Source of the DNA: Candidatus Hydrogenisulfobacillus filiaventi
GTDB lineage: Bacteria > Bacillota > Sulfobacillia > Sulfobacillales > R501
NCBI GenBank assembly: GCA_902809825.1
Contig: LR778114.1
Location: forward strand, 1,364,001 to 1,428,000
DNA: 64,000 nucleotides
Direction of reading: 5' to 3'
The notes below the pieces were generated by a model. The model had not been told where the DNA came from. It saw nothing but the letters and a program-made list of their open reading frames with translations, and ran no database searches. Below, one piece after another: positions 1-64,000 of this stretch. How positions within the stretch are numbered: the first letter of the stretch is position 1; each line of letters starts with the position of its first letter. A program made the translations under genes and the position numbers.

Positions 1-760
1 TGAGCTCCAGGATTTCATCCCGGCTCATGAAGGACATCTCCACGTCCAGCTGCGTGAATTCCGGCTGGCGATCGGCCCGCAGGTCCTCATCCCGGAAGGC
101 CTTGACGATCTGGTAATAGCGGTCGAAGCCGGCCACCATCAGCAGCTGCTTGAAGATCTGGGGGCTCTGGGGCAGGGCGTAGAAGTGCCCCGGCTGCAGG
201 CGGCTGGGGACCAGGAAGTCGCGGGCCCCTTCCGGGGTGGAACGGGCCAGGGCAGGGGTTTCCACCTCCCAGAAGCCCTCCGCGGCAAAGAAGTCGCGCA
301 TGGCACGGATGACGTGGTCGCGCATGCGGAAATGGGCCTGCAGTTCCGGCCGCCGCAGGTCGATGTAACGGTAGCGGAGGCGGACCAGCTCGTCCACCCC
401 CTCCGCGCTCTCCTGGGGCAGGAAAGGCGGGGTGCGGGACTCGGCATAGACGTGGATCTCCGCCGCTTCCACCTCCACCGTGCCGGTGGACAGGTCGGGG
501 TTGGCCATGCCCGGGGGACGCAGGCGCACGGTGCCCCGCACCCGGACCACGTATTCCAGCCGCAGCCGTTCCGCAGCCGCGAACGCCTCCGCCCGTTCGG
601 GTGTAACCACCACCTGGACAATCCCGCTGCGATCCCGGAGGTCGATGAAAATGAGGCCGCCGTGGTCCCGCCGCCGATGCACCCAGCCCGCCACGGTCAC
701 CTCGCGGCCGGCCAGCGCCTCCCCGATTTCGCCTGCATAAACCGTCCGATGTACGCCCAT
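1..760 (-). CDS. aspS: Aspartyl-tRNA synthetase, N-terminal part (cut by window edge)
   Basis: Charges tRNA-Asp (or tRNA-Asp/Asn) with aspartate in the cytoplasm. The 253 visible residues start [13 protein letters not shown] and hold the N-terminal OB-fold anticodon-binding domain ([20 protein letters not shown] at about residues 22-41) and the start of the class II catalytic core. Motif 2 is plain: [18 protein letters not shown] near residues 223-240. The gene runs off the left edge, so the C-terminal catalytic half and the insertion domain are not visible. It follows dtd by 39 bases and is probably the last visible gene of the secD-to-aspS transcript. In many Firmicutes hisS sits between dtd and aspS; here it does not. 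Identification is secure. Confidence 0.95.
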
Positions 761-799
761 GCTCGCCTCGTCGTCCCTTCCTGCATCCCTTGCCCGGCC

Positions 800-1255
800 T
801 CAACGCCGCCGCGAATCCAGCCAGATGGTCACCGGTCCGTCGTTAACCAGCTGCACCTGCATGTGGGCACCGAAACGCCCGGTAGCCACCAGGGTGCCCG
901 GCGGCAGGGCCGCGCGCACCGCGGCCTCCAGGCGGGCGAACCAGGCCCGCGCCTCCGCCGGCGGCGCCGCCGGCCCCAAGTCCGGGCGCCGGCCGCGGGC
1001 CACCGCTGCGCAGAGGGTCACCTGCGACACCAGCAGCACGGCCCCGCCCGCCTCCGCGACGTCGCGCGCCAGGTGCCCGCCGCCGTCTGCAAAGATGCGC
1101 AGTCCGGTCAGCTTGCGGACCGTCCAGGCCAAGTCGTCCTCGTTGTCCTCCCGGCAAATACCCACCAGCGCCAGCAGCCCCGGCCCGATGGCGGCCACCG
1201 TCTCCGTGTCCACCACCACCGCCGCTGCCCGGACCCGTTGCACCACCGTTCTCAA
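800..1255 (-). CDS. dtd: D-aminoacyl-tRNA deacylase
   Basis: Removes D-amino acids (and glycine) mischarged onto tRNA. The protein of 151 residues has the usual family length. It opens MRTVVQRVRAA and carries both active-site signatures: SQVTLCA (family SQFTL) in the middle and the GPVTIW-type C-terminal motif in GAHMQVQLVNDGPVTIWL. The chosen start is a TTG codon whose TTGA overlaps the relA stop by four bases, a typical translational coupling. No ATG is available in a suitable place. The neighbours relA upstream and aspS downstream match the usual Firmicute order. Confidence 0.93.
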   Translation of the reverse strand: MRTVVQRVRAAAVVVDTETVAAIGPGLLALVGICREDNEDDLAWTVRKLTGLRIFADGGGHLARDVAEAGGAVLLVSQVTLCAAVARGRRPDLGPAAPPAEARAWFARLEAAVRAALPPGTLVATGRFGAHMQVQLVNDGPVTIWLDSRRR

Positions 1256-3456
1256 TGGCGGCCCCCCGCGGCGGTGCCGGTGCGGGCGGCCGGCCCCGTT
1301 CGCCGCTGCCGCTCCCGGTGGGAAAGCCGGGCCACGCGGGTCACATAGGGCAGCGCCCGGATCCGGTCCACGATACGGGTCAGCTGACCAAGGTTTTTCA
1401 CCTCCAGGGACAGGTTGACCACCGCAGTGCGATCGCGGAAGGTCTCCACCTTGGCGTTGGTGATGTTGGCGCCGGCCACACTGTTGGCCACGTCGGCCAG
1501 GAGGCCCGGCCGGTCCCAGGCATAGACCGCCAAGTGCACCAGATGGACTGCCTCCTCCTCCGCTCGGGGACTCCAGGTCACCTCGATCAGCCGATCGGGA
1601 TCGCGGGCCAGAGCCCGCTCGTTGGGGCAGTCCAGCCGGTGCACGGTAATGCCCCGACCCCGGGTGAGGTACCCGATGATGGGATCCCCGGGGACCGGCT
1701 GGCAGCAGCGGGCCAGGCGGGTCAACATATTCGCCTGGCCGCGCACTAGGACCTCCGAGCCGCCCTCCCCGGCCGGAGCCGCGGCCGGCACAGGACGGGG
1801 CGCCGGGCCGCGCGCCGCCTCCGGCCCTTCCAGGTCCTCCCGGATGCGAGCTACCGCTTGGCTCAGATTGATGGTGCCCTCGCTGACCCCGACCGCCAGG
1901 TCCTCCACCGTGCCCCAACCGAGGCGGCGGACCGCCTCCGCCAGCCGCTCCGGCGACGGGCTCAAGCCCACCCGATGCAGTTCACGCTCCAAAAGGTCCT
2001 GCCCCCGGGCCAGGTGCTCCTGCCGGCGCTCCCGCCGGAACCATTGCCGGATACGGTTGCGAGCCTGCGAGGTGCGGACCAGGTTCAGCCAGTCGCCACT
2101 GGGCCCGGGGGAGTGGCGGTTGACCAGGATCTCCACGATGTCGCCGTTCTCCAGGGGGGTCCCCAGGGGAACAATGTGCCCGTTGACCTTGGCTCCCACG
2201 CAATGGTGGCCCACGTCGGTGTGGATGCGGTAGGCGAAGTCCAGGGGCGTGGCCCCGGCCGGCAGGTCGATCACGGCACCCTTAGGGGTGAACACAAACA
2301 CCTCATCGCTGAACAGGTCCACCTTCAGGGTCTCCACGAATTCCCGGGCGTCACGCATGTCGCGTTGCCACTCCAGCAGCTGCCGGAGCCAGGAGAGCTT
2401 CTGCTCGAAGTCCGCGTCGCCGCTGTGCCCCTCCTTGTACCGCCAATGGGCGGCGATACCGTATTCGGCCGTGTGATGCATCTCAAAGGTCCGGATTTGC
2501 ACCTCAAGTGGTTCCCCGAAGGGCCCGATGACGGTGGTATGCAAGCTCTGGTACAGGTTGGATTTGGGCATGGCGATGTAGTCCTTGAACCGCCCGGGCA
2601 CCGGCTTCCAGAGGGAATGGACCAGTCCCAGGACCGCATAGCAGTCCTTCACCGTCTCCACCAGCACCCGCACTGCCACCAGGTCGTAAATCTGGGAGAA
2701 GTCCTTGCCCTGTTTTACCATCTTCTGGTATATAGACCACAGGTGCTTGGCGCGCCCCGACACCTCCGCGGCCAGCCCCATGCGCGTAAGCTGCTCGGAC
2801 AGCTGGGCCTTGACCGCCTCTACGGCCGCCTCCCGCTCCTGGCGCTTCTTGGCCACCCGCTCCTTCATATCCTGATAGGCCTCGGGCTCCAGCGTCTGGA
2901 ATGCCAGGTCCTCGAGCTCCCACTTGATGCGGAAAATCCCCAGGCGATGGGCGAGGGGGGCGTAGATCTCCCGGGTTTCACGGGCGATGCGGCGGGCGCG
3001 GTCCGGGGGCAGATGCCGCAGGGTGCGCATGTTGTGCAGGCGGTCGGCCAGTTTAATCAGGATCACCCGGATATCCTTGGCCATGGCCAGGAACATCTTG
3101 CGCAGGTTCTCGGCCTGCTGCATCTCCCGGTCCTGACCCTCCAGGCGGTCCAGTTTGGTGACCCCGTCCACCAGCTGGGCCACCTCGTGGCCGAACCGCG
3201 CTTCGATGTCCGCCAGGGTATAGGGGGTGTCCTCCACCACATCGTGCAGCAGGGCGGCAATCACCGTATCCGCATCCATGTGCAGGTCCGCCACGATGGA
3301 GGCCACGGCCAGGGGGTGTCCGATGTACGGATCCCCGGAGGCCCGCGACTGCCCCGCATGCGCGGCCTCGGCGAAGGCGAGGGCCTCCGCGATGCGCGCT
3401 CCTTCCGCTGTGTGCGGATCAAAACCCAATCCGGCTACCGTCTCCGACGGGTTCAT
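1252..3456 (-). CDS. relA: Bifunctional (p)ppGpp synthetase/hydrolase Rel
   Basis: Makes and degrades the stringent-response alarmone (p)ppGpp. The protein has 734 residues. It has an N-terminal HD hydrolase domain with H71-D72 in LLHDVVEDT, then a synthetase domain containing the RFKD motif typical of bifunctional Rel rather than synthetase-only RelA. A TGS domain follows (VFVFTPKGAVIDLPAGATPL), then a zinc-finger/helical region with a CC pair (RCCQPVPGDPIIGY), and a C-terminal ACT domain (YAWDRPGLLADVANSVA). The ATG at 3456 follows a GGGAGGAGG ribosome site. The start overlaps the 3' end of recJ by 38 bases, and the stop overlaps the dtd start. The apt gene usually found between recJ and relA is missing. 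Confidence 0.96.
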   Translation of the reverse strand: MNPSETVAGLGFDPHTAEGARIAEALAFAEAAHAGQSRASGDPYIGHPLAVASIVADLHMDADTVIAALLHDVVEDTPYTLADIEARFGHEVAQLVDGVTKLDRLEGQDREMQQAENLRKMFLAMAKDIRVILIKLADRLHNMRTLRHLPPDRARRIARETREIYAPLAHRLGIFRIKWELEDLAFQTLEPEAYQDMKERVAKKRQEREAAVEAVKAQLSEQLTRMGLAAEVSGRAKHLWSIYQKMVKQGKDFSQIYDLVAVRVLVETVKDCYAVLGLVHSLWKPVPGRFKDYIAMPKSNLYQSLHTTVIGPFGEPLEVQIRTFEMHHTAEYGIAAHWRYKEGHSGDADFEQKLSWLRQLLEWQRDMRDAREFVETLKVDLFSDEVFVFTPKGAVIDLPAGATPLDFAYRIHTDVGHHCVGAKVNGHIVPLGTPLENGDIVEILVNRHSPGPSGDWLNLVRTSQARNRIRQWFRRERRQEHLARGQDLLERELHRVGLSPSPERLAEAVRRLGWGTVEDLAVGVSEGTINLSQAVARIREDLEGPEAARGPAPRPVPAAAPAGEGGSEVLVRGQANMLTRLARCCQPVPGDPIIGYLTRGRGITVHRLDCPNERALARDPDRLIEVTWSPRAEEEAVHLVHLAVYAWDRPGLLADVANSVAGANITNAKVETFRDRTAVVNLSLEVKNLGQLTRIVDRIRALPYVTRVARLSHRERQRRTGPAARTGTAAGGRH

Positions 3457-5815
3457 CCTGGCCCCCTCCTCCCGGCGCCGGGCCGCCTGCAGCCGGGGCG
3501 TCCTCCCCGGCCGCCCAGGCCTGCACCCCCAGGCGCTGGTCGGCGCGGACCTCCGCCCATTCCGCCCGCGCCAGCCGGAACAGTGCACTGTCGGTTAGCG
3601 GCCGCCGCCGCCCGGGCTCCACTTCCCCCGGGCGGAGCTCCAGTTCCTCCAGCACCGCCCGTCCGGGCAGTAGCGGCGAACGCCCGGCTTCCCAGGCCCG
3701 CCAGAGCCGGCCCAGGCGCTCTCGTGCAGGAACCAGGCGGTCTGCCTTGCGTAACAGCCGTTCCCGCTGCCGTTCCTCGTCACCGGGATCGTACCAAATT
3801 TGCCCCCCCGGGTTAAGCCATGCCGCACTCTCCGCCAGCGCCCGCCGGCTGCGCGGCAGCACCTCCCAAACCACTGCATCCGCCCAGCCTTCCAGATGCC
3901 GCGGCCAGGGACGCCATTGCGAAACCACCAGGCACCGCACGCGGTCCGCCTGGGCCCAGACCTCCGCCACCCGCAACTCCCCCCGCGGCCGGCCCCAGTG
4001 GTATGGCTCCGCCCCTAGCTCCCGGGCCCGCTGCCGGACCCGGCGGTCGGAGTCCACCACCCGGATCACGCGGCCGGACAAGGGTTCCGGGGCCGGCCCC
4101 AGCCGCAGGCGGGGCCCGAACGCCGCCTGCGGCGCCGCGCAGGGCAGCTCGACCGCCTGCCATTCCGCCTGCTCCCGTCCCCGCCAGCGCCGGACCCGCA
4201 CGGTGCCCGGGCCGGCCAGGGCCGGCCCGGATTCCCCGTTGCCCAGGACGCCGCCCGCCCCGAAGGCGACCCCCGGCATGCCGTGCGGCCGCCAGCGGAA
4301 GCGGAGATGACGGCCGTCCCGCCCCAGGGTGCGGGCGGCTTCCACCTCCCCCGCCAGCACAAAGCGGGGCGGCTCGAAGCCATGACCGAACGGAGCCAGC
4401 CGTCCCAGCCAGCGCGTGACCTCCGGGTCGACCGCTGCCGCCGGCAGCACAGCGTCCACCGCCACCCCCTCGAACTGCCGGCGCCGGAGTACAGGGTCCA
4501 GGGACTGCCCCAGCCGCTCCGCCAGTTCGGGGACCCGGACCGGGTCCAGACTGAACCCTGCCGCCCCCCGATGGCCGCCCAGCCCCAGGAAGAGGTCGCG
4601 GTAGCGGGCCAGATGCGCCACCAGATCGAGACCGGGGACCCCGCGGGCCGACCCCTTGGCGGGCCCGGTGCCATCCCCCTCGCTCACGACGGCCACCGGC
4701 CGCGCCAGCGCTTCGCGCAGGCGGCCGGCCACGATCCCGATCACCCCTTCGTGCCAGCCGGGGCCATGCACCACCACGAAATCCGGCAGGCGGCCGCGGC
4801 CATCGCGCGGCAGCGCCAACCAGGCTGCCGCCAGCACCTCCCGCTCCACCGCCTGCCGGCTGCGATTGAGGTCCGCCAGTACCCGGGCCAGCGGCTCCGC
4901 CTCCCCGCGCGAGGCAGCCAGCAGAAGCTGCACGGCCGGCTCCGCTGCCCCCATCCGCCCGGCCGCGTTCAGGCGGGGACCGATGAGAAAGGCCAGTCCT
5001 TCCTCATCGAGGTCGTCCGCCACCCGCCCCTCCCGGACCAGCAGGGCCTCCACGCCCGGTACCAGGCCGCGGCGCAGCACCCCCAGGCCCCGCAGCACTA
5101 CCGTACGGTTGTCGCCGGTCAAGGGCACCACATCCGCTACCGTACCCACCGCCGCCAGCCCCCAGCAGGTTTCGGGCACCCCGCTCTCCCCCAGGAGCGC
5201 CCGGGCCAGCCACAAGGCCACCCCCGCCCCCGACAGCGGGTCAGGCCGGCCCCCCCGCTCCGGGTTGACCACCGCCCGGGCCGGGGGCAGCTCCGGCCCC
5301 AGGGCATGATGATCAGTGATAATCAGGTCCAGGCCCGCCCGGCGGGCCCGTTCCGCCGCCTCCAGCGACGAGGTACCGCAGTCCACCGTAACCAGGAGGT
5401 CGACCCCTTCGCGGACCGCCGCCTCGACCGCCTCCGTCTGCAATCCGTAGCCCTCGTCGAAGCGGTTGGGCACCCGCCAGTCCACCCGCGCCCCGGCGGC
5501 CTCGAGGGCCCGCACCAGCAGGGCCAGCGCCGTGATGCCGTCGGCGTCGTAGTCGCCGTAGACCCGGATGCGGGCCCGGCGGGCGATGGCTGTCCGCAAC
5601 GCCCGGACTGCGGCCTCCATGTCCGGCAGCGCCCAAGGGTCCCCCGCCCGTGTCCCGGCCCGCAGCAGGTCCTCGAGGGCCTCGGGCGTCCGGATGCCAC
5701 GGTTCCACAGCACCCGCACCACCGGATCCGGCAGACCCGTGCGGCCCGCCAGCGCCGCCATCCCCTGCCGCTCCTCGGGACTCCAGCGCGGGGTCTCCCA
5801 GAAGCGGTTGCGCAT
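3419..5815 (-). CDS. recJ: Single-stranded-DNA-specific exonuclease RecJ
   Basis: 5'-to-3' exonuclease on single-stranded DNA, acting in recombination and mismatch or base-excision repair. The product has 798 residues. The DHH-family metal motifs are present: DYDADG at residues 88-93 (motif I), VDCGTS near 145 and TDHH at 167-170. NAAGRMG and the DHHA1 motif GHRGAAGF follow. After the OB domain there is a long C-terminal extension, as in Bacillus RecJ. The ATG at 5815 has AAGGAGGAGG just upstream; longer in-frame starts lie inside secF. The 3' end overlaps relA by 38 bases, so the two are probably translationally linked. It lies 38 bases downstream of secF. Confidence 0.95.
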   Translation of the reverse strand: MRNRFWETPRWSPEERQGMAALAGRTGLPDPVVRVLWNRGIRTPEALEDLLRAGTRAGDPWALPDMEAAVRALRTAIARRARIRVYGDYDADGITALALLVRALEAAGARVDWRVPNRFDEGYGLQTEAVEAAVREGVDLLVTVDCGTSSLEAAERARRAGLDLIITDHHALGPELPPARAVVNPERGGRPDPLSGAGVALWLARALLGESGVPETCWGLAAVGTVADVVPLTGDNRTVVLRGLGVLRRGLVPGVEALLVREGRVADDLDEEGLAFLIGPRLNAAGRMGAAEPAVQLLLAASRGEAEPLARVLADLNRSRQAVEREVLAAAWLALPRDGRGRLPDFVVVHGPGWHEGVIGIVAGRLREALARPVAVVSEGDGTGPAKGSARGVPGLDLVAHLARYRDLFLGLGGHRGAAGFSLDPVRVPELAERLGQSLDPVLRRRQFEGVAVDAVLPAAAVDPEVTRWLGRLAPFGHGFEPPRFVLAGEVEAARTLGRDGRHLRFRWRPHGMPGVAFGAGGVLGNGESGPALAGPGTVRVRRWRGREQAEWQAVELPCAAPQAAFGPRLRLGPAPEPLSGRVIRVVDSDRRVRQRARELGAEPYHWGRPRGELRVAEVWAQADRVRCLVVSQWRPWPRHLEGWADAVVWEVLPRSRRALAESAAWLNPGGQIWYDPGDEERQRERLLRKADRLVPARERLGRLWRAWEAGRSPLLPGRAVLEELELRPGEVEPGRRRPLTDSALFRLARAEWAEVRADQRLGVQAWAAGEDAPAAGGPAPGGGGQDEPVGDGSRIGF

Positions 5816-5853
5816 GCCTCCTCCTTCCCGGGCTCCGGACCCCGCCGGCGGGG

Positions 5854-6747
5854 TCAGGCCACGCGGGGCGATCCCTTGACGCGCCCGGCCCGTCCCCGCC
5901 ATAGCAGCCACAGCGGGCTGGCGATGAAGATGGAGGAATAGGTACCGAAGAACACCCCCAGCAGCATGGTGAGGGTGAAGTCCTTAATGGAGCTGCCCCC
6001 GAACAGGAACAACGCCAGCAGGGCGATCAGCACCGTGCTGGAGGTGTTGATGGACCGCACCAGCACCTGGTTGAGGCTACGGTTCACCAGCTCGTCCAGC
6101 GGCTCCCCCTTCTTGCGGCGCCCCAGGTTCTCCCGGATGCGATCGAAGATGATGATGGTGTCGTTGACGGAATAGCCGAAGATGGTCAGGACCGCCATGA
6201 CGAAATACACCGTCAGTTGAATGTGGATAAGAGCAATCAGCCCCACCGAGATGACGACGTCGTGAATGAGGGCCACGATGGCCGCCACCGCGAACCGGAA
6301 CTCAAACCGCAGGGTGATATAGCCCACGATGGCCACGGTTGCCACCAGTACCGCCAGCAGCGCGGTCCGCTCCGTCTGGCGTCCGATGGTGGCGGACACC
6401 CGGTCGGTGGAGACTTCATGGTAGGGTCCCACCTGACGGCTCAGCTGCCCCAGGAGGGCGTTTCGGGTGCTCTCCGGGATGTTGGGGGTGGTGATCAGCA
6501 CCTGACGGCGCCCGTGACCCACGTAGACGATGGTGGAGCCGTGCACGCCCTGACGGTCGAGCACCCGGCGGATGGCCGCGGTGCTTACGGCCTGATGGAA
6601 GGTAAGGTCGAACTGGGTGCCGCCCGTGAAGTCGATGCCGTAGTTGAGCCCGCGCAGGGCCAGGCTGAGCACGGCCACCACAATCAGCGTTCCCGAAATG
6701 GCGAACCAGATCCGCCAACGGTGGACAAAGTCGATGGAACGGGTCAT
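5854..6747 (-). CDS. secF: Protein translocase subunit SecF
   Basis: Membrane partner of SecD that uses the proton gradient to help SecYEG-exported proteins across. It has 297 residues. Visible features are an N-terminal membrane helix (residues about 10-30), the SecF signature GIDFTGGTQF near residues 37-46, a periplasmic-type domain, and five further hydrophobic helices. The C-terminal conserved FGYSVNDTIIIFDRIREN is typical. The ATG at 6747 is the first residue of MTRSIDFVHRW and gives family length. SecD and SecF are separate proteins here, not the fused SecDF found in Bacillus. Confidence 0.96.
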   Translation of the reverse strand: MTRSIDFVHRWRIWFAISGTLIVVAVLSLALRGLNYGIDFTGGTQFDLTFHQAVSTAAIRRVLDRQGVHGSTIVYVGHGRRQVLITTPNIPESTRNALLGQLSRQVGPYHEVSTDRVSATIGRQTERTALLAVLVATVAIVGYITLRFEFRFAVAAIVALIHDVVISVGLIALIHIQLTVYFVMAVLTIFGYSVNDTIIIFDRIRENLGRRKKGEPLDELVNRSLNQVLVRSINTSSTVLIALLALFLFGGSSIKDFTLTMLLGVFFGTYSSIFIASPLWLLWRGRAGRVKGSPRVA

Positions 6748-6763
6748 GGCCGGTGACTGCCCC

Positions 6764-7978
6764 CTATCCCACAAATACGGCCCGGGCCCGGGCCCAGCCG
6801 GCGTCCGCCGCCAGGCGCACGAATTCCCGCGTGACCAGTACCGCCGTCACCAGGGAGAGGGCAATCCCGATCATGAGCGTCACCGCAAAGCCCTTGACTT
6901 CACCGCTGCCGAGCCAGAACAGGATGAGCGCAGCCATGAAGGTGGTGGCATTGGAATCCAGGATGGCCCGGATGGCATTGCGGAAGCCGGCTTCAATGGC
7001 CGCCCGCGGGGTCCGCCCCGCCACCATCTCCTCCCGGATCCGCGAAAAAATAATGACGTTGGCATCCACCGCCATGCCCATGGACAGCACCAGCCCCGCG
7101 ATGCCGGGCACGGTGATGGTGGCGTGGATGGCCCACAAGGCACCCAGGATGAGCAGGACGTACAGTCCCAGGGCCACATCCGCCAGCAGCCCGGCCAACC
7201 GGTACCACACCACCATGAACAGGACAATCAGGGCCAGCGCCACCGCGGCGGCCGTCTTGCTGGCAGCGATGGATGCCTCCCCCAGGGTCGGGCTGACGGT
7301 GCGGACGGAAAGCACCTTGAGCTTCACCGGCAGGGCGCCCGACTGCAGGAGCAGGGCCACGTGCTGTGCCTGCTTGAGGCTGGTGAAGCCACCGGTCATC
7401 TCCGCCTTGCCATCGGGAATCACGCTCTGGACCACCGGGGCCTCCAGGAGCTTGTTGTCCAGATAGATGGGCAACGGCTTCCCCAGGTATTTGGTGGTCG
7501 CCTCCCGGAACTTGGCAGTCCCGGCGGCATTAAAGGTCAGGTCGACGACATACTGGTTGCCGGAAATGGCGCCCTGGGCATTGGCCAGGTCCGCCCCGGT
7601 GAGCAGCACCTTCCCGTGCGGGCTCTTGATCTGCAGCAGGGCAGGTTTGCCCAGGAAATGAAAGGCCTGTTCCGGGTTGCTGACCCCGGCAATGTCGACC
7701 ATGATCCGGTCGCTGCCCACCTGTTGCACAACGGGCTCCGCCACCCCCAGGCGGTTGACACGGTAGCTCAGGATGGTCATTGCCCGCGCCACCGCCTGGG
7801 GGGTGACTGGGGCGCCGGGACTGGGCACCGCCTGGTAGACCGCACTGACCCCGCCCTTGAGGTCCAAACCGTAGTGGAGGTACCGGGTGATGGGGTTAAT
7901 CACCGTCAAATAGATCCCGACCAGCAGCAATGCCCCCAGCAGGGCGAAAAAGCGTATGCGCGCGCTCCGTTGGCGCAT
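6764..7978 (-). CDS. secD: Protein translocase subunit SecD
   Basis: Large subunit of the SecDF export motor. It has 404 residues with six membrane helices (one N-terminal, five C-terminal) and an external P1 domain between them. The signature GLDLKGGVSAVY is at residues 37-48. The C-terminal half has the family motifs VDANVIIFSRIREEM and a GEASIAASK stretch before the helix block. The ATG at 7978 is the first gene start after the strong promoter at 8008-8037, so secD leads a probable operon secD-secF-recJ-relA-dtd-aspS. The gap to secF is 16 bases. Confidence 0.96.
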   Translation of the reverse strand: MRQRSARIRFFALLGALLLVGIYLTVINPITRYLHYGLDLKGGVSAVYQAVPSPGAPVTPQAVARAMTILSYRVNRLGVAEPVVQQVGSDRIMVDIAGVSNPEQAFHFLGKPALLQIKSPHGKVLLTGADLANAQGAISGNQYVVDLTFNAAGTAKFREATTKYLGKPLPIYLDNKLLEAPVVQSVIPDGKAEMTGGFTSLKQAQHVALLLQSGALPVKLKVLSVRTVSPTLGEASIAASKTAAAVALALIVLFMVVWYRLAGLLADVALGLYVLLILGALWAIHATITVPGIAGLVLSMGMAVDANVIIFSRIREEMVAGRTPRAAIEAGFRNAIRAILDSNATTFMAALILFWLGSGEVKGFAVTLMIGIALSLVTAVLVTREFVRLAADAGWARARAVFVG

Positions 7979-8007
7979 TCCCCGGCCCCCTGCTCCAAAG
8001 TCGCCTC

Positions 8008-8037
8008 ATTATAGACGTGCCCCGGAAGGGGTGTCAA
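8008..8037 (-). promoter_or_regulatory. SigA-type promoter of the secD operon
   Basis: On the minus strand a perfect -35 (TTGACA, 8037-8032) and a perfect -10 (TATAAT, 8013-8008) are separated by 18 bases. It lies between the selB stop and the secD start, about 30 bases upstream of the ATG. It is one of the two best consensus promoters in the window and marks a transcription start between the selB unit and the secD unit. Confidence 0.8.
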
Positions 8038-8047
8038 CGAACCACGG

Positions 8048-9931
8048 TCAGGGCAGCAGCCCGCGCCGGTCGCCCAGCCGGCGCGTGATCCGGCGCTGGT
8101 CCATCATTTCCAGCAGCGGCACCGCCCAACGCCGGTTCACCCCCAGCACCTCGCGCAGTTCGGAGGTGGTGAGCTCCCCCCGGGCCGCCAGCGCCGCCCG
8201 CACCTGCTCCACCGCACCGGTAAAGGCGGCCGCCCCCACATAGTATCCCGGCTCCAGGCGGACCAGCGCGCCGCTCTCCGTCAGGCGGTCGGCCAGGTCA
8301 TGACCGGTCTCGGCCGGGATGCCCAGCCGCTCCAGCAGGGGGTCCAGGGGTTCGGGCTTCAGGCCCCAGGCCTCGACCGCCTCCGTTAAGGCCTGGCGCC
8401 ACCGGACCGCCTCCCCCTCCCAACGCACCCCGAACCCGGCCGTCCGCACCCACTCCCGTTCCGTCTCCACCCCCGGCAGCAGGCCCAGGGCCCAGGCGAA
8501 GACCCCCACCTCCCAGCCGGGGGCGACCGCCCGCGCCAGCGCTTCGCGGGGCATCCCCGGCCGCAGCGGATGGGCCTCCTGGTAGGCGCGGAGGGTCTCC
8601 TCCACCTCACGGCCCCAGGCAGCCAGCCGGGCATCCGTCCACCACCAGCGACCGCCGGGGTCGTGGAGCACGCCAGCCTCCGCCTCCAGCCGGGCTGCCA
8701 CCTCGGGCGCCGGCAGCCCGGCCTGCGCGGCCAGACCCTCAAGGTCCAGAGGACGGCTGGCCCCCGCTACCGCCTCCACCGCCAGGGCCGCATCCCGCCC
8801 GCCGGCGGCCGCCAGGCGCTCCAGCCGCTCCCGGAGACCGGACTCCTTGCGGCGGTGATGCACCCCCGTCTCCAGGATCACCCCACCCCCGATGGTGACC
8901 ACCGGGCTATAGGAGCGGATCAGAAAGCGGTCCCCGCGCAAGGCCGCCACCGCCCGGTCCAGCACCAGCTCCGCGAACGCGGTATCCCCCGGCGGCAGGG
9001 GACCGGGCTCATACAGATGGACGCGAGCCACCGCCTCCGCAGTGCCGGTATGGAAATGCACCCGGGTCTGGTGCCGGAGGGCTTCCGCCCGGGGTAGCAG
9101 GTGCAGCTGCACCACCAGCCGGGTTTCGGCAGCCGGAATCCCGTCCGTGCCCAGCACCATGCCCCGGCTGACTTGCTCCCGCTCCACGCCGGTCAGGTTG
9201 GCCGCCACCCGCTGGCCGGCCTCGGCCACCGGCACCGGCCGGTTGTGGACCTCCAGACCCCGGATGCGGGCCGGGATCCCGCCCGGGCTCAGGGTCACCG
9301 CCTGGCCCACCCGCAGGGTGCCGCTGACCAGGGTCCCGGTGACGACCGTCCCGAACCCCCGCACCGTGAAGACGCGGTCCACGGGCAGACGGGGATGCCC
9401 GCCTTGCGGGCGGGGCGGCACCTCAGCCGCCAGCCGGTCCAGCGCTTCCCGCAGTGCCGGCAGGCCGCGGCCGGACAGGGAATCGACGGCCAGCAGCGGG
9501 GCCCCCTCGAGAAAGCTGCCCGCCAGCTCCTCCCGCACGGTCTCCTCCACCATGGCCAGCCAGTCGGCATCCACCAGGTCCGCCTTGCTGAGCACCACCA
9601 CCCCCCGCCGGACGCCCAGCAGCTGCAGGATATCGAGGTGCTCGCGCGTCTGCGGCATGACCCCCTCGTCGGCCGCCACCACCAGGATGACGGCGTCCAT
9701 GCCGTGCACCCCCGCCACCATGTTGCGCACAAAGCGCTCATGACCGGGGACATCGATGAGGGCGGCCCGGCGCCCGGAGGGCAGAATAAAGTGGGCAAAG
9801 CCGAGGTCGATGGTGATACCCCGGCTTTGCTCCTCCGGCAGGCGGTCGGTATTGATCCCGGTCAAGGCCCGGGCCAGTTCCGTCTTGCCGTGGTCGATAT
9901 GGCCTGCGGTTCCGAAGATGACCGGCCTCAT
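8048..9931 (-). CDS. selB: Selenocysteine-specific elongation factor SelB
   Basis: Delivers selenocysteinyl-tRNA to UGA codons marked by a SECIS element. It has 627 residues. The GTPase domain shows G1 [11 protein letters not shown] (7-17), DVPGHE (G3) and SKAD (G4). EF-Tu-like beta barrels follow, then a C-terminal set of winged-helix domains that bind SECIS RNA, ending [18 protein letters not shown]. The length and GTP-binding domain separate it from EF-Tu. Its ATG overlaps the trxB stop (ATGA), so it is coupled to trxB. No selA, selD or tRNA-Sec gene is visible nearby, so the selenoprotein machinery must be elsewhere. Confidence 0.93.
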
Positions 9932-10941
9932 CGCCCTGCCCGCTTGAGCTCCTCCAGGTATTCCTCCGCCTGGACCGCCGCCGTGGATCCGTCCCCCACC
10001 GCGGTGGCCACCTGACGCAGTTCCTTCTGACGCACGTCCCCGGCGGCGAAGATCCCGGGCACGGAGGTCGCCAGCGTGCGCTCATCGGCGATGATGTACC
10101 CCTGCTCATCCAGGTCGATGACGCCCTGCACGAACCCGGTGTTGGGCCGCATGCCCACGTAAATGAAGATGGCATCGGCCTCCAGGTAGGAGATAGCCTG
10201 GGTCTTCACGTTCCGGACCCGGATGCGCTCCACCATCTTCTGGCCTTCGATCTCCTCCACCACGGTGTCCCAGACAAAGTGCATCTTCGGGTTCTTGAAG
10301 GCCTCCTCCTGCCAGGCCTTCTCCGCCCGCAGCTGGTCGCGGCGGTGCACGACCGTGACGCTGGTGCCGAACTTGGTCAGGTAGAGCCCTTCCTTAATGG
10401 CCGAATCCCCGCCGCCTACCACCACGATGGGCCGGTCCTTGAAGAAGGCCCCGTCACAGGTGGCGCAATACGAAACCCCCCGGCCGCGCAGGCGGTCCTC
10501 CCCCGGGACGCCCAGCTGCTTGGGATTGGCCCCGGTGGCGATGATGACCGCCTTGACCCGGTAGGTGCCGTCCGCGGTCTCCAGGACCTTTTCATCCCCG
10601 TCCAGGGTGATGCTCATAACTTCCGCCGCTACAATCGGCATCCCGAAGGACCGGACGTGCTCCTCCATCCGTTCGGCCAGCTCGAGCCCCCCGATCTCGG
10701 TGAAGCCGGGGTAGTTGGCGACCACCTCGGTGGTCGCAATCTGACCCCCGGGCGTGCCCTGCTCGAAGATGACGCCGTTGATGCGGCTCCGGGCGGCATA
10801 CACCCCCGCTGTCAGGCCCGCCGGGCCTCCGCCGATGATGGCCAGGTCGTAGACCTTGGTTTCCCCCGACTCGGTGGAGGACAGCCCGCCCAGGCCGCCG
10901 AAGCCCTCACCCAACAATCCCCATGCCAAGCTGGTCCGCAT
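9928..10941 (-). CDS. trxB: Thioredoxin-disulfide reductase
   Basis: FAD and NADPH-dependent reduction of thioredoxin. It has 337 residues with the FAD-binding GGGPAG at 37-42, redox CATC at residues 159-162 (SYCATCDGAF), the NADPH site GGGDSAIKEG and the C-terminal FAD motif FAAGDVR. The chosen ATG at 10941 sits six bases after GGAGGT; two upstream in-frame ATGs are too close to, or upstream of, that site. The first 28 residues form an unusual glycine-rich extension before the core YDLAIIGG. A CTG start at the core cannot be excluded. The gene lies between murT and selB. Confidence 0.94.
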   Translation of the reverse strand: MRTSLAWGLLGEGFGGLGGLSSTESGETKVYDLAIIGGGPAGLTAGVYAARSRINGVIFEQGTPGGQIATTEVVANYPGFTEIGGLELAERMEEHVRSFGMPIVAAEVMSITLDGDEKVLETADGTYRVKAVIIATGANPKQLGVPGEDRLRGRGVSYCATCDGAFFKDRPIVVVGGGDSAIKEGLYLTKFGTSVTVVHRRDQLRAEKAWQEEAFKNPKMHFVWDTVVEEIEGQKMVERIRVRNVKTQAISYLEADAIFIYVGMRPNTGFVQGVIDLDEQGYIIADERTLATSVPGIFAAGDVRQKELRQVATAVGDGSTAAVQAEEYLEELKRAGR

Positions 10942-10962
10942 GCCCATACCTCCTTGCAACGG

Positions 10963-12345
10963 TTAGCCTTCCCGGAAATGGCGCACCAGCCCCTGCTGTC
11001 GCAGCCGGCGGTGCAGCTCCAGCAGCGCGGTGTAGGTGGGCAGGATGTACAGGGCACGCCCGCTCCCGGCCGCTGCCAGGGCGGCGGCCAGCGCCCGGCC
11101 CGCATCCTCCGTCACCGTCACCTGCGCCCGTTCCACCCCTGCGTACTTCAGGCGCACGGCCATGTCGCGGGCCCGCCGCCCGCTGACCCACCAGCGGACG
11201 TCCGCCCCCAGGCGGGGCACCCAATGCTCGAAATCGACGTCCCAAAGCCAGGAAACATCCCGGCCGTCGGCGTAACGGTCGTTGATGGCCACCAGCACCG
11301 CCTTGGCCGGGGCGGGGTCGGAGGCCACCGCCGCCAGCACCTGGTTGAACCCGGCCGGGTTTTTGACCAGGGCCACCCACGCCGTGCCCTTCGTCAGCGG
11401 CAGCGGCTCCATGCGCCCGAAGGCGGGCCGGAACCGTTCCAGTCCCGCCGCCACGGCCGTAGCCGGCAGGCCCCAGGCCACCGCCAGGGCCGCCGCTGCC
11501 GTCGCATTGTACACATTGTAAACGCCGGGCAGCCGGAAGGGGACGGCCAGCACCTCCCCCCGCACGCGCAGGCGCAGGAGGCCGGCCGCGAGGTCCGCTG
11601 CCACCGCCGCCACCATCAGCGGCGGCCGTTCCCACCCGCAGCCCGGACAGCGGTAATCCCCCAGGTGGGCGTAATACCGCGTCCGATATTCCAGGGGAGT
11701 GCCGCAGCGGGGACACAGGCGGGCGTCCGCGGTATCGTACCCTTCCCCGGACCCGGCTGCCGGCAACTCCAGGCCGTAATAGAGGGGCAACACCCCCTCC
11801 GGCAGGTCCGTACCGAGACCGGCCACCGCCGGATCATCGGCATTGAGGACCGCCGTCCCCCCTGGCCGGAGGGCGGCCAGGCCCCGCTCCACCAGCGAGA
11901 TAGTGGTGGCCAGCTCCCCGTAGCGGTCCAGCTGGTCCCGGAAGAAGTTGGTGACCAGCAGCACCCGCGGATGCACCAGGGCAGCCGCCCGCGGCACGGT
12001 GGCCTCATCGGTCTCGAACAGGGCGGCGTCCGGCCGGCGCGCCCATCCCACCTGCTCCACCACCGCAGTGGTCAGCCCGGAAATCAGGTTGGCCCCGGCC
12101 CGGTTCCGGACCAGACGCCAGCCCTGCTGTCCGAGCATGGCGGCGGCCATGCCGCTGGTGGAGGTCTTGCCGTTGGTGCCGGTGACCAGCGCGGCCCCTT
12201 CTGCCAGGCCGGCGGTCAGGGTACCCAGGATCCCCGGCGCCAACCGGTTGGCCACCAGGCCGGGCAGCGCACTGCCGCCGAACCCCGCCAGCCGGCTCAC
12301 CCAGCCGGCCAGCCGCCCGATGAGGACCGCCAGCCACACACGCAT
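10963..12345 (-). CDS. murT: MurT-like lipid II isoglutaminyl synthase ligase subunit
   Basis: Mur-ligase-family subunit that, with the glutaminase GatD, amidates D-glutamate of lipid II. It has 460 residues. Visible features are an N-terminal hydrophobic helix (MRVWLAVLIGRLAGW), the ATP site TGTNGKTST, an inserted zinc ribbon CPRCG...CPGCG in the middle domain, and the C-terminal MurT domain with the conserved ADGRDVSWLWDVDFE containing the catalytic aspartate. ATG 12345 was chosen because it matches the N-terminus of known MurT proteins; a longer start at 12429 is possible. The expected adjacent gatD is not here: downstream is trxB and upstream a divergent regulator. Confidence 0.88.
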   Translation of the reverse strand: MRVWLAVLIGRLAGWVSRLAGFGGSALPGLVANRLAPGILGTLTAGLAEGAALVTGTNGKTSTSGMAAAMLGQQGWRLVRNRAGANLISGLTTAVVEQVGWARRPDAALFETDEATVPRAAALVHPRVLLVTNFFRDQLDRYGELATTISLVERGLAALRPGGTAVLNADDPAVAGLGTDLPEGVLPLYYGLELPAAGSGEGYDTADARLCPRCGTPLEYRTRYYAHLGDYRCPGCGWERPPLMVAAVAADLAAGLLRLRVRGEVLAVPFRLPGVYNVYNATAAAALAVAWGLPATAVAAGLERFRPAFGRMEPLPLTKGTAWVALVKNPAGFNQVLAAVASDPAPAKAVLVAINDRYADGRDVSWLWDVDFEHWVPRLGADVRWWVSGRRARDMAVRLKYAGVERAQVTVTEDAGRALAAALAAAGSGRALYILPTYTALLELHRRLRQQGLVRHFREG

Positions 12346-12436
12346 CGCCAGGGATACTCCTTTAGCTTCAAATCCCGTCCCCCGGGCGTCGTCCGCCGAG
12401 TGGACCAGGTTTTCCCGTTCGAGGGACATCTTCCTG

Positions 12437-12442
12437 ATGATA
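12437..12442 (-). promoter_or_regulatory. Possible -10 box for murT-trxB-selB
   Basis: TATCAT on the minus strand, about 90 bases upstream of the murT start and inside the longer alternative ORF. No clear -35 is visible 17 bases upstream. It is the best candidate in the divergent region between murT and the HxlR-type gene. Confidence 0.3.
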
Positions 12443-12517
12443 CCCTAGTCAAGCGGTTCCTGCAGATCCCGGCGCAGGTGGTCGCGGATTTCGCTTACCG
12501 GCGCAAGGGGGACTTTT

Positions 12518-12527
12518 CTGGTACAAT
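12518..12527 (+). promoter_or_regulatory. Extended -10 promoter for the HxlR-type regulator
   Basis: CTGGTACAAT contains TGG followed directly by a TACAAT hexamer, an extended -10 arrangement. It lies 98 bases upstream of the regulator start. No good -35 is seen, as expected for extended -10 promoters. Confidence 0.45.
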
Positions 12528-12624
12528 GGGGGACACATGAACAGAGAAACACTCTCAATGGGAAGGCAGGCCTGCACCGCCACCGGCCGGCAGCCCTGCG
12601 CCCCCCATGAAAGGAGCCATCCCG

Positions 12625-12948
12625 ATGGCCGCAACCGATCCCACTCCCACCCGTTCCTCATTGCTCTACGAACTGTTGGGCAAGCGCTGGACCGCCCTGA
12701 TCATCCGCCAGCTGGTAGACGGCCCCAAGCGGTTCCGGGAACTCCTGATCGCCATGCCCAACATCAACGACAAGGTCCTGGCCCAGCGCCTCAAGGAGCT
12801 GCAGCAGCACCAGATCCTGACCCGGCAGGTGTTCGCAGAGGTGCCGGTGCGGGTGGAGTATTCCCTGACGGAACGGGGCGAGGACCTCAAGCCGGTCATC
12901 GCGGCCATCGACGCCTGGAACGCCCGTTGGGACCCCGACGGGGCCTGA
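12625..12948 (+). CDS. HxlR-family transcriptional regulator
   Basis: Small winged-helix DNA-binding protein of 107 residues. The HxlR pattern is clear: LLGKRWTALIIRQLVDGPKRF at the start of the domain, then the recognition region LIAMPNINDKVLAQRLKEL, and the wing with VEYSLTERGEDLKPV. The start at 12625 was chosen because AAAGGAG lies eight bases before it; the ATG at 12607 contains that site within its own coding sequence. The protein has no cysteine, so it is not one of the thiol-sensing HxlR members such as YodB. It is divergent from murT; its target is unknown. Confidence 0.85.
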   Translation: MAATDPTPTRSSLLYELLGKRWTALIIRQLVDGPKRFRELLIAMPNINDKVLAQRLKELQQHQILTRQVFAEVPVRVEYSLTERGEDLKPVIAAIDAWNARWDPDGA

Positions 12949-12958
12949 GGCCCCTCCC

Positions 12959-12988
12959 TTGACACCGCCCCGGCCCTTTGGGTAAGAT
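12959..12988 (+). promoter_or_regulatory. Promoter of tRNA-Pro
   Basis: TTGACA at 12959-12964 and TAAGAT at 12983-12988, spacer 18 bases, ending 12 bases before the tRNA 5' end. The -35 is perfect, and the -10 is the same hexamer as at the tRNA-Leu promoter. Confidence 0.75.
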
Positions 12989-13000
12989 TGACGCGGGTTC

Positions 13001-13077
13001 CGGGGAGTAGCGCAGCTTGGTAGCGCGCCTGCTTCGGGAGCAGGAGGTCGCAGGTTCAAATCCTGTCTCTCCGACCA
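13001..13077 (+). tRNA. tRNA-Pro (anticodon CGG)
   Basis: Complete cloverleaf. The acceptor CGGGGAG pairs with CTCTCCG (one G-U), the anticodon loop TTCGGGA is closed by CCTGC/GCAGG, the T loop is TTCAAAT, and the 3' end ACCA is encoded. The anticodon CGG reads CCG codons. Confidence 0.95.
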
Positions 13078-13081
13078 TGCG

Positions 13082-13120
13082 AACCCCGCGTGCCATACGG
13101 CGCGCGGGGTTCTCCCGTTT
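13082..13120 (+). terminator. Intrinsic terminator after tRNA-Pro
   Basis: Perfect nine-base stem AACCCCGCG / CGCGGGGTT (13082-13090 and 13103-13111), then a pyrimidine tail ending in TTTT. It directly follows the tRNA. Positions 13121-13218 hold nothing recognisable. Confidence 0.7.
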
Positions 13121-13218
13121 TGCGGGTCCACACGGCGATCCGGCGCTCGCGTGCCCGTCGTGTGCCATTCCTGTCCCGGCCCCGGGCTGCGCCGAGGGCC
13201 CAACCCGCCGGGCAGGCA

Positions 13219-14013
13219 TCAGTCGCCGGGCATTTCCCCGTGCAGGATGGTACCCAGGTCCTCCACCACCACGCCCGGAGGGGCGGCACTGCGGATCCAG
13301 CGCAAGGCGGCCGCTACGCCCGGGGCGTAGGCACTGCGGTCATGCACATCGTGACGGATGGTCAGGACCTGCCCGCTGGCGCCGAACAGCACCGCCTGGT
13401 GCGCCACCATACCCGGCAGGCGGATGGAGTGGACCGGGATTTCGGCCTGGCCCGTTAAGGGCGCCAGGAGCAGGGCGGTGCGGCGGGCGGTGCCGGAGGG
13501 ACGGTCCTTCTTCGCCGGCTGATGCGCCTCGATAATCTCCGCCGCCTTCAGGTAGCGCGCCGCTTCCCGGACCAGACGTTCGGCTACCCAGGCGCCGATG
13601 GAGAAGTTGGCGATGAGGACCGCCCGGATCCCCCGGCGTTCCACCTCGCGCGCCACCGCCGCCCGCTCCGCATCGGAAAACCCGGTGGTCCCCACCACTA
13701 GGTCCCATCCCAGCCGGCAGGCTTCCAGCAGGCGCGGAGCCGCCGACTGCGGCTCGGTGAAATCCACCAGCACCGGACGCGTGCCCGCGGGCAGCAACGG
13801 CGCCAGCTCCGCCAGGCTGGCGGCCACCGGCGCCTCGGCCAGTTCCGGACGCCGCCACAGGCTGCCCAGGTTCTGGCCGCCATGATGCGCGGCGATCGCG
13901 CCCACCAGCCGGACGTCCTTCAGGTCGGCCAGATACCGGCCCACCGCCTCCCCGGTCTTGCCGGTGGCCCCGGCCAGGACCACCGCCGTCGGCTCCGCTT
14001 CCTCCACACCCAT
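13219..14013 (-). CDS. dapB: 4-hydroxy-tetrahydrodipicolinate reductase
   Basis: NAD(P)H-dependent step of the diaminopimelate/lysine pathway. It has 264 residues with the nucleotide-binding GATGKTG at 15-21, VGTTGFS near 107-113 and the substrate motif EAHQPAKKDRPSGTA at 162-176. Aligned with E. coli DapB, the catalytic His (H164) and Lys (K168) are kept, but the second His of the usual EAHH is Q165. DRPSGTA also replaces DAPSGTA. The ATG at 14013 lies one base after AGGGAGG; a GTG at 14007 has better spacing and may be the true start. It follows the ccm operon by 60 bases on the same strand. Its partners asd, dapG and dpaAB are at 54-58 kb. Confidence 0.88.
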   Translation of the reverse strand: MGVEEAEPTAVVLAGATGKTGEAVGRYLADLKDVRLVGAIAAHHGGQNLGSLWRRPELAEAPVAASLAELAPLLPAGTRPVLVDFTEPQSAAPRLLEACRLGWDLVVGTTGFSDAERAAVAREVERRGIRAVLIANFSIGAWVAERLVREAARYLKAAEIIEAHQPAKKDRPSGTARRTALLLAPLTGQAEIPVHSIRLPGMVAHQAVLFGASGQVLTIRHDVHDRSAYAPGVAAALRWIRSAAPPGVVVEDLGTILHGEMPGD

Positions 14014-14073
14014 GCCTCCCTGACGTGCCGATTTAGTTCCAGGATATTCCTTCCATAACCCCGGCGTCCGCCT

Positions 14074-14763
14074 CTACCCGCGGCCGTCGGACGAGACCCG
14101 TGGAGTGGCCGCAGCCCCAGCCGCCGGAACGGCCCGCGATTCCAGGTAGCCCCAGAAGATAAGGAGCAGCCCGATGATGTTCATCAGGGGCAGGGCCGAC
14201 AGCCCGATCCCGGTCGAGGCCAGGGTGCCGCCGCTGGTCGACACCAGTGCCCCGGCGGCAATCAGGAGATTGTAGAGGCGGCGCGTCTTCCACCAGGACC
14301 AGAGGGCCCCTAGGATCACCACCGTCCCGCCGATGCTGGCCATCAGCACGTAGAACAGTTGGGTCGGGCCGACAATGCCGCCGATGCCGGCGTTTAACTG
14401 CGTCCAGCTCCCGTGCAGCGCCGGCGGCAGCGCAAACACCGTCACCGCCACCCCCAGGATGAGGAGGATGATGAACCCCGCGTAGCCGTGTGCCCACCGC
14501 CGCGGCACGGCCAGGTAAGTGGTTCCTACCGACATCGTGCCCACCAGGGAGGAGGAGGCGATGACATACAGCTGGTACTGCCACAGCAGGTGCCAGTTGG
14601 TGGCAACGGTCAGGGCCTCCATCACGAAGGCAATAACGTAGAAGGAGAACGAAAACGTCCACCAGAGGTAAAAGGGGGCATGCCGCTCGCGGTAGCGCCC
14701 GGCCAGGATGACCGCAAACACCGCTGCCAGCACGGCCGCCGCCCAATATAACGTTGTCGGCAT
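14074..14763 (-). CDS. Unknown seven-helix membrane protein of the ccm operon
   Basis: Not recognised. The 229 residues contain about seven hydrophobic helices spread along the whole length, with short loops and a polar Ala/Pro-rich tail of about 20 residues. The N-terminus MPTTLYWAAAVLAAVF is a membrane helix rather than a cleavable signal. Aromatic-rich segments such as APFYLWWTFSFSFYVIAF and LLWQYQLYVIASS, with a conserved-looking His, could suit quinone or haem contact, but that is inference. It is the last gene of the ccm run (28 bases after ccmD), so a role in cytochrome assembly or a membrane redox complex is the simplest guess. Confidence 0.75.
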   Translation of the reverse strand: MPTTLYWAAAVLAAVFAVILAGRYRERHAPFYLWWTFSFSFYVIAFVMEALTVATNWHLLWQYQLYVIASSSLVGTMSVGTTYLAVPRRWAHGYAGFIILLILGVAVTVFALPPALHGSWTQLNAGIGGIVGPTQLFYVLMASIGGTVVILGALWSWWKTRRLYNLLIAAGALVSTSGGTLASTGIGLSALPLMNIIGLLLIFWGYLESRAVPAAGAAATPRVSSDGRG

Positions 14764-14790
14764 CGTCGTCCGCCTGCCTCTCTGCCCCGT

Positions 14791-15018
14791 TCAGATCCCG
14801 GGCCGCTCGCGCCGGGGGGTCACCGTGGGCACCACCGGGCCAAGCGCGGCCGGATCCGCCTGGGCCTCCGCTTCCCATTGACGGGCCAGCCGCTCGCTGT
14901 CGCGTTCCAACTGCCGGCTCTTGTTCAGCATTTTAACCATAAAAGCGAACAGCAGGGCGAAAATCGCGCTGTAGGCCAGAAACAGGAACCAGAGATCCAT
15001 CCGCTCCACCGGGCTCAT
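14791..15018 (-). CDS. ccmD: CcmD-like small membrane protein
   Basis: A 75-residue protein with one membrane helix near the N-terminus (FLFLAYSAIFALLFAFMV) and a charged cytoplasmic tail. This is the CcmD layout: CcmD holds CcmE and the CcmABC haem-handling complex together. CcmD sequences are poorly conserved, so the assignment rests on size, topology and position directly after ccmC. Confidence 0.75.
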   Translation of the reverse strand: MSPVERMDLWFLFLAYSAIFALLFAFMVKMLNKSRQLERDSERLARQWEAEAQADPAALGPVVPTVTPRRERPGI

Positions 15019-15046
15019 GACACCACCCCTTTCCCATGCCGGGAGG

Positions 15047-15757
15047 TTATTCCCCCTCTGCCAGGTTAGCCCGCTCCCAGGCCTTGATGCGGTTCAGCAA
15101 CGCTTCCGCCCGCGCCAAGCGCAGGCGGATGATCATCCACACGATATACACCCCGATTAACGCCGCCATGGACAGAAACATGGCCGCAATCATGGGCGGG
15201 GCCATGTTGATCCCGCGGGCGGTAATCACCACCGGGTGGATGGAATGCCACCAGCGGATGGTCATGTAGTCGATGGGCACATCCACATACGCCGCCAGCG
15301 CCAGCACCGCCGAGTAGCGGGCCCGGCGTTCGGGATTGTCACTCCACTCGCGCAGCAGCAGGTAGCCGCCGAACAGGACCCACAGGATGACAGTGGAGGT
15401 GAGACGGGGATCCCACGTCCACCAGATCCCCCAGGCCGCCTTGCCCCACAGAATCCCGCTCGCCAGCACGATGGCGGTGAACACCGTCCCGATCTCGGCC
15501 GATGCGGCCGCCCAGCGGTCGTAGACCGGCCGCCGCCGCCAGAGATACAAGGCGCTGGCCACAGCCGTCACCGTAAAGGCCAGCCCGGCCACCGTGGCCG
15601 ATCCCATGTGAAAGTAAAAGATGCGCACCGTCGGCCCCAGGGTCACATCGTCGGGGCTCCAGATAAAGTCGACATAGAGCACCAGCCACATGAACGGCAA
15701 CAGCAGCCATACCCAGCGGTCCCGTACCCGCCCGGGATCCCGCGGCGGCAGCGCCAT
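15047..15757 (-). CDS. ccmC: Haem exporter protein CcmC
   Basis: Integral membrane haem-handling protein that loads haem onto CcmE. It has 236 residues and six membrane helices. The tryptophan-rich WWD motif lies in AAWGIWWTWDPRLT, with the flanking histidines of the family in IFYFHMGSA and IRWWHSIHPVV. The start is three bases after the ccmB stop, and ccmD follows 28 bases later. Confidence 0.93.
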   Translation of the reverse strand: MALPPRDPGRVRDRWVWLLLPFMWLVLYVDFIWSPDDVTLGPTVRIFYFHMGSATVAGLAFTVTAVASALYLWRRRPVYDRWAAASAEIGTVFTAIVLASGILWGKAAWGIWWTWDPRLTSTVILWVLFGGYLLLREWSDNPERRARYSAVLALAAYVDVPIDYMTIRWWHSIHPVVITARGINMAPPMIAAMFLSMAALIGVYIVWMIIRLRLARAEALLNRIKAWERANLAEGE

Positions 15758-15760
15758 CGG

Positions 15761-16423
15761 TCACACCTCCCAGACGTACTCGTAAATGAGCAGCGGCAGG
15801 GCGAGAAACACCACGTCGTAGGCCATCAGCGTATGGATCCACGGCCAGGGGTTGGCGCCCGCTCCCAGCAGGTCCCGGGTAGCCTCCACCGCCGCGATGA
15901 TCACCGGCACCTCCAACGGCACCATCAACACCGGCACCAGCACGCTCCCCGAGCGGGTGTGAACGGCCATGGCCGCCAGCAGCACCCCCACCCCGGCAAA
16001 CCCGGCCGATCCCAGCACCAGCACCAGCAGCAGAGCCGGCCAGTCCGGCGGCCAGGGCCGGGCGAATAGCAGGAAGAAGGCGGGCGTCGTCAGCAGTTCC
16101 ATGCCCAGCATAAACAGAAACGCCACCACCGTCTTGGCCAGGAACACCCAGGCCCGGTCCCCCGGTGCCAGCAGCAGCCCGGTCAGGCTGTCCTCCGGCA
16201 TCTCGTGCGCCCAGCTGCGCCCCACCCCGACCGTTCCGGCAAAGAGGAACGCCAGCCACAGGATGCCGGGGAAATCCCGGCCGGCGCCGCGGCCGTCGGG
16301 CCCCAGGGCAAAGGCGAAGGCGAACAGGACCATAATCACAAAGGCCACCATAGCGACCCACATGTCCTTGGTGCGCACCTCGAGCAGCAGGTCCTTGGCC
16401 ACGATCACCCAAAACTTGCGAAT
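15761..16423 (-). CDS. ccmB: Haem exporter protein CcmB (probable ATT start)
   Basis: Membrane subunit of the CcmAB transporter. With the start proposed here it has 220 residues, the normal CcmB length, and six helices; typical segments are LWLAFLFAGTVGVGRSWAHE and the C-terminal YDVVFLALPLLIYEYVWEV. The best ribosome site, AAGGGAGG, sits eight bases before an ATT codon (16423-16421) that opens RKFWVIVAKDLLLEV. No ATG or GTG is well placed. The alternative ATG at 16486 adds 21 Gly/Pro-rich residues and a deep overlap with ccmA. An ATT start is rare but known (infC). It overlaps the ccmA 3' end. Confidence 0.9.
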   Translation of the reverse strand: MRKFWVIVAKDLLLEVRTKDMWVAMVAFVIMVLFAFAFALGPDGRGAGRDFPGILWLAFLFAGTVGVGRSWAHEMPEDSLTGLLLAPGDRAWVFLAKTVVAFLFMLGMELLTTPAFFLLFARPWPPDWPALLLVLVLGSAGFAGVGVLLAAMAVHTRSGSVLVPVLMVPLEVPVIIAAVEATRDLLGAGANPWPWIHTLMAYDVVFLALPLLIYEYVWEV

Positions 16424-17142
16424 CGCCGCTGCCTCCCTTGCGCCAGGTGCTCCCGGTAGGCCCGGGCCAGCCCGTCCGCCGTCCACCGCCCCGCTTCATC
16501 CCACCAGCTCAACCGCCCCCGGGTCAGAAAGGCCACCGCATCGGCGTGAGCCAGCGCCTCCCCGGGGTCATGGGTAATCAGAAACAGGGTCCCGCCCCGG
16601 GCGCGGAAGGCTTCCAGCCGCGCGTCCAGCAGTTCGCGCCCGGGGGCGTCGAGCCCGGTGTAGGGCTCGTCCAGCAGCAGCACCTCCGGGTCGGGCAGCA
16701 GCGCCCGGGCGATCGCCGCCCGCTGCAACATGCCACGCGAGAAGGTGGCCACCGGCTCATCCAGGAAACGGCCCAGCCCCACCTCCTCCAGCGCCGCGCC
16801 CGCCCGCCGGGGATCGCAACCCCACAGGCGGGCGGTCAGGGTCAGGTTCTCCCGGGCGGTGAGGGCCGGATAGAGCAGGGAGCGATGGCCCAGGTACCCG
16901 ATCCGGCGATCGGCCCGGGGCTCGGTCACGGCCTGCCCGAACCGCACCACCGTGCCACGGTCCGCCTTCCACAGTCCGGCGAGAATCCGGAGCAGGGTGC
17001 TCTTACCGGCCCCGTTAGGGCCCAGCAGGGCTAACGCCCCGCCCCGTTCCACGCGGAAGCTCACCTGCGCCAACACCCAGCGTTCCCCCAAGCGCTTGCC
17101 CAGTCCATCGGCCGCCAGCGCCGCCTTATCCACGGTCCTCAC
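16405..17142 (-). CDS. ccmA: Haem exporter ATP-binding protein CcmA
   Basis: ABC ATPase of the CcmABCD complex, whose ATP hydrolysis releases holo-CcmE. It has 245 residues: Walker A GPNGAGKST, signature FSRGMLQR (FSxGxxQR as in CcmA), Walker B EVLLLDEP and the H-loop ITHDPGE. The start is GTG at 17142, overlapping the upstream gene by 17 bases; a GTG at 17133 is also possible. The C-terminal YREHLAQGRQRRF region extends over the ccmB start. Confidence 0.92.
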   Translation of the reverse strand: MRTVDKAALAADGLGKRLGERWVLAQVSFRVERGGALALLGPNGAGKSTLLRILAGLWKADRGTVVRFGQAVTEPRADRRIGYLGHRSLLYPALTARENLTLTARLWGCDPRRAGAALEEVGLGRFLDEPVATFSRGMLQRAAIARALLPDPEVLLLDEPYTGLDAPGRELLDARLEAFRARGGTLFLITHDPGEALAHADAVAFLTRGRLSWWDEAGRWTADGLARAYREHLAQGRQRRFASFG

Positions 17143-17941
17143 CCACCGTCGCCAACCGGCGCTCCAACGCCCGCCGCCGCACGCGATATTCGCCGTCCGG
17201 CACCACCCCTTGCTCCCGGGCCGCCTCCAGATCGGCCAGCTCCCGCTCCCAGGCGGCCGCGGCTTCCTGCCGTCGGGCCGTGACCGGCACCCAGTTGAAG
17301 GCCCAGGCCAGCCCGCCTAGGGCTACTGCCAGGGCCGCCGCCAGCAACGCCCGGCCCAGCACCGGATACTGCGGAGGCAGGGCGGGGGCCGGCACGGGCA
17401 GCGCCGCCGACCCCGCCTCCACCACAATCGGCAGGTTCTCGCCTTGAGCGAGCCCGCTGGTGCTGAACACGTTAAAGACCGGCGCCGAAGAACCCGCCGT
17501 CAGGCGCACCCGCCCCCCGGCAGCCAGGGAGGGATTCAGCACGCTCGGCACTGACAGGCCGGGAGCGGCCAGCACCACCAGGGTGTCCGCGGGCTCGTAA
17601 AATGGCAGGTTCAAGGTCCCGCCGCGGCCGTTCCAGGGTACCGTGTAGCGCAGGATCACATCCGGCCGCGTCCCCCCGATCACCACCTGATTGCCCTGAC
17701 GCAGCACCACCGGCGCCGAGGCCGAGACCGGACCGGCCCCGTCCAGGATGCCCACGGCGGGTCCGGCCAGGGGTTGGCTGAACTCCGCATCCTCAAACAC
17801 CGCCAGCTGCCGCCCGTGGGGCACCAACACCAGCAGGAGGCGGCTCAGGTGCCCGCCGGCCGCCAGGGCGGGCACCGGCATCGCCAGCGCCAGGAACCAG
17901 GCCAGAAACGCAGATGCCAGCCGCACCAGACGCCGGCTCAT
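17126..17941 (-). CDS. Unknown exported, C-terminally anchored protein within the ccm operon
   Basis: Family not recognised. The 271 residues begin with a signal peptide (RRLVRLASAFLAWFLALAM, then AALA). An extracellular domain of about 170 residues rich in beta-type sequence follows, with repeated FN-like phrasing such as DTLVVLAAPGLSVPSVLNP. There is one membrane helix near 208-230 (ALLAAALAVALGGLAWAFNW) and a cytoplasmic charged tail. The tail ends with a SHOCT-like helix pair around LEAAREQGVVPDGEYRVRR. The mature part has no cysteine, so it is not a thiol-disulfide CcmG or CcmH. ATG 17941 has AAGGAGGG upstream. It sits between the zinc-ribbon gene and ccmA, suggesting a part in haem or apocytochrome handling (inference). 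Confidence 0.75.
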   Translation of the reverse strand: MSRRLVRLASAFLAWFLALAMPVPALAAGGHLSRLLLVLVPHGRQLAVFEDAEFSQPLAGPAVGILDGAGPVSASAPVVLRQGNQVVIGGTRPDVILRYTVPWNGRGGTLNLPFYEPADTLVVLAAPGLSVPSVLNPSLAAGGRVRLTAGSSAPVFNVFSTSGLAQGENLPIVVEAGSAALPVPAPALPPQYPVLGRALLAAALAVALGGLAWAFNWVPVTARRQEAAAAWERELADLEAAREQGVVPDGEYRVRRRALERRLATVGEDRG

Positions 17942-17943
17942 TC

Positions 17944-18123
17944 CTACCGCCCTCCTTCCCGGTAGCCGCAGCGGGAGCACACGGCTCCCGCCGCCCGGGG
18001 ACCGCCGCACCGCGGACAGCGGCCTTCACCCGGCCCCGCCACCCGGCCCGTCCGTACCGGCAGCCACATCAGAGCCGCCACCGCCAGCACCAGGGCCACC
18101 CCGAGGACCCCTGCCGGATTCAT
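17944..18123 (-). CDS. Small membrane protein with zinc ribbon within the ccm operon
   Basis: A 59-residue protein: one N-terminal membrane helix (GVLGVALVLAVAALMWLPV) and a C-terminal zinc ribbon with CPRCG and CSRCG. Its ATG overlaps the ccmF stop by four bases (ATGA), and the next gene starts two bases after its stop, so it is clearly a member of the operon. Four cysteines on the presumed cytoplasmic side fit zinc binding; a redox role is possible but unproven. No family recognised. Confidence 0.72.
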   Translation of the reverse strand: MNPAGVLGVALVLAVAALMWLPVRTGRVAGPGEGRCPRCGGPRAAGAVCSRCGYREGGR

Positions 18124-20147
18124 CGCGGGGTCGCCTCCCGGCTGAAGGTCCTGCCGGCCACAGGCAGGCCTGGCTCCGTCACCGCAGCTTCCGTCAGGAT
18201 CCGCCGGGGTTCGGGAGCGGACAGGGCCAGCAGGGTGGCGGCAGCCATCACATACATGCCGATCCAGATCCACGATACCATCGGGTTAATGAGGACCTCC
18301 AAGGTCACCCGGCTACTGGAGGGGGCCCAGCCGGTCAGCACCACATAGAGGTCATGCATCCAGCCCCCGCGGATGAAGACCCGGGCCACCGGCTCTCCGG
18401 TCCCGGAATAAAAGGCATCCCCGGGTGCGGCCGTATAGGCGGCAGCCCCGTGCCGGATAGTGAGACGGGCCACGGTGGTGACATGCCCCGGCCCCGGTAC
18501 CGTAGCCAGGCCCTGGTAGCGGAAGCGGTAGCCGTCCACCACCGCGCTCTGCCCCGGCGAGAGACTGATTTTGGCCGGGGCAGGCCCGGTGTGCGAGCCA
18601 ATGACCCCCAGCGCAAGGATAATAAACCCGATATGCGCCAGATACCCGCCATAACGGCGCCGGTTCCGCCATACCGCCTGCCCCAGGGCCGCCGGCCAGG
18701 GGGCGGGATACTGACGACGCCGGGTGCCAGCAGCCCGGCCGAACTCGCGCAGCATGGACAGGAGGGCAAACCCCGCGGCTCCTACCCCGATGGCGTCCAT
18801 CGCGGTATCAAAGCCGAACGGCCAGAGCACAGCGGCTGCCACCGCCCCTCCGGCCGCCGGCCCGGCCAGGGCCCGCGCCGCCGTGCGGGCGTTGGTCCGC
18901 CGCCAGGTCAAAGCGGGTGCCGCTCCCATCAGCACCAGCAGCACCACAAAGAAGGGAGCCGTCATGGTATTGAAAAACCGGGTGGTGAGGACCACGCTGG
19001 TCCCCCCCAGGGCCTTGGACAGGATGGGGTAAAAGGTTCCGACCAGCACGATCCCGGTTACGGCGGTCAAGGCGACGCTCATGTACAGGTAGGCCGCCTC
19101 CCGGGAGAGGCCTTCCTCCACCGGTTCCGGGTCACGGAGAGCCCGCCGGCGCCGGAACAGCACCCAGCCTGCCGCCGCTACCAGCACCCAGAACAGCCCC
19201 GTGAAGTAGGGTCCGACCCCGGTACCGGTGAAGGAGTGGACGGAGTCTTTCAATACCCCGCTGCGGGTGATGTAGGTGCCGACCAATGTCAGCAGGAAGG
19301 CGCCGATGCCGGTCAGGGTCGTCCACCAGCGGAATCCGCCCCGCCGCTCCTGCACCTGAGCCGCATGCAGGAAGGCGGTCGCCAGCAGCCAGGGCATCAG
19401 AGAGGCGTTTTCCACCGGATCCCAATCCCAATACCCGCCCCAGCCCAGTACCATGTAGGCCCACATCCCGCCTAGCACAATGGCAGCGGTCAGGAAGAGC
19501 CAGGCGAACAGCATCCAGCGCCGGGCTACCGGCAGCCACACCCCGGCCGGGGCGCGGGTCCACACGGCAGCCAGGATGTAGGCAGCCGGCACCGCCATGC
19601 CGATGAGCCCGATGTACATGGTGGGCGGGTGCAGGGTCATGACCAGGTTCTGCAGCAAAGGGTCCAGCCCTACCCCGTTGGAGGGATGACCGGGCACGGG
19701 CGCGAACGGATTGACCACCACCGCCGAAAGGCCGGCAAAAAACACCAGGATGGCCGCCAGCACTGGCACCGCTGCCGGAGTGAGTCGCACCTCCCGTGGC
19801 CAATGGCGGACCGCTAGGTAGGCGGCATACAGGGAAAGCAGCCAGCCCCAGAACAGCACGGAACCGGAGTCCCCGCCCCAGAGGGCACCGATGCGATAGA
19901 CAAGCGGCAGGGCACGGTCGACATGGTTATAGACGGCCTGCACCCCGTAATCCCCGGTCACCAGCAGATCCTCCAAGACCAGCACGGCCACCGTCAGGGC
20001 CACGGCTGCGGCGGCCGTAGCCCCGCGGGCACTTTCGGCCAGCCGCAGATTCCCGCTGCGGAAGGACCAGCCTCCGGCCAAGGCGGCGTACACGGCTGCC
20101 ACCAGCGCCAGCCACAGGGCCAGGTGGCCGACGGCCGGGATGCTCAT
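18120..20147 (-). CDS. ccmF: Cytochrome c haem lyase subunit CcmF
   Basis: Large membrane protein that takes haem from CcmE and attaches it to apocytochrome c. It has 675 residues and about 15 helices. The WWD motif is WGGYWDWDPVENASLMPWL near residue 233, preceded by the conserved TLHPPTMYIGLIGMA histidine region and followed by FTGTGVGPYF. The ATG at 20147 gives a first membrane helix typical of CcmF; the longer reading frame has no such support. It is 11 bases downstream of ccmE. No ccmH or ccmI follows, so CcmF may act alone, as in system I* organisms. Confidence 0.95.
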   Translation of the reverse strand: MSIPAVGHLALWLALVAAVYAALAGGWSFRSGNLRLAESARGATAAAAVALTVAVLVLEDLLVTGDYGVQAVYNHVDRALPLVYRIGALWGGDSGSVLFWGWLLSLYAAYLAVRHWPREVRLTPAAVPVLAAILVFFAGLSAVVVNPFAPVPGHPSNGVGLDPLLQNLVMTLHPPTMYIGLIGMAVPAAYILAAVWTRAPAGVWLPVARRWMLFAWLFLTAAIVLGGMWAYMVLGWGGYWDWDPVENASLMPWLLATAFLHAAQVQERRGGFRWWTTLTGIGAFLLTLVGTYITRSGVLKDSVHSFTGTGVGPYFTGLFWVLVAAAGWVLFRRRRALRDPEPVEEGLSREAAYLYMSVALTAVTGIVLVGTFYPILSKALGGTSVVLTTRFFNTMTAPFFVVLLVLMGAAPALTWRRTNARTAARALAGPAAGGAVAAAVLWPFGFDTAMDAIGVGAAGFALLSMLREFGRAAGTRRRQYPAPWPAALGQAVWRNRRRYGGYLAHIGFIILALGVIGSHTGPAPAKISLSPGQSAVVDGYRFRYQGLATVPGPGHVTTVARLTIRHGAAAYTAAPGDAFYSGTGEPVARVFIRGGWMHDLYVVLTGWAPSSSRVTLEVLINPMVSWIWIGMYVMAAATLLALSAPEPRRILTEAAVTEPGLPVAGRTFSREATPR

Positions 20148-20158
20148 GGCTCCACCCC

Positions 20159-20557
20159 CTAGGGTTTGGACGGTGCGGCCTGGTAATGGTCCGGGCACTG
20201 GATGGCCAGCTTGTCCGCCACGAATACGCCTTGGGCGTCCATGCGGCCTTCCACAATCGCGTCCGTATTCTTGAACTTCTCGTTCGGCACCGGCCCGGTG
20301 TACAGCACCGGCAGGCTCGCCCCATGGGCGAGCAGGGTAAAGCGCAGGGTGCCCTGGCGCGGATTAAAGCGGACCGAGGAACCCAGCAGCCTTCCCTGCA
20401 CCCGCACCACCTTGCCGGCATAGCGCGCGTATTCCGCCCGGTACTGGTTGACGGGCATGAAATAGTTGGAGAAGTTGCGGGCGCCCATCCAGCCGAGATA
20501 CAAAATGGCGGCGACTACAGCCGCCGTCCCCGCATAGAGCCTCAGTTGCTTGGACAT
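20159..20557 (-). CDS. ccmE: Haem chaperone CcmE with CxxxY motif
   Basis: Membrane-anchored haem carrier of cytochrome c maturation. It has 132 residues: an N-terminal helix (LYAGTAAVVAAILYLGW), an OB-fold (VVRVQGRLLGSSVRF) and a C-terminal haem-binding tail. Where most CcmE proteins have HxxxY, this one reads CPDHY, that is CxxxY, in LAIQCPDHYQAAP (checked in the nucleotides: TGC CCG GAC CAT TAC). CxxxY is the hallmark of the variant system I* known from some archaea and sulfate reducers. ATG 20557 follows AAGGAG. First gene of the leftward ccm run; no clear promoter was recognised in 20558-20828, which otherwise holds nothing I can identify. Confidence 0.93.
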   Translation of the reverse strand: MSKQLRLYAGTAAVVAAILYLGWMGARNFSNYFMPVNQYRAEYARYAGKVVRVQGRLLGSSVRFNPRQGTLRFTLLAHGASLPVLYTGPVPNEKFKNTDAIVEGRMDAQGVFVADKLAIQCPDHYQAAPSKP

Positions 20558-20828
20558 GCCTCGCTCCTTGTCGGGAAGGAAGTGTCCGCCCGGGTCGGGA
20601 ACTCCACGGCGTCTCACGTTCACGGCCACTTTACGACAGGTAGTAAGCCGGTTCCAGGGCCATACGGCGTATTATCCCCCGGCGTCGGGCGCGCAGCCCC
20701 GGGGGCCCGGACGGCCCCCAGGCCCCCCGACGGTCACGTATACCCTCCTCCGGAAAGACCACCACCCGCGGCGGAGCCGTCCGCGCCGGACCGCCGCAAA
20801 AAACGGCGCCAATTCCCGCCCGGGGGCC

Positions 20829-20857
20829 TTGCGTTTCCGCCTCGGCCTTGTTAAGAT
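20829..20857 (+). promoter_or_regulatory. Promoter of the two tRNA-Leu genes
   Basis: TTGCGT (20829-20834) and TAAGAT (20852-20857) with a 17-base spacer, ending 18 bases before the first tRNA. Confidence 0.65.
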
Positions 20858-20875
20858 AAGGCCTGCAAGTTGACC

Positions 20876-20962
20876 GCCGAAGTGGTGGAATTGGCAGACA
20901 CGCGGTGTTCAGGGCGCCGTGAGCGAACGCTCGTGTGGGTTCGAGTCCCACCTTCGGCACCA
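20876..20962 (+). tRNA. tRNA-Leu (anticodon CAG)
   Basis: 87 bases with encoded CCA. The acceptor GCCGAAG pairs with CTTCGGC. The anticodon loop TTCAGGG is closed by CGGTG/CGCCG, with a long class II variable arm (GAGCGAACGCTC) and T loop TTCGAGT. Confidence 0.95.
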
Positions 20963-20965
20963 TTC

Positions 20966-21050
<85 letters not shown>

Positions 21051-21070
21051 CCAGCTTGCGACCGGAAAGA

Positions 21071-21092
21071 GCCCGCAGCCGCGGGTTTTTTT
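21071..21092 (+). terminator. Intrinsic terminator of the tRNA-Leu pair
   Basis: Stem CCCGC / GCGGG with a four-base loop, followed by a run of seven T. It lies 20 bases after the second tRNA and just before the convergent ATPase gene end. Confidence 0.8.
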
Positions 21093-21119
21093 GTGTCCCC
21101 GCCGCCCGGGCACCGGCGG

Positions 21120-23606
21120 CTAGACCGTCGCCTGCACTCGGGCGGGAGCAGCTCCCGTTCGCTCCAGCCGGCGGTAGACCGCCAGTTTAGCTTGGTCTTC
21201 CAGGAAGATCCACCCGAGGCAGTAGCCCCACACCAGGGCAGCGTCCGCCCCATTGATCGGCGTAATGAGACCGAAAGGGTAGATGACGAACACGGTGGCA
21301 GCCGCCTTGGTGGCCACGGCAGACCAGAACAGCATCCGCGACGGATACGGGGGCCGGAAGAACGGCTGCCGCGAGCGCGCCACAAAGAGGGTAAGATGGC
21401 CGGCGACCGCCAGCTTCAGAAAGATGAGGGTTTGGACCTGGGGCAGGTTCATATGCAGCCCGTCTTTGGCAATAAGCAGTATCCCGAAGGTCTCCACCAC
21501 TCCGATCAGTCCCAATACCGGGGAAACGGTGAGCACCCTCCTCATATTCCAGCGGACCGGCTCCGGATCCAGCCAGGTATTGTCGGAAGCAATGGCCATA
21601 ATGGGAAGGTCATTAAAGAAGGCCAGCAAGATGATCATAACCGCCGAAATCGGGTAAAAATTGAAGACCAGCATCGCCAGCACCACAAAGAACATGATGC
21701 GGATGGTTTCGGTAATGCGGTAGATCACATAGCTGTTCATCCGCTCGAAGATTCGCCGTGCTTCCTCCACTGCCCTGATGATGACGCGGAGTCCCGGCGC
21801 CGTCAGCACCAGGTCCGCTGCTGCCCGCGCCGCGTCGGTGGCTCCGGAGACCGCAATCCCGACGTCCGCCTGTTTAAGGGCCGGCGCATCATTCACCCCG
21901 TCCCCCGTCATGGCCACCAAATGGCCATGCCGCTGCAGGGCCTTGACGATCCCGAACTTGTGCTCCGGGAACACCTCTGCAAAGCCGTCGGCCGCCTCAA
22001 TTTGGGCCTCCGAGCGGTCATCCAGGCCGCCGGCGTCGACTCCGGCAGCAAACAGCTGTCCGGCCGGTTCGATGTTCCGGCCAAGGCCCAGCTGCCCCGC
22101 GATTTCCCGGGCGATGGCGACATTATCACCTGTGACCATCTTAACGCGAATGCCATGAGCGATAGCTTGGGCGATGGTCTCGCGGGAATCCGCCCGGGGC
22201 GGATCAAACAGGGACAAGAGGCCGAGAAAGCTCCAGGGCCCCTCCCCCTCCCGGCGCGCCACACCCAGGGTCCGGTAGCCCTTGGCGGCCAGGTCCGCTA
22301 CCGCCTGCCCCACCCGGGCAGTGCGGGTCTCATCAGGCGGGCACAGGGCCAACACCGCCTGCGGAGCGCCTTTGGTCACCACCATCCCCGTACCGTCGGG
22401 GGCCGTAACGGTGGCTTCGGTCCGCTTGCTGACGGGGTCAAAGGGAACAAATCGGCGCACCCGATACGCCGCCAGGGCCGAAAGGTCGTGCAGCGCTTCC
22501 AGCACGGCCCGGTCGATGGCGTCCTCGTCCTCCTCCCGGGACGCCAGCGCCGCCGCCAGGATCACGTCGTCCGTCATCGGGGTGTCCACCGCCACCACTG
22601 GCCCCAGAGTCAGCCGGTTCTGGGTCAAGGTTCCGGTCTTGTCCGAACAGAGGACGTCGATGCCCGCCATTTCTTCAATGGATTCCAAGCGGGTGACGAT
22701 GGCCTTCAGACGCGACAACGCCAGCGCGCCCACGGCCATGGTCACCGAAAGCACGGCCGGCATAGCAACCGGGATCGATGCTACGGTTAGAATCAGGGCG
22801 AACTGCACCAAGGTGAGGAAGGGGGCGCCGCGCGCCAGCTGCACGCTCAACAGCACCACGACGAGGCCCAGACTCAGGTAGATGAGATAATTCCCGATGC
22901 GCAACACCGCCTTCTGGAAATGCGAAACCGCCCCTGCAGTCTCCACCAGTCCCGCCGTGCGGCCAAAAAAGGTGCGCATACCGGTGGCAGTCACCAGAGC
23001 CCGCATTTCCCCCTGCTTGACGATGGTGCCCGAATAAGCCGCGTCGCCCGCTTTTTTGGAAACCGGCAACGATTCCCCGGTCAGCGCGGACTGGTCCACA
23101 CTCAGGTACTCGCCCTCAAACAGCAGCACATCAGCCGGTACAATATCTCCCAGCCGGATCTGGATCACGTCACCCGGGACCAGGTCCCGGGCCGGCAGCT
23201 GCCGCCATTGCCCGTCCCGCAGCACCCGGGCCTGCAACGCCAGCTGCTGCTTTAAGGCTGCCACCGCCCCCGCTGCCTTATATTCCTGCCAGAATCCCAC
23301 CACACCATTAAAGACCAGCAGCAGGACGATAATCGTGAAATCGGCCCAATGGCGCACGACGGCCGACAACGCCGCCGCCACTTCAATCATCCACGGGATG
23401 GGACCCCAAAAGTACCCCAGAAAGCGGAGGAGCGGGTTCATCCGGTGCTCCTCCAGGGCATTAGGCCCTGCTTCCGCCAGCCGGCGGGCGGCCTCATCCG
23501 CCGGGAGGCCCCCGGGCGAACTCCGGAGCCGGGCGAATATCTCCTCCAGTGTACCCGAAGGACCGGATGGCACAGGATGCGCCTTCGAGGCCGGTTTGTC
23601 GGCCAT
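21120..23606 (-). CDS. Plasma-membrane proton-efflux P-type ATPase
   Basis: P3A-type ATPase, probably pumping protons out of the cell to maintain cytoplasmic pH. It has 828 residues. The N-terminal cation ATPase domain ([20 protein letters not shown]) precedes the actuator loop with the dephosphorylation motif TGES. The phosphorylation site is [11 protein letters not shown], and the hinge is [14 protein letters not shown] followed by [12 protein letters not shown]. About ten helices are present; helix 4 has [14 protein letters not shown] as in PMA1-type pumps. No heavy-metal-binding N-terminal domain is present. ATG 23606 has GGGAGG upstream; the 66-residue upstream extension is low-complexity. 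Monocistronic; its stop faces the tRNA terminator. Confidence 0.92.
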
Positions 23607-23633
23607 GCCCACCGCCTCCCTCTTTTTGGCTCC

Positions 23634-23639
23634 ATCATA
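23634..23639 (-). promoter_or_regulatory. Possible -10 box of the P-type ATPase gene
   Basis: TATGAT on the minus strand, 28 bases upstream of the ATG. No convincing -35 element. Confidence 0.3.
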
Positions 23640-23662
23640 CCCTGTCCGTCTCTGCCCTCGCC

Positions 23663-24479
23663 TCAGTGGAGTTCCCGGCTGACCACCAGCACCCGGTCGC
23701 TGCGGGTCCGCGTCAACCCCAGGCTCACCGTACCATCCCGGGCCAGACCCAGCACCAGGCCCTGCTGCCGCGCCCAGTAGCGGCTCAAGCCCTGGCCGGC
23801 CCAACCGAGCTCCACCGGCACCTCCCGCAGCCGGGAGCCGGTGGATTCCCGGAAACGCAGCAGCAAATCGGCCGCATGCAGCGTTTCCAGGCTTTTGGCG
23901 AGGGTCTTTTCCCCATCAGCATGGGCTACACCCAGATCCCGGAACGCCTCCCGGGCCACCACCGACGGGGTCAGAGCCATCACCAGCGAGGGGCCAGGTG
24001 CCGCACAAGCGCCGCCGTCATCAAAACCGAGCCGTCACGGTCCCCGGCCACCACCGCGGGTCAATGGGGGCCACCAGCCCCACCCGCTGCTTTGCCTGCA
24101 CCAGTGCCTGGATAAAGTGGGCCATGATAGGGATACAGCCATAGACCGACAGGTGATGGCGGGTCCCGGGGCGGTATTTCATGCCCGGGAGCCGCGTCAG
24201 GTAGGTCGAATCCAGGGTGGACGCCCAGGATACGAAAACAGCCCCCACCAGGGGAATCGCGATCAGCTTGACCGCCCAGGGTCCCTACCCTGCGGCGGTA
24301 GCCGTCGCCCATGGTCGTGGCCAGAGGCATGGCCCAGGAGACGCCGAGGAACAACGGCAGGCGCTCGACCCAGGCGCAGGCGGCCGCCCCGCCAGGGTCA
24401 CCACCGTTGCCAGCACGGCCAGGACCCAGACCTGGTTGCAGCGCAGGCGCTCCCATAACAGGCTCAGCAGGAACGGCAT
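23663..24479 (-). pseudogene. Frameshifted membrane-protein gene (at least three breaks)
   Basis: No single frame is open across the segment, but successive frames join into one plausible protein of about 270 residues. It starts at ATG 24479 (MPFLLSLLWERLRC) with a helix WVLAVLATVVTLAG. It shifts in a G-run near 24390 to a frame with ERLPLFLGVSWAMPLATTMG. It shifts again near 24285 to VKLIAIPLVGAVFVSWASTL and continues to the stop at 24021. A last frame change near 24030 would lead through SVLMTAALVRHLA into the 106-residue C-terminal frame (EAFRDLGVAHADGEKTLAKS) ending at 23663. Three helices, then a soluble domain. Family not recognised. It could be real decay or sequencing error. Confidence 0.55.
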
Positions 24480-24680
24480 CCCGTCCTCGTTTCCGCCGAC
24501 GGGCGTGGTCCGCCAGGAACTGGCGCCCCCGGCAACCGTTGCCCACGTGCAGCCGGGCGGGAGCTGTCGTATGCTGATACCAGGCGACCGGCCCCCGGGG
24601 GCCCGCCGCCGGACCCAGCCGGCGGCCGGATCCCCGGGACCCGGCCGTCGGCTCCCACCCTGCGCCCGAGGAGGGGCACC

Positions 24681-25514
24681 TTGACCACCCAATCCCCCAT
24701 TGCGGTCTTTGATTCCGGTGAAGGCGGACTGACGGTGCTGCGGCAGGCCCGTGAGCTCTATCCCGACCATGATTTTCTCTACGGGGCGGACTCGCTGCAT
24801 TTCCCATATGGCTCCCGTCCCCTGAGCGAGGTCCGCGACCTCTTCCTGCGTTTCCTCGATTTTTTCCTGAGCCGTGGGGTGCAGGCGGTGGTGATTGCCT
24901 GCAACACCGCCACGGCTGCGGCCCTTGACGAGGCCCGCCGGCGCTCGCCGGTGCCGGTGATCGGGGTGGTGGAGGCCGGCGCCCAGCAGGCCGCTGCGGT
25001 CTCCCGCAACCGCCGCATCGGCGTCCTCTCCACCCTCGCCACCTACCGCTCGGGCATCTACCGCATGGCGGTCCAGGCCCGGGACCCGACAGCCGAAGTG
25101 GTGCAACGGGCCTGCCCCGACCTGGTGACCATGGCCGAGGCCGGGGAGACGGAAAGCGAGGCAGCCCGCCTGGCGGTGCGGGCCTGCCTTACCGATGTGT
25201 TCCGCCGGAAGGTGGACACCGTCGTACTGGGCTGCACCCACTTCCCCCACATGGAACGCATCTTCCGCGAAGAGGTGGGGGATCGCGCCGCCATCATCGA
25301 CCCCGGCCTGGAAACCGCCCGCCGTCTCGGCCGATTGCTCCCTCCCGGCGGCGGCAGCGGCCAGATGGAGTTCTTCACAACCGGGGACCCGCGCCGGTTC
25401 GAACGGATCACTGCCAGCTTGTGGCCCGGCATCCCGGTCCAGGCCCAACGGCTGATATGGCGGAATGGCCGCTACGAGGCGGCCGCCCTGGTGAGGGAGG
25501 AAGCCCGGCCGTGA
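24681..25514 (+). CDS. murI: Glutamate racemase
   Basis: Makes D-glutamate for peptidoglycan. It has 277 residues. The two catalytic cysteines lie in VIACNTATA (C74) and VLGCTHFPHM, and the catalytic Asp is in VFDSGEGGLTV (D11; most family members have SGVGG or SGIGG). The start is TTG at 24681 after CGAGGAGGGG. The upstream 200 bases (24480-24680) contain no gene; I see GC-rich inverted repeats but no convincing promoter. It converges with the PAP2 gene downstream. Confidence 0.93.
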   Translation: MTTQSPIAVFDSGEGGLTVLRQARELYPDHDFLYGADSLHFPYGSRPLSEVRDLFLRFLDFFLSRGVQAVVIACNTATAAALDEARRRSPVPVIGVVEAGAQQAAAVSRNRRIGVLSTLATYRSGIYRMAVQARDPTAEVVQRACPDLVTMAEAGETESEAARLAVRACLTDVFRRKVDTVVLGCTHFPHMERIFREEVGDRAAIIDPGLETARRLGRLLPPGGGSGQMEFFTTGDPRRFERITASLWPGIPVQAQRLIWRNGRYEAAALVREEARP

Positions 25515-25524
25515 CGGGCGCGGC

Positions 25525-26145
25525 CTAGACCGCGCCCCGCTCCAGCCGCGGCCGGCTCATCCGGAACAGGCGGAAGGCAAACCGTACCAGGCCCTCCAAC
25601 AGGCGGCGGGCGCGCAACACCACCACCGCGGAGAACAGGCCGATGACCGCACCCGCGAGCACATCGGTCGGCCAATGAACGCCCGTCCACACCCGGGCCA
25701 GGGCAATCCCGGCCGCAAACAGGAAGGCCCAGGCCCCTGCCCGCCGGCTGCCGTACAGGAACGCCAGGGCAAAGGCAAAGCTGCCGGCGGCGTGGTCGGA
25801 CGGGAACGAGGTGTCGGCGGCGTGGGGGATGAGCTTATACACCAGGTGGGGATAGAGGACAAACGGCCGCGGCCGGTAGGGCAGGAGATGCCCCAGCGCC
25901 GCGTTAATCGCCAGGGCCAGCACCCCCGCCACCGCCGCATAAATGAGCGCCCGGCGCATGCGGCTGGCGGTAAGCGGCGGCCAGAACCAGAGCAGGAGGA
26001 AGATCAGCACCCAGATCTCAGGGGAATACCGCGCCAGCACCACCATGAGCGGATTCAGGAAGGACCAGCCGCTATGGGCCAATCCGTTGACAGCAAAGAA
26101 CCAGTGACGATCGAACGCGGGTACCGGAAACCGGGCACCGTGCAT
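25525..26145 (-). CDS. PAP2-family membrane phosphatase
   Basis: Probable undecaprenyl-diphosphate or lipid phosphate phosphatase. It has 206 residues with five to six helices. The three PAP2 motifs are visible: LPYRPRPF, SFPSDHAAGS and ARVWTGVHWPTDVLAG, carrying the catalytic histidines of SDH and GVH. ATG 26145 was chosen as the last start before the conserved FDRHWFFAVNGLAH; AGGAG lies 12 bases upstream. Close to murI, so a cell-wall lipid carrier function (BcrC or YodM-like) is reasonable. Confidence 0.88.
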   Translation of the reverse strand: MHGARFPVPAFDRHWFFAVNGLAHSGWSFLNPLMVVLARYSPEIWVLIFLLLWFWPPLTASRMRRALIYAAVAGVLALAINAALGHLLPYRPRPFVLYPHLVYKLIPHAADTSFPSDHAAGSFAFALAFLYGSRRAGAWAFLFAAGIALARVWTGVHWPTDVLAGAVIGLFSAVVVLRARRLLEGLVRFAFRLFRMSRPRLERGAV

Positions 26146-26419
26146 GCGGGGCCATTCTCCTCTCTCCACGCCGGACTCGGCCGGGGCCGCCACTGCGGTC
26201 CGCGGTCCCGGCCCTGTCCGTGCCGTTTTACCAGGAACGCCCCCCGAACGCAACCCTCCGGCCGGCGGTCCGGCCACGCCACGCCCGGGGCCACATCGCT
26301 CCCAACGCCGGGGGAGCGGGTAGGGTTACCCCCCGCACGGGCAGCCGGACGCCGGTATGATATCCTCTTGGATGGACCGGGCGCCTGGCGCCCGCAATCG
26401 CCGTGAAAGGAGCCTGGAT

Positions 26420-26872
26420 ATGCCTTCCCCCACCGACGTGCTGGCCTCCCTTAGCACCCTCAGCCCCGAACAGGTCGGGGCCGCCGCAGCCCGGCAGGAA
26501 ACCCTGGGCCGTGCGCTGGGCGATGCCGGGGTGCTGCTGGGCACGTCAGCCGACCCGGGCCCCTTGGCGCTGCTGGCGGACCTGGTGTGGCCCTTCTATC
26601 TACCCGCCCAGGTCGGCACCTGGGCCTGTTTCCGTTCCCGATCGGCGGCGGCGGTATGGCTCATCGGCTTTGACAGCGATCACCGCCCCACCTTTACGGT
26701 CGAGTACATCGAGGACATCGACCTAGCCCGCCTCATCCGCAAGGAAACCCGGATGGCGGTTGACGAGGCCGCCCGCTGGGCCACGCTGGCGGAAGGCTGG
26801 GGCTGCGCGGTCGACGCGGCTCAGCAGTTCATCGCCGACGCCGCCCATTTCCCCGAGAACGAAGGCGACTGA
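26420..26872 (+). CDS. Hypothetical protein
   Basis: 150 residues with a good ribosome site (GAAAGGAG) ten bases before the ATG. No family recognised. The N-terminal third is helical and Ala/Leu-rich (LSTLSPEQVGAAAARQETL). The centre has a Trp/aromatic beta-rich stretch (AVWLIGFDSDHRPTFTVEYI), and the end is helical and acidic. No signal or membrane helix. Stand-alone gene; a TATGAT at 26356-26361 may be its -10. Positions 26146-26355 hold no gene. Confidence 0.7.
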   Translation: MPSPTDVLASLSTLSPEQVGAAAARQETLGRALGDAGVLLGTSADPGPLALLADLVWPFYLPAQVGTWACFRSRSAAAVWLIGFDSDHRPTFTVEYIEDIDLARLIRKETRMAVDEAARWATLAEGWGCAVDAAQQFIADAAHFPENEGD

Positions 26873-26887
26873 ATCCCGGATCCGGCA

Positions 26888-27241
26888 TTACCCGCGGCCG
26901 GCCGTCAACGGCCGGCCTTCGCGTCCCCCGCGATCCATCCCGCCGGCCAGCTGGCTGACATCGTGGAACCCGGGTGCGAGCAGGCGGCGGGCGGCGGCCT
27001 GGCTGCGATGACCGGTCTTGAGACGACCGGATCGGCGTGCTCCGGTCCCAGGCCGCCAGCACCGCCGCGGTCCGCCCCCAGGGCGCCGGCACCGCTCCCG
27101 GCAGGTGACCACGCCGGAACTCGAAGGGCGTGCGCACGTCCACCACCCGGACGGGCGTGGGGCCGGCCAGCAGGGCGGCCACCTCCACGGTTCCCGGTCC
27201 CACAGACCAGGCGGATGCCGGAACAGATCCATCACGCCCAC
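26888..27241 (-). pseudogene. Frameshifted rhodanese-domain gene
   Basis: Pieces of a rhodanese lie in different frames. The middle piece reads VRVVDVRTPFEFRRGHLPGA, the first half of a rhodanese domain. The last piece reads KTGHRSQAAARRLLAPGF then HDVSQLAGGM, the second half. The join near 27027 is out of frame and removes the codon where the catalytic cysteine (C-K-T-G-H-R-S loop) should be. The start, MDLFRHPPG at 27232, also needs a frame change near 27200. So the gene encodes no active enzyme unless these are sequencing errors. Confidence 0.7.
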
Positions 27242-27303
27242 CGATCATCCCTCCTGCCGCGATTCTAGCCGCCCGCATCCCCCGGGAAAAGCGCCCCCAC
27301 GCC

Positions 27304-27333
27304 AAAAGGGGCGGGACCGGACGGTCCCGCCCC
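27304..27333 (-). terminator. Intrinsic terminator of the first narK
   Basis: Long perfect stem AGGGGCGGGACCG / CGGTCCCGCCCCT (27308-27333) followed on the minus strand by TTTT. It lies 16 bases after the narK stop. Confidence 0.8.
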
Positions 27334-27348
27334 TCCCCTTTCCCGGCT

Positions 27349-28677
27349 TTAGCCGGCGGATTCCGACACCTCGGCCGCCAGGCCGGGCGCGGCCAGGACG
27401 CCCTGCGGCTGGCGACCCAGCCACGGCACCAGCGCCAGGTCCAGGGCCACCAGCGCCAGCAGCACCCCGAAACTGGCCGCATAAGGATGCGGACCACCCA
27501 CCAGCTGCACGGCCAGCCCTTGGAGCGGCGGGATCACGAATCCGCCCAACGCCCCCAGGCCGCCTACCCATCCGGCCGCGCCTCCCATGGCATCGGGCAC
27601 ATAGCGGGGGAGCAGCTTGAAGACCACCGCATTCTGCAGCCCCATCCCCAGGGCGATCACCAGGGTACCCGCCAGGGCGGCGCCCGGGCTGCCCGCTCCC
27701 ATCACCAGCAGGGCACCGGTCCCCATAACCAGGAGATTGACCGCCAGGGCATAACGGATGGAGAGACGGTCAGCCAGGATGCCGCCCGGCACCCGCACCA
27801 GGGAGCTCAGCAGGGAGAAACTGAGGGTGAGCAGCCCGGCAGCCTGCAGGCGTTCATGATAAGCAGTGTGCCAGAAGGAGGGCAGCCAGGCGGTCAGGGC
27901 CAGGAAGCCGCCGAAGGAGGTAAAGTAGAAGGCCACCAGCAGCCAGGTCGCCGGCCGCCGCGCCGCGCGCGCCAGGCCGGCGCGAGCGCTGCCGGCCGGC
28001 AGCAGTTCCTGCCCGTAGGCCGCCACCGCCGCCGCGTCCGCCGGCAGGCCCTGGCGGCGGAGCTGGAAGGAGGGTGCGTCGTGCATCAGCAGCGCATAGA
28101 GCAGGATGATGAGACCCAGGAACACCGCCCAGCCCGCATAGGCGGACACCATGCCCCACGCCAGCACCAGAGCCGGCAGCAGGCCCGCGAAAATCCCGGG
28201 GGCGGTATTGCCCAGGCCGGCGTACGTCCCCAACGCCCCACCCTGGCGGGAGCGCGGGAACCAATAGGAGACCTGGGCGATCCCCACGGAGAAGGTTCCG
28301 ATCCCAGCCCCGGACAGGAGCCCGAGCAGCAGCAGGACCGGATACATCCCCTGCAGATGCGCGGGGTAAGCAGCATGCACCAGCCAGGCCGTGCCGGCAA
28401 CCCCGAGCCAGGAGGCCAGCAGCAGGATCAGAAACGGACGTTTGCCGCCAGCGGAATCCACCCAGGCCCCGAAGGGGATCCGGAGCAGGGATCCGGAAAG
28501 ATTGGCAATGGCCGCCAGCAGTCCGGCCTCCACCGGGGAGAGGGCCATGGCATGGCTGAATTTAGGCACCAGCGGCCCGAAGATGGACACCCCGGCGAAC
28601 CCGCCGAAGAAACCCAGCGTAGCCATGGCCAGCGCGCCCGCCGGCCGGCCCCGCACGCGTACGGTGTTGGTGTTCAC
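27349..28677 (-). CDS. narK: Nitrate/nitrite transporter, NarK-type MFS permease
   Basis: Moves nitrate and/or nitrite across the membrane. It has 442 residues and 12 helices. Both NarK signature glycine-rich segments are visible: GLLSGAGIGTFSVGIAQVSY in helix 5 and GAAGWVGGLGALGGFVIPP in helix 11. A conserved Arg in LLRIPFGAWVD fits the substrate-binding position. The start is GTG (28677) preceded by GGGAGG. It is close in sequence to the second narK at 30048-31445, so the pair arose by duplication. Lies downstream of a Crp/Fnr-type site at 28800-28815 and has its own terminator, so it is a separate unit. Confidence 0.9.
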   Translation of the reverse strand: MNTNTVRVRGRPAGALAMATLGFFGGFAGVSIFGPLVPKFSHAMALSPVEAGLLAAIANLSGSLLRIPFGAWVDSAGGKRPFLILLLASWLGVAGTAWLVHAAYPAHLQGMYPVLLLLGLLSGAGIGTFSVGIAQVSYWFPRSRQGGALGTYAGLGNTAPGIFAGLLPALVLAWGMVSAYAGWAVFLGLIILLYALLMHDAPSFQLRRQGLPADAAAVAAYGQELLPAGSARAGLARAARRPATWLLVAFYFTSFGGFLALTAWLPSFWHTAYHERLQAAGLLTLSFSLLSSLVRVPGGILADRLSIRYALAVNLLVMGTGALLVMGAGSPGAALAGTLVIALGMGLQNAVVFKLLPRYVPDAMGGAAGWVGGLGALGGFVIPPLQGLAVQLVGGPHPYAASFGVLLALVALDLALVPWLGRQPQGVLAAPGLAAEVSESAG

Positions 28678-28799
28678 GATGCTACCTCCCGTTTTCAGGC
28701 CGCCCAGGCGGCCGGAGGTCGGCGGGCGGGACCGCCCGGAACTGCGGGTCTGCCCGCCGGTTTCCGTCCTCTATCCAAGCCCGGCCGGGGGCAGCGTTT

Positions 28800-28815
28800 T
28801 GTGACCGTGATCACC
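28800..28815. promoter_or_regulatory. Crp/Fnr-family operator upstream of narK
   Basis: TGTGA-CCGTGA-TCACC, one mismatch from the Bacillus Fnr consensus TGTGA-N6-TCACA. Its centre is 130 bases upstream of the narK GTG. A weak -10 (GATAGA, minus strand, 28775-28770) would put the centre near -44. It is nearly identical to the site before the hemerythrin-nar operon. The rest of 28678-28929 holds no gene. Confidence 0.6.
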
Positions 28816-28929
28816 GTGCCGACGGGAAGGTCCCTCTTCGGACCGCATAGCCTGCTGGCGGAAAACGGGCAGACCAGGGTAAAGACATTCCTGACCGGAT
28901 TCGATGCAGAGGGGCGCGGTCTGTTTTAA

Positions 28930-29796
28930 CTAGTCCGCGGTTACCAGCATGTCGCCGGCCAGCCGCCGGTTTTCCATCCAGGCATAGAAAGCAAAGTAGC
29001 CCCGGAAGGGCGCCCAGACCGCTGCCGCCCGCTCCACCGCTGCTGCATCCACCCGCTCCAGCCCGTACAGACGGCGGATCGCTCGTCTCAAACCCGCGTC
29101 TTCGGCCGGGAGGGCATCCGGATGGCCGTAGACACGGAGGAGGGCATAAGCCGCCGACCAGGGCCCGAAGCCCCGCCACCCCTCCAGCTGCGCGCGGGCG
29201 GCAGCGGTCTCGTCCGGCAGGTCCGGTTCACCAGCTACGAAGCGTTGGGCAAGTTCCCGCAGGTAGGCGGCCTTGGATCGGCTGATGTGGAGCTGCCGCC
29301 AGCCGGCCGCGTCCAACCCTAGGATGGCTGCCGGTTCGGGAAACAGGGCCAGGGGTCCCAGGGGCGTAGGCACGACCGGTCCCAGCGCTTCCGCGAGCCC
29401 GCGCTTGAGGCTGGCGGCAAACCGCATCGTCACCTGCTGAGCCAGCACGGTCCAGGCCAGGCCTTCAAAGGCCGCAAGAAACCGGACCGGACGGACCCCC
29501 CAGTAGCGTTCCCACAGGCGTACCCCGGGGTCGGTGGCCCGGCGCGGATCGCGCAGCCAGTCCGGAAAGGGATAGGGCCCGCCCAGGTTGAGCAGCGCCG
29601 CTGCCAAGTCATGGTCGGATGCCCACCAGCCGAGGGCGTCCCGGCGCAGCTCCAGCACCACCGGGCGACCGGCTATCACGGTACCCAGGAAGCAGCGATC
29701 CGGTTTCCCGACCCGCGCAAAACCCGGAAAGGCAGCCGCAAAAGCGGTCGCCGCCTCCACCGCCGCCGTCGCCGGCAGAAAACCTGAGACCCCCAT
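28930..29796 (-). CDS. AlkA-type DNA-3-methyladenine glycosylase (HhH-GPD)
   Basis: Base-excision repair glycosylase that removes alkylated purines. It has 288 residues. The N-terminal part resembles the AlkA N-domain (WWASDHDLAAALL). The HhH-GPD motif is GFGPWSAAYALLRVYGHPDA, with the catalytic Asp in PAEDAGLRRAI. The QQVTMRFAASLKRGLAEALG segment matches the core helix region. GGGAGG lies seven bases before ATG 29796. It is the last gene of the leftward nar run, 25 bases after the small ORF. Substrate range is unknown. Confidence 0.88.
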   Translation of the reverse strand: MGVSGFLPATAAVEAATAFAAAFPGFARVGKPDRCFLGTVIAGRPVVLELRRDALGWWASDHDLAAALLNLGGPYPFPDWLRDPRRATDPGVRLWERYWGVRPVRFLAAFEGLAWTVLAQQVTMRFAASLKRGLAEALGPVVPTPLGPLALFPEPAAILGLDAAGWRQLHISRSKAAYLRELAQRFVAGEPDLPDETAAARAQLEGWRGFGPWSAAYALLRVYGHPDALPAEDAGLRRAIRRLYGLERVDAAAVERAAAVWAPFRGYFAFYAWMENRRLAGDMLVTAD

Positions 29797-29821
29797 GTCC
29801 TTGCCTCCCGGCCGCGCTGGC

Positions 29822-30061
29822 CTACCCGAGGCCGGGCAGGCGGAAGGTCTGCGGCCCGGCCTCCAGTTCACGCCGGAAGCGGTCCAGCGACGGCGCATTG
29901 GCGGCCACCAGAATCAGGCGGTCGATGACATCGGGTTCCGCCAGGCCTAGCACTTGGCGTACCAGGTCCTCGGGGATCCGGCCGAACCGCCGCTGCAGCA
30001 CTTCCAGCAAATCCCGGACTGCCTCCCCGGCCGCGGCCGGGGAACCTTCAGTACCGCCCAT
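29822..30061 (-). CDS. Small hypothetical protein, DUF4351-like
   Basis: 79 residues, mostly helical. The sequence LLEVLQRRFGRIPEDLVRQV followed by a short helix with LILVAANAPSLDRF resembles the small domain DUF4351 seen at the C-terminus of some Rpn-type nucleases and alone. The ATG overlaps the 3' end of the preceding narK by 14 bases and has AAAGGGG upstream. No function known. Confidence 0.7.
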   Translation of the reverse strand: MGGTEGSPAAAGEAVRDLLEVLQRRFGRIPEDLVRQVLGLAEPDVIDRLILVAANAPSLDRFRRELEAGPQTFRLPGLG

Positions 30062-31445
30062 AATCCGTCCCCTTTCCCGCCGGCGCAGGGCCACCGGACC
30101 CGCCTGGCGCCCACTCCCCCCCGGCTGCCCGCCGTCCGGTCCCGGCCTCCTCCCCCGGCGCCGGGGGAGCCAGGCGGCCCAGCCACACCACCACGCCCAA
30201 ATTGAGGAGCACCAGCACCAGGAAGACCGCAAAGCTCATCTGATAGGGGTGCCCTCCTCCCCGGCTGCCGGCCAGGTACCCCATCAGCGGCGGAATGAGG
30301 AACCCGCCCAACGCCCCCAGGCCGCCCACCCATCCGGCGGCTCCGCCCATGGCGTCGGGGACATAGCGGGGGGCCAGTTTAAACACGATCGCATTCTGCA
30401 GCCCCATGCCTACCGCCAGCACCACCGTCCCCCCTAAAGCAATCCCAGCGGAGCCGGCCAGCATCACCACCGTTGCCCCGACCCCGATCACCAGTAGGTT
30501 GACGGTCAGGGCATAACGGATGGACAGGCGGTCGGCGAGGACCCCGCCCGGCACCCGCACCAGCGAGGTCAGGACCGAATACACTAGGGTGTACAAGCCG
30601 GCGGTTTCCAGGGGCAGGTGGTAAGCGGCATGCCAAAAGGAGGGCAACCAGGCGGTCAGGGCCAGGAATCCGCCGAAGGAGGTGAAATAGAGGGTCACCA
30701 GGGCCCAGGTGGCCGGCCGTCGGGCGGCCCGCTCCAGCCCTTCCCGGGCGCTACCGACCGGGAGGAGTTCCTGGCCGTACGCCGCCACCCGGGCGGCCGT
30801 CACCCGCTCGCCGCGGGCAGCGAGCTGAAACGAGGGGGCATCATGCTGCCAGAGGGCATAGATGAGGAGGATGATCGCCAAAAAACCGGCCCAGGCCAGG
30901 TAGGCCGGCACCATGCCCCAGCGGATGACCAGCACCGGCAGGATGCCGGCAAAGAGGCCCGGACCCAGGTTGCCGATCCCGGCGTAAATCCCTAGCGGGC
31001 CACCCTGCTGGGAGCGGGGGAACCAGTAAGAAACCTGCCCAATCCCGACGGAGAAAGTCGCGATACCGGCGCCCGACAGCAGCCCCAGGAGGAGCAGCAC
31101 CGGGTACAGACCTCCCAGGCGAGCCGGATACGCCACGTCCACCAGCGCCGCTGTGCCCAGGATCCCAGTCAGCGCCAGCGCCAGCAGGATCAGAAACGGC
31201 CGTTTGCCGCCGATGGCGTCCACCCAGGCGCCGAAGGGAATCCGCAACAAGGAACCGGTGAGGTTGGCGATGGCCGCCAGCAAGCCTCCCTCCAGCGGGC
31301 TCAAATGCATGGCCTGCACGAATTTGGGCACCAGGGGCCCGAAGACGGAAACCCCGGCAAACCCCCCGAAAAACCCCACCGTGGCCAGTACCAGGGCGGC
31401 CCGGGGACCGCCCCGGACCCCCCCTCCGCCTGACGGCTCCAACAT
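30048..31445 (-). CDS. narK: Nitrate/nitrite transporter, NarK-type MFS permease (second copy)
   Basis: 465 residues and 12 helices, with the same signatures as the other copy (GLLSGAGIATFSVGIGQVSY; GAAGWVGGLGALGGFLIPP). It has a longer Gly/Pro/Ala-rich tail of about 35 residues. ATG 31445 lies ten bases after AAGGAGGG. It is the seventh gene of the nar run, 13 bases after the carbonic anhydrase stop. The two copies may differ in direction or substrate (nitrate uptake against nitrite export), which the sequence alone cannot tell. Confidence 0.9.
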   Translation of the reverse strand: MLEPSGGGGVRGGPRAALVLATVGFFGGFAGVSVFGPLVPKFVQAMHLSPLEGGLLAAIANLTGSLLRIPFGAWVDAIGGKRPFLILLALALTGILGTAALVDVAYPARLGGLYPVLLLLGLLSGAGIATFSVGIGQVSYWFPRSQQGGPLGIYAGIGNLGPGLFAGILPVLVIRWGMVPAYLAWAGFLAIILLIYALWQHDAPSFQLAARGERVTAARVAAYGQELLPVGSAREGLERAARRPATWALVTLYFTSFGGFLALTAWLPSFWHAAYHLPLETAGLYTLVYSVLTSLVRVPGGVLADRLSIRYALTVNLLVIGVGATVVMLAGSAGIALGGTVVLAVGMGLQNAIVFKLAPRYVPDAMGGAAGWVGGLGALGGFLIPPLMGYLAGSRGGGHPYQMSFAVFLVLVLLNLGVVVWLGRLAPPAPGEEAGTGRRAAGGEWAPGGSGGPAPAGKGTDYGRY

Positions 31446-31458
31446 CGCTCATCCCTCC

Positions 31459-32049
31459 TTAGCCGGGTCCCGGCCCGCGGCCGTCCACCACCAGCCGGAC
31501 CGCGCCGGATCCGGTGTCCAGCACCCCGCCGTGAATCCGCACTTCCGAGGGAATCAACGGATGGGCCCGCAGTTGCCGGCACGTGGCCCGCACCGCCGCC
31601 TCCGGTTCCCCGGCCGCCCGCAGCCACGCCTCCAGCCCCAGACCGGCACCTTGCTCCCAGTCCGCCAGGCGGGAGGGGTCCACTCCCTGCGCCTGCAGCT
31701 GCCGCCGGACCTGCGGCCCGTCGATGGCCTCCATGGCGCAGTCCGTGTGCCCCAGGACCAGGATGTCCCGCGTGCCGTAACGGGCAACCGAAACCACGAT
31801 GGCCTCGAGGGCACCGTCCTGCGGTCCGGGGATCAGGGCGCCCGGTGTCCGGACCACGTGGGCGTCCCCGTCCTCCAGGCCCAGGGCCGCCGGCACCAGG
31901 CAGGTCAGGCGCGCATCCATACAAGTGAGGATCAACAACGCCCGCCGCGGCCGCCCGTCGCCCGCTGGCGGGGACGCCTCCGCCCGCGCCCTGAAGGCCG
32001 CGTTGTGGCGCAGCAGCCGCGCCAGCAGGTCCTCCTCCTCTACGGCCAT
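31459..32049 (-). CDS. Beta-class carbonic anhydrase-like protein
   Basis: 196 residues. The zinc ligand pattern of beta carbonic anhydrases is present: C43-x-D45-x-R47 in LTCMDARL and H101-x-x-C104 in LGHTDCAM. The segment VVRTPGALI fits the family's conserved RNAG region, here RTPGA. Probably interconverts CO2 and bicarbonate in the cytoplasm. ATG 32049 follows AAGGAGGAG; the longer start at 32073 lies upstream of that site. Embedded between narI and narK, so it is probably co-transcribed with nitrate reductase. Confidence 0.85.
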   Translation of the reverse strand: MAVEEEDLLARLLRHNAAFRARAEASPPAGDGRPRRALLILTCMDARLTCLVPAALGLEDGDAHVVRTPGALIPGPQDGALEAIVVSVARYGTRDILVLGHTDCAMEAIDGPQVRRQLQAQGVDPSRLADWEQGAGLGLEAWLRAAGEPEAAVRATCRQLRAHPLIPSEVRIHGGVLDTGSGAVRLVVDGRGPGPG

Positions 32050-32101
32050 GCCTGTTTCTCCTCCTTCCGGCACCCCGTGGGTGGCCCCTACCCGGCTACC
32101 G

Positions 32102-32797
32102 TCAAGCTCCCCGGCCCCGGTATTGGGTCCGAGAGCGGTACTGGATCGGCGCCCGGCGCAGGTAGGCCAGGGGCAGGCTCCAGATGTGCACGAGGCGCGT
32201 GAAGGGCGAAATGGCGAAGAGGGTAAAGGCCGCCAGGATGTGAATCTTGATCAAGAGCGGGACCCCCGCCATCAGGGTCGGATCCGGATGCAGGACCAGG
32301 AGCCCCCGGATCCAAGGCCCAACGGTGCTGCGGTAACCGTAGGGTCCCACCATATTGTTGTAGAGGAGGGTGATGCTGAGCCCCAGGGAGATGACCACGA
32401 ACAGCAGCAGGATGGCCACCCAGTCCATCATAACCCGGGAATTGATGCGCACACGCGGGAAGCGCCAGCGGCGCAGGATCAGGATCCCGATCCCGGTCCA
32501 GGCCATGAGGCCGGTGATGCCCCCGGCGATGTCGGCGTTCTCATGATAGAACTCCCGCGACACCCCCAGAGCCGACCACACCGCCTTGGGCACCAGAATA
32601 CCGGCCACGTGCCCGAAAAACACCAGGATGATGCCCCAGTGGAACAGGAGGCTGCCCCATTTCAGCCAGCGCTTCTCCAGCACCTCGCTGGAGCGGGACC
32701 CCCAGCCCAACGGGTCGAGGTCGTACCGCCAGAGGCTCCCCCACACCATGAGGCTCAGGGTCAGGTAGGGATAGATCACCCACAAAAACTGCTGCAT
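32102..32797 (-). CDS. narI: Respiratory nitrate reductase gamma subunit NarI
   Basis: Membrane cytochrome b subunit that oxidises quinol and passes electrons to NarH. It has 231 residues and five helices. Histidines for two haems b are visible near the N-terminus (SLLFHWGIILVFFGHVAGI) and C-terminus (LLIKIHILAAFTLFAISPFTRLVHIW). ATG 32797 has AGGAGG upstream and opens with the first helix, MQQFLWVIYPYLTLSLMV. Confidence 0.95.
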   Translation of the reverse strand: MQQFLWVIYPYLTLSLMVWGSLWRYDLDPLGWGSRSSEVLEKRWLKWGSLLFHWGIILVFFGHVAGILVPKAVWSALGVSREFYHENADIAGGITGLMAWTGIGILILRRWRFPRVRINSRVMMDWVAILLLFVVISLGLSITLLYNNMVGPYGYRSTVGPWIRGLLVLHPDPTLMAGVPLLIKIHILAAFTLFAISPFTRLVHIWSLPLAYLRRAPIQYRSRTQYRGRGA

Positions 32798-32811
32798 GCC
32801 GTCGCCTCCTG

Positions 32812-33435
32812 TCAGACCGGGAACCCGGGCGCCGCCGGGCCCGGGGCGAGGGGATAGGGCAGGTCGAAAAGCTCCCGGGCGTCCTGCCGGGCCGGGCCGG
32901 CCGGGAGGGCATCCGTCCCCGCAGGCAGCAGGCTGCTGATGGCCTGCCACACAGCGGCATAGGGGCTGCCCCGGGCCTGCAGCCGCTCTGCCAGCCGGGC
33001 GGCTACCGGCGCCACCCGCCGCGCCACCGCCGCCCGTGCCGGGCTCTCCGGGGCCACGGCCAGGAATTCCAGCAGTAGGGGCAGGTGGTCGGGAAGCACC
33101 CCCGGTTGTGGCCGGAACCCCTCCTGCCGCAGCAGGTCCTGCAACGCCAGCAGCGCCTGTCCCCGGGCGCGGCTGTCACCGTGCTCGTGGAAGGTGAGGG
33201 CCAGCCCGGTGTCCTCGGCAAAGTCGAACACCTCCACGTAGTGGGCCTCCAGGTCAAGCGGGTCCCGGCCCTCCAGGGCCGCCACCGCCTCTGCCAGGCG
33301 GGGCCGCAGGGCCGGATCCACCTGCGCCAGCACTGCCGGCACCTGCCTCCAGACCCGCCAGAAGGCCCGGTCCGGATAGCCGGCCAGGAAAGCCGCCAGC
33401 TTTAACGCCATCCGTTCCCCGTCCGGGACGGTCAT
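32812..33435 (-). CDS. narJ: Nitrate reductase assembly chaperone NarJ
   Basis: Cytoplasmic chaperone that helps insert the molybdenum cofactor into NarG and is not part of the final enzyme. It has 207 residues, TorD/NarJ fold, with the family segment LEAHYVEVFDFAEDTGLALTFHEHGDSRARG in the middle. The ATG overlaps the narH stop (ATGA). Confidence 0.93.
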   Translation of the reverse strand: MTVPDGERMALKLAAFLAGYPDRAFWRVWRQVPAVLAQVDPALRPRLAEAVAALEGRDPLDLEAHYVEVFDFAEDTGLALTFHEHGDSRARGQALLALQDLLRQEGFRPQPGVLPDHLPLLLEFLAVAPESPARAAVARRVAPVAARLAERLQARGSPYAAVWQAISSLLPAGTDALPAGPARQDARELFDLPYPLAPGPAAPGFPV

Positions 33436-34934
33436 ACCCCGACCTCCTTCCCCGGCAGACGGAACTGCACAAACGGCACCCCTTCGGGCGGCGCGATCCC
33501 CTCCAGGCTGCAGGCCCCCTGCTCGTAGGCCAGGTCGGGATCCCCTTCCCGTGCCCCGGTGGGGATGACGAACCGTTCCTCGTACTTGGCCACACTCAGC
33601 AGGCGGGCCATCGCCTCCAGCTCCTCCCGGTTGGTGCCGGCCTCCTCCAGCAGGTCGGCCGGGGTCTCCAGCCCCTCCGCCCGCCGCCGCATGTGTACCC
33701 GCATGGCCACCAGCTTACGCAACACCCGCCGCACCACCTCCACCTCCCCCGCCGCCAACAGGTTGGCCAGGTACTGGAGGGGGATGCGCATGGCGTCCAC
33801 GGTGGGCATGAGAACATCCGGGTCGGCCCCGGCCTCCTCCGGCAAGTGCTGTAGGATGGGGCTCAAGGGCGGTACATACCAGATCATGGGCAGAGTGCGG
33901 TACTCCGGATGCAGGGGCAGGGCGATCCCCCACTCCACCGCCATCCGATAGACAGGCGAGCGGCGGGCCGCCTCCAGCCAGCTGTCATTGATGCCGGCGG
34001 CGCGCGCCTCCCGGACCACCTTAGGATCGGACGGGTCAAGGAAAAGGGCGCGCTGGGCCGCATAGAGGTCGCGGGGGTCCTCGGTCATGGCCACCGCCTT
34101 GACCCGGTCGGCGTCATAGAGGATAACGCCCAGGTAGCGGATGCGCCCGACACAGGTCTCCGAACAGACGGTCGGCAGCCCAGCCTCGATGCGCGGGTAG
34201 CAGAAGGTGCACTTCTCGGCCTTGTGGCTGTTCCAATTGAAGTACACCTTCTTGTAAGGGCAGGCGCTGACGCAGAAGCGCCACCCTCGGCAGGCCTCCT
34301 GGTCGACCAGGACGATGCCGTCCTCCTCCCGCTTGTACATCGCCCCCGAAGGGCAGGCCGCCACGCAGGCGGGATTGAGGCAATGGTTACAGATGCGGGG
34401 CAGATACATCATGAAGGTCTCTTCATAAGCCAGCCGCACCTGCTCCTGCAAGGCCTGCAGATTGGGGTCGCGCCCGGCCGCCGCCGGGCCCCCCGCAAGG
34501 TCGTCATCCCAGTTCGGCCCCCAGGTGGGGCGGTCCAGGGCCTCCCCCGTCAGCAGGGAGTGCGGCCGCGCCACCGGCTGGTGGCGGCGCTCCGGGCTAT
34601 CGATCAGGGTGGCATAGTCGTAGGTCCACGGTTCATAGTAGTCATCCACCGTGGGCAGATCGGGGTTGTAAAAGATCTGGGCCAGCCGGGTCAGGGCCCC
34701 GCCCGAGCGCAGCACCAGCCGCCCCTGGCGCAGGGTCCAGCCACCCCGCCAGTGGTCCTGGTCCTCCCATGCGCGGGGATAGCCCATGCCTGGGCGGGTC
34801 TCCACGTTGTTGAACCAGATGTACTCCGTCCCCGGCCGGTTCGTCCAGGTGTTCTTGCAGGTGACACTGCAGGTATGGCAGCCGATACACTTGTCGAGGT
34901 TCATCACCATCGCCACCTGGGCCTTAATCCGCAA
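33432..34934 (-). CDS. narH: Respiratory nitrate reductase beta subunit NarH
   Basis: Iron-sulfur subunit that carries electrons from NarI to NarG. It has 500 residues. Four cysteine clusters are visible: CIGCHTCSVTC at the N-terminus, CNHCLNPACVAAC, CRGWRFCVSAC (tryptophan in place of one cysteine, the [3Fe-4S] site) and CTFCYPRIEAGLPTVCSETC. The start is TTG at 34934, nine bases after GGGAG, overlapping the narG end by 11 bases. Confidence 0.96.
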   Translation of the reverse strand: MRIKAQVAMVMNLDKCIGCHTCSVTCKNTWTNRPGTEYIWFNNVETRPGMGYPRAWEDQDHWRGGWTLRQGRLVLRSGGALTRLAQIFYNPDLPTVDDYYEPWTYDYATLIDSPERRHQPVARPHSLLTGEALDRPTWGPNWDDDLAGGPAAAGRDPNLQALQEQVRLAYEETFMMYLPRICNHCLNPACVAACPSGAMYKREEDGIVLVDQEACRGWRFCVSACPYKKVYFNWNSHKAEKCTFCYPRIEAGLPTVCSETCVGRIRYLGVILYDADRVKAVAMTEDPRDLYAAQRALFLDPSDPKVVREARAAGINDSWLEAARRSPVYRMAVEWGIALPLHPEYRTLPMIWYVPPLSPILQHLPEEAGADPDVLMPTVDAMRIPLQYLANLLAAGEVEVVRRVLRKLVAMRVHMRRRAEGLETPADLLEEAGTNREELEAMARLLSVAKYEERFVIPTGAREGDPDLAYEQGACSLEGIAPPEGVPFVQFRLPGKEVGV

Positions 34935-37900
34935 GCCAGTTCACTCCCTTCCGGCCGCTACGCACTGCTTCCTCCACCGGTCGGATGAGCACCATGGTGT
35001 CGCGCTGGTGCCCGGTGGGCCCGTAGTAGTTAAAACCGTAGGACAGCTGCGCGTACCCGCCGATAAAGTGGGTGGGCTTGGGGATGACGCGGGTGACGCT
35101 GTTGTGGGTCCCGCCCCGGTCCCCGGTGATGAAGGAGGCCGGCACCCCCACCGTGCGGTCCTGGGCATGGTACATGAGCACCATCCCGGGAGGCAGCCGG
35201 TGGCTGACCACCGCCCGGGCGATGATGGCCCCGTTGCGGCTGTAGACCTCAATCCAGTCGTTGTCCGCAATCCCCAGGGCAGCTGCATCCCGGTCGCTCA
35301 CCCACACCGTCTGCCCGCCCCGGAACAGGCTCAACATGCGCGGATTGTCCGCGTAGGTGGAATGGATGCCCCACTTCTGGTGGGGGGTGATCCAGCGCAC
35401 CGCCAGCACCCGCTGGCCGTTGCCCGCCACCGCGGGGTCGGCAGGGGTAAAGGGCGGCAGGTCCAGCGGAGGCCGGTACAGCGGCAGGCCCTCCCCCAGG
35501 TCCGCCATCAGCTCGTGGTCGAGGAAGAAGTGCTGCCGGCCGGTCAGGGTGCGCCAGGGCACCCGGTAGTCCACGTTGACCGTAAAGGGCGAGTAGCGCC
35601 GGTTCTCGGCCTCGAGCCCGCTCCACACCGGCGAGGGGATAGCCTGCCGGGGCTGGGCGGTCAGCTCCTTGATGGAGAAAGCCTCCTCCTCATGGCCAGC
35701 GGCCACTTCCCGCAGCGCTGCTATCCCGGTGGTCTGGGCCAACGCTGTCCATTCCTCCACCGCCCGGTGCCCGTTGGTGGTGCCGGAGAGGATGAGGATG
35801 GCATCGGCTGCCCGCCGGTCCTCGACGATGCGTGGCCGGCCCGCGGCGGCCCCTTCCCTCACCACCCCTAACTTGCGGCGCAGCTCGGCGTAGGCCGCCC
35901 GTCCATCAATCCGCACCCCCTTGGTGGTCAGAGCTGTCTCCGCCGCCGGGCCCACGCTGGTCATCTGGGCCCACAGGTCCCGGTAGCGCCGGCGCACCAC
36001 CACCAACCGGGGCAATGTGCGCCCGGGCTCGGCCGGCACCTCCCTCCGGCGCCAGTCCCGGATACGGCCGCCCGGCTGGGCCAGCTCATCCGGGGTGTCA
36101 TGCTGCAGCGGCACCGCCACCAGGTCCTCCACCTCCTCCGGCAGGTGGTCGGCTGCCAGGCGCGAGAAGGTCCGGGCCAGAGCCTGAAAGGCCTGCCAGT
36201 CGCTCTTCACCTCCCAGGGGGGGCTGACCGCAGGGTTGAAGGGATGGACAAAGGGATGCATATCGGTGCTGGACAGGTCATGCTTCTCATACCAAGTGGC
36301 CGCCGGCAGCAGCACGTCGGAGTAAAGAGCGGTGGAGGTCATCCGGAAATCGGTGGTGACCAGCAAATCCAGCTTGCCTTCGGGGATCGTGTCCGCCAAG
36401 CGCACCCCGTCCGGCTGCCCTCCCCCCGGTTCCGCCAGCACATGCCCACTGGTGCCGAGCAGAAACCTGAGGAAGAACTCATGCCCCTTTCCGGACGCCC
36501 CCAGCAGATTGGAGCGCCAGACAAAGAGCACCCGCGGGAAGTTGCGAGGATCCTCGGGCTCCTCCACCGCAAACCGCAGCTGACCCGACTCCAGCCGGCG
36601 GGCGACGTAGGCCGCTATCGCCGCCTCATCCCGTGCCCCCTCCCGGCGCGCCTCCGCGACCAGATCGAGGGGGTTGCGGGTGAACTGGGGGTAGGATGGC
36701 AGCCAGCCCAGGCGCACCGCCAGGGCCTGCAGGTCCATCAGGTGCAGGCGGCCGGTGGGGCCAGCCCAGGGGGTGACCAGCGTCCCCGGGTCCAGGGTCT
36801 CGTACCGAAACTGCTCACTGGCGGTGTAGAAGAAGAGGGTGCCATTCTGCTGCCGGGCGGGAATCCCCCAATCGCGCGCCGCGGCCAGCGTCTGCCAGCC
36901 CTCCAAGGGCCGTACCTTCTCCTGCCCCACGTAATGCGCCCAACCGCCGCCGTTCACGCCCTGGCTGCCGGTCAGCAGCACCAGGTTCAACATGGCCCGG
37001 TAGGTGACATCGCTGTGATACCAGTGGTTGGTGCCCCCACCCATGGCGATCAGGGCCCGGCCCCGGGTGCGGGCGGCGGTGGCGGCAAACTCCCGCGCCA
37101 CCCGGATGACCTGGTCTTGCGGCACCCCGGTGATGGCCTCCTGCCAGGCGGGGGTGTAGGGGCGCGGGTCTTCATAACTGCGGGGGTAGTCCCCCGGCAG
37201 GCCACGGTCCACCCCTACGTGGGCCATCAGGAGGTCGAACACGGTGGTGACCCAGTGCTCGCTCCCGTCGCCGAACCGTAACCGGCGCACCGGCACCCCC
37301 CGCACCACCGCTTCGGCCCGCCCGTTGCCAAAGTAGGGGAACTGTACCAGAACCGTTTCGACACCAGCATCCAGGAAGCTCAGGCGAGGGACGATCGGGC
37401 TGCCGTCCTCCCGTTCCAGGTGCAGATTCCACCGCCCCGACCCGTCCCAGCGGAAGCCCAGGCTGCCGGGGGGCACCACCGGTTCCCCCGCCTGGTCATC
37501 CCAGAGGACCGTCTTCCAGGCCGCATGCTCCCCCGCCTCCAGGCCCAGGTCGGCGGCGGTGACGAAGCGCCCTGCCAGATTGGCCTCGCCCGGACCGGCC
37601 TCCAACGTGACCAGGAAGGGCAGGTCGGTGTACTGCTTGACATAGTCCTCAAAGTACGGGGTGGGGTGATCGCGGTAGAACTCGGTCAGGATGACATGGG
37701 TCATGGCCATGGCCAGGGCCCCGTCCGTGCCCGGCCGCGCTGGCAGCCACTCATCGGCGAACTTGGCCGCCTCCGCGTAGTCCGGGCTGACCTCCACCAC
37801 CTTGGTGCCGTTATAGCGCGCCTCCACCATGAAGTGCGCGTCCGGCGTACGGGTCATGGGCAGGTTGGTGCCCCAGATGATGAGGTAGCGGCTGTTGTAC

Positions 37901-38640
37901 CAATCAGCGCTTTCGGGCACATCCGTCTGCTCGCCCCACACCTGCGGGGACGCCGGGGGCAGGTCGGCATACCAATCGTAAAAACTCAGCATGGACCCGC
38001 CCAGCAGGGACAAAAAGCGGGACCCGGCTGCAAAACTGACCATGGACATGGCGGGGATGGGGCTGAAGCCGGCGATGCGGTCGGGCCCATAGGCCCGGAT
38101 GGTGTCGACCAGGGCCGCGGCCACCAGTTCCGCCGCCTCATCCCAGGAAACCCTTACAAAACCGCCCTTGCCGCGGGCCTGCTGCCAGGCCGCCACTTGC
38201 AGCCGATCCTGACGCAGGGTCTCCCAGGCCCGCACCGGGTCGCCAGTGCGGCTGCGGGCCGCCTGCCAGGCCCGCCAGAGGGCGCTCCGCACATAAGGGT
38301 ACTTGACCCGCATGGGGCTGTACAGGTACCAGGAAAAGCTGGCCCCTCGGGGGCAGCCGCGGGGTTCATATTCGGGCATGTCGGGTCCGATGGAGGGATA
38401 GTCCGTGGCCTGGGTTTCCCAGGTCACGATCCCGTCCTTCACGTGGACTTTCCAGCTGCACGAGCCGGTACAATTGACGCCATGCGTGGAACGGACCACC
38501 TTATCATGTTGCCAGCGAGCACGGTAGAGGTCCTCCCACTGCCGATCACGGGGATTCTCCTCCGTCCAGCCCTGATTGATGCGCCGGCCGCGCCGCAGGT
38601 ACGCCAGCGAGCGGAACAGCGGGGAACGTTTGCGAGCCAC
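34924..38640 (-). CDS. narG: Respiratory nitrate reductase alpha subunit NarG
   Basis: Catalytic molybdo-bis-MGD subunit reducing nitrate to nitrite. It has 1238 residues. The N-terminal FS0 cluster ligands are His53, Cys57, Cys61 and Cys96 (THGVNCTGSCSW and YEPRGCPRG), the NarG-type set. The Asp expected to bind molybdenum lies in NLPMTRTPDAHFMVEARYN. There is no Tat signal with RRxFLK, so the active site is most likely cytoplasmic, unlike archaeal or haloarchaeal forms. GTG 38640 comes seven bases after AAGGAGG; no better start exists. Second gene of the hemerythrin-nar operon. Confidence 0.96.
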   Translation of the reverse strand: MARKRSPLFRSLAYLRRGRRINQGWTEENPRDRQWEDLYRARWQHDKVVRSTHGVNCTGSCSWKVHVKDGIVTWETQATDYPSIGPDMPEYEPRGCPRGASFSWYLYSPMRVKYPYVRSALWRAWQAARSRTGDPVRAWETLRQDRLQVAAWQQARGKGGFVRVSWDEAAELVAAALVDTIRAYGPDRIAGFSPIPAMSMVSFAAGSRFLSLLGGSMLSFYDWYADLPPASPQVWGEQTDVPESADWYNSRYLIIWGTNLPMTRTPDAHFMVEARYNGTKVVEVSPDYAEAAKFADEWLPARPGTDGALAMAMTHVILTEFYRDHPTPYFEDYVKQYTDLPFLVTLEAGPGEANLAGRFVTAADLGLEAGEHAAWKTVLWDDQAGEPVVPPGSLGFRWDGSGRWNLHLEREDGSPIVPRLSFLDAGVETVLVQFPYFGNGRAEAVVRGVPVRRLRFGDGSEHWVTTVFDLLMAHVGVDRGLPGDYPRSYEDPRPYTPAWQEAITGVPQDQVIRVAREFAATAARTRGRALIAMGGGTNHWYHSDVTYRAMLNLVLLTGSQGVNGGGWAHYVGQEKVRPLEGWQTLAAARDWGIPARQQNGTLFFYTASEQFRYETLDPGTLVTPWAGPTGRLHLMDLQALAVRLGWLPSYPQFTRNPLDLVAEARREGARDEAAIAAYVARRLESGQLRFAVEEPEDPRNFPRVLFVWRSNLLGASGKGHEFFLRFLLGTSGHVLAEPGGGQPDGVRLADTIPEGKLDLLVTTDFRMTSTALYSDVLLPAATWYEKHDLSSTDMHPFVHPFNPAVSPPWEVKSDWQAFQALARTFSRLAADHLPEEVEDLVAVPLQHDTPDELAQPGGRIRDWRRREVPAEPGRTLPRLVVVRRRYRDLWAQMTSVGPAAETALTTKGVRIDGRAAYAELRRKLGVVREGAAAGRPRIVEDRRAADAILILSGTTNGHRAVEEWTALAQTTGIAALREVAAGHEEEAFSIKELTAQPRQAIPSPVWSGLEAENRRYSPFTVNVDYRVPWRTLTGRQHFFLDHELMADLGEGLPLYRPPLDLPPFTPADPAVAGNGQRVLAVRWITPHQKWGIHSTYADNPRMLSLFRGGQTVWVSDRDAAALGIADNDWIEVYSRNGAIIARAVVSHRLPPGMVLMYHAQDRTVGVPASFITGDRGGTHNSVTRVIPKPTHFIGGYAQLSYGFNYYGPTGHQRDTMVLIRPVEEAVRSGRKGVNWLAD

Positions 38641-38653
38641 CGGAGTGCCTCCT

Positions 38654-39103
38654 TCAGGAATGTGCACGGACAGGCCGGACCGGCACCGCTGCGGCGGGAG
38701 AAGCCAGCAAGGACTCCTCCCGACGGGCATGTCGACGCAAGAGATCGAGAGCCGGCTCTAGCACCGCCGCCACCGCGTCCGGTCCCTTCTCTTCCAGTGC
38801 CGCACGAGCGGCGGCCACCGCCCTGGTTAGTGCGGCATGCTCGGCTGCCAGCTGGTCTAACAGCCCGCGCACCTGCGGTCGGGCTTGACGGAGCCAGGGA
38901 TACAGGTCGTCCTCTTCCGCGGTAAGATGGGCCAACACCCGTTGGTTCCAGGTCTCCACCAGGGCCGCCGCTACCCGGGCCGCGGCAGGGTCTTGCCGGC
39001 GGTTGAATGCGGCCAACCAGGCCAGCCCCTGGGCCACCTCGGTCTCCTGTGCCTCATGCACCGCCTGATGTGCCGCCGCCTGCCAAAGGGAAGGCCCGCT
39101 CAT
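38654..39103 (-). CDS. Hemerythrin-like HHE domain protein heading the nar operon
   Basis: 149 residues forming a four-helix HHE domain. Candidate metal ligands lie in HQAVHEAQ, in the AHLTAEEDDLYPWL motif, in AEHAALTRAV and in HARREESLL. Such proteins bind a di-iron centre and sense or bind O2 or NO, or repair nitrosative damage (YtfE/ScdA-like). It ends 13 bases before the narG start, so it is the first gene of the nar transcript. AGGAGGAG precedes ATG 39103. An NO- or oxygen-related role in nitrate respiration is inferred from context. Confidence 0.82.
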   Translation of the reverse strand: MSGPSLWQAAAHQAVHEAQETEVAQGLAWLAAFNRRQDPAAARVAAALVETWNQRVLAHLTAEEDDLYPWLRQARPQVRGLLDQLAAEHAALTRAVAAARAALEEKGPDAVAAVLEPALDLLRRHARREESLLASPAAAVPVRPVRAHS

Positions 39104-39140
39104 ACTCCCGTCTCCTCCTGGCCGTGTGCCTTACGGCCCC

Positions 39141-39183
39141 AGCATACGGTTGGCGCCCGAACCTGTCTGTGACTGCGATCACC
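39141..39183 (-). promoter_or_regulatory. Fnr-type activated promoter of the hemerythrin-narGHJI operon
   Basis: A site TGTGA-CTGCGA-TCACC at 39168-39183 and a -10 box TATGCT on the minus strand (39146-39141). Counting from the -10, transcription should start near 39134, which places the centre of the site at -41.5, the textbook position for class II Crp/Fnr activation. No -35 is needed or seen. The ATG is about 30 bases further. The remaining part, 39184-39353, holds no gene. Confidence 0.65.
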
Positions 39184-39353
39184 AAGCCTGCCTGCGCCGC
39201 AACCCCTGCCGGGCAGATACGACGGCAGCCGTCGGATCTCTGCCGCCGGGTTTTTGCGGCCCGATGGTGCGCGGGATCACGATGGCTGACTGGCGCCCGG
39301 ACTAGGGTGGTAACGAGGGGGCCCACAAACGGATGGAAGGGGCGGTAAGCGAT

Positions 39354-39728
39354 ATGCAGAAGGCCTGGCACCTCGAACAGATCCCGTACGGTTCGGAACA
39401 GCCCGGCATACTCCGCGGGTTCGAAACCCCCTTCACCATGGTGAACCTGCTCCGGTTCCGCACTGGCCAAGCGCTGGCCGCCCACCGCACCTCCAGTACC
39501 GCGCTCATTGCGGTGCTCCAGGGCCGTGTGATGGTGGCCAGCGGTACCGAACAGGCGGAGTTAGGCGTGGGAGAGGCGGTGTTGATGGAGCCCGATGAAA
39601 CCCATAGCCTCCAGGCGATGGAGCCGGCGGTGGTGCAGTTGATCCTGAGTCCCCATCCCCGCCATCACACCTTGGCCGAGACCTTGGGCATCCCCCCGGC
39701 CGTAAGGAGGTTCCCTCCCGTGCTATAA
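39354..39728 (+). CDS. Cupin-domain protein
   Basis: 124 residues with a single cupin barrel. Recognisable parts are the first motif-like stretch around GQALAAHRTSSTALIAVLQG and the second around LMEPDETHSLQAMEPAVVQL. H in AAH and H in ETH could bind metal. The start at 39354 is chosen for AAGGGG about 11 bases upstream; the ATG at 39333 is an alternative. Divergent from the nar operon, so it may share regulation. Function unknown; small cupins of this kind often act in sugar or nitric-oxide-related metabolism. Confidence 0.75.
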   Translation: MQKAWHLEQIPYGSEQPGILRGFETPFTMVNLLRFRTGQALAAHRTSSTALIAVLQGRVMVASGTEQAELGVGEAVLMEPDETHSLQAMEPAVVQLILSPHPRHHTLAETLGIPPAVRRFPPVL

Positions 39729-39729
39729 T
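39721..39729 (+). promoter_or_regulatory. Extended -10 promoter of the TauE-type permease gene
   Basis: TGCTATAAT is a perfect extended -10 (TGn-TATAAT). It overlaps the cupin stop codon: the TAA of the cupin gene is part of the TATAAT box. It lies 67 bases upstream of the permease start. Confidence 0.65.
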
Positions 39730-39749
39730 GGCTGGGAACGAATCCGCCG

Positions 39750-39771
39750 CGGGCGGCCCGGGGGCCGCCCG
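39750..39771 (+). other. GC hairpin in the leader of the permease mRNA
   Basis: Stem CGGGCGGCC / GGCCGCCCG with a four-base loop, between the promoter and the ribosome site. No U-run follows, so it is not a standard terminator. It could be an attenuator or simply stabilise the leader. Confidence 0.35.
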
Positions 39772-39795
39772 TCGTCATGCCGGGAGGGAGTTGCG

Positions 39796-40539
39796 TTGCA
39801 CTTCGGAATCTTTGCGCCCGGCGCCTTTGCCGTCGCTTTCGCCATTGTGCTCACGGCCTTTTTCGTGCGGGGCATCGTGGGGTTCGGATCGGGGCTGATT
39901 TCGGTTTCCCTGCTGATCCTCCTCATCCCCATCCGGGTGGCGGTTCCGATCGTGTATGTGGTGGATACCGTGGGCAGTTTCGCCCTCGGCACCTACGACT
40001 TTAAACATATCCGCTGGACGGAGATGCCCTGGCTGTGGCCGGCCACCGTCCTGGGGCTGGCGGTGGGAGCCTTCGTCCTGAAGCACGCGCCCGCCCAGCA
40101 CCTCACCCTCATCCTGGGGCTGTTTATCCTGCTGTACGTGGCCTACGCCCTGGCGGTGCGCCCCGAGCGGCTGCCGCTCATCGGGCGGGCCTGGGGCGGC
40201 CCGCTGGGCTTCCTGGGCGGGGTCATCGGCAGCCTCTACGGCGGGGGCGGACCCGCCATCGTGGCCTACCTGCAGATGCGCAAGCTGGACAAGCGGGTCT
40301 TCCGCGCCACGTTCCAGTTCATCGCCATCACCGACGGGGTGGTGCGCGGCGCCCTCTACTGGGCCATCGGGCTGCTGCAGCCGGCGGTGCTGGAAACGGG
40401 GCTCTGGCTGCTGCCGGCGGTGGCGCTCGGCCTCTGGGCCGGCAACCGCCTGCATTTCCGCATCCGGCCCCGGCCCTTTCAGCTGGCCACCCTGGCGCTG
40501 CTGGCGGCCGCCGGCCTCAAACTGATGCTGCCCCTGTAG
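39796..40539 (+). CDS. TauE/SafE-family membrane permease
   Basis: 247 residues and about eight helices with the pseudo-repeat of the sulfite/sulfonate exporter family: FFVRGIVGFGSGLISVSLL in the first half and GGVIGSLYGGGGPAIVAYL in the second. The family exports sulfite, sulfoacetate or related anions; the substrate here is unknown. The start is TTG 39796, five bases after GGGAGGGAG. Its stop overlaps the end of the convergent S9 peptidase gene by 23 bases. Confidence 0.88.
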   Translation: MHFGIFAPGAFAVAFAIVLTAFFVRGIVGFGSGLISVSLLILLIPIRVAVPIVYVVDTVGSFALGTYDFKHIRWTEMPWLWPATVLGLAVGAFVLKHAPAQHLTLILGLFILLYVAYALAVRPERLPLIGRAWGGPLGFLGGVIGSLYGGGGPAIVAYLQMRKLDKRVFRATFQFIAITDGVVRGALYWAIGLLQPAVLETGLWLLPAVALGLWAGNRLHFRIRPRPFQLATLALLAAAGLKLMLPL

Positions 40540-42349
40540 ATGGGGCGTCGGGTTGCCGGTGGCGGTCGCAGAACTCGAGGATGGCCCGGTAGGCCCGGAT
40601 CTCGTTCTCTTTTTTGGTGAACCCGTGACCTTCGTCCTCGAACACGAGGTACTCGACCGCCACCCCCTGCGCCCGTAGCGCCTCCACCAGCCGGTCGGAC
40701 TCCGCCCGCACGACCCTGGGATCGTTGGCCCCCTGGATGACCAGCATCGGCTTACGCATGCGATCCACATACCGGATGGGCGAATCGGCCGCCAGCCGAT
40801 CCCGGTCCGCCTCGGGATCGCCCAGCCATTCCCGCATCATCGGTTTCCAGAACTCGGGGACCGCCGCAGCAAAGGTGATGAGGTCGGACGGACCGAACAG
40901 GTCCACGAAACCGGCAAAGCGGTCGCCGTGAAAGGCATGCAGGAGCAGGGTCATGTAGCCGCCGTAGCTGCCGCCGACCACAAATACCCGCCCCGGGGTC
41001 ACCCGCCCCTGCGCCTCCAGATAGTCGAGCCCGGCCAGGATGTCCTCACGGGGCCCGCGGTTCCAGGCCCGCTCCACCAGCTTGGCAAAGGCGGTGCCAT
41101 AGCCGGTGCTGCCCCGGAAATTGGGGGCGAACAGGTGGTAACCCCGGCGCAGGGCATACTGGAAAAAGGGACGGTACTGGCGGCGCTCGGCCGCCTGGGG
41201 GCCCCCGTGCGGCCACAGGATGGTATAGCCGTTGGCCCGCCCCGGCGGGGCCTCAAACCACAGGCCTTCGATGAAGCGGCCGTCCGGGGAGGGGTAGCGG
41301 ATGCGCTCGGCCCGGACCAGTTCCCCCGGTTCCACGCCCATCACCCGGTTGCGGGTCAGCCGCCGCCACCCGCCGGCGGGGTCCCGGCGCCACAGGTTGG
41401 GGGGGTCCACCTCGCTGCGGCCGGCCACGAACAGGGCGCCGCCGGCGGTGACCATCCCGTCCACCACTGCCACCGGCAGCTCAGGGTCCGGGGCAGCGGT
41501 GCCGTCGGCCAGGTTCACTTCCCAGAGGCGGTCGGCCACCCCCTCTTGCCCGATCACCCACAACCGCCGGCCGTCCCGGTCGATCTCGAGGCCGGCCAGG
41601 TCTGCATCCTCGCGCTGAAGGACCGGGGTAAAGGCGCGATCAGGGATGGAGTAGCGGGCCAGGTAAGCACGTTCGGCCCCGTAAGTGGTGGTGAACAGGA
41701 TCGTATCCGGGTCGAGGTAGCCCGCCGACCAGGTGACCTGCGGCGCATCGGGGTCAGGGGTGAGGGGCAGGCGCTCCCCCGCCCGCCACACAAACCCCGG
41801 CTGCCGGGTGTTGGAGTAGGCCTGGGCCAGGACCAGGCTGGAGCCGTCAGGCGCCACCGCGTGGAACACGGTCGTGGCGCCCTCACCCCGGAACAGCCGT
41901 TCCTCCCGGCCGGTCTCCAGGTCCAGCCGGTAGCAGTCCATGAAACGGGGGTTGTCGCGGTCGGAGCTGTAATAAACGTACCGCCCGTCCGGCGAGAGGT
42001 CGACCAGGTCGAAGCGGGCCCCGGTACTCTGGACCAGCGGGGTCAGGCCGCCCCCGTCCGGGGCCAGCAGGTAAAGCTGCACCCGCTCATCGCCGTCCCG
42101 GTCCAGGCCCACCACCAGATACCGCCCCTGGGGGTCGAAGCGGAGCGCATGCGGAACCTGCCCCACCCGGCTGAGCGGGAAAGGATAGGCGCAGGCCTCG
42201 TCCGCCAGGTCCAGCCCCCAGACCTCAAACCGGCCGCCCAGGTTGCTACCGAAGGCAACCCGTCTGCCGGCGGCATCCACCGCCAGGGCACTGATGGCAA
42301 AGGTTTGGAAGAACTCCTCCAGCCCGGGTTCCCCCGGCTCCAAACGCAT
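40517..42349 (-). CDS. S9-family prolyl oligopeptidase-like peptidase
   Basis: 610 residues: an N-terminal beta-propeller of about 350 residues with TolB-like phrases ([15 protein letters not shown]) and a C-terminal alpha/beta hydrolase. Catalytic residues are the Ser in GGSYGGYM, the Asp in QGANDPRV and the His in DEGHGF. No signal peptide, so it is cytoplasmic, like acylaminoacyl peptidases. ATG 42349. Its 3' end overlaps the convergent permease gene by 23 bases, which could give antisense overlap of the two transcripts. Confidence 0.9.
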
Positions 42350-42361
42350 GGCCTTCCCCTC

Positions 42362-42571
42362 CTACCGCCGCCGGCACAACCCCCAGGCCAGGGCCGCCGA
42401 CAGGGCCAGGGTTACCCCCGCCCCCGTCCAGGCTGCCCAGGTGAAATGCCACCACCCGGCTAGCCGCCCCATGGCCGCCAGCCCCCATAGTCCCGCCAGG
42501 GCAGCTGCCTGCCCGGGCCAGGCGGCACAGATGCGGCCGCCGGGGGACCGTTCAGGCGGTATCGCGCTCAT
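42362..42571 (-). CDS. Small two-helix membrane protein
   Basis: 69 residues with two hydrophobic segments (AAALAGLWGLAAMG and WAAWTGAGVTLALSAALAWG) and a short positively charged end RRR. Its ATG lies inside the 3' end of the NUDIX gene (overlap 20 bases). The peptidase gene starts 12 bases after its stop. No clear ribosome site and no family, so it is a modest call. Confidence 0.5.
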   Translation of the reverse strand: MSAIPPERSPGGRICAAWPGQAAALAGLWGLAAMGRLAGWWHFTWAAWTGAGVTLALSAALAWGLCRRR

Positions 42572-43046
42572 ATGCCACCACATGCCGCACCCCGGCCGGC
42601 AGCGGGTCCAGCACCTCCTGCCGCAGGAAGGCCGGATATAGGCGCAATCCCGGCAGGTCCTGCAGGGGAAACCACCGGAAGATGAGGCGCTTTTCGGGTT
42701 CCCGCCCCGCGAATTCCACCGCCCCCTGCACCTCCGGCGGCAGTTCCAGCAGCTTCACGGCATAGTAAAACCCGAGCTCGTGATAGCGGCATCCCCGGTA
42801 GGTGAAGAAATCCTCCACCACCCACAGCAGGGGGCCGACCTCGGCCCGGGCCCCGATCTCCTCTGCCAGCTCCCGCGCCACCGTGGCCGCCGAGGGCTCG
42901 AACAGTTCACCCCGCCCGCCGGGGACGGCCCAGAAATCGTCCTCGCGCACCTTATGCAGCAGGACGCGGCCATCCTGCACCACCAGCCCGGCAACCCGGA
43001 ACTGAAAGCGGGACGCCTCGCCCATCCGGAACCCCAGCACCGGCAT
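42552..43046 (-). CDS. NUDIX hydrolase
   Basis: Hydrolyses a nucleoside diphosphate linked to another group; substrate unknown. It has 164 residues. The NUDIX box is complete: GGRGELFEPSAATVARELAEEIG, with the REL-EE core. The C-terminal part (YHELGFYYAVKLLEL) is like the ADP-ribose and MutT branches. The ATG at 43046 is very close to GGGAGG; GTG 43040 or ATG 43025 are possible starts. Confidence 0.88.
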   Translation of the reverse strand: MPVLGFRMGEASRFQFRVAGLVVQDGRVLLHKVREDDFWAVPGGRGELFEPSAATVARELAEEIGARAEVGPLLWVVEDFFTYRGCRYHELGFYYAVKLLELPPEVQGAVEFAGREPEKRLIFRWFPLQDLPGLRLYPAFLRQEVLDPLPAGVRHVVAYERDTA

Positions 43047-43100
43047 CCCCTCCCGTTCCTCAGGCAGGCGGTTCCATATTCCTGCAGGCCCTGCCAGCCG

Positions 43101-43544
43101 TCAAGAGAGGGGCCCCGAGGCCAGGCGGTCATGGGCGCGCAACGCCAGCAGCAGCACCACGTTGGCCAGTGCGGAGGCCTGGAAGCTCCAGCCATGGTGG
43201 TAGAACATGTGCCCGGTCCAGTCCAGCACCGCCTCCACCGCCAGCAGGAGGGCGGTGCCCAGCAGCACCCAGCCCACCCGCCGCCAGGGCCCATAGGGAT
43301 ACCGCTGGACGAACACCCAGGCCCCGGCCGGATAGAGGCTCAGGTTCAGCACCAGGTTGGGCCAGAGCGCAGGCAGCAGCTGCGACCGGTACGACCAGAA
43401 CCCGCCGGCCGTAAACAGCTCGTCCAGCACAAAGGAACCCGCACTGGCGGCCAGGGCGGTGGCGTAGCCCCGCCGCCAGTGCCGGCGGTCCAGGGCCGCG
43501 AGGGCGGCGGCCCAGCTGATGACGGCAATGGACAGGAAGATCAC
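43101..43544 (-). CDS. Four-helix membrane protein, CBO0543-like
   Basis: 147 residues. Four or five hydrophobic helices, a layout and aromatic pattern like the CBO0543 family (SAGSFVLDELFTAGGFWSYR, LVLNLSLYPAGAWVFVQRYP). The start is GTG (43544), which overlaps the histidine kinase stop (GTGA) and has GGGGAGG nine bases upstream. The coupling suggests a role linked to the two-component system, for example as its target or sensor partner; this is inference. Confidence 0.68.
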   Translation of the reverse strand: MIFLSIAVISWAAALAALDRRHWRRGYATALAASAGSFVLDELFTAGGFWSYRSQLLPALWPNLVLNLSLYPAGAWVFVQRYPYGPWRRVGWVLLGTALLLAVEAVLDWTGHMFYHHGWSFQASALANVVLLLALRAHDRLASGPLS

Positions 43545-44989
43545 CCGGCTTCGCCTCCCCGCGTACGGCTGCGCCTGCCGGCAATCTGCGCCGGCCGGGC
43601 CTCGGCTATGCCCCCCGCCGCCGGCAGCCCGAAGGCAAAGCGGGTCACCCCCTCCCGGCTGCCGATGTCCCATTGCCCCTCCAGCAGGGTCAGCATGCGG
43701 TCGGCGATGGCCAGACCCAGCCCGTAATGGCCCGACTCGGCGGGGGCGTGCCCGCGGTAGAAGCGCTCGAAGAGGTGGGGCAGGACATCCGCCGGCAGTG
43801 CCGGTCCCCGGTTTTCGACCGCGAACCACACCCGGCCGTCGGGTCCGGAACCTACCCGCACCATAACCGGGGTCTCCGGCAGCCCGTAGCTGTCGGCATT
43901 CTCCACCAGCACACGCAGGATGGCCTGGACCAGGTCCGGTTCCGCCCGCACCGGCGGCAGCGGACCGGACCCCGTGTCCAGCTGCAGGGCGTGATGCGGG
44001 CAGGCATCCGCCAGCTCCGGCCGCAGCCCTTCCAGGAAAAGGCCGGGGTCCAGGGCCACCGGGGCGGTTGTCACCTGCCCCGCCTCCAGGCGGGAAAGGA
44101 TGAGCAAGCGATCCACCAGGCGTTCCATACCGGCTGCCTCCCGGGTCAAGGTGGCCAGCGCCTGCCGGGCAACCTCGGGATCCTGATGGCCCCAGCGGGC
44201 CAGCGTGCCCAGATAGCCCCGGATGATGTGGATAGGCGTGCGCAGGGCATGGGCGGCATCCCCGGCAAACTGGCGCTCCCGGGCCTGCGCCGCCCGCAGC
44301 CGGTCCACCATGCGGTTGAGGGAGGCGGTCAGGGAGCGTACCTCCCGGAGCGCGGAGGTGACGGGCAGGGCCTGGCCGCCTTCGGGATCCCGGGCAATCC
44401 GTTCAGCTGCCACCTCGATGGCCGCCAGAGGGCGGGTGATGAGCCAGACCACCCAGGCCACCCCCGCCATGCTGCTCAGGAACAGCACCGCCCCACCGAT
44501 GAGCAAGCCCTGACGGACGGCCGCCAGCAGGGCCCAGCGGCGGGTGATGCGGTCCACCACCACCAGAAAATGATCCCCACCCAGCGGCACCCGGGCAAAG
44601 ACATAGGGCACCGACCGGTAAAGGAACCAGCCCCGGGACGGCTCCCGGATCCAGGATCGGGCCGGAAAAGCGGGGGGCACCGGGCCCGCCGCCATCCGGA
44701 ACCGGCCCTGGCGGTCGATGACCAGGAGATATTCCTGCCCGGCGGCCAGGTCGGCCAGGTCCTCCAGCGCAGACTGCTCCGGCCGCTGCCGCTGTTCGGC
44801 GACCAGACGGGCGGCCTGCGCCCGGGCCTTGATCCATGCGGATCGGGCAGCCGTCTCGATCAGGCGGGAACGGCTGAGGGAGTAGACAAAATACCCCGAC
44901 CCCACCTCAGTGGCCAGCATCAGCATCCCGATCCCCAGCATCAGGGCCAGGGCGATCGGCCAGCCCCGCCACCGGGGGCGACGGCTCAT
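43541..44989 (-). CDS. Sensor histidine kinase
   Basis: 482 residues. Two N-terminal helices (16-38 and about 160-185) flank an extracytoplasmic sensor of about 120 residues. Then come HAMP (WLITRPLAAIEVAAERIA), the H-box FAGDAAHALRTPIHIIRGYL with the phosphorylated His, and the ATPase domain with the N-box ILRVLVENADSYG, the F/G2 region LFERFYRGH and GHYGLGLAIA. The start ATGA overlaps the regulator stop. Signal unknown; the adjacent PepSY protein suggests an envelope cue. Confidence 0.92.
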   Translation of the reverse strand: MSRRPRWRGWPIALALMLGIGMLMLATEVGSGYFVYSLSRSRLIETAARSAWIKARAQAARLVAEQRQRPEQSALEDLADLAAGQEYLLVIDRQGRFRMAAGPVPPAFPARSWIREPSRGWFLYRSVPYVFARVPLGGDHFLVVVDRITRRWALLAAVRQGLLIGGAVLFLSSMAGVAWVVWLITRPLAAIEVAAERIARDPEGGQALPVTSALREVRSLTASLNRMVDRLRAAQARERQFAGDAAHALRTPIHIIRGYLGTLARWGHQDPEVARQALATLTREAAGMERLVDRLLILSRLEAGQVTTAPVALDPGLFLEGLRPELADACPHHALQLDTGSGPLPPVRAEPDLVQAILRVLVENADSYGLPETPVMVRVGSGPDGRVWFAVENRGPALPADVLPHLFERFYRGHAPAESGHYGLGLAIADRMLTLLEGQWDIGSREGVTRFAFGLPAAGGIAEARPAQIAGRRSRTRGGEAG

Positions 44990-45738
44990 GGGCGTTCCGC
45001 CTTCCGGCGCAGCACGTACCCCACCCCGCGCACGGCCGCAATGACCACCCCGCCCTGCGGGTCCAGGTGCTCCCGCAGCCGGCGCACGGTCACGTCCACT
45101 ACATTGGACTCCCCGTAAAATTCATACCCCCAAGCCTGTTCCAGCAGCTGCTCGCGGCTCAGCACCCGGTTCTCATGTTCCGCCAGCACGCGCAGGAGGT
45201 CGAACTCCCGGCGGCCCAGCGGCAGCGGCCGCCCTCCCTGCTCCGCCTGACGCTCCTCGGGCCGGATGCGGAGGTCCCCCACCTCCAGCACGGGCGCCGG
45301 ACGCCCCCGCACCCGCCGCAGGACCGCACGCATCCGTGCCAGTAGTTCCTCGACCGCAAATGGCTTGGCCAGGTAGTCGTCCGCGCCCCCGTCCAGGGCC
45401 CGCACCCGGTCCTCCAAGGCCTGGCGGGCGGTCACCATGATGATGGGGGCGGCGGTCACCTGTCGCAGCGCCGCCGCTACCCGGAACCCGTCCTCGTCCG
45501 GCAGCATGATGTCGAGCAGGATGATGTCATACACCCCGCCCTGCGCCTTGGCGCGGGCCGTCGCCCCGTCCGGCGCGGTATCCGGCACCCAGCCGGCGTG
45601 GAAGAGCTCGGTCCGCAGCCACTGCGCCACTTCCGGCCGGTCCTCCACAATCAGGACCCGCTGGCCGCCGCGCCCGGGAGCGGGCGGACTACCGGTCGTG
45701 CTGGAGGCGGATGCGGGCCACTGCTCCCGTTCCAGCAT
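44986..45738 (-). CDS. OmpR/PhoB-family response regulator
   Basis: 250 residues. A 25-residue Ser/Gly-rich lead precedes the receiver domain (VLIVEDRPEVAQWL, phospho-Asp in DIILLDIMLPDEDGF, Lys in DDYLAKPF). A winged helix follows, with SREQLLEQAWGYEFYGESN and VDVTVRRLREHL then VRGVGYVL. ATG 45738 follows AGGTGA. Its 5' end overlaps the PepSY gene by 50 bases. Confidence 0.93.
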   Translation of the reverse strand: MLEREQWPASASSTTGSPPAPGRGGQRVLIVEDRPEVAQWLRTELFHAGWVPDTAPDGATARAKAQGGVYDIILLDIMLPDEDGFRVAAALRQVTAAPIIMVTARQALEDRVRALDGGADDYLAKPFAVEELLARMRAVLRRVRGRPAPVLEVGDLRIRPEERQAEQGGRPLPLGRREFDLLRVLAEHENRVLSREQLLEQAWGYEFYGESNVVDVTVRRLREHLDPQGGVVIAAVRGVGYVLRRKAERP

Positions 45739-46351
45739 CCAGGGTCACCTCCGCAATCTGTCCGGTCGGGAGCAGGACCCGGGCGACTACCCGGCTGTGC
45801 CCGCCGTCCTCCCCCTCGGCATGAACCCGGAGCACAACCCCGCCGCCGACCGCCTGCACCGCGCGGGTGGCCGCCTCCGGCAGGCTGAGGCCGGGGGAGC
45901 CGGGGGCGGCCGTTGCCGTCGCCGCCGGCGTTTCCGTGCCCGCCGCCGCAGGCGGGATCGCCGGAGCGGAAGTCCTCCTGGGGCGGCCGGAGACCGGAGC
46001 CGGGTTCGCCGGCCGGGTGCCGGCCGGGGAGCTGCCCGCCGGCGACGGTTCCCAGGGCTGCTTCTCCACCCGGCCGTCCTCCCCGTCCACCTCAACCGTC
46101 CACACCCGCCCATCCGGGCTGCGGACGCGGGCCTGAAACACCGTGCGCCCGTTCCGCGCGGTGGGAGCAACACTCAGGACCTGCCCGCCCGCCGCCGCCC
46201 GGGCCAGGCGGGCCGCCATGCCGGTACTGACCCCGGCCAGCCGCACCGGGCGGGGCGCACCGGCCCGGGCAGCTAGCCACCAGGGGCAGGACACCGCCGC
46301 CGCCCCCAGCAGCCCCGCCAACGCCAGGCGCAGTCCCGCCACGGCCGTCAC
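45689..46351 (-). CDS. Exported PepSY-domain protein
   Basis: 220 residues. An N-terminal signal or anchor (LRLALAGLLGAAAVSCPWWLA), then a PepSY-like module (AARLARAAAGGQVLSV to VWTVEVDGEDGRV). A Pro/Ala/Thr linker of about 50 residues follows, then a second module (LPEAATRAVQAVGGGVVLRV to IAEVTLDAGTGAVARI). Such proteins often inhibit or tune proteases or sensors outside the membrane. The start is GTG 46351 without a strong ribosome site. First gene of the PepSY-regulator-kinase-membrane protein chain, each overlapping the next. Confidence 0.8.
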   Translation of the reverse strand: MTAVAGLRLALAGLLGAAAVSCPWWLAARAGAPRPVRLAGVSTGMAARLARAAAGGQVLSVAPTARNGRTVFQARVRSPDGRVWTVEVDGEDGRVEKQPWEPSPAGSSPAGTRPANPAPVSGRPRRTSAPAIPPAAAGTETPAATATAAPGSPGLSLPEAATRAVQAVGGGVVLRVHAEGEDGGHSRVVARVLLPTGQIAEVTLDAGTGAVARIRLQHDR

Positions 46352-46357
46352 CCCCTA

Positions 46358-47440
46358 CTACCGGCTCTCTTCCGGCTCCAGCATAGCGGCGTCCGATGAC
46401 AAGGCAATGACACGCCCGACCCGGGCCCAGAACCGGTTTAATAGCCCCACCACGGCCTCGAGCGTCTCCAGGGCGTCCGCCAGGGTTTCCACGAACGGGA
46501 CCTCGGGGTGGCTCATCACGTCCCGCAGCCGGAAATAGTGGCGCACCAGCGCCACGTCCAGCGCATCCAGCCATCCCCGGCCCGCGACCCAGTTGAGCAG
46601 CGCCCCCTTGCCCAACGGGAACGGCCGGGTGTTAACCGCTAGCGCCAGGCCCCGATAGCGGCCGCGGAAATCCCGGGAGGCCCGGGACAAGGTGGCATAG
46701 GACGGCGGATCCGGGTACACCCGAGCGTGCAAGGGCTCCCCGCGGCGGCCGTCGGACAGGGTCATGACCGCCGGCCTATCCAGGGTCGCGAGGTAGGCGG
46801 CCTTGAGGGCGGTTTCCACCGCCATGGCCGCATAGAGCTCCGCCGGCGCGAACAGCTCGCAGTCGTAGTAACCGGCCCGGAGGAGGCGCACCGCCCGGTT
46901 GAGCAGGGCCCACACCGGTTCGGGCACCGCCGCCGAAAGGCGGACGGCAGCCAGGGCTGCATCCAGGTCCTCCCGGCTCTGTACTGGAGGCCGGGGGGAG
47001 CCCCAGTGCGCCAGTTGCGGGCAGGGGACACCGGCCGGGGCGGGCGGCCATACCCAGGTGTACCAGCGGTCGGGCGGGCGGTCCCGTCCCCGCGTAGCCC
47101 GCAGAAGGGCCAGCACGGTCCCTTCGATGAAGGTCCGGAAGACCAGGTCGTCACCCTGCCAGCGGGCGGGGCCGACCCAGAAGGCCTGCAACGCCTCGGG
47201 CCGGTACCCGCTGTCCCAGCCGCGGCCCGGATCCAGGGGCCAGGACCGGATCCAGGCAGGCGGCTCCTCCGGCCGGACGCACCAGCTGTCTTCGGCCTGA
47301 CCCAGATCCGCCCACACCAGCCGTTGCGGGCCTACCTCCGCCACCCCCACCCGGCAGGGCGCCCAGCCGCCCCAAGGGGTGTCCGCCAGATCCCGCCACA
47401 GCTGGCGCAGGGCCTCCACCGCCCGCTCCGCTTCCTGCAT
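46358..47440 (-). CDS. Unknown protein with HEPN-like C-terminal region
   Basis: 360 residues, soluble, no family recognised. The N-terminal half is Trp-rich (PWGGWAPCRVGV, RWYTWVWPPAP). The C-terminal half is helical: AMAVETALKAAYLATL, later HYFRLRDVMSHPEVPFVETL. RDVMSH fits the R-x4-H motif of HEPN domains, which are nucleases or nucleotide-binding helices found in toxin and defence proteins. This link is only a guess from the pattern. The start at 47440 follows AAAGGAG; a longer start lies at 47470. It is seven bases from the PepSY gene. Confidence 0.65.
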   Translation of the reverse strand: MQEAERAVEALRQLWRDLADTPWGGWAPCRVGVAEVGPQRLVWADLGQAEDSWCVRPEEPPAWIRSWPLDPGRGWDSGYRPEALQAFWVGPARWQGDDLVFRTFIEGTVLALLRATRGRDRPPDRWYTWVWPPAPAGVPCPQLAHWGSPRPPVQSREDLDAALAAVRLSAAVPEPVWALLNRAVRLLRAGYYDCELFAPAELYAAMAVETALKAAYLATLDRPAVMTLSDGRRGEPLHARVYPDPPSYATLSRASRDFRGRYRGLALAVNTRPFPLGKGALLNWVAGRGWLDALDVALVRHYFRLRDVMSHPEVPFVETLADALETLEAVVGLLNRFWARVGRVIALSSDAAMLEPEESR

Positions 47441-47556
47441 GCCCCTCGCGCTCCTTTGCCCGCGCGCCATTACGGTTCTCCTTCATGCTACCACCCGCGG
47501 AAGGAGGGGAATGCCCTATCCTAGGAGCGTCAGGCTGTCAGGAGGGGGAACGGGAC

Positions 47557-47967
47557 ATGAGCAGTACCCAATCGCGGATCCGCCGGGCCTTGCGATGGAG
47601 CCACTATGGGACCACCGCCCTGCGCTGGTTCCTGGAATGGACTATCCTGGTGGTGATTGCCCTGGGCATTGTGGCCTTTTACGTGCGCTGGTGGCCCGCC
47701 TTCCACCACCCGGGGATCATCTTCGCCCAGCTGCGGGACCTGCTGAACGACCTCTTCTGGCTTATCCTCCTCATTGAGGTACGGGACCTGCTGAACCGCA
47801 TCTCCGTGCCGCGCCTGCTGGACATCGTCGCCACCGTGCTGGCGCGGAAGCTGGTCCTGGAGGTCCATGCCCCCGCCGCCTTCATCGAAACCGGGGCGCT
47901 GGTGCTGGTGGTGGCGGCGCGCCTGGCCTGGAGCCGCTGGGCGGTTGCCTCCGCGCCCCGGTCCTGA
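47557..47967 (+). CDS. PsiE-family membrane protein
   Basis: 136 residues. A basic N-terminus, then about four helices; segments LEWTILVVIALGIVAFYVRW and LNDLFWLILLIEVRDLLNRI match the phosphate-starvation-inducible PsiE family. The last helices follow ARKLVLEVHAPAAF. CAGGAGGGGG precedes ATG 47557. Function of PsiE is unknown. Converges with a small membrane protein gene. Confidence 0.75.
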   Translation: MSSTQSRIRRALRWSHYGTTALRWFLEWTILVVIALGIVAFYVRWWPAFHHPGIIFAQLRDLLNDLFWLILLIEVRDLLNRISVPRLLDIVATVLARKLVLEVHAPAAFIETGALVLVVAARLAWSRWAVASAPRS

Positions 47968-47975
47968 GGCCGGAT

Positions 47976-48002
47976 CAAAAAAGGCGCCCCGACCGGGCGC
48001 CT
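47976..48002 (-). terminator. Intrinsic terminator between psiE and the small membrane protein gene
   Basis: Stem AGGCGCCC / GGGCGCCT (47982-47989, 47995-48002). On the minus strand it is followed by TTTTTT, so it terminates the leftward gene at 48023. On the plus strand it lies 15 bases after the psiE stop and could act weakly. Confidence 0.8.
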
Positions 48003-48022
48003 GCAAGTGCGATGCTTCAGCC

Positions 48023-48184
48023 TCAGGGGCTGATATGTGAGGCGACCATCAACCCGCCAAAAGCAATCAGGAACATCAAAACCACGGAAATCAGATAGGT
48101 CGGGGTAAACACCCCCCCCAAATCGAGGTCGGTCGCCCGCGCCCGCACTTCCTGGCTCCCGGGTTTCGCCGCCGACATCTGCAT
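48023..48184 (-). CDS. 53-residue single-helix membrane protein
   Basis: A hydrophilic 28-residue start (MQMSAAKPGSQEVRARATDL) and one helix (FTPTYLISVVLMFLIAFGG) ending ASHISP. GGAGG lies eight bases before ATG 48184. It has its own promoter and terminator, so I consider it real. The layout recalls cytochrome c oxidase subunit IIa (a tiny helix protein), but no oxidase genes are here, so this is only a possibility. Confidence 0.72.
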   Translation of the reverse strand: MQMSAAKPGSQEVRARATDLDLGGVFTPTYLISVVLMFLIAFGGLMVASHISP

Positions 48185-48217
48185 GCGCTCGCCCTCCCTC
48201 CGTAACCGGTTGCCCTC

Positions 48218-48246
48218 ACGTTAACACCGACTTCCTGTCAGGCCAA
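48218..48246 (-). promoter_or_regulatory. Promoter of the small membrane protein gene
   Basis: Minus strand TTGGCC (48246-48241) and TAACGT (48223-48218) with a 17-base spacer, 33 bases upstream of the ATG. Positions 48247-48383 hold nothing recognisable. Confidence 0.45.
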
Positions 48247-48383
48247 TATCCCGCTCGACCCAACCTGCCCGCCAGACGGCCGCAACCGCCGGGCCTCCCG
48301 GACTATCTTTACCCGACGTTCCGTCAAAAACAGAGTGGCCGGGTGGAGGACCCCGCCGCCCCCGGGCAAGCAGCCGCACCCAT

Positions 48384-48418
48384 AACAAACACCCCTACGC
48401 ACCGCTTGCGTAGGGGTG
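48384..48418 (-). terminator. Terminator of the rRNA operon
   Basis: Perfect 11-base stem CACCCCTACGC / GCGTAGGGGTG (48390-48400, 48408-48418), followed on the minus strand by TTTGTT. It lies 25 bases after the 5S 3' end. Confidence 0.8.
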
Positions 48419-48442
48419 GATCGCTCAACAGCTGGAGCTATC

Positions 48443-48559
48443 GGGCGGCACCCGCCCGTCGCCTCAGTCCCCGGCGGGACCAGCCGACGGGCGCGCGGGC
48501 GCCGGCACGACCGTGTGCGGCATGGGGACGGGTGGACTCCGCCCGCCGTCGCACCGCCC
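48443..48559 (-). rRNA. rrf: 5S ribosomal RNA (divergent)
   Basis: 117 bases. The ends pair as helix I (GGGCGGTGC / GTGCCGCCC). The inner CACCCGTCCCCATGCCGCACACGG matches the universal CACCCGTNCCCATNCCGAACACGG. However, the usual AAGTTAAG after ACACGG reads TCGTGCCG, loop A is GACGGCG instead of GATAGCG, and the loop E bases are altered too. Position after 23S and the terminator after it support its identity. Confidence 0.8.
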
Positions 48560-48586
48560 GACCCTCCACAACTTCAGCGGCAGAAG
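48559..48586 (-). other. 3' arm of the 23S processing stem
   Basis: Pairs with 51473-51500: CTTCTGCCGCTGAAGTTGT is identical in inverted orientation, 26 of 28 positions overall. It fills the whole spacer between 23S and 5S. Probably cleaved by RNase III or Mini-III. Confidence 0.75.
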
Positions 48587-51472
<2,886 letters not shown>

Positions 51473-51500
51473 CTTCTGCCGCTGAAGTTGTCAAGGGTCG
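51473..51500 (-). other. 5' arm of the 23S processing stem
   Basis: Complement of 48559-48586. It lies directly between the CCA end of tRNA-Ile (51504) and the 23S 5' region, so the precursor stem also separates the tRNA. Confidence 0.75.
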
Positions 51501-51503
51501 TGC

Positions 51504-51579
51504 TGGTGGGCCGAGGTGGATTTGAACCACCGGCCTCCCGCTTATCAGGCGGGTGCGCTCACCCCTGCGCCATCGGCCC
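51504..51579 (-). tRNA. tRNA-Ile (anticodon GAT) in the rRNA spacer
   Basis: 76 bases with encoded CCA. The acceptor GGGCCGA pairs with TCGGCCC, the anticodon loop CTGATAA is on stem CCCGC/GCGGG, and the T loop is TTCAAAT. The only tRNA in the spacer; the common tRNA-Ala partner is absent. Confidence 0.96.
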
Positions 51580-51598
51580 CCCCGGGGCCCCGGCCCCT

Positions 51599-51615
51599 GA
51601 AACCCGCATCGCGCA
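51599..51615 (-). other. 3' arm of the 16S processing stem
   Basis: Pairs with 53199-53215 (GAAACCCGCATCGCGCA against its complement, one mismatch). It sits in the 49-base spacer between 16S and tRNA-Ile. Confidence 0.65.
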
Positions 51616-51627
51616 AGCCCCACTCCC

Positions 51628-53157
<1,530 letters not shown>

Positions 53158-53198
53158 GCGGCCTCCCCGGCCTGGCGCCGGAGAGGCGACGTTGTGAC

Positions 53199-53215
53199 TG
53201 CGCGATGCGGTTTTC
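53199..53215 (-). other. 5' arm of the 16S processing stem
   Basis: Complement of 51599-51615; lies about 45 bases upstream of the 16S 5' end in the leader. Confidence 0.65.
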
Positions 53216-53275
53216 AAGGACCGGTGCCCCCCGGACGGTCCCCCGCCCGGGCTGCCCTCCCGGACAGCAAGACGC

Positions 53276-53304
53276 AGTATAGCGCGGCTATCCCCGGTTG
53301 TAAA
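53276..53304 (-). promoter_or_regulatory. rRNA operon promoter
   Basis: Minus strand TTTACA (53304-53299) and TATACT (53281-53276), spacer exactly 17. A short A/T stretch (CAAAATT) lies just upstream and may be an UP element. Transcription would start near 53269, about 110 bases before 16S. Confidence 0.75.
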
Positions 53305-53386
53305 GGGGGAATTTTGAGCGGGCGGGGACACCGGACCCCTCGGCCGCAGGTCCGTCCGCCGGTCTGCAGCGGGCAAGCCGGCCGCG

Positions 53387-53414
53387 TTGCAGGCGTAAGG
53401 TGAAGGTGTATGGT
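53387..53414 (+). promoter_or_regulatory. Possible promoter of ccdA
   Basis: TTGCAG (53387-53392) and TATGGT (53409-53414), spacer 16, ending 35 bases before the GTG start. Diverges from the rRNA promoter. Confidence 0.4.
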
Positions 53415-53449
53415 AAGGATGAGTACAGGCTCGCACAAGGAGGGGCGTA

Positions 53450-54154
53450 GTGGAAGGAATATCCTGGTTTGTCGCCTTCGCGGCCGGCATGGCATCGCTG
53501 CTGTCGCCCTGCGTGGTGCCGTTGATTCCCTCGTACCTGACAGCCATGGCCGGCACCAACCTGACCACCGTGCAGTCCGTAGCCGAGGTGCGGGGACGGG
53601 TGGTCACCAACGCTGTCGCATTCGTGCTGGGCTTCAGCCTGATCCTGGTGCTGTCCGGTATGGCGGCCACCCAGCTGGGTTTATTCGTCCGCAGCCACCA
53701 GCGCGTGATTGCGGAGGTCGGCGGACTGGTCATCATACTCTTCGCCCTGCAGGTGCTGGGCATCATCAACATCGGCTTTCTCAACCGGGAAGAGCGGGTG
53801 CAGGTGCAAAGCGGCCAGGCCCGCCGCATGGCGGGATCCTTCCTGCTGGGCATTGCCTTCGCGGCCGGCTGGACGCCCTGTGTCGGCCCGGTTTGGGCCA
53901 GCATCCTGGTCATCGCCGCCCAGGCCCATTCCGTCGCCCTGGGCGGCCTGCTGCTCCTGGCGTATGCCATGGGCATGGCCCTACCCCTGCTCCTCCTGGC
54001 CGTCTTCATCGGACAGGCCATGACCGCCGTCCGGCACATCCAACGCTATCTGCCGGCGGTGGAGCGGGCCACAGGCCTGCTGCTGCTGGTGCTGGGCCTG
54101 GCACTGGTGACCGGAATCTACGGCTCCATCCCCAACTACCTCTACCGCTTCTAG
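53450..54154 (+). CDS. ccdA: Cytochrome c biogenesis thiol transporter CcdA
   Basis: Passes reducing power from cytoplasmic thioredoxin across the membrane, for reduction of apocytochrome c thiols or for spore envelope proteins. It has 234 residues and six helices. Two cysteines lie in the expected places: SLLSPCVVPLIPSYL in helix 1 and AGWTPCVGPVWASIL in helix 4. The start is GTG 53450 after AAGGAGG. Functionally it can serve the ccm operon 33 kb away and, being beside the dpa block, possibly also sporulation. Confidence 0.92.
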   Translation: MEGISWFVAFAAGMASLLSPCVVPLIPSYLTAMAGTNLTTVQSVAEVRGRVVTNAVAFVLGFSLILVLSGMAATQLGLFVRSHQRVIAEVGGLVIILFALQVLGIINIGFLNREERVQVQSGQARRMAGSFLLGIAFAAGWTPCVGPVWASILVIAAQAHSVALGGLLLLAYAMGMALPLLLLAVFIGQAMTAVRHIQRYLPAVERATGLLLLVLGLALVTGIYGSIPNYLYRF

Positions 54155-54187
54155 CAAGGCTGCGTCCGGCGGCCGGCCCGCCGTCGC

Positions 54188-55489
54188 CTACCCGTCCAGC
54201 GAGGCGGCGGCATGGCCGGGAGGCCGCCCCGCCCCCACCGGGGCGGCCCGCACTGCCGCCGGATCCCGTTCTAGCCCGAACTGCCGGTGCAGGGCCTGCA
54301 CCGCCCGGCCGGCATGCTCCCCGTCAATCAACACCGTAATGGTGGAGAGAGAGTCGGCGGTCTGCAGGACGGGCACACCGGCCCCCGCCAAGGCCTCCAT
54401 CACCTGGGCCATCACCCCCGGCAGCCCTTGAATGGCCGACCCCACGACCGTCACCTTGGCCCGGCCCGGATGCTCCTCCACGGCTCCCCCCAGGGCAGCC
54501 GCCGTCTGGCGGGTGCGGGCCGCGGCCGGGGATGGCACCGTGAACAGCACCCGGTCGGGAAAGAGGTTGATGAGGTCGATGGAAATCCCGGCTGCGCCCA
54601 GGTCGCGGAACAACAGCCGGGCCCAATGCTGGTCCGCCTCGGCGCCGGCCGGCGGCGCCACCGCGAACTGGGTGAGGCCCGGCAGATGGGTGATGCCGGT
54701 TACCGCCCGATCCGGCTGCCGGTGCCCCCAGGGATCCGCGAAGCCCTGGCCTGGCCCCACCAGGGTGCCGGGCGCCTCCGAAAAGGTGCTGCGGACGCGC
54801 AGGCGGGTGCCGGCCTGCCGGGCAATCTCCACCGCCCGCGGATGGAGCACCCGGGCGCCGGCATTGGCCAGTTGAAAAACCTCCTCATAGGCCAGTTCCG
54901 GAATCGTCCGGGCCTCAGGCACCAGGCGCGGGTCGGCGGTCTTGATGCCATCCACATCGGTAAAAATATCCACCAGCTCAGCGCCCAAGGCGGCACCCAA
55001 GGCCACCGCCGTGGTGTCACTGCCCCCCCGGCCCAGCGTGGCCAGGCGGCCGGCCGGGGTCCGGCCTTGAAAGCCGGCTACCACCGGCACCCGGCCCGCA
55101 TCCAGCACCGCCCGCACCGGCGCGGGATCCACCGACAGGATGCGGGCATCACCATGCCGGTCGTCGGTGCGGATGCCGGCTTCGGGACCCGTCATGGGCT
55201 CGGCGTCCAGCCCCTCGGCCCGGAGGTGGGCCGCCATCACCACGGTGGCGATAATCTCCCCGCAGGCCATCAGCCGGTCGGCTTCCCAGGCCGGCGGCCG
55301 GGGCAGGGGCGCCAATAGGTCGAGCAGGGTGTCGGTGGCGTACGGATCGCCCCGCCGGCCCATGGCGGACACCACCACCACCGGCCGGTGGCCGGCGGCC
55401 CGGGCCCGCGCCACCCAATGCACCGCCCGCCGGCGGCCGTCCGCCGTCGCCAGTGAGGTCCCCCCGAACTTCTGGATCACGATGCCCAT
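54188..55489 (-). CDS. dapG: Aspartokinase (DapG type)
   Basis: First step of the aspartate family pathway. It has 433 residues. The N-terminal kinase domain opens VIQKFGGTSLAT and holds GRGGSDTTAVALG and FTDVDGIKTADPR. Two C-terminal ACT domains (FRDLGAAGISIDLINLFPDR; GLPGVMAQVMEALAGAGVPV) act as allosteric sites. Its place after asd matches Bacillus dapG, the diaminopimelate-sensitive isoenzyme, from the spoVF-asd-dapG operon. In Bacillus dapA follows; here the next gene is convergent ccdA, so dapA has moved. Confidence 0.9.
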   Translation of the reverse strand: MGIVIQKFGGTSLATADGRRRAVHWVARARAAGHRPVVVVSAMGRRGDPYATDTLLDLLAPLPRPPAWEADRLMACGEIIATVVMAAHLRAEGLDAEPMTGPEAGIRTDDRHGDARILSVDPAPVRAVLDAGRVPVVAGFQGRTPAGRLATLGRGGSDTTAVALGAALGAELVDIFTDVDGIKTADPRLVPEARTIPELAYEEVFQLANAGARVLHPRAVEIARQAGTRLRVRSTFSEAPGTLVGPGQGFADPWGHRQPDRAVTGITHLPGLTQFAVAPPAGAEADQHWARLLFRDLGAAGISIDLINLFPDRVLFTVPSPAAARTRQTAAALGGAVEEHPGRAKVTVVGSAIQGLPGVMAQVMEALAGAGVPVLQTADSLSTITVLIDGEHAGRAVQALHRQFGLERDPAAVRAAPVGAGRPPGHAAASLDG

Positions 55490-55554
55490 GGTCCACCCCC
55501 CCGGCGGGTTGCCGGCTGCGGCGCCGCCCTGCCGCCCCCTGCCCAGTTTACGCT

Positions 55555-56592
55555 CTAGGCGCCGGCGTGCCCCCTGGCAGGCGCCAGCCAGCGTTCGCTC
55601 AGGGACTCCAGGATCTGAACCGCATTGGTGGCGGCACCCTTGCGCAGGTTATCCGCCACCACAAACAGGTGCAGGCCGCGCGGGTGGAAGGGATCCCGGC
55701 GGATCCGGCCCACCAGTACGTCGTCCTGCCCGGCGGCCATTTCGGGCGTGGGGACCAGCCCGCGGGCGGGGTCATCCACCAGCCGGACCCCCGGGGCGCG
55801 GGCCAACAGGTCCCGCACCGCCTCCACGCTGATCGGCTCCCGGGTCTCCACGTACACCGCCTCCGCATGACTGACCAGCACCGGGACCCGCACCGCAGTG
55901 GCCGAGAGCGGGATGGGTTCGGCGAAGATCTTGGCCGACTCCCGGGTCAGCTTCCATTCCTCCCCGGTGTAGTCGAGATCCCCGAACCGGTCGCAGTAGG
56001 GCAGCACATTAAAGGCGATATGCGTGGGATAGGTGCTGGGCGCTACTTCCTCCCCCGCCAGGCGGGCCCGGGTTTCACGATCCAGGGTCTCCATCGCCTC
56101 CCGGCCCGTACCCGACACCGCCTGGTAGGTGGATACCAGCACCCGTTCCAGCCCGGCCGCCTGGCGGATAGGATTGAGGGCCACCACCAGCTGAATGGTG
56201 GAGCAATTGGGGCTGGCGATGATCCGGCTGTCCCCCACCGCGTCGCCGTTGACCTCCGGGACCACCAGCGGCACCGCGGGGTCCATGCGGAAATGGCTGG
56301 ACTTGTCGATGACGGTGACCCCGGCGGCTGCCGCCAGCGGGGCATAGCGTTCACTGGCCGGATTGGAGGCCGCGAAAAAGGCCACATCCACCCGCGACCA
56401 ATCCATCCCCTCCACCGCCTCTACCGGCCAGCTGCGGCCCTGGAAGGTCACGCTCCGGCCATGGCCCTCGGTGGCGAGGGGCACCAGGTCGGAAACCGGC
56501 ACCGCCCGTTCCTCCAGGATCCGCAGAATCGTCTGACCGACCAGTCCGGTGGCTCCCAGCACCGCGACGCGTAGTGGGCGCACGCCCCTCAT
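55555..56592 (-). CDS. asd: Aspartate-semialdehyde dehydrogenase
   Basis: Reduces aspartyl phosphate to the semialdehyde, precursor of DAP, lysine and dipicolinate. It has 345 residues. NADP-binding VLGATGLVGQTIL; catalytic Cys in IASPNCSTIQL; the active-site His region RVPVLVSHAEAVYVE. Start ATG 56592 after GGAG; 30 bases after dpaB. The extra segment before HPRGLHLF matches the Gram-positive form. Confidence 0.94.
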   Translation of the reverse strand: MRGVRPLRVAVLGATGLVGQTILRILEERAVPVSDLVPLATEGHGRSVTFQGRSWPVEAVEGMDWSRVDVAFFAASNPASERYAPLAAAAGVTVIDKSSHFRMDPAVPLVVPEVNGDAVGDSRIIASPNCSTIQLVVALNPIRQAAGLERVLVSTYQAVSGTGREAMETLDRETRARLAGEEVAPSTYPTHIAFNVLPYCDRFGDLDYTGEEWKLTRESAKIFAEPIPLSATAVRVPVLVSHAEAVYVETREPISVEAVRDLLARAPGVRLVDDPARGLVPTPEMAAGQDDVLVGRIRRDPFHPRGLHLFVVADNLRKGAATNAVQILESLSERWLAPARGHAGA

Positions 56593-56622
56593 CCCCTTCT
56601 CCGCATTTCTTTCCGCTCCGCA

Positions 56623-57213
56623 TCAGCCCCAGGGCACCAGGAGCGGCTGCAGCTGTTCCCCCCGCAGGGCCGCCTCCAGGGTCGGGATCAGGTACTCCTC
56701 CACATGGGCGTCCAGCGAGCGCGGCTTGCGCACGGGATCGTCCTGGCCGAACGGTACGAAGTAGATGTTGCGTACCGCCAGCAGGCGTCCCAGGTTGCCG
56801 GCGTTCATACCCAAGAGGTCATTGGACGTCACCGCCAGGACCACCGGCCGCCCGTTGCGGAGCTGCGCCTTGACGGCCATGGTTACGGGGGAATCGTTAA
56901 TGGCGTTGGCGATCTTGGCCACTGTGTTGCCGGTACAGGGCATGACCGCCAGCACATCGAACCAGCCTTCCGGCCCGCTGGGCTCCACTTCCGGAACGGT
57001 TGTCAACGGCGCGGTCCCGGCCGCCTCCGTCACCTGACGCCGCCAGTAGTCCGGGGTCCCGAAGCGGGTGGTGACGCGTAACACCTCCGGCGACAGGATC
57101 GGGGTCACCTGCGCCCCGGCCGCGACCAATGCCTTCATTGTAGCGACGGCCCGATGCAGATTGCAATGGGACGCAGCCATGGCCACGCCGACCCGAACAC
57201 CTGCCAAGGACAT
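56623..57213 (-). CDS. dpaB: Dipicolinate synthase subunit B
   Basis: Flavoprotein-like subunit (UbiX/PPC-decarboxylase fold) of the enzyme that makes dipicolinic acid for the spore core. It has 196 residues. Flavin-site pattern: VGVAMAASHCNLHRAV at the start and VMPCTGNTVAKIANAINDSP in the middle. The C-terminal PFGQDDPVRKPRSL segment is typical of DpaB. ATG 57213 follows GGGAGGGGAG, 28 bases after dpaA. Confidence 0.93.
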   Translation of the reverse strand: MSLAGVRVGVAMAASHCNLHRAVATMKALVAAGAQVTPILSPEVLRVTTRFGTPDYWRRQVTEAAGTAPLTTVPEVEPSGPEGWFDVLAVMPCTGNTVAKIANAINDSPVTMAVKAQLRNGRPVVLAVTSNDLLGMNAGNLGRLLAVRNIYFVPFGQDDPVRKPRSLDAHVEEYLIPTLEAALRGEQLQPLLVPWG

Positions 57214-57241
57214 GTGTCTCCCCTCCCGGTTGCGGTTCAAC

Positions 57242-58087
57242 CTACCGGTGCATCCGCCACCAGTCCTCCAGCACCTCCGCCAGGATGCGGGCGGCCGCCC
57301 GCGGCGCAAATCGGCCCGGCAGCCCGGGTTGCGGCAGGTAGCGGCCTTCGGCCACCACCACCCCCGGCGCACGGCCCCCCGGTGCCGATGCCAGGTCCAT
57401 CACCCAGGCCGGCTGCAGGACGTCAAACCAGGCCTGATCCAGCACCGGCGCGGGCACGGTGTTGAAGATGCCGTCCATTCCCCTTATCAGGTTCCGGTCC
57501 CAGGGGCCGGCCGCCAGCCCCAACGCCCGGGCGCGGGCCCGCAGCCCGGGGTCACGCTCCAGCACCCGGACGCGGGCGCCTAGCGCCGCCAGCCGCACGG
57601 CCAGGGTCAGGCCCACCCGGCCCGCCCCCAGGACCGCAAAAGGCCGCTCCGCCACCGTCTCGCCCGTCCGCCCCACGGCTAGGGCGATGGCCGCTTCGGC
57701 GGTGGGTACCGCATTGTGCCACTGAAACGCCTCATCCGACAGGTAGGCCAGGCAGTCCACCTCCGCCTCCCGGGCCCAGGCCGCCACATCCGGCGCGATT
57801 CGCCCCGCGGCGATGAGACCGCCGGGCCCCAGGTCGGCCACCTGTTCCGGAGTCAGGACCGGCATGCCCTCGCCCAACCCCCCGCCGGGACCGATGCCCC
57901 GGAGGGGCCCGACCAGCATGGCACCCGGTCCCAGCCCCGGCCACGCCGGCACGGTCTCCACCCCGGGCGCCGCGAATCCCAGCGCGTAGACCCGCCACCC
58001 GCGGGCCGCCAACCAAGCCGCCAGATGGTGTTGCCGGGCGTCCCCGGCCACCACCAACGCCCGCCGTTGCCGCGGCATGCTGCTCAT
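57242..58087 (-). CDS. dpaA: Dipicolinate synthase subunit A
   Basis: NAD(P)-binding subunit that oxidises 4-hydroxy-tetrahydrodipicolinate to dipicolinic acid. It has 281 residues. The Rossmann motif is VLGAGRVGLTLAVRLAALGA; the N-terminal domain has DARQHHLAAWL, and the middle DEAFQWHNAVPTAEAAIALA is typical of DpaA. The start is ATG 58087 after AAGGGG. Its presence with dpaB shows the organism forms, or recently formed, endospores. A possible SigK promoter lies 73-100 bases upstream. Confidence 0.93.
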   Translation of the reverse strand: MSSMPRQRRALVVAGDARQHHLAAWLAARGWRVYALGFAAPGVETVPAWPGLGPGAMLVGPLRGIGPGGGLGEGMPVLTPEQVADLGPGGLIAAGRIAPDVAAWAREAEVDCLAYLSDEAFQWHNAVPTAEAAIALAVGRTGETVAERPFAVLGAGRVGLTLAVRLAALGARVRVLERDPGLRARARALGLAAGPWDRNLIRGMDGIFNTVPAPVLDQAWFDVLQPAWVMDLASAPGGRAPGVVVAEGRYLPQPGLPGRFAPRAAARILAEVLEDWWRMHR

Positions 58088-58159
58088 GCCTGCACCCCTT
58101 CCGCCGCCCGATTTCGACCGGCAGGCCGGGGACCGCAGCCACCGCCCGCCTCGCCAGTC

Positions 58160-58187
58160 AATATATGGAGCCCGCCCCAGGGAGTGC
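58160..58187 (-). promoter_or_regulatory. Possible SigK promoter of the dpaA operon
   Basis: Minus strand GCAC (58187-58184), 16 bases, then CATATATT (58167-58160). The mother-cell SigK consensus is AC-N16/17-CATANNNTA. DPA synthesis in Bacillus is a SigK function, so the match is in the right place; the leader is about 65 bases. Confidence 0.5.
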
Positions 58188-58253
58188 GGAGGCCGGGCCC
58201 TGTCGAAAGCGACAGGACAGGCGCTACAGGATGGTAGTTTTTGGCACTTGGCT

Positions 58254-58291
58254 GGCGCAAAAAAAACGAGGCCGGCGGGCAGGCCGGCCTC
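58254..58291 (-). terminator. Intrinsic terminator of the YflT-like gene
   Basis: Stem GAGGCCGGC / GCCGGCCTC (58268-58276, 58283-58291) followed on the minus strand by TTTTTTTT. Separates the stress gene from the dpaA operon. Confidence 0.88.
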
Positions 58292-58301
58292 GGCCGCAGG
58301 C

Positions 58302-58790
58302 TCAGTCCAGATGGATGTCGTGGGCGTGGTGGCGCTCGAAGACCCCTTTGGCTTTGGAGACGGTGGCCTCATCCCCGTGCACCAGCAACAGGGTGTCCCC
58401 GCGCTTGACGTCCTCCTCATACTGCCGCGTCTGCGCGGCCGGGATCCCGTAATCGAGCAGGCCGCCTGCCAGCCCGCCGGCGGCGGCCCCGCTCAGGGTG
58501 GCCGCCAGGGGCCCGGCCGCGACGATGGGCCCAACCCCCGGGATGGCTAATGCCCCCAGACCCGCCAGCAGGCCCGTCACCCCGCCGATGGCGCTACCCC
58601 AGCCGATCCCGGAGGTGAGGTTGTGCCCCGCCCCGTTCTCGGCCACCGTTTTGCCATGGCCATGATCCTCCCGTGCCACCAGGGAAATCTGCTGGTCCCC
58701 TATCCCCTGCTGGCGCAGATCCGCGACGGTGTGCTCAGCGTCGTCCCGGCGCCCGAACACCCCGGCCACGGTATGCTGCCCTTGCTGCAT
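58302..58790 (-). CDS. YflT-like general stress protein
   Basis: 162 residues. The N-terminal half (HTVAGVFGRRDDAEHTVADL then GIGDQQISLVARED) is the YflT/GSP17M domain. The middle is a Gly/Ala-rich hydrophobic stretch (GWGSAIGGVTGLLAGLGALA), a glycine-zipper that may insert in membranes. The C-terminal end (RGDTLLLVHGDEATVSKAKG) resembles the second domain of such proteins. ATG 58790 follows GGGAGG. It lies between ymxH and dpaA, an insertion compared with Bacillus. Confidence 0.8.
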   Translation of the reverse strand: MQQGQHTVAGVFGRRDDAEHTVADLRQQGIGDQQISLVAREDHGHGKTVAENGAGHNLTSGIGWGSAIGGVTGLLAGLGALAIPGVGPIVAAGPLAATLSGAAAGGLAGGLLDYGIPAAQTRQYEEDVKRGDTLLLVHGDEATVSKAKGVFERHHAHDIHLD

Positions 58791-58814
58791 GGCCCTACCT
58801 CCCCTAGGCAAGGT

Positions 58815-58847
58815 CCGGCCGTCCGCCGCTGACCGACGGACGGCCGG
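58815..58847 (-). other. Leader hairpin before the YflT-like gene
   Basis: Perfect 11-base stem CCGGCCGTCCG / CGGACGGCCGG with an 11-base loop, between ymxH and the stress gene. No U-run, so it may be a weak terminator for ymxH or an mRNA leader element. Confidence 0.4.
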
Positions 58848-58866
58848 CCGGATCGCCTGACGGGGC

Positions 58867-58873
58867 TAGTATG
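58867..58873 (-). promoter_or_regulatory. CATACTA -10 element, possible SigG/SigF promoter of the YflT-like gene
   Basis: Minus strand CATACTA is the exact SigG -10 consensus. The -35 position is poor (no TGAATA at 17-18 bases), so the call is tentative. The start of transcription would be about 70 bases before the stress gene. Confidence 0.3.
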
Positions 58874-58890
58874 AACCGCTGGCCCGGCCC

Positions 58891-59172
58891 TCATCCCCGC
58901 TCCCGGGGGGCAGGCATGGCCGCCCGCGGTACCCGCGGGAGGGGCGGGTCGCCGGGGCGCAGGTCGACGATCAGCACCTCAGGACCGATCTGCCGCACCG
59001 CCGACCAGGGAATGACCAGCTCCCCGGCACCCTTGCGCCGGGGCCAGACCAGGATGGTCTCGATGCGGCCGGTCTCCTCATCGATCAGCAGCTCGGCGTC
59101 CCCCACCTGGCCGAGCCGGGATCCGTCGGCCAGGTTGATGATCTCCTTGGTGGCAAATTCGCTCATCCGCAT
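58891..59172 (-). CDS. ymxH: YmxH/YlmC-family PRC-barrel protein
   Basis: 93 residues. A PRC barrel of the YlmC/YmxH sporulation family: FATKEIINLADGSRLGQVGD at the start and ELVIPWSAVRQIGPEVLIVD in the middle. The Pro/Arg-rich C-terminal tail is extra. In Bacillus the gene lies directly before dpaA (spoVFA); here one gene intervenes. GGGAGG precedes ATG 59172. Confidence 0.88.
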   Translation of the reverse strand: MRMSEFATKEIINLADGSRLGQVGDAELLIDEETGRIETILVWPRRKGAGELVIPWSAVRQIGPEVLIVDLRPGDPPLPRVPRAAMPAPRERG

Positions 59173-59229
59173 TGGGCCGCCTCCCGCCGGGTACCGGTTC
59201 CGGTTCAGCCTATGCAGCCGCGGCCGGCT

Positions 59230-60150
59230 TCACCCCAGGACGTACACCGGAATGGTGCGCACCCCGAAGTCCACCGCCTGCCGGCGGGTGTCAAAGCAGA
59301 GGTCGATGCGGTCGCCCACAATGGCCGCGCCGGTATCGGCGGCGATGGCAAAGCCATAGCCCGGGATGTACAGGCGGGTCCCGAGCGGAATCACCCGCGG
59401 GTCGACGGCTACCACCCCGTACCGGGCCGGCAAGCCGCTGGCGGTGATCCCGTCCGACCAGCGGGGATCGGGCCAGTAGGCGGTGGCCAGCATGGTCAGT
59501 TCCCGCACAAAAGGGCCCGGTCCGCCCCGCGAAACCGGCGGGGCGGTCCCGTACTCCACCACCTCAGCAACCGGTGGAACCACCGCGCGGCTGCCTTGCT
59601 GCCGTACGGCCAGGATGTGCCCCCCCTTTTCCAGCTCCGCGCGCACGCTCTCCCGCTCCCCGTCCCGGCCCGGCCGCAGGACGCGCTCCTGCCCCCGGAC
59701 CAGCTGCGGGTCTGGCTGATACCGCACCGGATACGGGACAGGCCGGCTGATCGTCTGCGTCACCCATTGCGCCGGCGGAACGGCCGCCGCCCCCGTCCCG
59801 GGGACCACCGCCGGAACCGCGGCAGCGACAGCCGGGGGACGCAGCGGGACCGGGTCCGCCGCTGGCACCACGGCCGGAACACCCGGCGCGGGGGTCCCGG
59901 CCCCGGCAGCCGCGGGGCCCGGGCCCAACAGCGCGGTGAGCAGGGTGGTGACGTCCCCCACCAGCACCGGCAGCAGGCCGGAAGCCGGGGCCGCCGGGGT
60001 GTCCGGAACCCCGGCGGCCAGGACGGGCACCGCCGGCCACACCGCCATCAGCAGCATCGCCCCGGCCGCACCGGCCAGGGCCGGACCCGGCCGCAGGACC
60101 GCCCTCCGGCCGGCCCGTCCGCGAGCCCTTTGAGATATCATCGTCTGCAT
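59230..60150 (-). CDS. Secreted 3D-domain protein with G5-like region
   Basis: 306 residues. An N-terminal signal or anchor helix (AGAAGAMLLMAVWPAVPVLAA), a hydrophobic LLPVLVGDVTTLLTALLG stretch and a Pro/Ala/Val linker to about 130. A G5-like segment (TQTISRPVPYPVRYQPDPQL then ELEKGGHILAVRQQG) is followed by a C-terminal 3D domain (MLATAYWPDP to DRIDLCFDTRR, with conserved Asp residues). 3D domains are found in YabE/YocH/Rpf-like cell-wall lytic enzymes. Probably a cell wall or spore cortex hydrolase. Four bases from the upstream repeat protein gene. Confidence 0.85.
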   Translation of the reverse strand: MQTMISQRARGRAGRRAVLRPGPALAGAAGAMLLMAVWPAVPVLAAGVPDTPAAPASGLLPVLVGDVTTLLTALLGPGPAAAGAGTPAPGVPAVVPAADPVPLRPPAVAAAVPAVVPGTGAAAVPPAQWVTQTISRPVPYPVRYQPDPQLVRGQERVLRPGRDGERESVRAELEKGGHILAVRQQGSRAVVPPVAEVVEYGTAPPVSRGGPGPFVRELTMLATAYWPDPRWSDGITASGLPARYGVVAVDPRVIPLGTRLYIPGYGFAIAADTGAAIVGDRIDLCFDTRRQAVDFGVRTIPVYVLG

Positions 60151-60154
60151 GCCC

Positions 60155-61183
60155 CTAGGCCGGCTTCCGGCCCCCGCGGCGCCGCAGCCACCACAGACCG
60201 GAGGTGCCGCTGAAGAGCAGGGTGGCGCCCCAGGCCAGGTCCCGGGCCAGATTCACACCCGTCTCCACACTGGTAGCCCCGCTAACCGCTGCTGCAGCGG
60301 AGGACGGCGCAGGACCGCTGGCAGCAGCTGCCACCGATACCGGCGGGGTCACCGGAGCCGGGGTGGACGCGGAGGAGGGGGACGGCGCCGGCGAGGGGGA
60401 GGGGGCGGGGCTGCTGCCCTGACCGCCGACGTTGGCACCCACCCCGATGGGACCCGACCCGCTGACCGATCCGCCGCTGGAGGCAACATTGGCCCCCACG
60501 CCCACAATGCCGCTGCCGGAGGCGGATCCTCCGCTGGACAGCACATTGGCGCCGACGCCCACCGTCCCGCTGCCGCTGGCCGCACCGCCGCTGGACAGCA
60601 CATTGGCGCCGACACCCACCGTCCCGCTGCCGCTGGCCGCACCGCCGCTGGACAGCACATTGGCGCCGACACCCACCGTCCCGCTGCCGCTGGCCGCACC
60701 GCCGCTGGCGCCCACGTTGGCCCCCACGCCGGCCACCGAGCCGGTGCCGGTGGCCTGGCCACCGGTGGAGGCCACGTTGGCGGCCGCCGCTACCAGCCCG
60801 GTGCCGCTGGCCTGACCGCCTTGCGCCAGCACATTGGCCGCCACCGCCACCGGACCGGAGGCGGTCGCCGTACCGCCCTGGGACAAGGCGTTAATGCCGA
60901 TCGAAACCGGGCCGGTGGCCTGGGCCTGCCCGCCGGAAGACAGCAGGTTGAGGTTGAGGGACAGCAGGGTGGGCGAGTCCCCTCCGGTCTCATTGCCGCT
61001 GCCGCCGCCCAGCACCCCGGTCACCGTGTTGAGGGTGGTGTTGAGGGTGCCCACCACCCCGCTCAGGAGTCCGCCCACCAGCCCGTCGCTGGCCGCCCAC
61101 GCCGGGGCGCTGGACACCACCGCCAAGGCCAGGGCCATCCCGCTACCGGCCGCCGCCTGCCACCACAACCACTTATGTTCCAT
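60155..61183 (-). CDS. Membrane-anchored surface protein with nine 19-residue repeats
   Basis: 342 residues, no family recognised. Signal peptide to about residue 30 (cleavage after APAWA), then a hydrophobic GLVGGLLSGVVGTLNTTLNT segment. Residues 79-250 are nine tandem units of the form NVLSSGGAASGSGTVGVGA, the last starting NVASSGG. A Pro/Ser linker (PSPSPAPSPS) follows, then a C-terminal helix (LAWGATLLFSGTSGLWWL) and an Arg-rich tail, so it is anchored by its end. Regular N-V-x-x-x-G-G spacing suggests a beta-solenoid or amyloid-like rod; this is inference. Followed by the 3D-domain gene. Confidence 0.85.
   Translation of the reverse strand: MEHKWLWWQAAAGSGMALALAVVSSAPAWAASDGLVGGLLSGVVGTLNTTLNTVTGVLGGGSGNETGGDSPTLLSLNLNLLSSGGQAQATGPVSIGINALSQGGTATASGPVAVAANVLAQGGQASGTGLVAAAANVASTGGQATGTGSVAGVGANVGASGGAASGSGTVGVGANVLSSGGAASGSGTVGVGANVLSSGGAASGSGTVGVGANVLSSGGSASGSGIVGVGANVASSGGSVSGSGPIGVGANVGGQGSSPAPSPSPAPSPSSASTPAPVTPPVSVAAAASGPAPSSAAAAVSGATSVETGVNLARDLAWGATLLFSGTSGLWWLRRRGGRKPA
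60434..60949 (-). repeat. 57-bp tandem repeats inside the surface protein gene
   Basis: Nine in-frame copies, one of them 60 bp. The three central copies (about 60490-60660) are almost identical in DNA, so they are recently duplicated and could vary in number between strains. Outer copies have diverged. Confidence 0.9.
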
Positions 61184-61700
61184 ACCGTCATCCTCCTCCT
61201 GCTGTGGGGGTTTTATTCCGTCAGGAATCCCCGCTGGATACGGGTCCGCCAGCCGGACGGCAACAGTGCCACCCGTCGGACACGCCTCCCCGGGATGGTT
61301 TGATATGTCCGCATCACAACAGAACAGACCCCGGAGATCACACGTATGCTAGCGGATCCGGACACGGAGGGGATGATATGAATTCGACAACCGTTAGCTT
61401 CCGCGACTGCATGCGGAAAGGGGAAATAAGGCAAACGTAGCCGCTCCCTCCACGGTTGCGGCCCGAAGGACGTGCAGGTCAGATTGTGTCGAACCATGAC
61501 GGATACAAGGCCCGATCGGCCTACGGCCCGGGGTCATCGTTGTGCCCGAGTCCCGACCTTGATAGGGTTTTGCCCTGACGTTGAAATGCGCACAGTGACG
61601 GAGGATGGACTATTTTCGCGGACAGGTATCGCCTGCAAACGCGGTTGTTGCTATGGTGGGTACGGGCCCGCATCACACTACGAAAACAGGGGGTCGTATT
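61184..61700. other. Long intergenic region, less GC-rich than its surroundings
   Basis: No convincing large gene on either strand. By eye it is clearly poorer in G+C than the neighbouring genes. It holds a possible 20-codon ORF (61378-61440) and two related motifs beginning GCATCACA (61311 and 61670), each about 10 bases after ATGG-rich sequence and before AACAG. Confidence 0.6.
61378..61440 (+). CDS. Possible 20-residue peptide
   Basis: ATG to TAG, MNSTTVSFRDCMRKGEIRQT, with GGAGGGG six bases before the ATG. Too short to judge; composition is not strongly coding-like. Listed because of the good ribosome site. Confidence 0.25.
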   Translation: MNSTTVSFRDCMRKGEIRQT

Positions 61701-61784
61701 GTGGAAGTGACCAGCCTCTTGACCGGTTTGTTGGGCACGGTGTTGCACCTGGTGCTCTCCCTGCTGAGCAGCCTGGGCCTCTAA
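61701..61784 (+). CDS. 27-residue hydrophobic peptide
   Basis: GTG start, with GGGGTC about seven bases upstream. The peptide, beginning MEVTSLLTGLLGTVLHLVLS, is one amphipathic or membrane helix. Its LLTGLLGTV resembles the GLLSGVVGTL and LLPVLVGDVTTLL stretches that follow the signal peptides of the two divergent proteins at 59230-61183. High G/C at third positions supports coding. Function unknown; it may be a membrane-active or signalling peptide. Confidence 0.45.
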   Translation: MEVTSLLTGLLGTVLHLVLSLLSSLGL

Positions 61785-61796
61785 ACACAGCCCGCC

Positions 61797-61834
61797 AAGG
61801 ACCCCACCGTCCCCGGGGGCGATGGGGTCCTTAT
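61797..61834. terminator. Bidirectional hairpin between the peptide and mlpA
   Basis: Stem AAGGACCCCA / TGGGGTCCTT (61797-61806, about 61824-61833) with a GC loop. It overlaps the mlpA stop codon. No long T-run on either strand, so termination efficiency is uncertain. Confidence 0.5.
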
Positions 61835-63165
61835 GTCGTCGGAGACGGCCTGCCGTCGGAGCCCCACCAGCTGCGCGCAGCAGGGGCGCCGCGGGGCACC
61901 GGCCCTACCAGGGCGACCGCCAGGCGCCCGGGGTCAAGCCAGGTACGCCGGGCAGCCGCCTGCACCGCGGCCGGGGTCACCTGCGCCAGGCGGGCCGTGA
62001 CCGCAGCCAGGTCCGGCGGCAGCCGTTCCAGCAGCAGCCACCGTCCCAACCGCTGCATGCGCCCGTCCGGGGTCTCCAGCCCGAACACCAGGTTGGAGGT
62101 CAGGGCGGTCACCGCCCGCCCCACCTCGGCCTCGGTGGGCCCCTCCCCAGCCAGCCGCCGCACCTCTTCGCCGGCCACGGCCACCGCCCGGGCCAGGTTG
62201 TCAGGACGCACGGTGAGGGCGATATCGGTCTCCCCCCACCCCCCGTAACTGTTGAGGGCTGCCCCCACCGTATAGGCCAGCCCTTCCTGTTCCCGCAGGC
62301 GCAGCCAGAGCCGCGAGGTGTTCTGCCCGCCCAGCACCAGGCTCAGCACCAGCTGCTCCCAGTAATCGGCGCCGGTGAGGGCCGGCCCCTCCCGGCCCAT
62401 CAGTACATGGACCTGCTCAGCGGCCTGCCGTTTCACCACCTCCCGGGGCGCCGGCCGCCATCCGCCGGCGGTCCGCCGGGGCCCGCGGTAGCGGGGCCGT
62501 TGCAGGGCCTCGCGCCAGCGGCGGGCCACCTCGGCCGCCCCGCTGCCCGCCACCACACAGACGGGAGGAGCCTGACTGTACGCTGTCTCCCAGAACCCCC
62601 GCAGGGCCGCTGCTGAGACCCGGCGGATAGCCCCCGGAGCGCCCAGGATGTCGTGGCGCAGGGCGTCGTCCGCCCACAGCGCCTCCATATAGCGCTGCTC
62701 AGTCACGTCCTCGATGTCATCGCGGGCCTCCGCCATCTCCTCCAGCACGACCGCGCGTTCCTTGGCCAGTTCCCCGGCCTCCAGCCGGGGCGCGGTCACC
62801 AGCGTCCACAGCAGGTCCGCAGCCCGGCAGCCCAGCGGTTCCAGGACCTTAGCATAGAAGCAGGTGTACTCCCGGGTGGTAAAGGCATTGACCTCCCCGC
62901 CCAGGTCGTCCATCACCGCCGCCACCCCGTCCACATCCCAGGGGCCGGCTCCCTTGAACACCATATGTTCCAGCAGGTGCGCCCAGCCCCATTGGGCCCG
63001 GTCGCGTTCATCCTGGGATCCCACCGGCACGAAGACCCCCAGGGCCACGCTGCCGGGTGCCGGGGAGGAATCCACAGCCAGGGTGACCCCATTGGGCAGC
63101 ACCTCCACCGAAACCGGCTGCCCCGGGGCCCCGGAGGCCCTGCCGCTGCCTACGCCGCCTGCCAT
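61831..63165 (-). CDS. mlpA: M16-family zinc peptidase (MlpA/YmxG type)
   Basis: 444 residues. The inverted zinc motif H63-LL-E66-H67 is in WAHLLEHMVFKG, and the distal Glu lies in VVLEEMAEARDDIED about 77 residues later. The C-terminal domain has the typical ARAVAVAGEEVRRLAGEGPT pattern and the R/Y pair (RLREQEGLAYTVGA). No signal peptide. In Bacillus mlpA lies just upstream of ymxH and dpaA; the same order is kept here with two extra genes between. ATG 63165 follows GGAGG. Confidence 0.9.
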   Translation of the reverse strand: MAGGVGSGRASGAPGQPVSVEVLPNGVTLAVDSSPAPGSVALGVFVPVGSQDERDRAQWGWAHLLEHMVFKGAGPWDVDGVAAVMDDLGGEVNAFTTREYTCFYAKVLEPLGCRAADLLWTLVTAPRLEAGELAKERAVVLEEMAEARDDIEDVTEQRYMEALWADDALRHDILGAPGAIRRVSAAALRGFWETAYSQAPPVCVVAGSGAAEVARRWREALQRPRYRGPRRTAGGWRPAPREVVKRQAAEQVHVLMGREGPALTGADYWEQLVLSLVLGGQNTSRLWLRLREQEGLAYTVGAALNSYGGWGETDIALTVRPDNLARAVAVAGEEVRRLAGEGPTEAEVGRAVTALTSNLVFGLETPDGRMQRLGRWLLLERLPPDLAAVTARLAQVTPAAVQAAARRTWLDPGRLAVALVGPVPRGAPAARSWWGSDGRPSPTT

Positions 63166-63261
63166 CCCATCCCTCCGCCTGCGAGCCGGGCAGTTGCCCC
63201 GGCTCCATGCTCCGGCGTCCATGGTCCCATACCGGCGGCACCCAGGCAATGCAGGACCGGG

Positions 63262-63296
63262 CGCAAAATATTGAAGCCCCGGTCTTCCCCGGGGCT
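63262..63296 (-). terminator. Terminator after the 101-residue hypothetical gene
   Basis: Stem AGCCCCGG / CCGGGGCT (63275-63282, 63289-63296), followed on the minus strand by TTCAATATTTT. It overlaps the stop codon of that gene. Confidence 0.7.
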
Positions 63297-63600
63297 ACAC
63301 CCGCTCCGGTCCGGTCCAGGTGCCGACCGGGAACTGGAGCACCGGCCGTTCCTCCCGTACCAGCCAGAGCCGGGCCCGATGCCAGAGGCGCTTGACCTCC
63401 GCCGCCACCGCCGGCCACTCGGTCTCGAAGGTCAGGGTGTCGTCCGGCTGCTTCGGATTCAGGGCCCACAAGGCGTCCAGATCGGCCACCACCCGTTCCA
63501 CACCCAACCGCAGGCTCTCCGGACAGTTCTCGGTTCCCGCCATCCGAAGCAGGACGTGGACGCGATACATCACTTCCCGCACATCGTGCACCGACGGCAC
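63295..63600 (-). CDS. Hypothetical protein
   Basis: 101 residues, soluble, helical: VREVMYRVHVLLRMAGTE, then LGVERVVADLDALWALNP, then WPAVAAEVKRLWHRARLWLV. No family recognised. The start is GTG 63600 after GGAAGGGGG. Followed by its own terminator. The upstream 63601-63775 contains a GC hairpin near 63744-63767 without a U-run and no gene. Confidence 0.65.
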   Translation of the reverse strand: MPSVHDVREVMYRVHVLLRMAGTENCPESLRLGVERVVADLDALWALNPKQPDDTLTFETEWPAVAAEVKRLWHRARLWLVREERPVLQFPVGTWTGPERV

Positions 63601-63775
63601 GCCGCTTGCCCCCTTCCGGACCCTAGGAAGCTGGCATCCCTCCCGTTATTCCTTTCATCTTGACACGAACGGCCCCACTTCGTCCCGCTCCATCCGATCC
63701 CTCCGGGCGGGCCATTGGGCCCCAGATCCCGCACACCGGTCAAGCCCGCCCGCGGGGGGCGGGCCCCCGGTCTTC

Positions 63776-64000
63776 CTATTCCCGCTGCAGCAGGCTCCCG
63801 GCGTAGTCGAGGATGGCATTGGCGCAATGGGGGCAGAACCCCTGGCCCATCAGAACCTCCTGCACCTCGGAGAGCCGCTTCTGCTTTTCCGGGTCCGGGG
63901 TGCGGTTGGTGGTGGTGGTTTGCACCAGCTGCCGCACATCCCCGAACAGCTTCTTCTCGATGGCCTCCTTGAGGCGGGGGTGGGAATCCCAATGGAAAAC
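63776..64000 (-). CDS. C-terminal fragment, possibly PrkA-type serine protein kinase (cut by window edge)
   Basis: 75 residues to a TAG at 63776. The fragment contains HPRLKEAIEKKLFGDVRQLV, TTTTNRTPDPEKQKRLSEVQ, a CPHC pair and ends ILDYAGSLLQRE. The KLFxDVRxxV-TTT-RTPDP and final YxGSLLxR pattern reminds me of the C-terminus of PrkA/YeaG kinases, which act in sporulation in Bacillus. With only the end visible this is a tentative name. The gene starts beyond the right edge. Confidence 0.4.
   Translation of the reverse strand, partial: VFHWDSHPRLKEAIEKKLFGDVRQLVQTTTTNRTPDPEKQKRLSEVQEVLMGQGFCPHCANAILDYAGSLLQRE

Follow-up and report, generated by a model that had tools for sequence, protein, structure and literature searches.

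Gene content of the locus

The window, by which we mean the whole 64,000-nucleotide stretch of DNA analysed here, carries a run of minus-strand genes at positions 14074–20557 whose open reading frames, compared with the Pfam and NCBIfam families, correspond to CcmE, CcmF, two proteins here called Z and X, CcmA, CcmB, CcmC, a CcmD-like protein and a protein called M. Specifically, ccmE (20159–20557) encodes a haem chaperone of 132 amino acids with a CxxxY tail, CPDHY (PF03100, 70.7 bits against a cut-off of 24.6), and is followed by ccmF (18120–20147), encoding a cytochrome c haem lyase of 675 amino acids that contains PF01578 and PF16327 and matches the CcmF of 6zmq with an E of 9.8e-83. Gene Z (17944–18123) encodes 59 amino acids with a CxxC-CxxC zinc ribbon and a single transmembrane helix, and gene X (17126–17941; 271 amino acids, no cysteine) belongs to no Pfam or NCBIfam family over cut-off. 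The core then resumes with the ATPase gene ccmA (16405–17142; TIGR01189, 146.1 bits, cut-off 131.6), the ABC membrane subunit gene ccmB (15761–16486; PF03379, 109.3 bits), whose true start may lie further downstream, the haem handling gene ccmC (15047–15757; PF01578, 94.3 bits; TIGR01191, 125.6 bits, under the cut-off of 186) and a gene for a ccmD-like small membrane protein (14791–15018; TIGR04391 CcmD_alt, 24.6 bits, cut-off 24.0). The run's last gene, M (14074–14763), encodes an unnamed protein with several transmembrane segments and no family over cut-off; relatives of M occur downstream of ccmD in some loci of the order.

Because the genes of the run overlap or are separated by gaps of at most 28 nt, they appear to form one operon. 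The reading frames from ccmF through Z and X to ccmA are overlapping or near-abutting: the start codon of Z overlaps the stop codon of ccmF, and 17 nt are shared by ccmA and the end of X. No match to CcmH, CcmG or CcmI over cut-off occurs anywhere in the run. Elsewhere in the window, on the plus strand, lies ccdA (53450–54154), encoding a thiol-disulphide membrane relay (PF02683, DsbD_TM, 71.6 bits). A sequence-only reading of this DNA had already named CcmA to CcmF with a CxxxY tail on CcmE, the missing CcmH, CcmI and CcmG, and a CcdA at 53.4 kb, all of which are borne out here; its account of the run holds for the System I* core but overlooked the two genes, Z and X, that separate ccmF from ccmA.

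A cysteine-type haem chaperone in a genome without recognisable CcmH or ResB

The C-terminal tail of CcmE, AIQCPDHYQAAPSKP, has Cys at the haem-ligand position (CxxxY) instead of the His of HxxxY. Its partner CcmF retains WGGYWDWDP and four histidines (H173, H261, H304 and H505) that are invariant in a 12-sequence alignment, in which the numbering is two higher, and falls within all-Cys supported sets in a CcmF tree built in quick mode. Given this placement, and given that Cys is found in every relative read, CPDHY is not a recent single substitution of HxxxY, an origin that the sequence-only reading had offered as a way to overturn its own assignment.

The same reading had considered this assignment uncommon among Firmicutes, and on this point it does not hold. 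CcmE is present in 78 of 154 genomes of the class and in 84 of the 398 genomes sampled across the phylum. All CcmE sequences read have the Cys form. In the class these were 79 of the 80 matches, the one left unread being the truncated match of genome G075; outside it, one CcmE was read in each of the 75 positive genomes, and eight further matches in six of these genomes were left unread. Firmicutes with a Cys-type CcmE are already listed in the accessible part of a 2011 review (PMC3601427). Hence this variant of haem attachment was already known, and it is the only type seen in the phylum among the genomes checked; what the survey corrects is the picture of its distribution, in that each CcmE read in the sampled Bacillota is of the Cys type.

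Other haem-attachment systems were sought throughout the genome, which is complete and in one contig. No match to the CcmH family PF03918 was found at E≤10 in a search whose matching controls include E. coli, and no ResB was found over cut-off, the sole match scoring 11.9 bits against a cut-off of 24.6. This ResB candidate (L001, at position 1,043,818 of the genome) was set aside as a 303-amino-acid open reading frame for which Pfam gave nothing at E≤0.001. Proteins with the PF01578 domain, which System II (ResBC/CcsBA) has in common with CcmC and CcmF, number three in the genome: CcmF, CcmC and a further protein (L083). The last of these was weighed as a ResC, but it is flanked by hemA and hemC, with hemB near (as judged by Pfam), and has no ResB beside it; from this position we take it to be HemX-like. 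The searches therefore reveal neither the pairing of ResB with CcsA/ResC that marks System II nor the HxxxY CcmE and CcmH of canonical System I. A need for cytochrome c maturation exists, since the genome has six open reading frames for c-type cytochromes with eight CXXCH motifs in total. Although the operon itself has no CcmG, two thioredoxin-like proteins, L209 and L215, with WCPPC/WCPAC, are encoded outside it.

Since CcmE is of the Cys type and the genome yields neither a CcmH nor, over cut-off, a ResB, the System I* label fits, and the assignment made from sequence stands after the genome-wide search for CcmH and ResB that had been suggested as a test of it. The locus is thus probably best explained as a System I* operon for cytochrome c maturation that lacks CcmH, in the order ccmE-F-Z-X-A-B-C-D. 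The original definition of System I* includes the absence of CcmH; as set out in the consulted portion of the review, about one third of bacteria with the Cys type keep CcmH (PMC3601427). With the System I* of Desulfovibrio, as the available text of two papers describes it (PMC3601427, PMC9084895), the window shares a Cys-type CcmE, CcmD, the lack of CcmH and clustered core genes; it differs in having CPDHY in place of the commonest CPSKY and in the additional genes Z and X, inserted after ccmF and ahead of ccmA, the comparison with Desulfovibrio covering the core genes alone. The archaeal Ccm loci of Methanosarcina and ANME likewise have a Cys-type CcmE, although archaea are reported, in the part of the source available, to lack CcmD, and M. 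acetivorans to have two CcmF proteins (PMC9084895). One ANME-2 locus (L164) has an X-family protein beside ccmF, as the window does, but shows a CcmH-type match after ccmF, which the window does not.

Genes X and Z across ccmF loci

X is predicted to consist of a signal, a β-sandwich at residues 32–176, one transmembrane helix from about residue 193 and a cytosolic helical tail. The top fold match of its AF2 model (pLDDT 79.7) is ribophorin I/Ost1 (VIA Z 11.9 over 154 residues, 3.5 Å), and the model of an X from a Chloroflexi protein, whose alignment has most rows in common with that of the window protein, has the same top match (VIA Z 13.0). Of the alignments used, A3 left out three of the 33 X proteins from named loci (L129 with N, L124 and L152), and A4 was smaller still. 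The likeness to ribophorin I/Ost1, a subunit of oligosaccharyltransferase, would extend to the predicted fold of the outer domain, the single transmembrane helix and the cytosolic tail; in contrast, X has one ribophorin-like domain and not two, has no sequence match and is encoded in an unrelated operon. Indeed, a sequence profile of X against the PDB found no ribophorin among 18 matches at E≤10, the best of which (0.01) was judged to be chance, and no match to viral structures was found at E≤0.001. Because the N-domains of M1 aminopeptidases score only 1–2 Z below ribophorin (Z 10–11), the fold does not fix the function, and the available text of a review of oligosaccharyltransferase describes Ost1 as having no chaperone-like fold and the roles of such subunits as unclear (PMC7226087).

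Two known identities were considered for X. Against the CcmI profile TIGR03142 it scores 16.9 bits, with a cut-off of 29.3 (E 0.0058), and the signal lies in the tail; since the score is under cut-off and the outer part is a predicted β-sandwich and not a periplasmic TPR domain, X was not taken to be CcmI. The resemblance to the CcmI of the proteobacterial CcmFHI ligase is confined to the place beside ccmF and to a weak signal of the CcmI cytoplasmic loop, seen in the tail of X and in the Z of locus L134 (E 0.03 against TIGR03142, which the Z of the window does not match). X is also not CcmH, as it has no Cys.

Within the order, X was found in 26 of 26 readable loci, two others (L016 and L019) being too short to reveal it. 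A search for the X family across 29,247 open reading frames retrieved 82 at E<1e-3 and none among the same frames reversed, and 33 of the 80 named ccmF loci have X; these loci span many phyla and include one that is archaeal. In 32 of these 33, X starts at most 3.1 kb from the end of ccmF; in the other, L150, which was scored as positive by hand, it starts inside the end of ccmF. Where 2.5 kb or more of sequence follows ccmF, X is present in 26 of 42 loci of the Cys type and 0 of 12 of the His type, and a Z-like pattern in 20 of 42 and 1 of 12 (L146), respectively; this comparison omits 16 of the 80 named loci, with less than 2.5 kb after ccmF, and 10 with no CcmE in the locus, 7 of which have X. 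X is not universal in System I*, however, because it is missing from 16 of the 42 Cys-type loci and from the A-B-C-E-F loci of the phylum sample.

Z is a transmembrane zinc-ribbon protein with two CxxC pairs, and its charge distribution suggests that the ribbon lies in the cytosol. Since an HMM built from the Z of the window alone found no relatives, the counts for Z rest on place and Cys pattern: such an open reading frame occupies the Z position in 21 of the 26 loci of the order, including the window, where the pattern caught the upstream stretch of the frame and the ribbon was seen in the sequence. The pattern is missing in the other five loci. In L055 the last Cys is degenerate. CcmH, found in the loci with an HMM built from one seed sequence and then iterated, lies adjacent to a Z-type protein in 13 named Cys-type loci, which argues that Z is a gene separate from CcmH. 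Among open-licence papers, we found none linking a zinc ribbon, ribophorin or a carboxypeptidase regulatory-like protein to Ccm.

Possible roles of X and Z in cytochrome c maturation

In the Ccm families, CcmABCD load haem onto CcmE, and CcmF joins haem to the CXXCH motifs of exported apocytochromes. In the present operon, loading would proceed through the Cys of CPDHY instead of a His, and reductant would most likely reach the apocytochromes from CcdA by way of the thioredoxin-like proteins encoded elsewhere. X may belong to the CcmF ligase as an accessory component and hold the apocytochrome for CcmF, an exact role that we propose tentatively. By analogy with the CcmI TPR domain in Proteobacteria, its outer β-sandwich would keep the unfolded apocytochrome near CcmF, and its cytosolic helices, with the membrane-anchored Z, could connect the ligase with CcmA or the remaining complex. 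A broader proposal, which we consider somewhat unlikely in its entirety, is that Cys-type Ccm has in X and Z two subunits that have gone unrecognised, common to many phyla of bacteria and to one archaeon or more; that the ribophorin-I-like X receives the apocytochrome, presents it to CcmF, replaces CcmI and, in the order (probably Sulfobacillales), makes CcmH dispensable; and that Z, on the cytosolic side, connects the ligase with the ABC complex that loads haem.

It is also quite conceivable that the six core proteins are sufficient and that X and Z are conserved neighbours with some other envelope function. Consistent with this, in the accessible portions of the sources, the Desulfovibrio operon needs neither CcmH nor CcmG to function in E. 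coli (PMC3601427), and CcmABCEF1F2 of M. acetivorans are enough in M. barkeri, where the authors regard a non-orthologous stand-in for CcmH/I as unlikely, though one from the host could not be excluded (PMC9084895). The Cys-type loci that have room for X and do not contain it point the same way. In contrast, the presence of X beside ccmF in every locus of the order that could be read, as well as in named loci across phyla, the coupled reading frames from ccmF to ccmA and the lack of X in His-type loci argue against mere neighbours.

An improbable alternative is that CcmH is present and too diverged for Pfam, with X or Z in disguise, or with an outward-facing Z reducing the apocytochrome through its four Cys. 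Z does have two CxxC pairs and directly follows ccmF, the place of CcmH in many other loci; however, X has no Cys, Z lacks LRCxxC, the motif of CcmH, the charges of Z suggest a cytosolic ribbon, and CcmH and a Z-type protein stand side by side in the 13 loci mentioned above. Least probable is that CcmE is a His-type chaperone, inactive or altered by a recent mutation, in a cell that makes its cytochromes c by another system, as nothing but the substitution favours it, and against it stand the Cys of all relatives read, the lack of a ResB over cut-off and a PF01578 complement of CcmF, CcmC and the hemA–hemC neighbour.

Returning to the CcmH-less System I* operon as the probable reading, it is worth considering what its additional genes may offer. 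How haem is attached without CcmH, and why CcmE carries a Cys, are questions left open in the available text of the 2011 review and of a 2022 paper on Methanosarcina (PMC3601427, PMC9084895). X and Z are direct candidates for the missing handling step of System I*.

Assignment of the operon to System I*

The genome is a single contig of 2,570,337 bases (completeness 100%, contamination 1.59%), on which the window occupies positions 1,364,001-1,428,000. The maturation genes claimed by the sequence-only reading are real, as judged from the open reading frames and family matches on the minus strand. Specifically, ccmE (20557-20159) comes first and is followed by ccmF (20147-18120), gene Z (18123-17944), gene X (17941-17126), ccmA (17142-16405), ccmB (16486-15761), ccmC (15757-15047), a ccmD-like gene (15018-14791) and an unnamed membrane-protein gene (14763-14074), all on that strand. 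Because neighbours overlap or sit at most 28 nt apart, the run is apparently a single operon. CcmE ends in AIQCPDHYQAAPSKP. CcmF carries WGGYWDWDPVEN, is matched by the solved CcmF structure 6zmq, and contains four histidines (His173, His261, His304 and His505) that are invariant across 12 aligned sequences from the window and the class. Seven further loci of the order encode relatives of the multi-TM protein at 14074-14763, some of the remaining loci being too short to show any; beyond two tRNA-Leu genes lies a P-type cation ATPase (PF00122, PF00690; 21120-23804, minus strand).

Across the complete genome, the CcmH model PF03918 finds no match at E≤10, while controls, E. coli among them, do match. 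Likewise, no ResB exceeds the cut-off of 24.6 bits; the sole match, rejected at 11.9 bits, lies in an open reading frame without a Pfam family. The PF01578 proteins number three: CcmF, CcmC and a HemX-like protein in a haem-synthesis cluster (genome 805,000-815,000), flanked by hemA and hemC with hemB nearby. Seven places over cut-off for PF13442 resolve into six open reading frames with eight CXXCH sites, and hence the organism needs a cytochrome c maturation pathway. The proposed reductant source, CcdA, is present at 53450-54154 and is kept as a candidate; two thioredoxin-like proteins with WCPPC and WCPAC, each judged by eye to have an N-terminal hydrophobic stretch before the motif, are further candidates among eight Redoxin-family places over cut-off. 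Given these findings, together with the gene content, gene order and Cys motif of CcmE (CPDHY) observed directly, the proposed assignment to System I* (a Cys-type CcmE, CxxxY rather than HxxxY, without CcmH) stands, and a thioether to the CcmE cysteine is predicted.

A recent single His-to-Cys substitution in CcmE is excluded because the relatives read are Cys-type and because the window CcmF falls inside supported sets, of 5 and 6 rows, that are entirely Cys-type. This CcmF phylogeny, which the sequence-only reading had called for, is a quick maximum-likelihood tree of 85 rows, and the His label, borne by 16 of them, needs five changes on it.

Distribution of Cys-type CcmE

The suggestion that this arrangement is uncommon in Firmicutes does not hold. 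CcmE occurs in 78 of 154 genomes of the class and in 84 of 398 sampled evenly across the phylum, and passages of a 2011 review (PMC3601427) already list Firmicutes, with delta-proteobacteria and Chloroflexi, as having Cys-type CcmE. The facts of the window finding are correct, its kind is already known, and it is not rare. Within the class, 79 of 80 CcmE matches were read and all 79 have Cys at the haem position; outside it, one CcmE was read in each of the sample's 75 other positive genomes (84 minus nine of the class), leaving eight further matches unread, and all 75 are Cys-type. CcmH exceeds the cut-off in 30 of the 154 class genomes and ResB in 17, none in either case from the window organism's own order; according to a passage in the same review, about a third of bacteria with Cys-type CcmE keep CcmH (PMC3601427).

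Several variants were seen along the way. Four class genomes (G059, G060, G130 and G141) combine strong ResB matches with a Cys-type CcmE, that is, two cytochrome c systems per genome. The motif is CATHY in one class locus (L067); it has Ile for Tyr (CPDHI or CPNHI) in four loci from one family of the order (L065, L072, L076 and L079), and Tyr is likewise missing from five Chloroflexi loci (CPSKM, CPSKF or CPSRF; L112, L123, L130, L154 and L166).

Two unnamed genes between ccmF and ccmA

The sequence-only reading overlooked both of these genes, Z and X. The gene Z product has 59 residues, with one transmembrane helix followed by CPRCGGPRAAGAVCSRCG. Of 26 loci of the order, 21 have an open reading frame with the Cys pattern at this position. 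Elsewhere in the class and in other phyla, the protein encoded at that position is frequently longer, with a CcmI-like loop (for example LEYDYRMDKL) ahead of the ribbon. The gene X product (271 residues, no Cys) exceeds the cut-off of no Pfam or NCBIfam model; its tail scores 16.9 bits with the CcmI model, where 29.3 are required. An HMM built from its beta part alone finds 82 of 29,247 open reading frames at E<1e-3 and none when these are reversed. Gene X is present in all 26 loci of the order able to show it (two more are too short) and in 33 of the best 80 named ccmF loci among the matches listed from public genomes, most commonly in the order E-F-(H)-Z-X-A-B-C-D. Its hosts, labelled from the ccmF scan and the CcmF tree, include Acidobacteria, Chloroflexi and Planctomycetes, with one each from Ignavibacteria, Poribacteria, Eisenbacteria, Bacillus, Neomarinimicrobiota, Myxococcota and an ANME-2 archaeon. 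Among the 42 Cys-type and 12 His-type loci with CcmE in hand and at least 2.5 kb past ccmF, gene X occurs in 26 and none, respectively (Fisher p 1.2e-4), and the Z pattern, ribbon or loop, in 20 and one, figures inflated by kinship because 8 of the 12 His-type loci are from Actinomycetota; CcmH adjoins ccmF in 20 and 11.

The AlphaFold2 model of the gene X product (mean pLDDT 79.7) shows a confident beta-sandwich (residues 32-176); a long helix starts at 193, and the final helix spans 249-270. Its top PDB matches are ribophorin I and its yeast counterpart Ost1 (Foldseek E 1.8e-6; VIA Z 11.9 over 154 residues at 3.5 A), followed by N-terminal domains of M1 aminopeptidases (Z 10-11); sequence profiles did not find ribophorin. 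A second model, of a Chloroflexi X protein (L112) with an extra N-terminal domain, shares most of its alignment rows with the first and again ranks Ost1/ribophorin I on top (pLDDT 86.3; Z 13.0, 160 residues, 2.9 A; M1 domains at most 11.3). Passages of PMC7226087 suggest that Ost1 prevents the glycosylated peptide from slipping back towards the catalytic site, and describe it as having no chaperone-like fold. The predicted ribophorin-like fold of the gene X product fixes no function.

A possible role in cytochrome c maturation

As established for these protein families, CcmABCD load haem onto CcmE, and CcmF attaches it. The gene X product may keep the apocytochrome near CcmF, replacing the TPR part of CcmI, while the gene Z product and the gene X tail would act on the cytosolic side. 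In Rhodobacter and Pseudomonas, according to a passage in PMC3884852, the TPR part of CcmI binds apocytochrome. Against such a role, 16 of the 42 Cys-type loci with enough sequence past ccmF lack gene X, as do the loci of the phylum ordered A-B-C-E-F. Furthermore, passages of PMC9084895 report that CcmABCEF1F2 of M. acetivorans is sufficient in M. barkeri, and its authors thought a stand-in for CcmH/I unlikely. The value of the finding lies in genes Z and X, two nameless members that make this operon worth testing.

Follow-up and report, generated by a model that had tools for sequence, protein, structure and literature searches.

A conserved Crp/Fnr-type palindrome at predicted class II spacing upstream of the hemerythrin-narGHJI operon of "Candidatus Hydrogenisulfobacillus filiaventi"

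Introduction

In Bacillus, Fnr carries a C-terminal Fe-S cluster and targets narGHJI and narK. The Dnr/Nnr-type regulators of denitrifiers respond to nitric oxide (NO), have no N-terminal cysteine cluster, are encoded near NnrS-type genes and control nar, nir and nor, with Dnr sites reading TTGAT-N4-GTCAA. Table 1 of PMC8151001 gives the FNR consensus, taken from Reents 2006, as TGTGANNNNNNTCACA. E. coli FNR reads TTGAT-N4-ATCAA, and at its class II promoters the site is centered at -41.5 (PMC4886647). For "Candidatus Hydrogenisulfobacillus filiaventi" R50, narGHIJK, nirK and norB have been reported to be present, together with an absence of denitrification in culture and of anaerobic growth on nitrate in the laboratory (PMC10080006).

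Here, we analyzed a 64,000-nucleotide stretch (the window) of the 2,570,337-base single-contig genome of this organism, which holds a nar operon preceded by a palindrome. The locus resembles the Bacillus Fnr regulon in its site, which is of the TGTGANNNNNNTCACA type, in its predicted nar and narK-type targets and in the Gram-positive-type lineage of the host, but its operon is headed by a hemerythrin gene and the two foremost candidate regulators, P0004 and P0005, are without cysteine. With the class II promoters of E. coli FNR it shares the -41.5 center, whereas its half-sites are TGTGA/TCACA. Like the Dnr/Nnr-type systems, it points to a cysteine-cluster-free regulator encoded near NnrS-type genes, but the site differs from that of Dnr. 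The regulatory principle is already known; what is new is its assignment to this order, along with a candidate regulator. A literature search for Crp/Fnr regulation of a hemerythrin-narG operon returned no match. For the denitrification genes of thermoacidophilic Sulfobacillus-related bacteria, the analysis names a candidate regulator and outlines a regulon that can be tested.

A palindrome at class II distance from a predicted nar promoter

All genes of the nar locus lie on the minus strand. The operon is headed by the gene for a hemerythrin-domain protein of 149 residues (38654..39103; PF01814, E 2.8e-13), and narG (34924..38640, start inferred; TIGR01580 above cut-off) begins about 13 nt after its stop. 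Next come narH (33432..34934), narJ (32812..33435) and narI (32102..32797, start approximate), which were named from their translations and the published gene list (PMC10080006), followed by the genes for narK-type transporter 1 (30048..31445) and narK-type transporter 2 (narK2, 27349..28677), matching TIGR00886 with E values of 3.8e-47 and 1.1e-45, respectively, both below the model's cut-off. A small protein starting with RRFGRIPEDLVRQVLGLAEPDVIDRLILVAANAPS, encoded at 29822-30232 on the minus strand, resembles the approximately 102-residue protein that intervenes between hemerythrin and narG in relatives.

Upstream of the hemerythrin gene, re-reading of the window placed TGTGACTGCGATCACC at 39168-39183; in the direction of the operon (minus strand), it reads GGTGATCGCAGTCACA. 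Window shuffles and order-wide conservation mark it as a predicted Crp/Fnr-type operator. The -10-like hexamer TATGCT (39141..39146, minus strand), supported by the spacing statistics described below, lies 21 nt after the operator, and arithmetic from this hexamer puts the predicted transcription start at 39134 on the same strand, so that the operator center, 39175.5, falls at -41.5. The positions of site and hexamer in the initial annotation, and the center relative to the predicted start, were correct. The hemerythrin ATG (39103) follows 31 nt past the predicted start and 37 nt past TATGCT, with a GGAGG-like box before it.

Class II promoters are characterized by a two-fold site about -41.5 from the start and by a dispensable consensus -35. 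The first feature is present relative to the predicted start, and the second agrees with the scores of the -35 place, which matched TTGACA at only 1-4 of six positions in 16 promoters. The window itself scored highest: CAGACA (39164..39169, minus strand) has four of six matches, against one to three in the other promoters, and a 17-nt spacer, overlaps the operator and is not conserved in relatives. A promoter scan of this region found no full sigma-70 promoter, and an Rfam search of the promoter gave no match. The -35 had initially been called missing, which fits the lack of a conserved -35 and of a full sigma-70 promoter but, given the four matches in the window, is slightly too strong.

The window contains two copies of TGTGA-N6-TCACC, compared with 0.06 expected from shuffles. 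The second is an exact copy at 28800..28815 (minus strand) upstream of narK2, a predicted second operator; the hexamer 21 nt after it is weak (TTGGAT), leaving this site without a good -10.

Conservation of the site and of its spacing

We compared narG loci from the same order, taking as the operon head the region that precedes hemerythrin or, where narK or a different gene leads the operon, that gene. Of the 18 order genomes that have narG with sufficient flanking sequence, 15 (G000, G002, G003, G013, G015, G019, G020, G028, G030-G035 and G037) carry at the nar operon head a site that departs from TGTGA-N6-TCACA by no more than one mismatch. The choice of head was somewhat free in this count, as G015, G028 and G033 entered it only once the search reached back to where a longer operon begins. 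The nar-head site was doubtful in G041 and was not found in G016 and G039; G021 and G023, whose loci are cut by contig ends, were left out of the 18. The resulting consensus is NGTGAY-N3-GATCACA. Read in the direction of the operon, all 16 nar sites have GTGAY on the left and RTCAC on the right, with G at position 10 in 14 and A at position 11 in 15 of them, and the window and narK2 sites match this consensus when the other strand is read. Across 42 genomes of the order, the exact motif occurred 79 times, against six matches for a reversed control.

The pattern corresponds to the Bacillus-type TGTGA-N6-TCACA, from which the window site departs by one mismatch at the last base and several relatives not at all. 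It does not correspond to the E. coli-type TTGAT-N4-ATCAA, the half-sites being GTGAY and RTCAC. The term Fnr-type, applied to the site initially, is apt in that TGTGA-N6-TCACA has the half-site of Bacillus Fnr, which is also that of Crp, but not in the sense of the TTGAT of E. coli.

The distance to the -10 recurred as well. In a set of 16 promoters (13 nar promoters and three others of this genome), hexamers with A2 and T6 peaked at 21 nt after the site, where they occurred in ten promoters, compared with no more than four at each of the other offsets between 0 and 59. When a near copy was removed, 7 of 12 nar promoters had such a hexamer at 21 nt, a value that none of 5000 shuffles reached at any offset; when later operon heads were used, the count at 21 nt was 8/16. 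A second set of 28 exact sites, obtained by pattern search in the 42 genomes with genes ignored, peaked at 21 nt again, with seven TANNNT hexamers versus three or fewer elsewhere. An offset of 21 nt equals a center at -41.5. The class II geometry proposed in the initial annotation was thereby borne out by the spacing in two separate site sets, and no -35 is conserved. Taken together, these data make it very probable that the palindrome is a true operator of the Crp/Fnr family and has class II spacing. In four promoters (L013, L017, L019 and L021), there is a TATATT-like hexamer some 40 nt beyond the site, corresponding to -60.5, and a second start of this type is therefore possible in some relatives.

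Candidate activators and their probable signal

Searching the whole genome with PF00027 returned three Crp/Fnr proteins, none of them encoded in the window, in agreement with the earlier expectation of a regulator located elsewhere. P0004, at 645 kb of the genome, and its paralogue P0005, at 746 kb, contain zero cysteines and share the recognition helix RRETVSR. Both belong to an order-wide clade (27 rows, support 98/98), many members of which likewise have no cysteine; the cysteine cluster of an Fe-S Fnr is thus absent from P0004, P0005 and many of their relatives, the proteins that track the site. The close structure matches of P0004 did not include DNR.

Gene neighborhoods link this clade to the site. 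P0004 adjoins a DUF2249 gene, with the site GGTGATCGGGATCACG between the crp gene and DUF2249; further genes adjoining P0004 look NnrS-like by eye only and are without a Pfam or NCBIfam match. The region upstream of P0004 in this genome holds no site within two mismatches. In five relatives (L051, L053, L057, L060 and L061), TGTGAY..RTCAC, followed after 21 nt by TAAACT/TAGACT/TAAGGT/TAGGAT/GAAAAT, precedes the stretch that holds crp: the site is in the promoter of a small conserved gene, and crp lies downstream of that gene and of genes that appear NnrS-like by eye. In genome G019, a distance of 7 kb separates crp from nar, and five sites lie between and around them within 11 kb.

We consider it probable that a Crp/Fnr homodimer activates hemerythrin-narGHJI in the class II manner. 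Such a homodimer would bind the palindrome centered at -41.5, abutting RNA polymerase, and at this position would make up for the poor -35 of the promoter. From site, spacing and conservation we infer both that the palindrome is bound and that the outcome is activation and not repression. The activator would most likely be P0004 or its paralogue P0005, from the cysteine-free order-wide clade, and its signal would probably be NO or another N-oxide or redox cue and not O2 sensed via a [4Fe-4S] cluster. The family is cysteine-free and, in relatives, its site-bearing operon sits beside NnrS-like and DUF2249 genes, which favors an NO- or N-oxide-type signal over an Fe-S O2 sensor; NO itself is suggested by the gene neighbors. 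If the activator indeed needs NO or an N-oxide rather than low O2, this could help to explain the silent denitrification trait. More tentatively, and with slightly less than even confidence, we suggest that, across the order, genes for nitrate respiration and for NO handling may have the cysteine-free P0004/P0005 subfamily as their principal activator, with this subfamily probably sensing NO without an Fe-S cluster and controlling its own operon in relatives.

Alternative regulators

Looking through the genome for Crp/Fnr proteins that bear a cysteine cluster, as had been suggested initially, did yield one, P0003, which has C6, C10, C17 and C136, three of them near the N-terminus, and a Crp-type helix, SRERVSR. 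The activator could then be this Fnr-like protein, sensing O2 through an Fe-S center. P0003 could bind the operator too, since R-E-x-x-S-R is common to all three Crp/Fnr proteins. In addition, a one-mismatch site, TGTGGCAGTTGTCACA, lies between P0003 and a divergent anaerobic CO dehydrogenase gene (TIGR01702), and toward the latter gene it is followed at 21 nt by TAATCT. However, P0003 stands on a long branch outside the order-wide Crp clade, whereas the nar site is order-wide; its spacing, C-x3-C-x6-C, is unlike that of E. coli FNR; and its closest relative in one scan of the genome collection reached no more than 29% identity. We regard P0003 as an unlikely activator of the nar operon. The Fe-S-cluster oxygen sensing envisaged in the initial annotation did not gain support, the family that tracks the motif being cysteine-free and the sole cysteine-cluster regulator adjoining a CO dehydrogenase gene. 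The P0003 locus itself (L001/L075, genome 885-887 kb) possibly encodes an Fe-S regulator of the CooS-type CO dehydrogenase gene. Near this CO dehydrogenase/Crp locus, a narG fragment with 59% identity and one internal stop (L075, genome 883612-883830) is perhaps the remnant of a second nar operon.

Binding by the NADH-sensing repressor Rex is a highly improbable explanation of the site. Rex operators too contain TGTGA-N6-TCACA, the published site being TTGTGAAW4TTCACAA (PMC2883068), and one gene of this genome is of the Rex type (PF06971). Nonetheless, Rex is disfavored by the mismatch at positions 6 and 11, where its consensus A6/T11 occurs in 0/16 nar sites and all have Y6 and R11; furthermore, a repressor site would not require a fixed -41.5 spacing without a conserved -35. 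Control by a cAMP-Crp (catabolite) activator appears just as remote: although the motif matches the core of the E. coli Crp consensus, TGTGATCTAGATCACA, and the three Crp/Fnr proteins match Crp models weakly, none passes the Crp model cut-off, and by eye all three have YPAS in place of the arginine-serine pair with which Crp contacts cAMP. Moreover, the targets are respiratory N-oxide genes and the host is an autotroph. Finally, a functionless chance palindrome, which would suit the mere two copies in the window and the mostly intragenic position of exact copies elsewhere in this genome, is very unlikely, to the point of being hardly credible, because nar operon heads throughout the order keep the site and the 21-nt spacing recurs.

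Further sites in the genome

Further copies of the site had been proposed for a search, and they were found: GTGAY-N4-RTCAC occurs 18 times genome-wide, versus three times for the pattern read backwards. Several exact TGTGA-N6-TCAC copies were put down to chance; they fall within genes, for example purD, rpsL and a CorA-like gene. Boxes of other types were set aside as well. The only exact TTGAT-N4-RTCAA copy in the window, TTGATCCCGGTCAA (9852-9865), falls in the start of a selB-like gene (8048-9931) and is probably due to chance, with many one-mismatch copies of this pattern across the genome; the TTGAC-N4-GTCAA palindromes that we checked, at 841, 880 and 646 kb, are all in coding sequence.

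Among the other denitrification genes, norB has a two-mismatch site only, and the copper nitrite reductase-like gene has a one-mismatch site, TGTGACCTGGCACACA, in its upstream region. In the stretch at 1226-1234 kb of the genome (L114), this gene comes after cydAB-like genes and before nosL and nosD; nosZ was not seen there.
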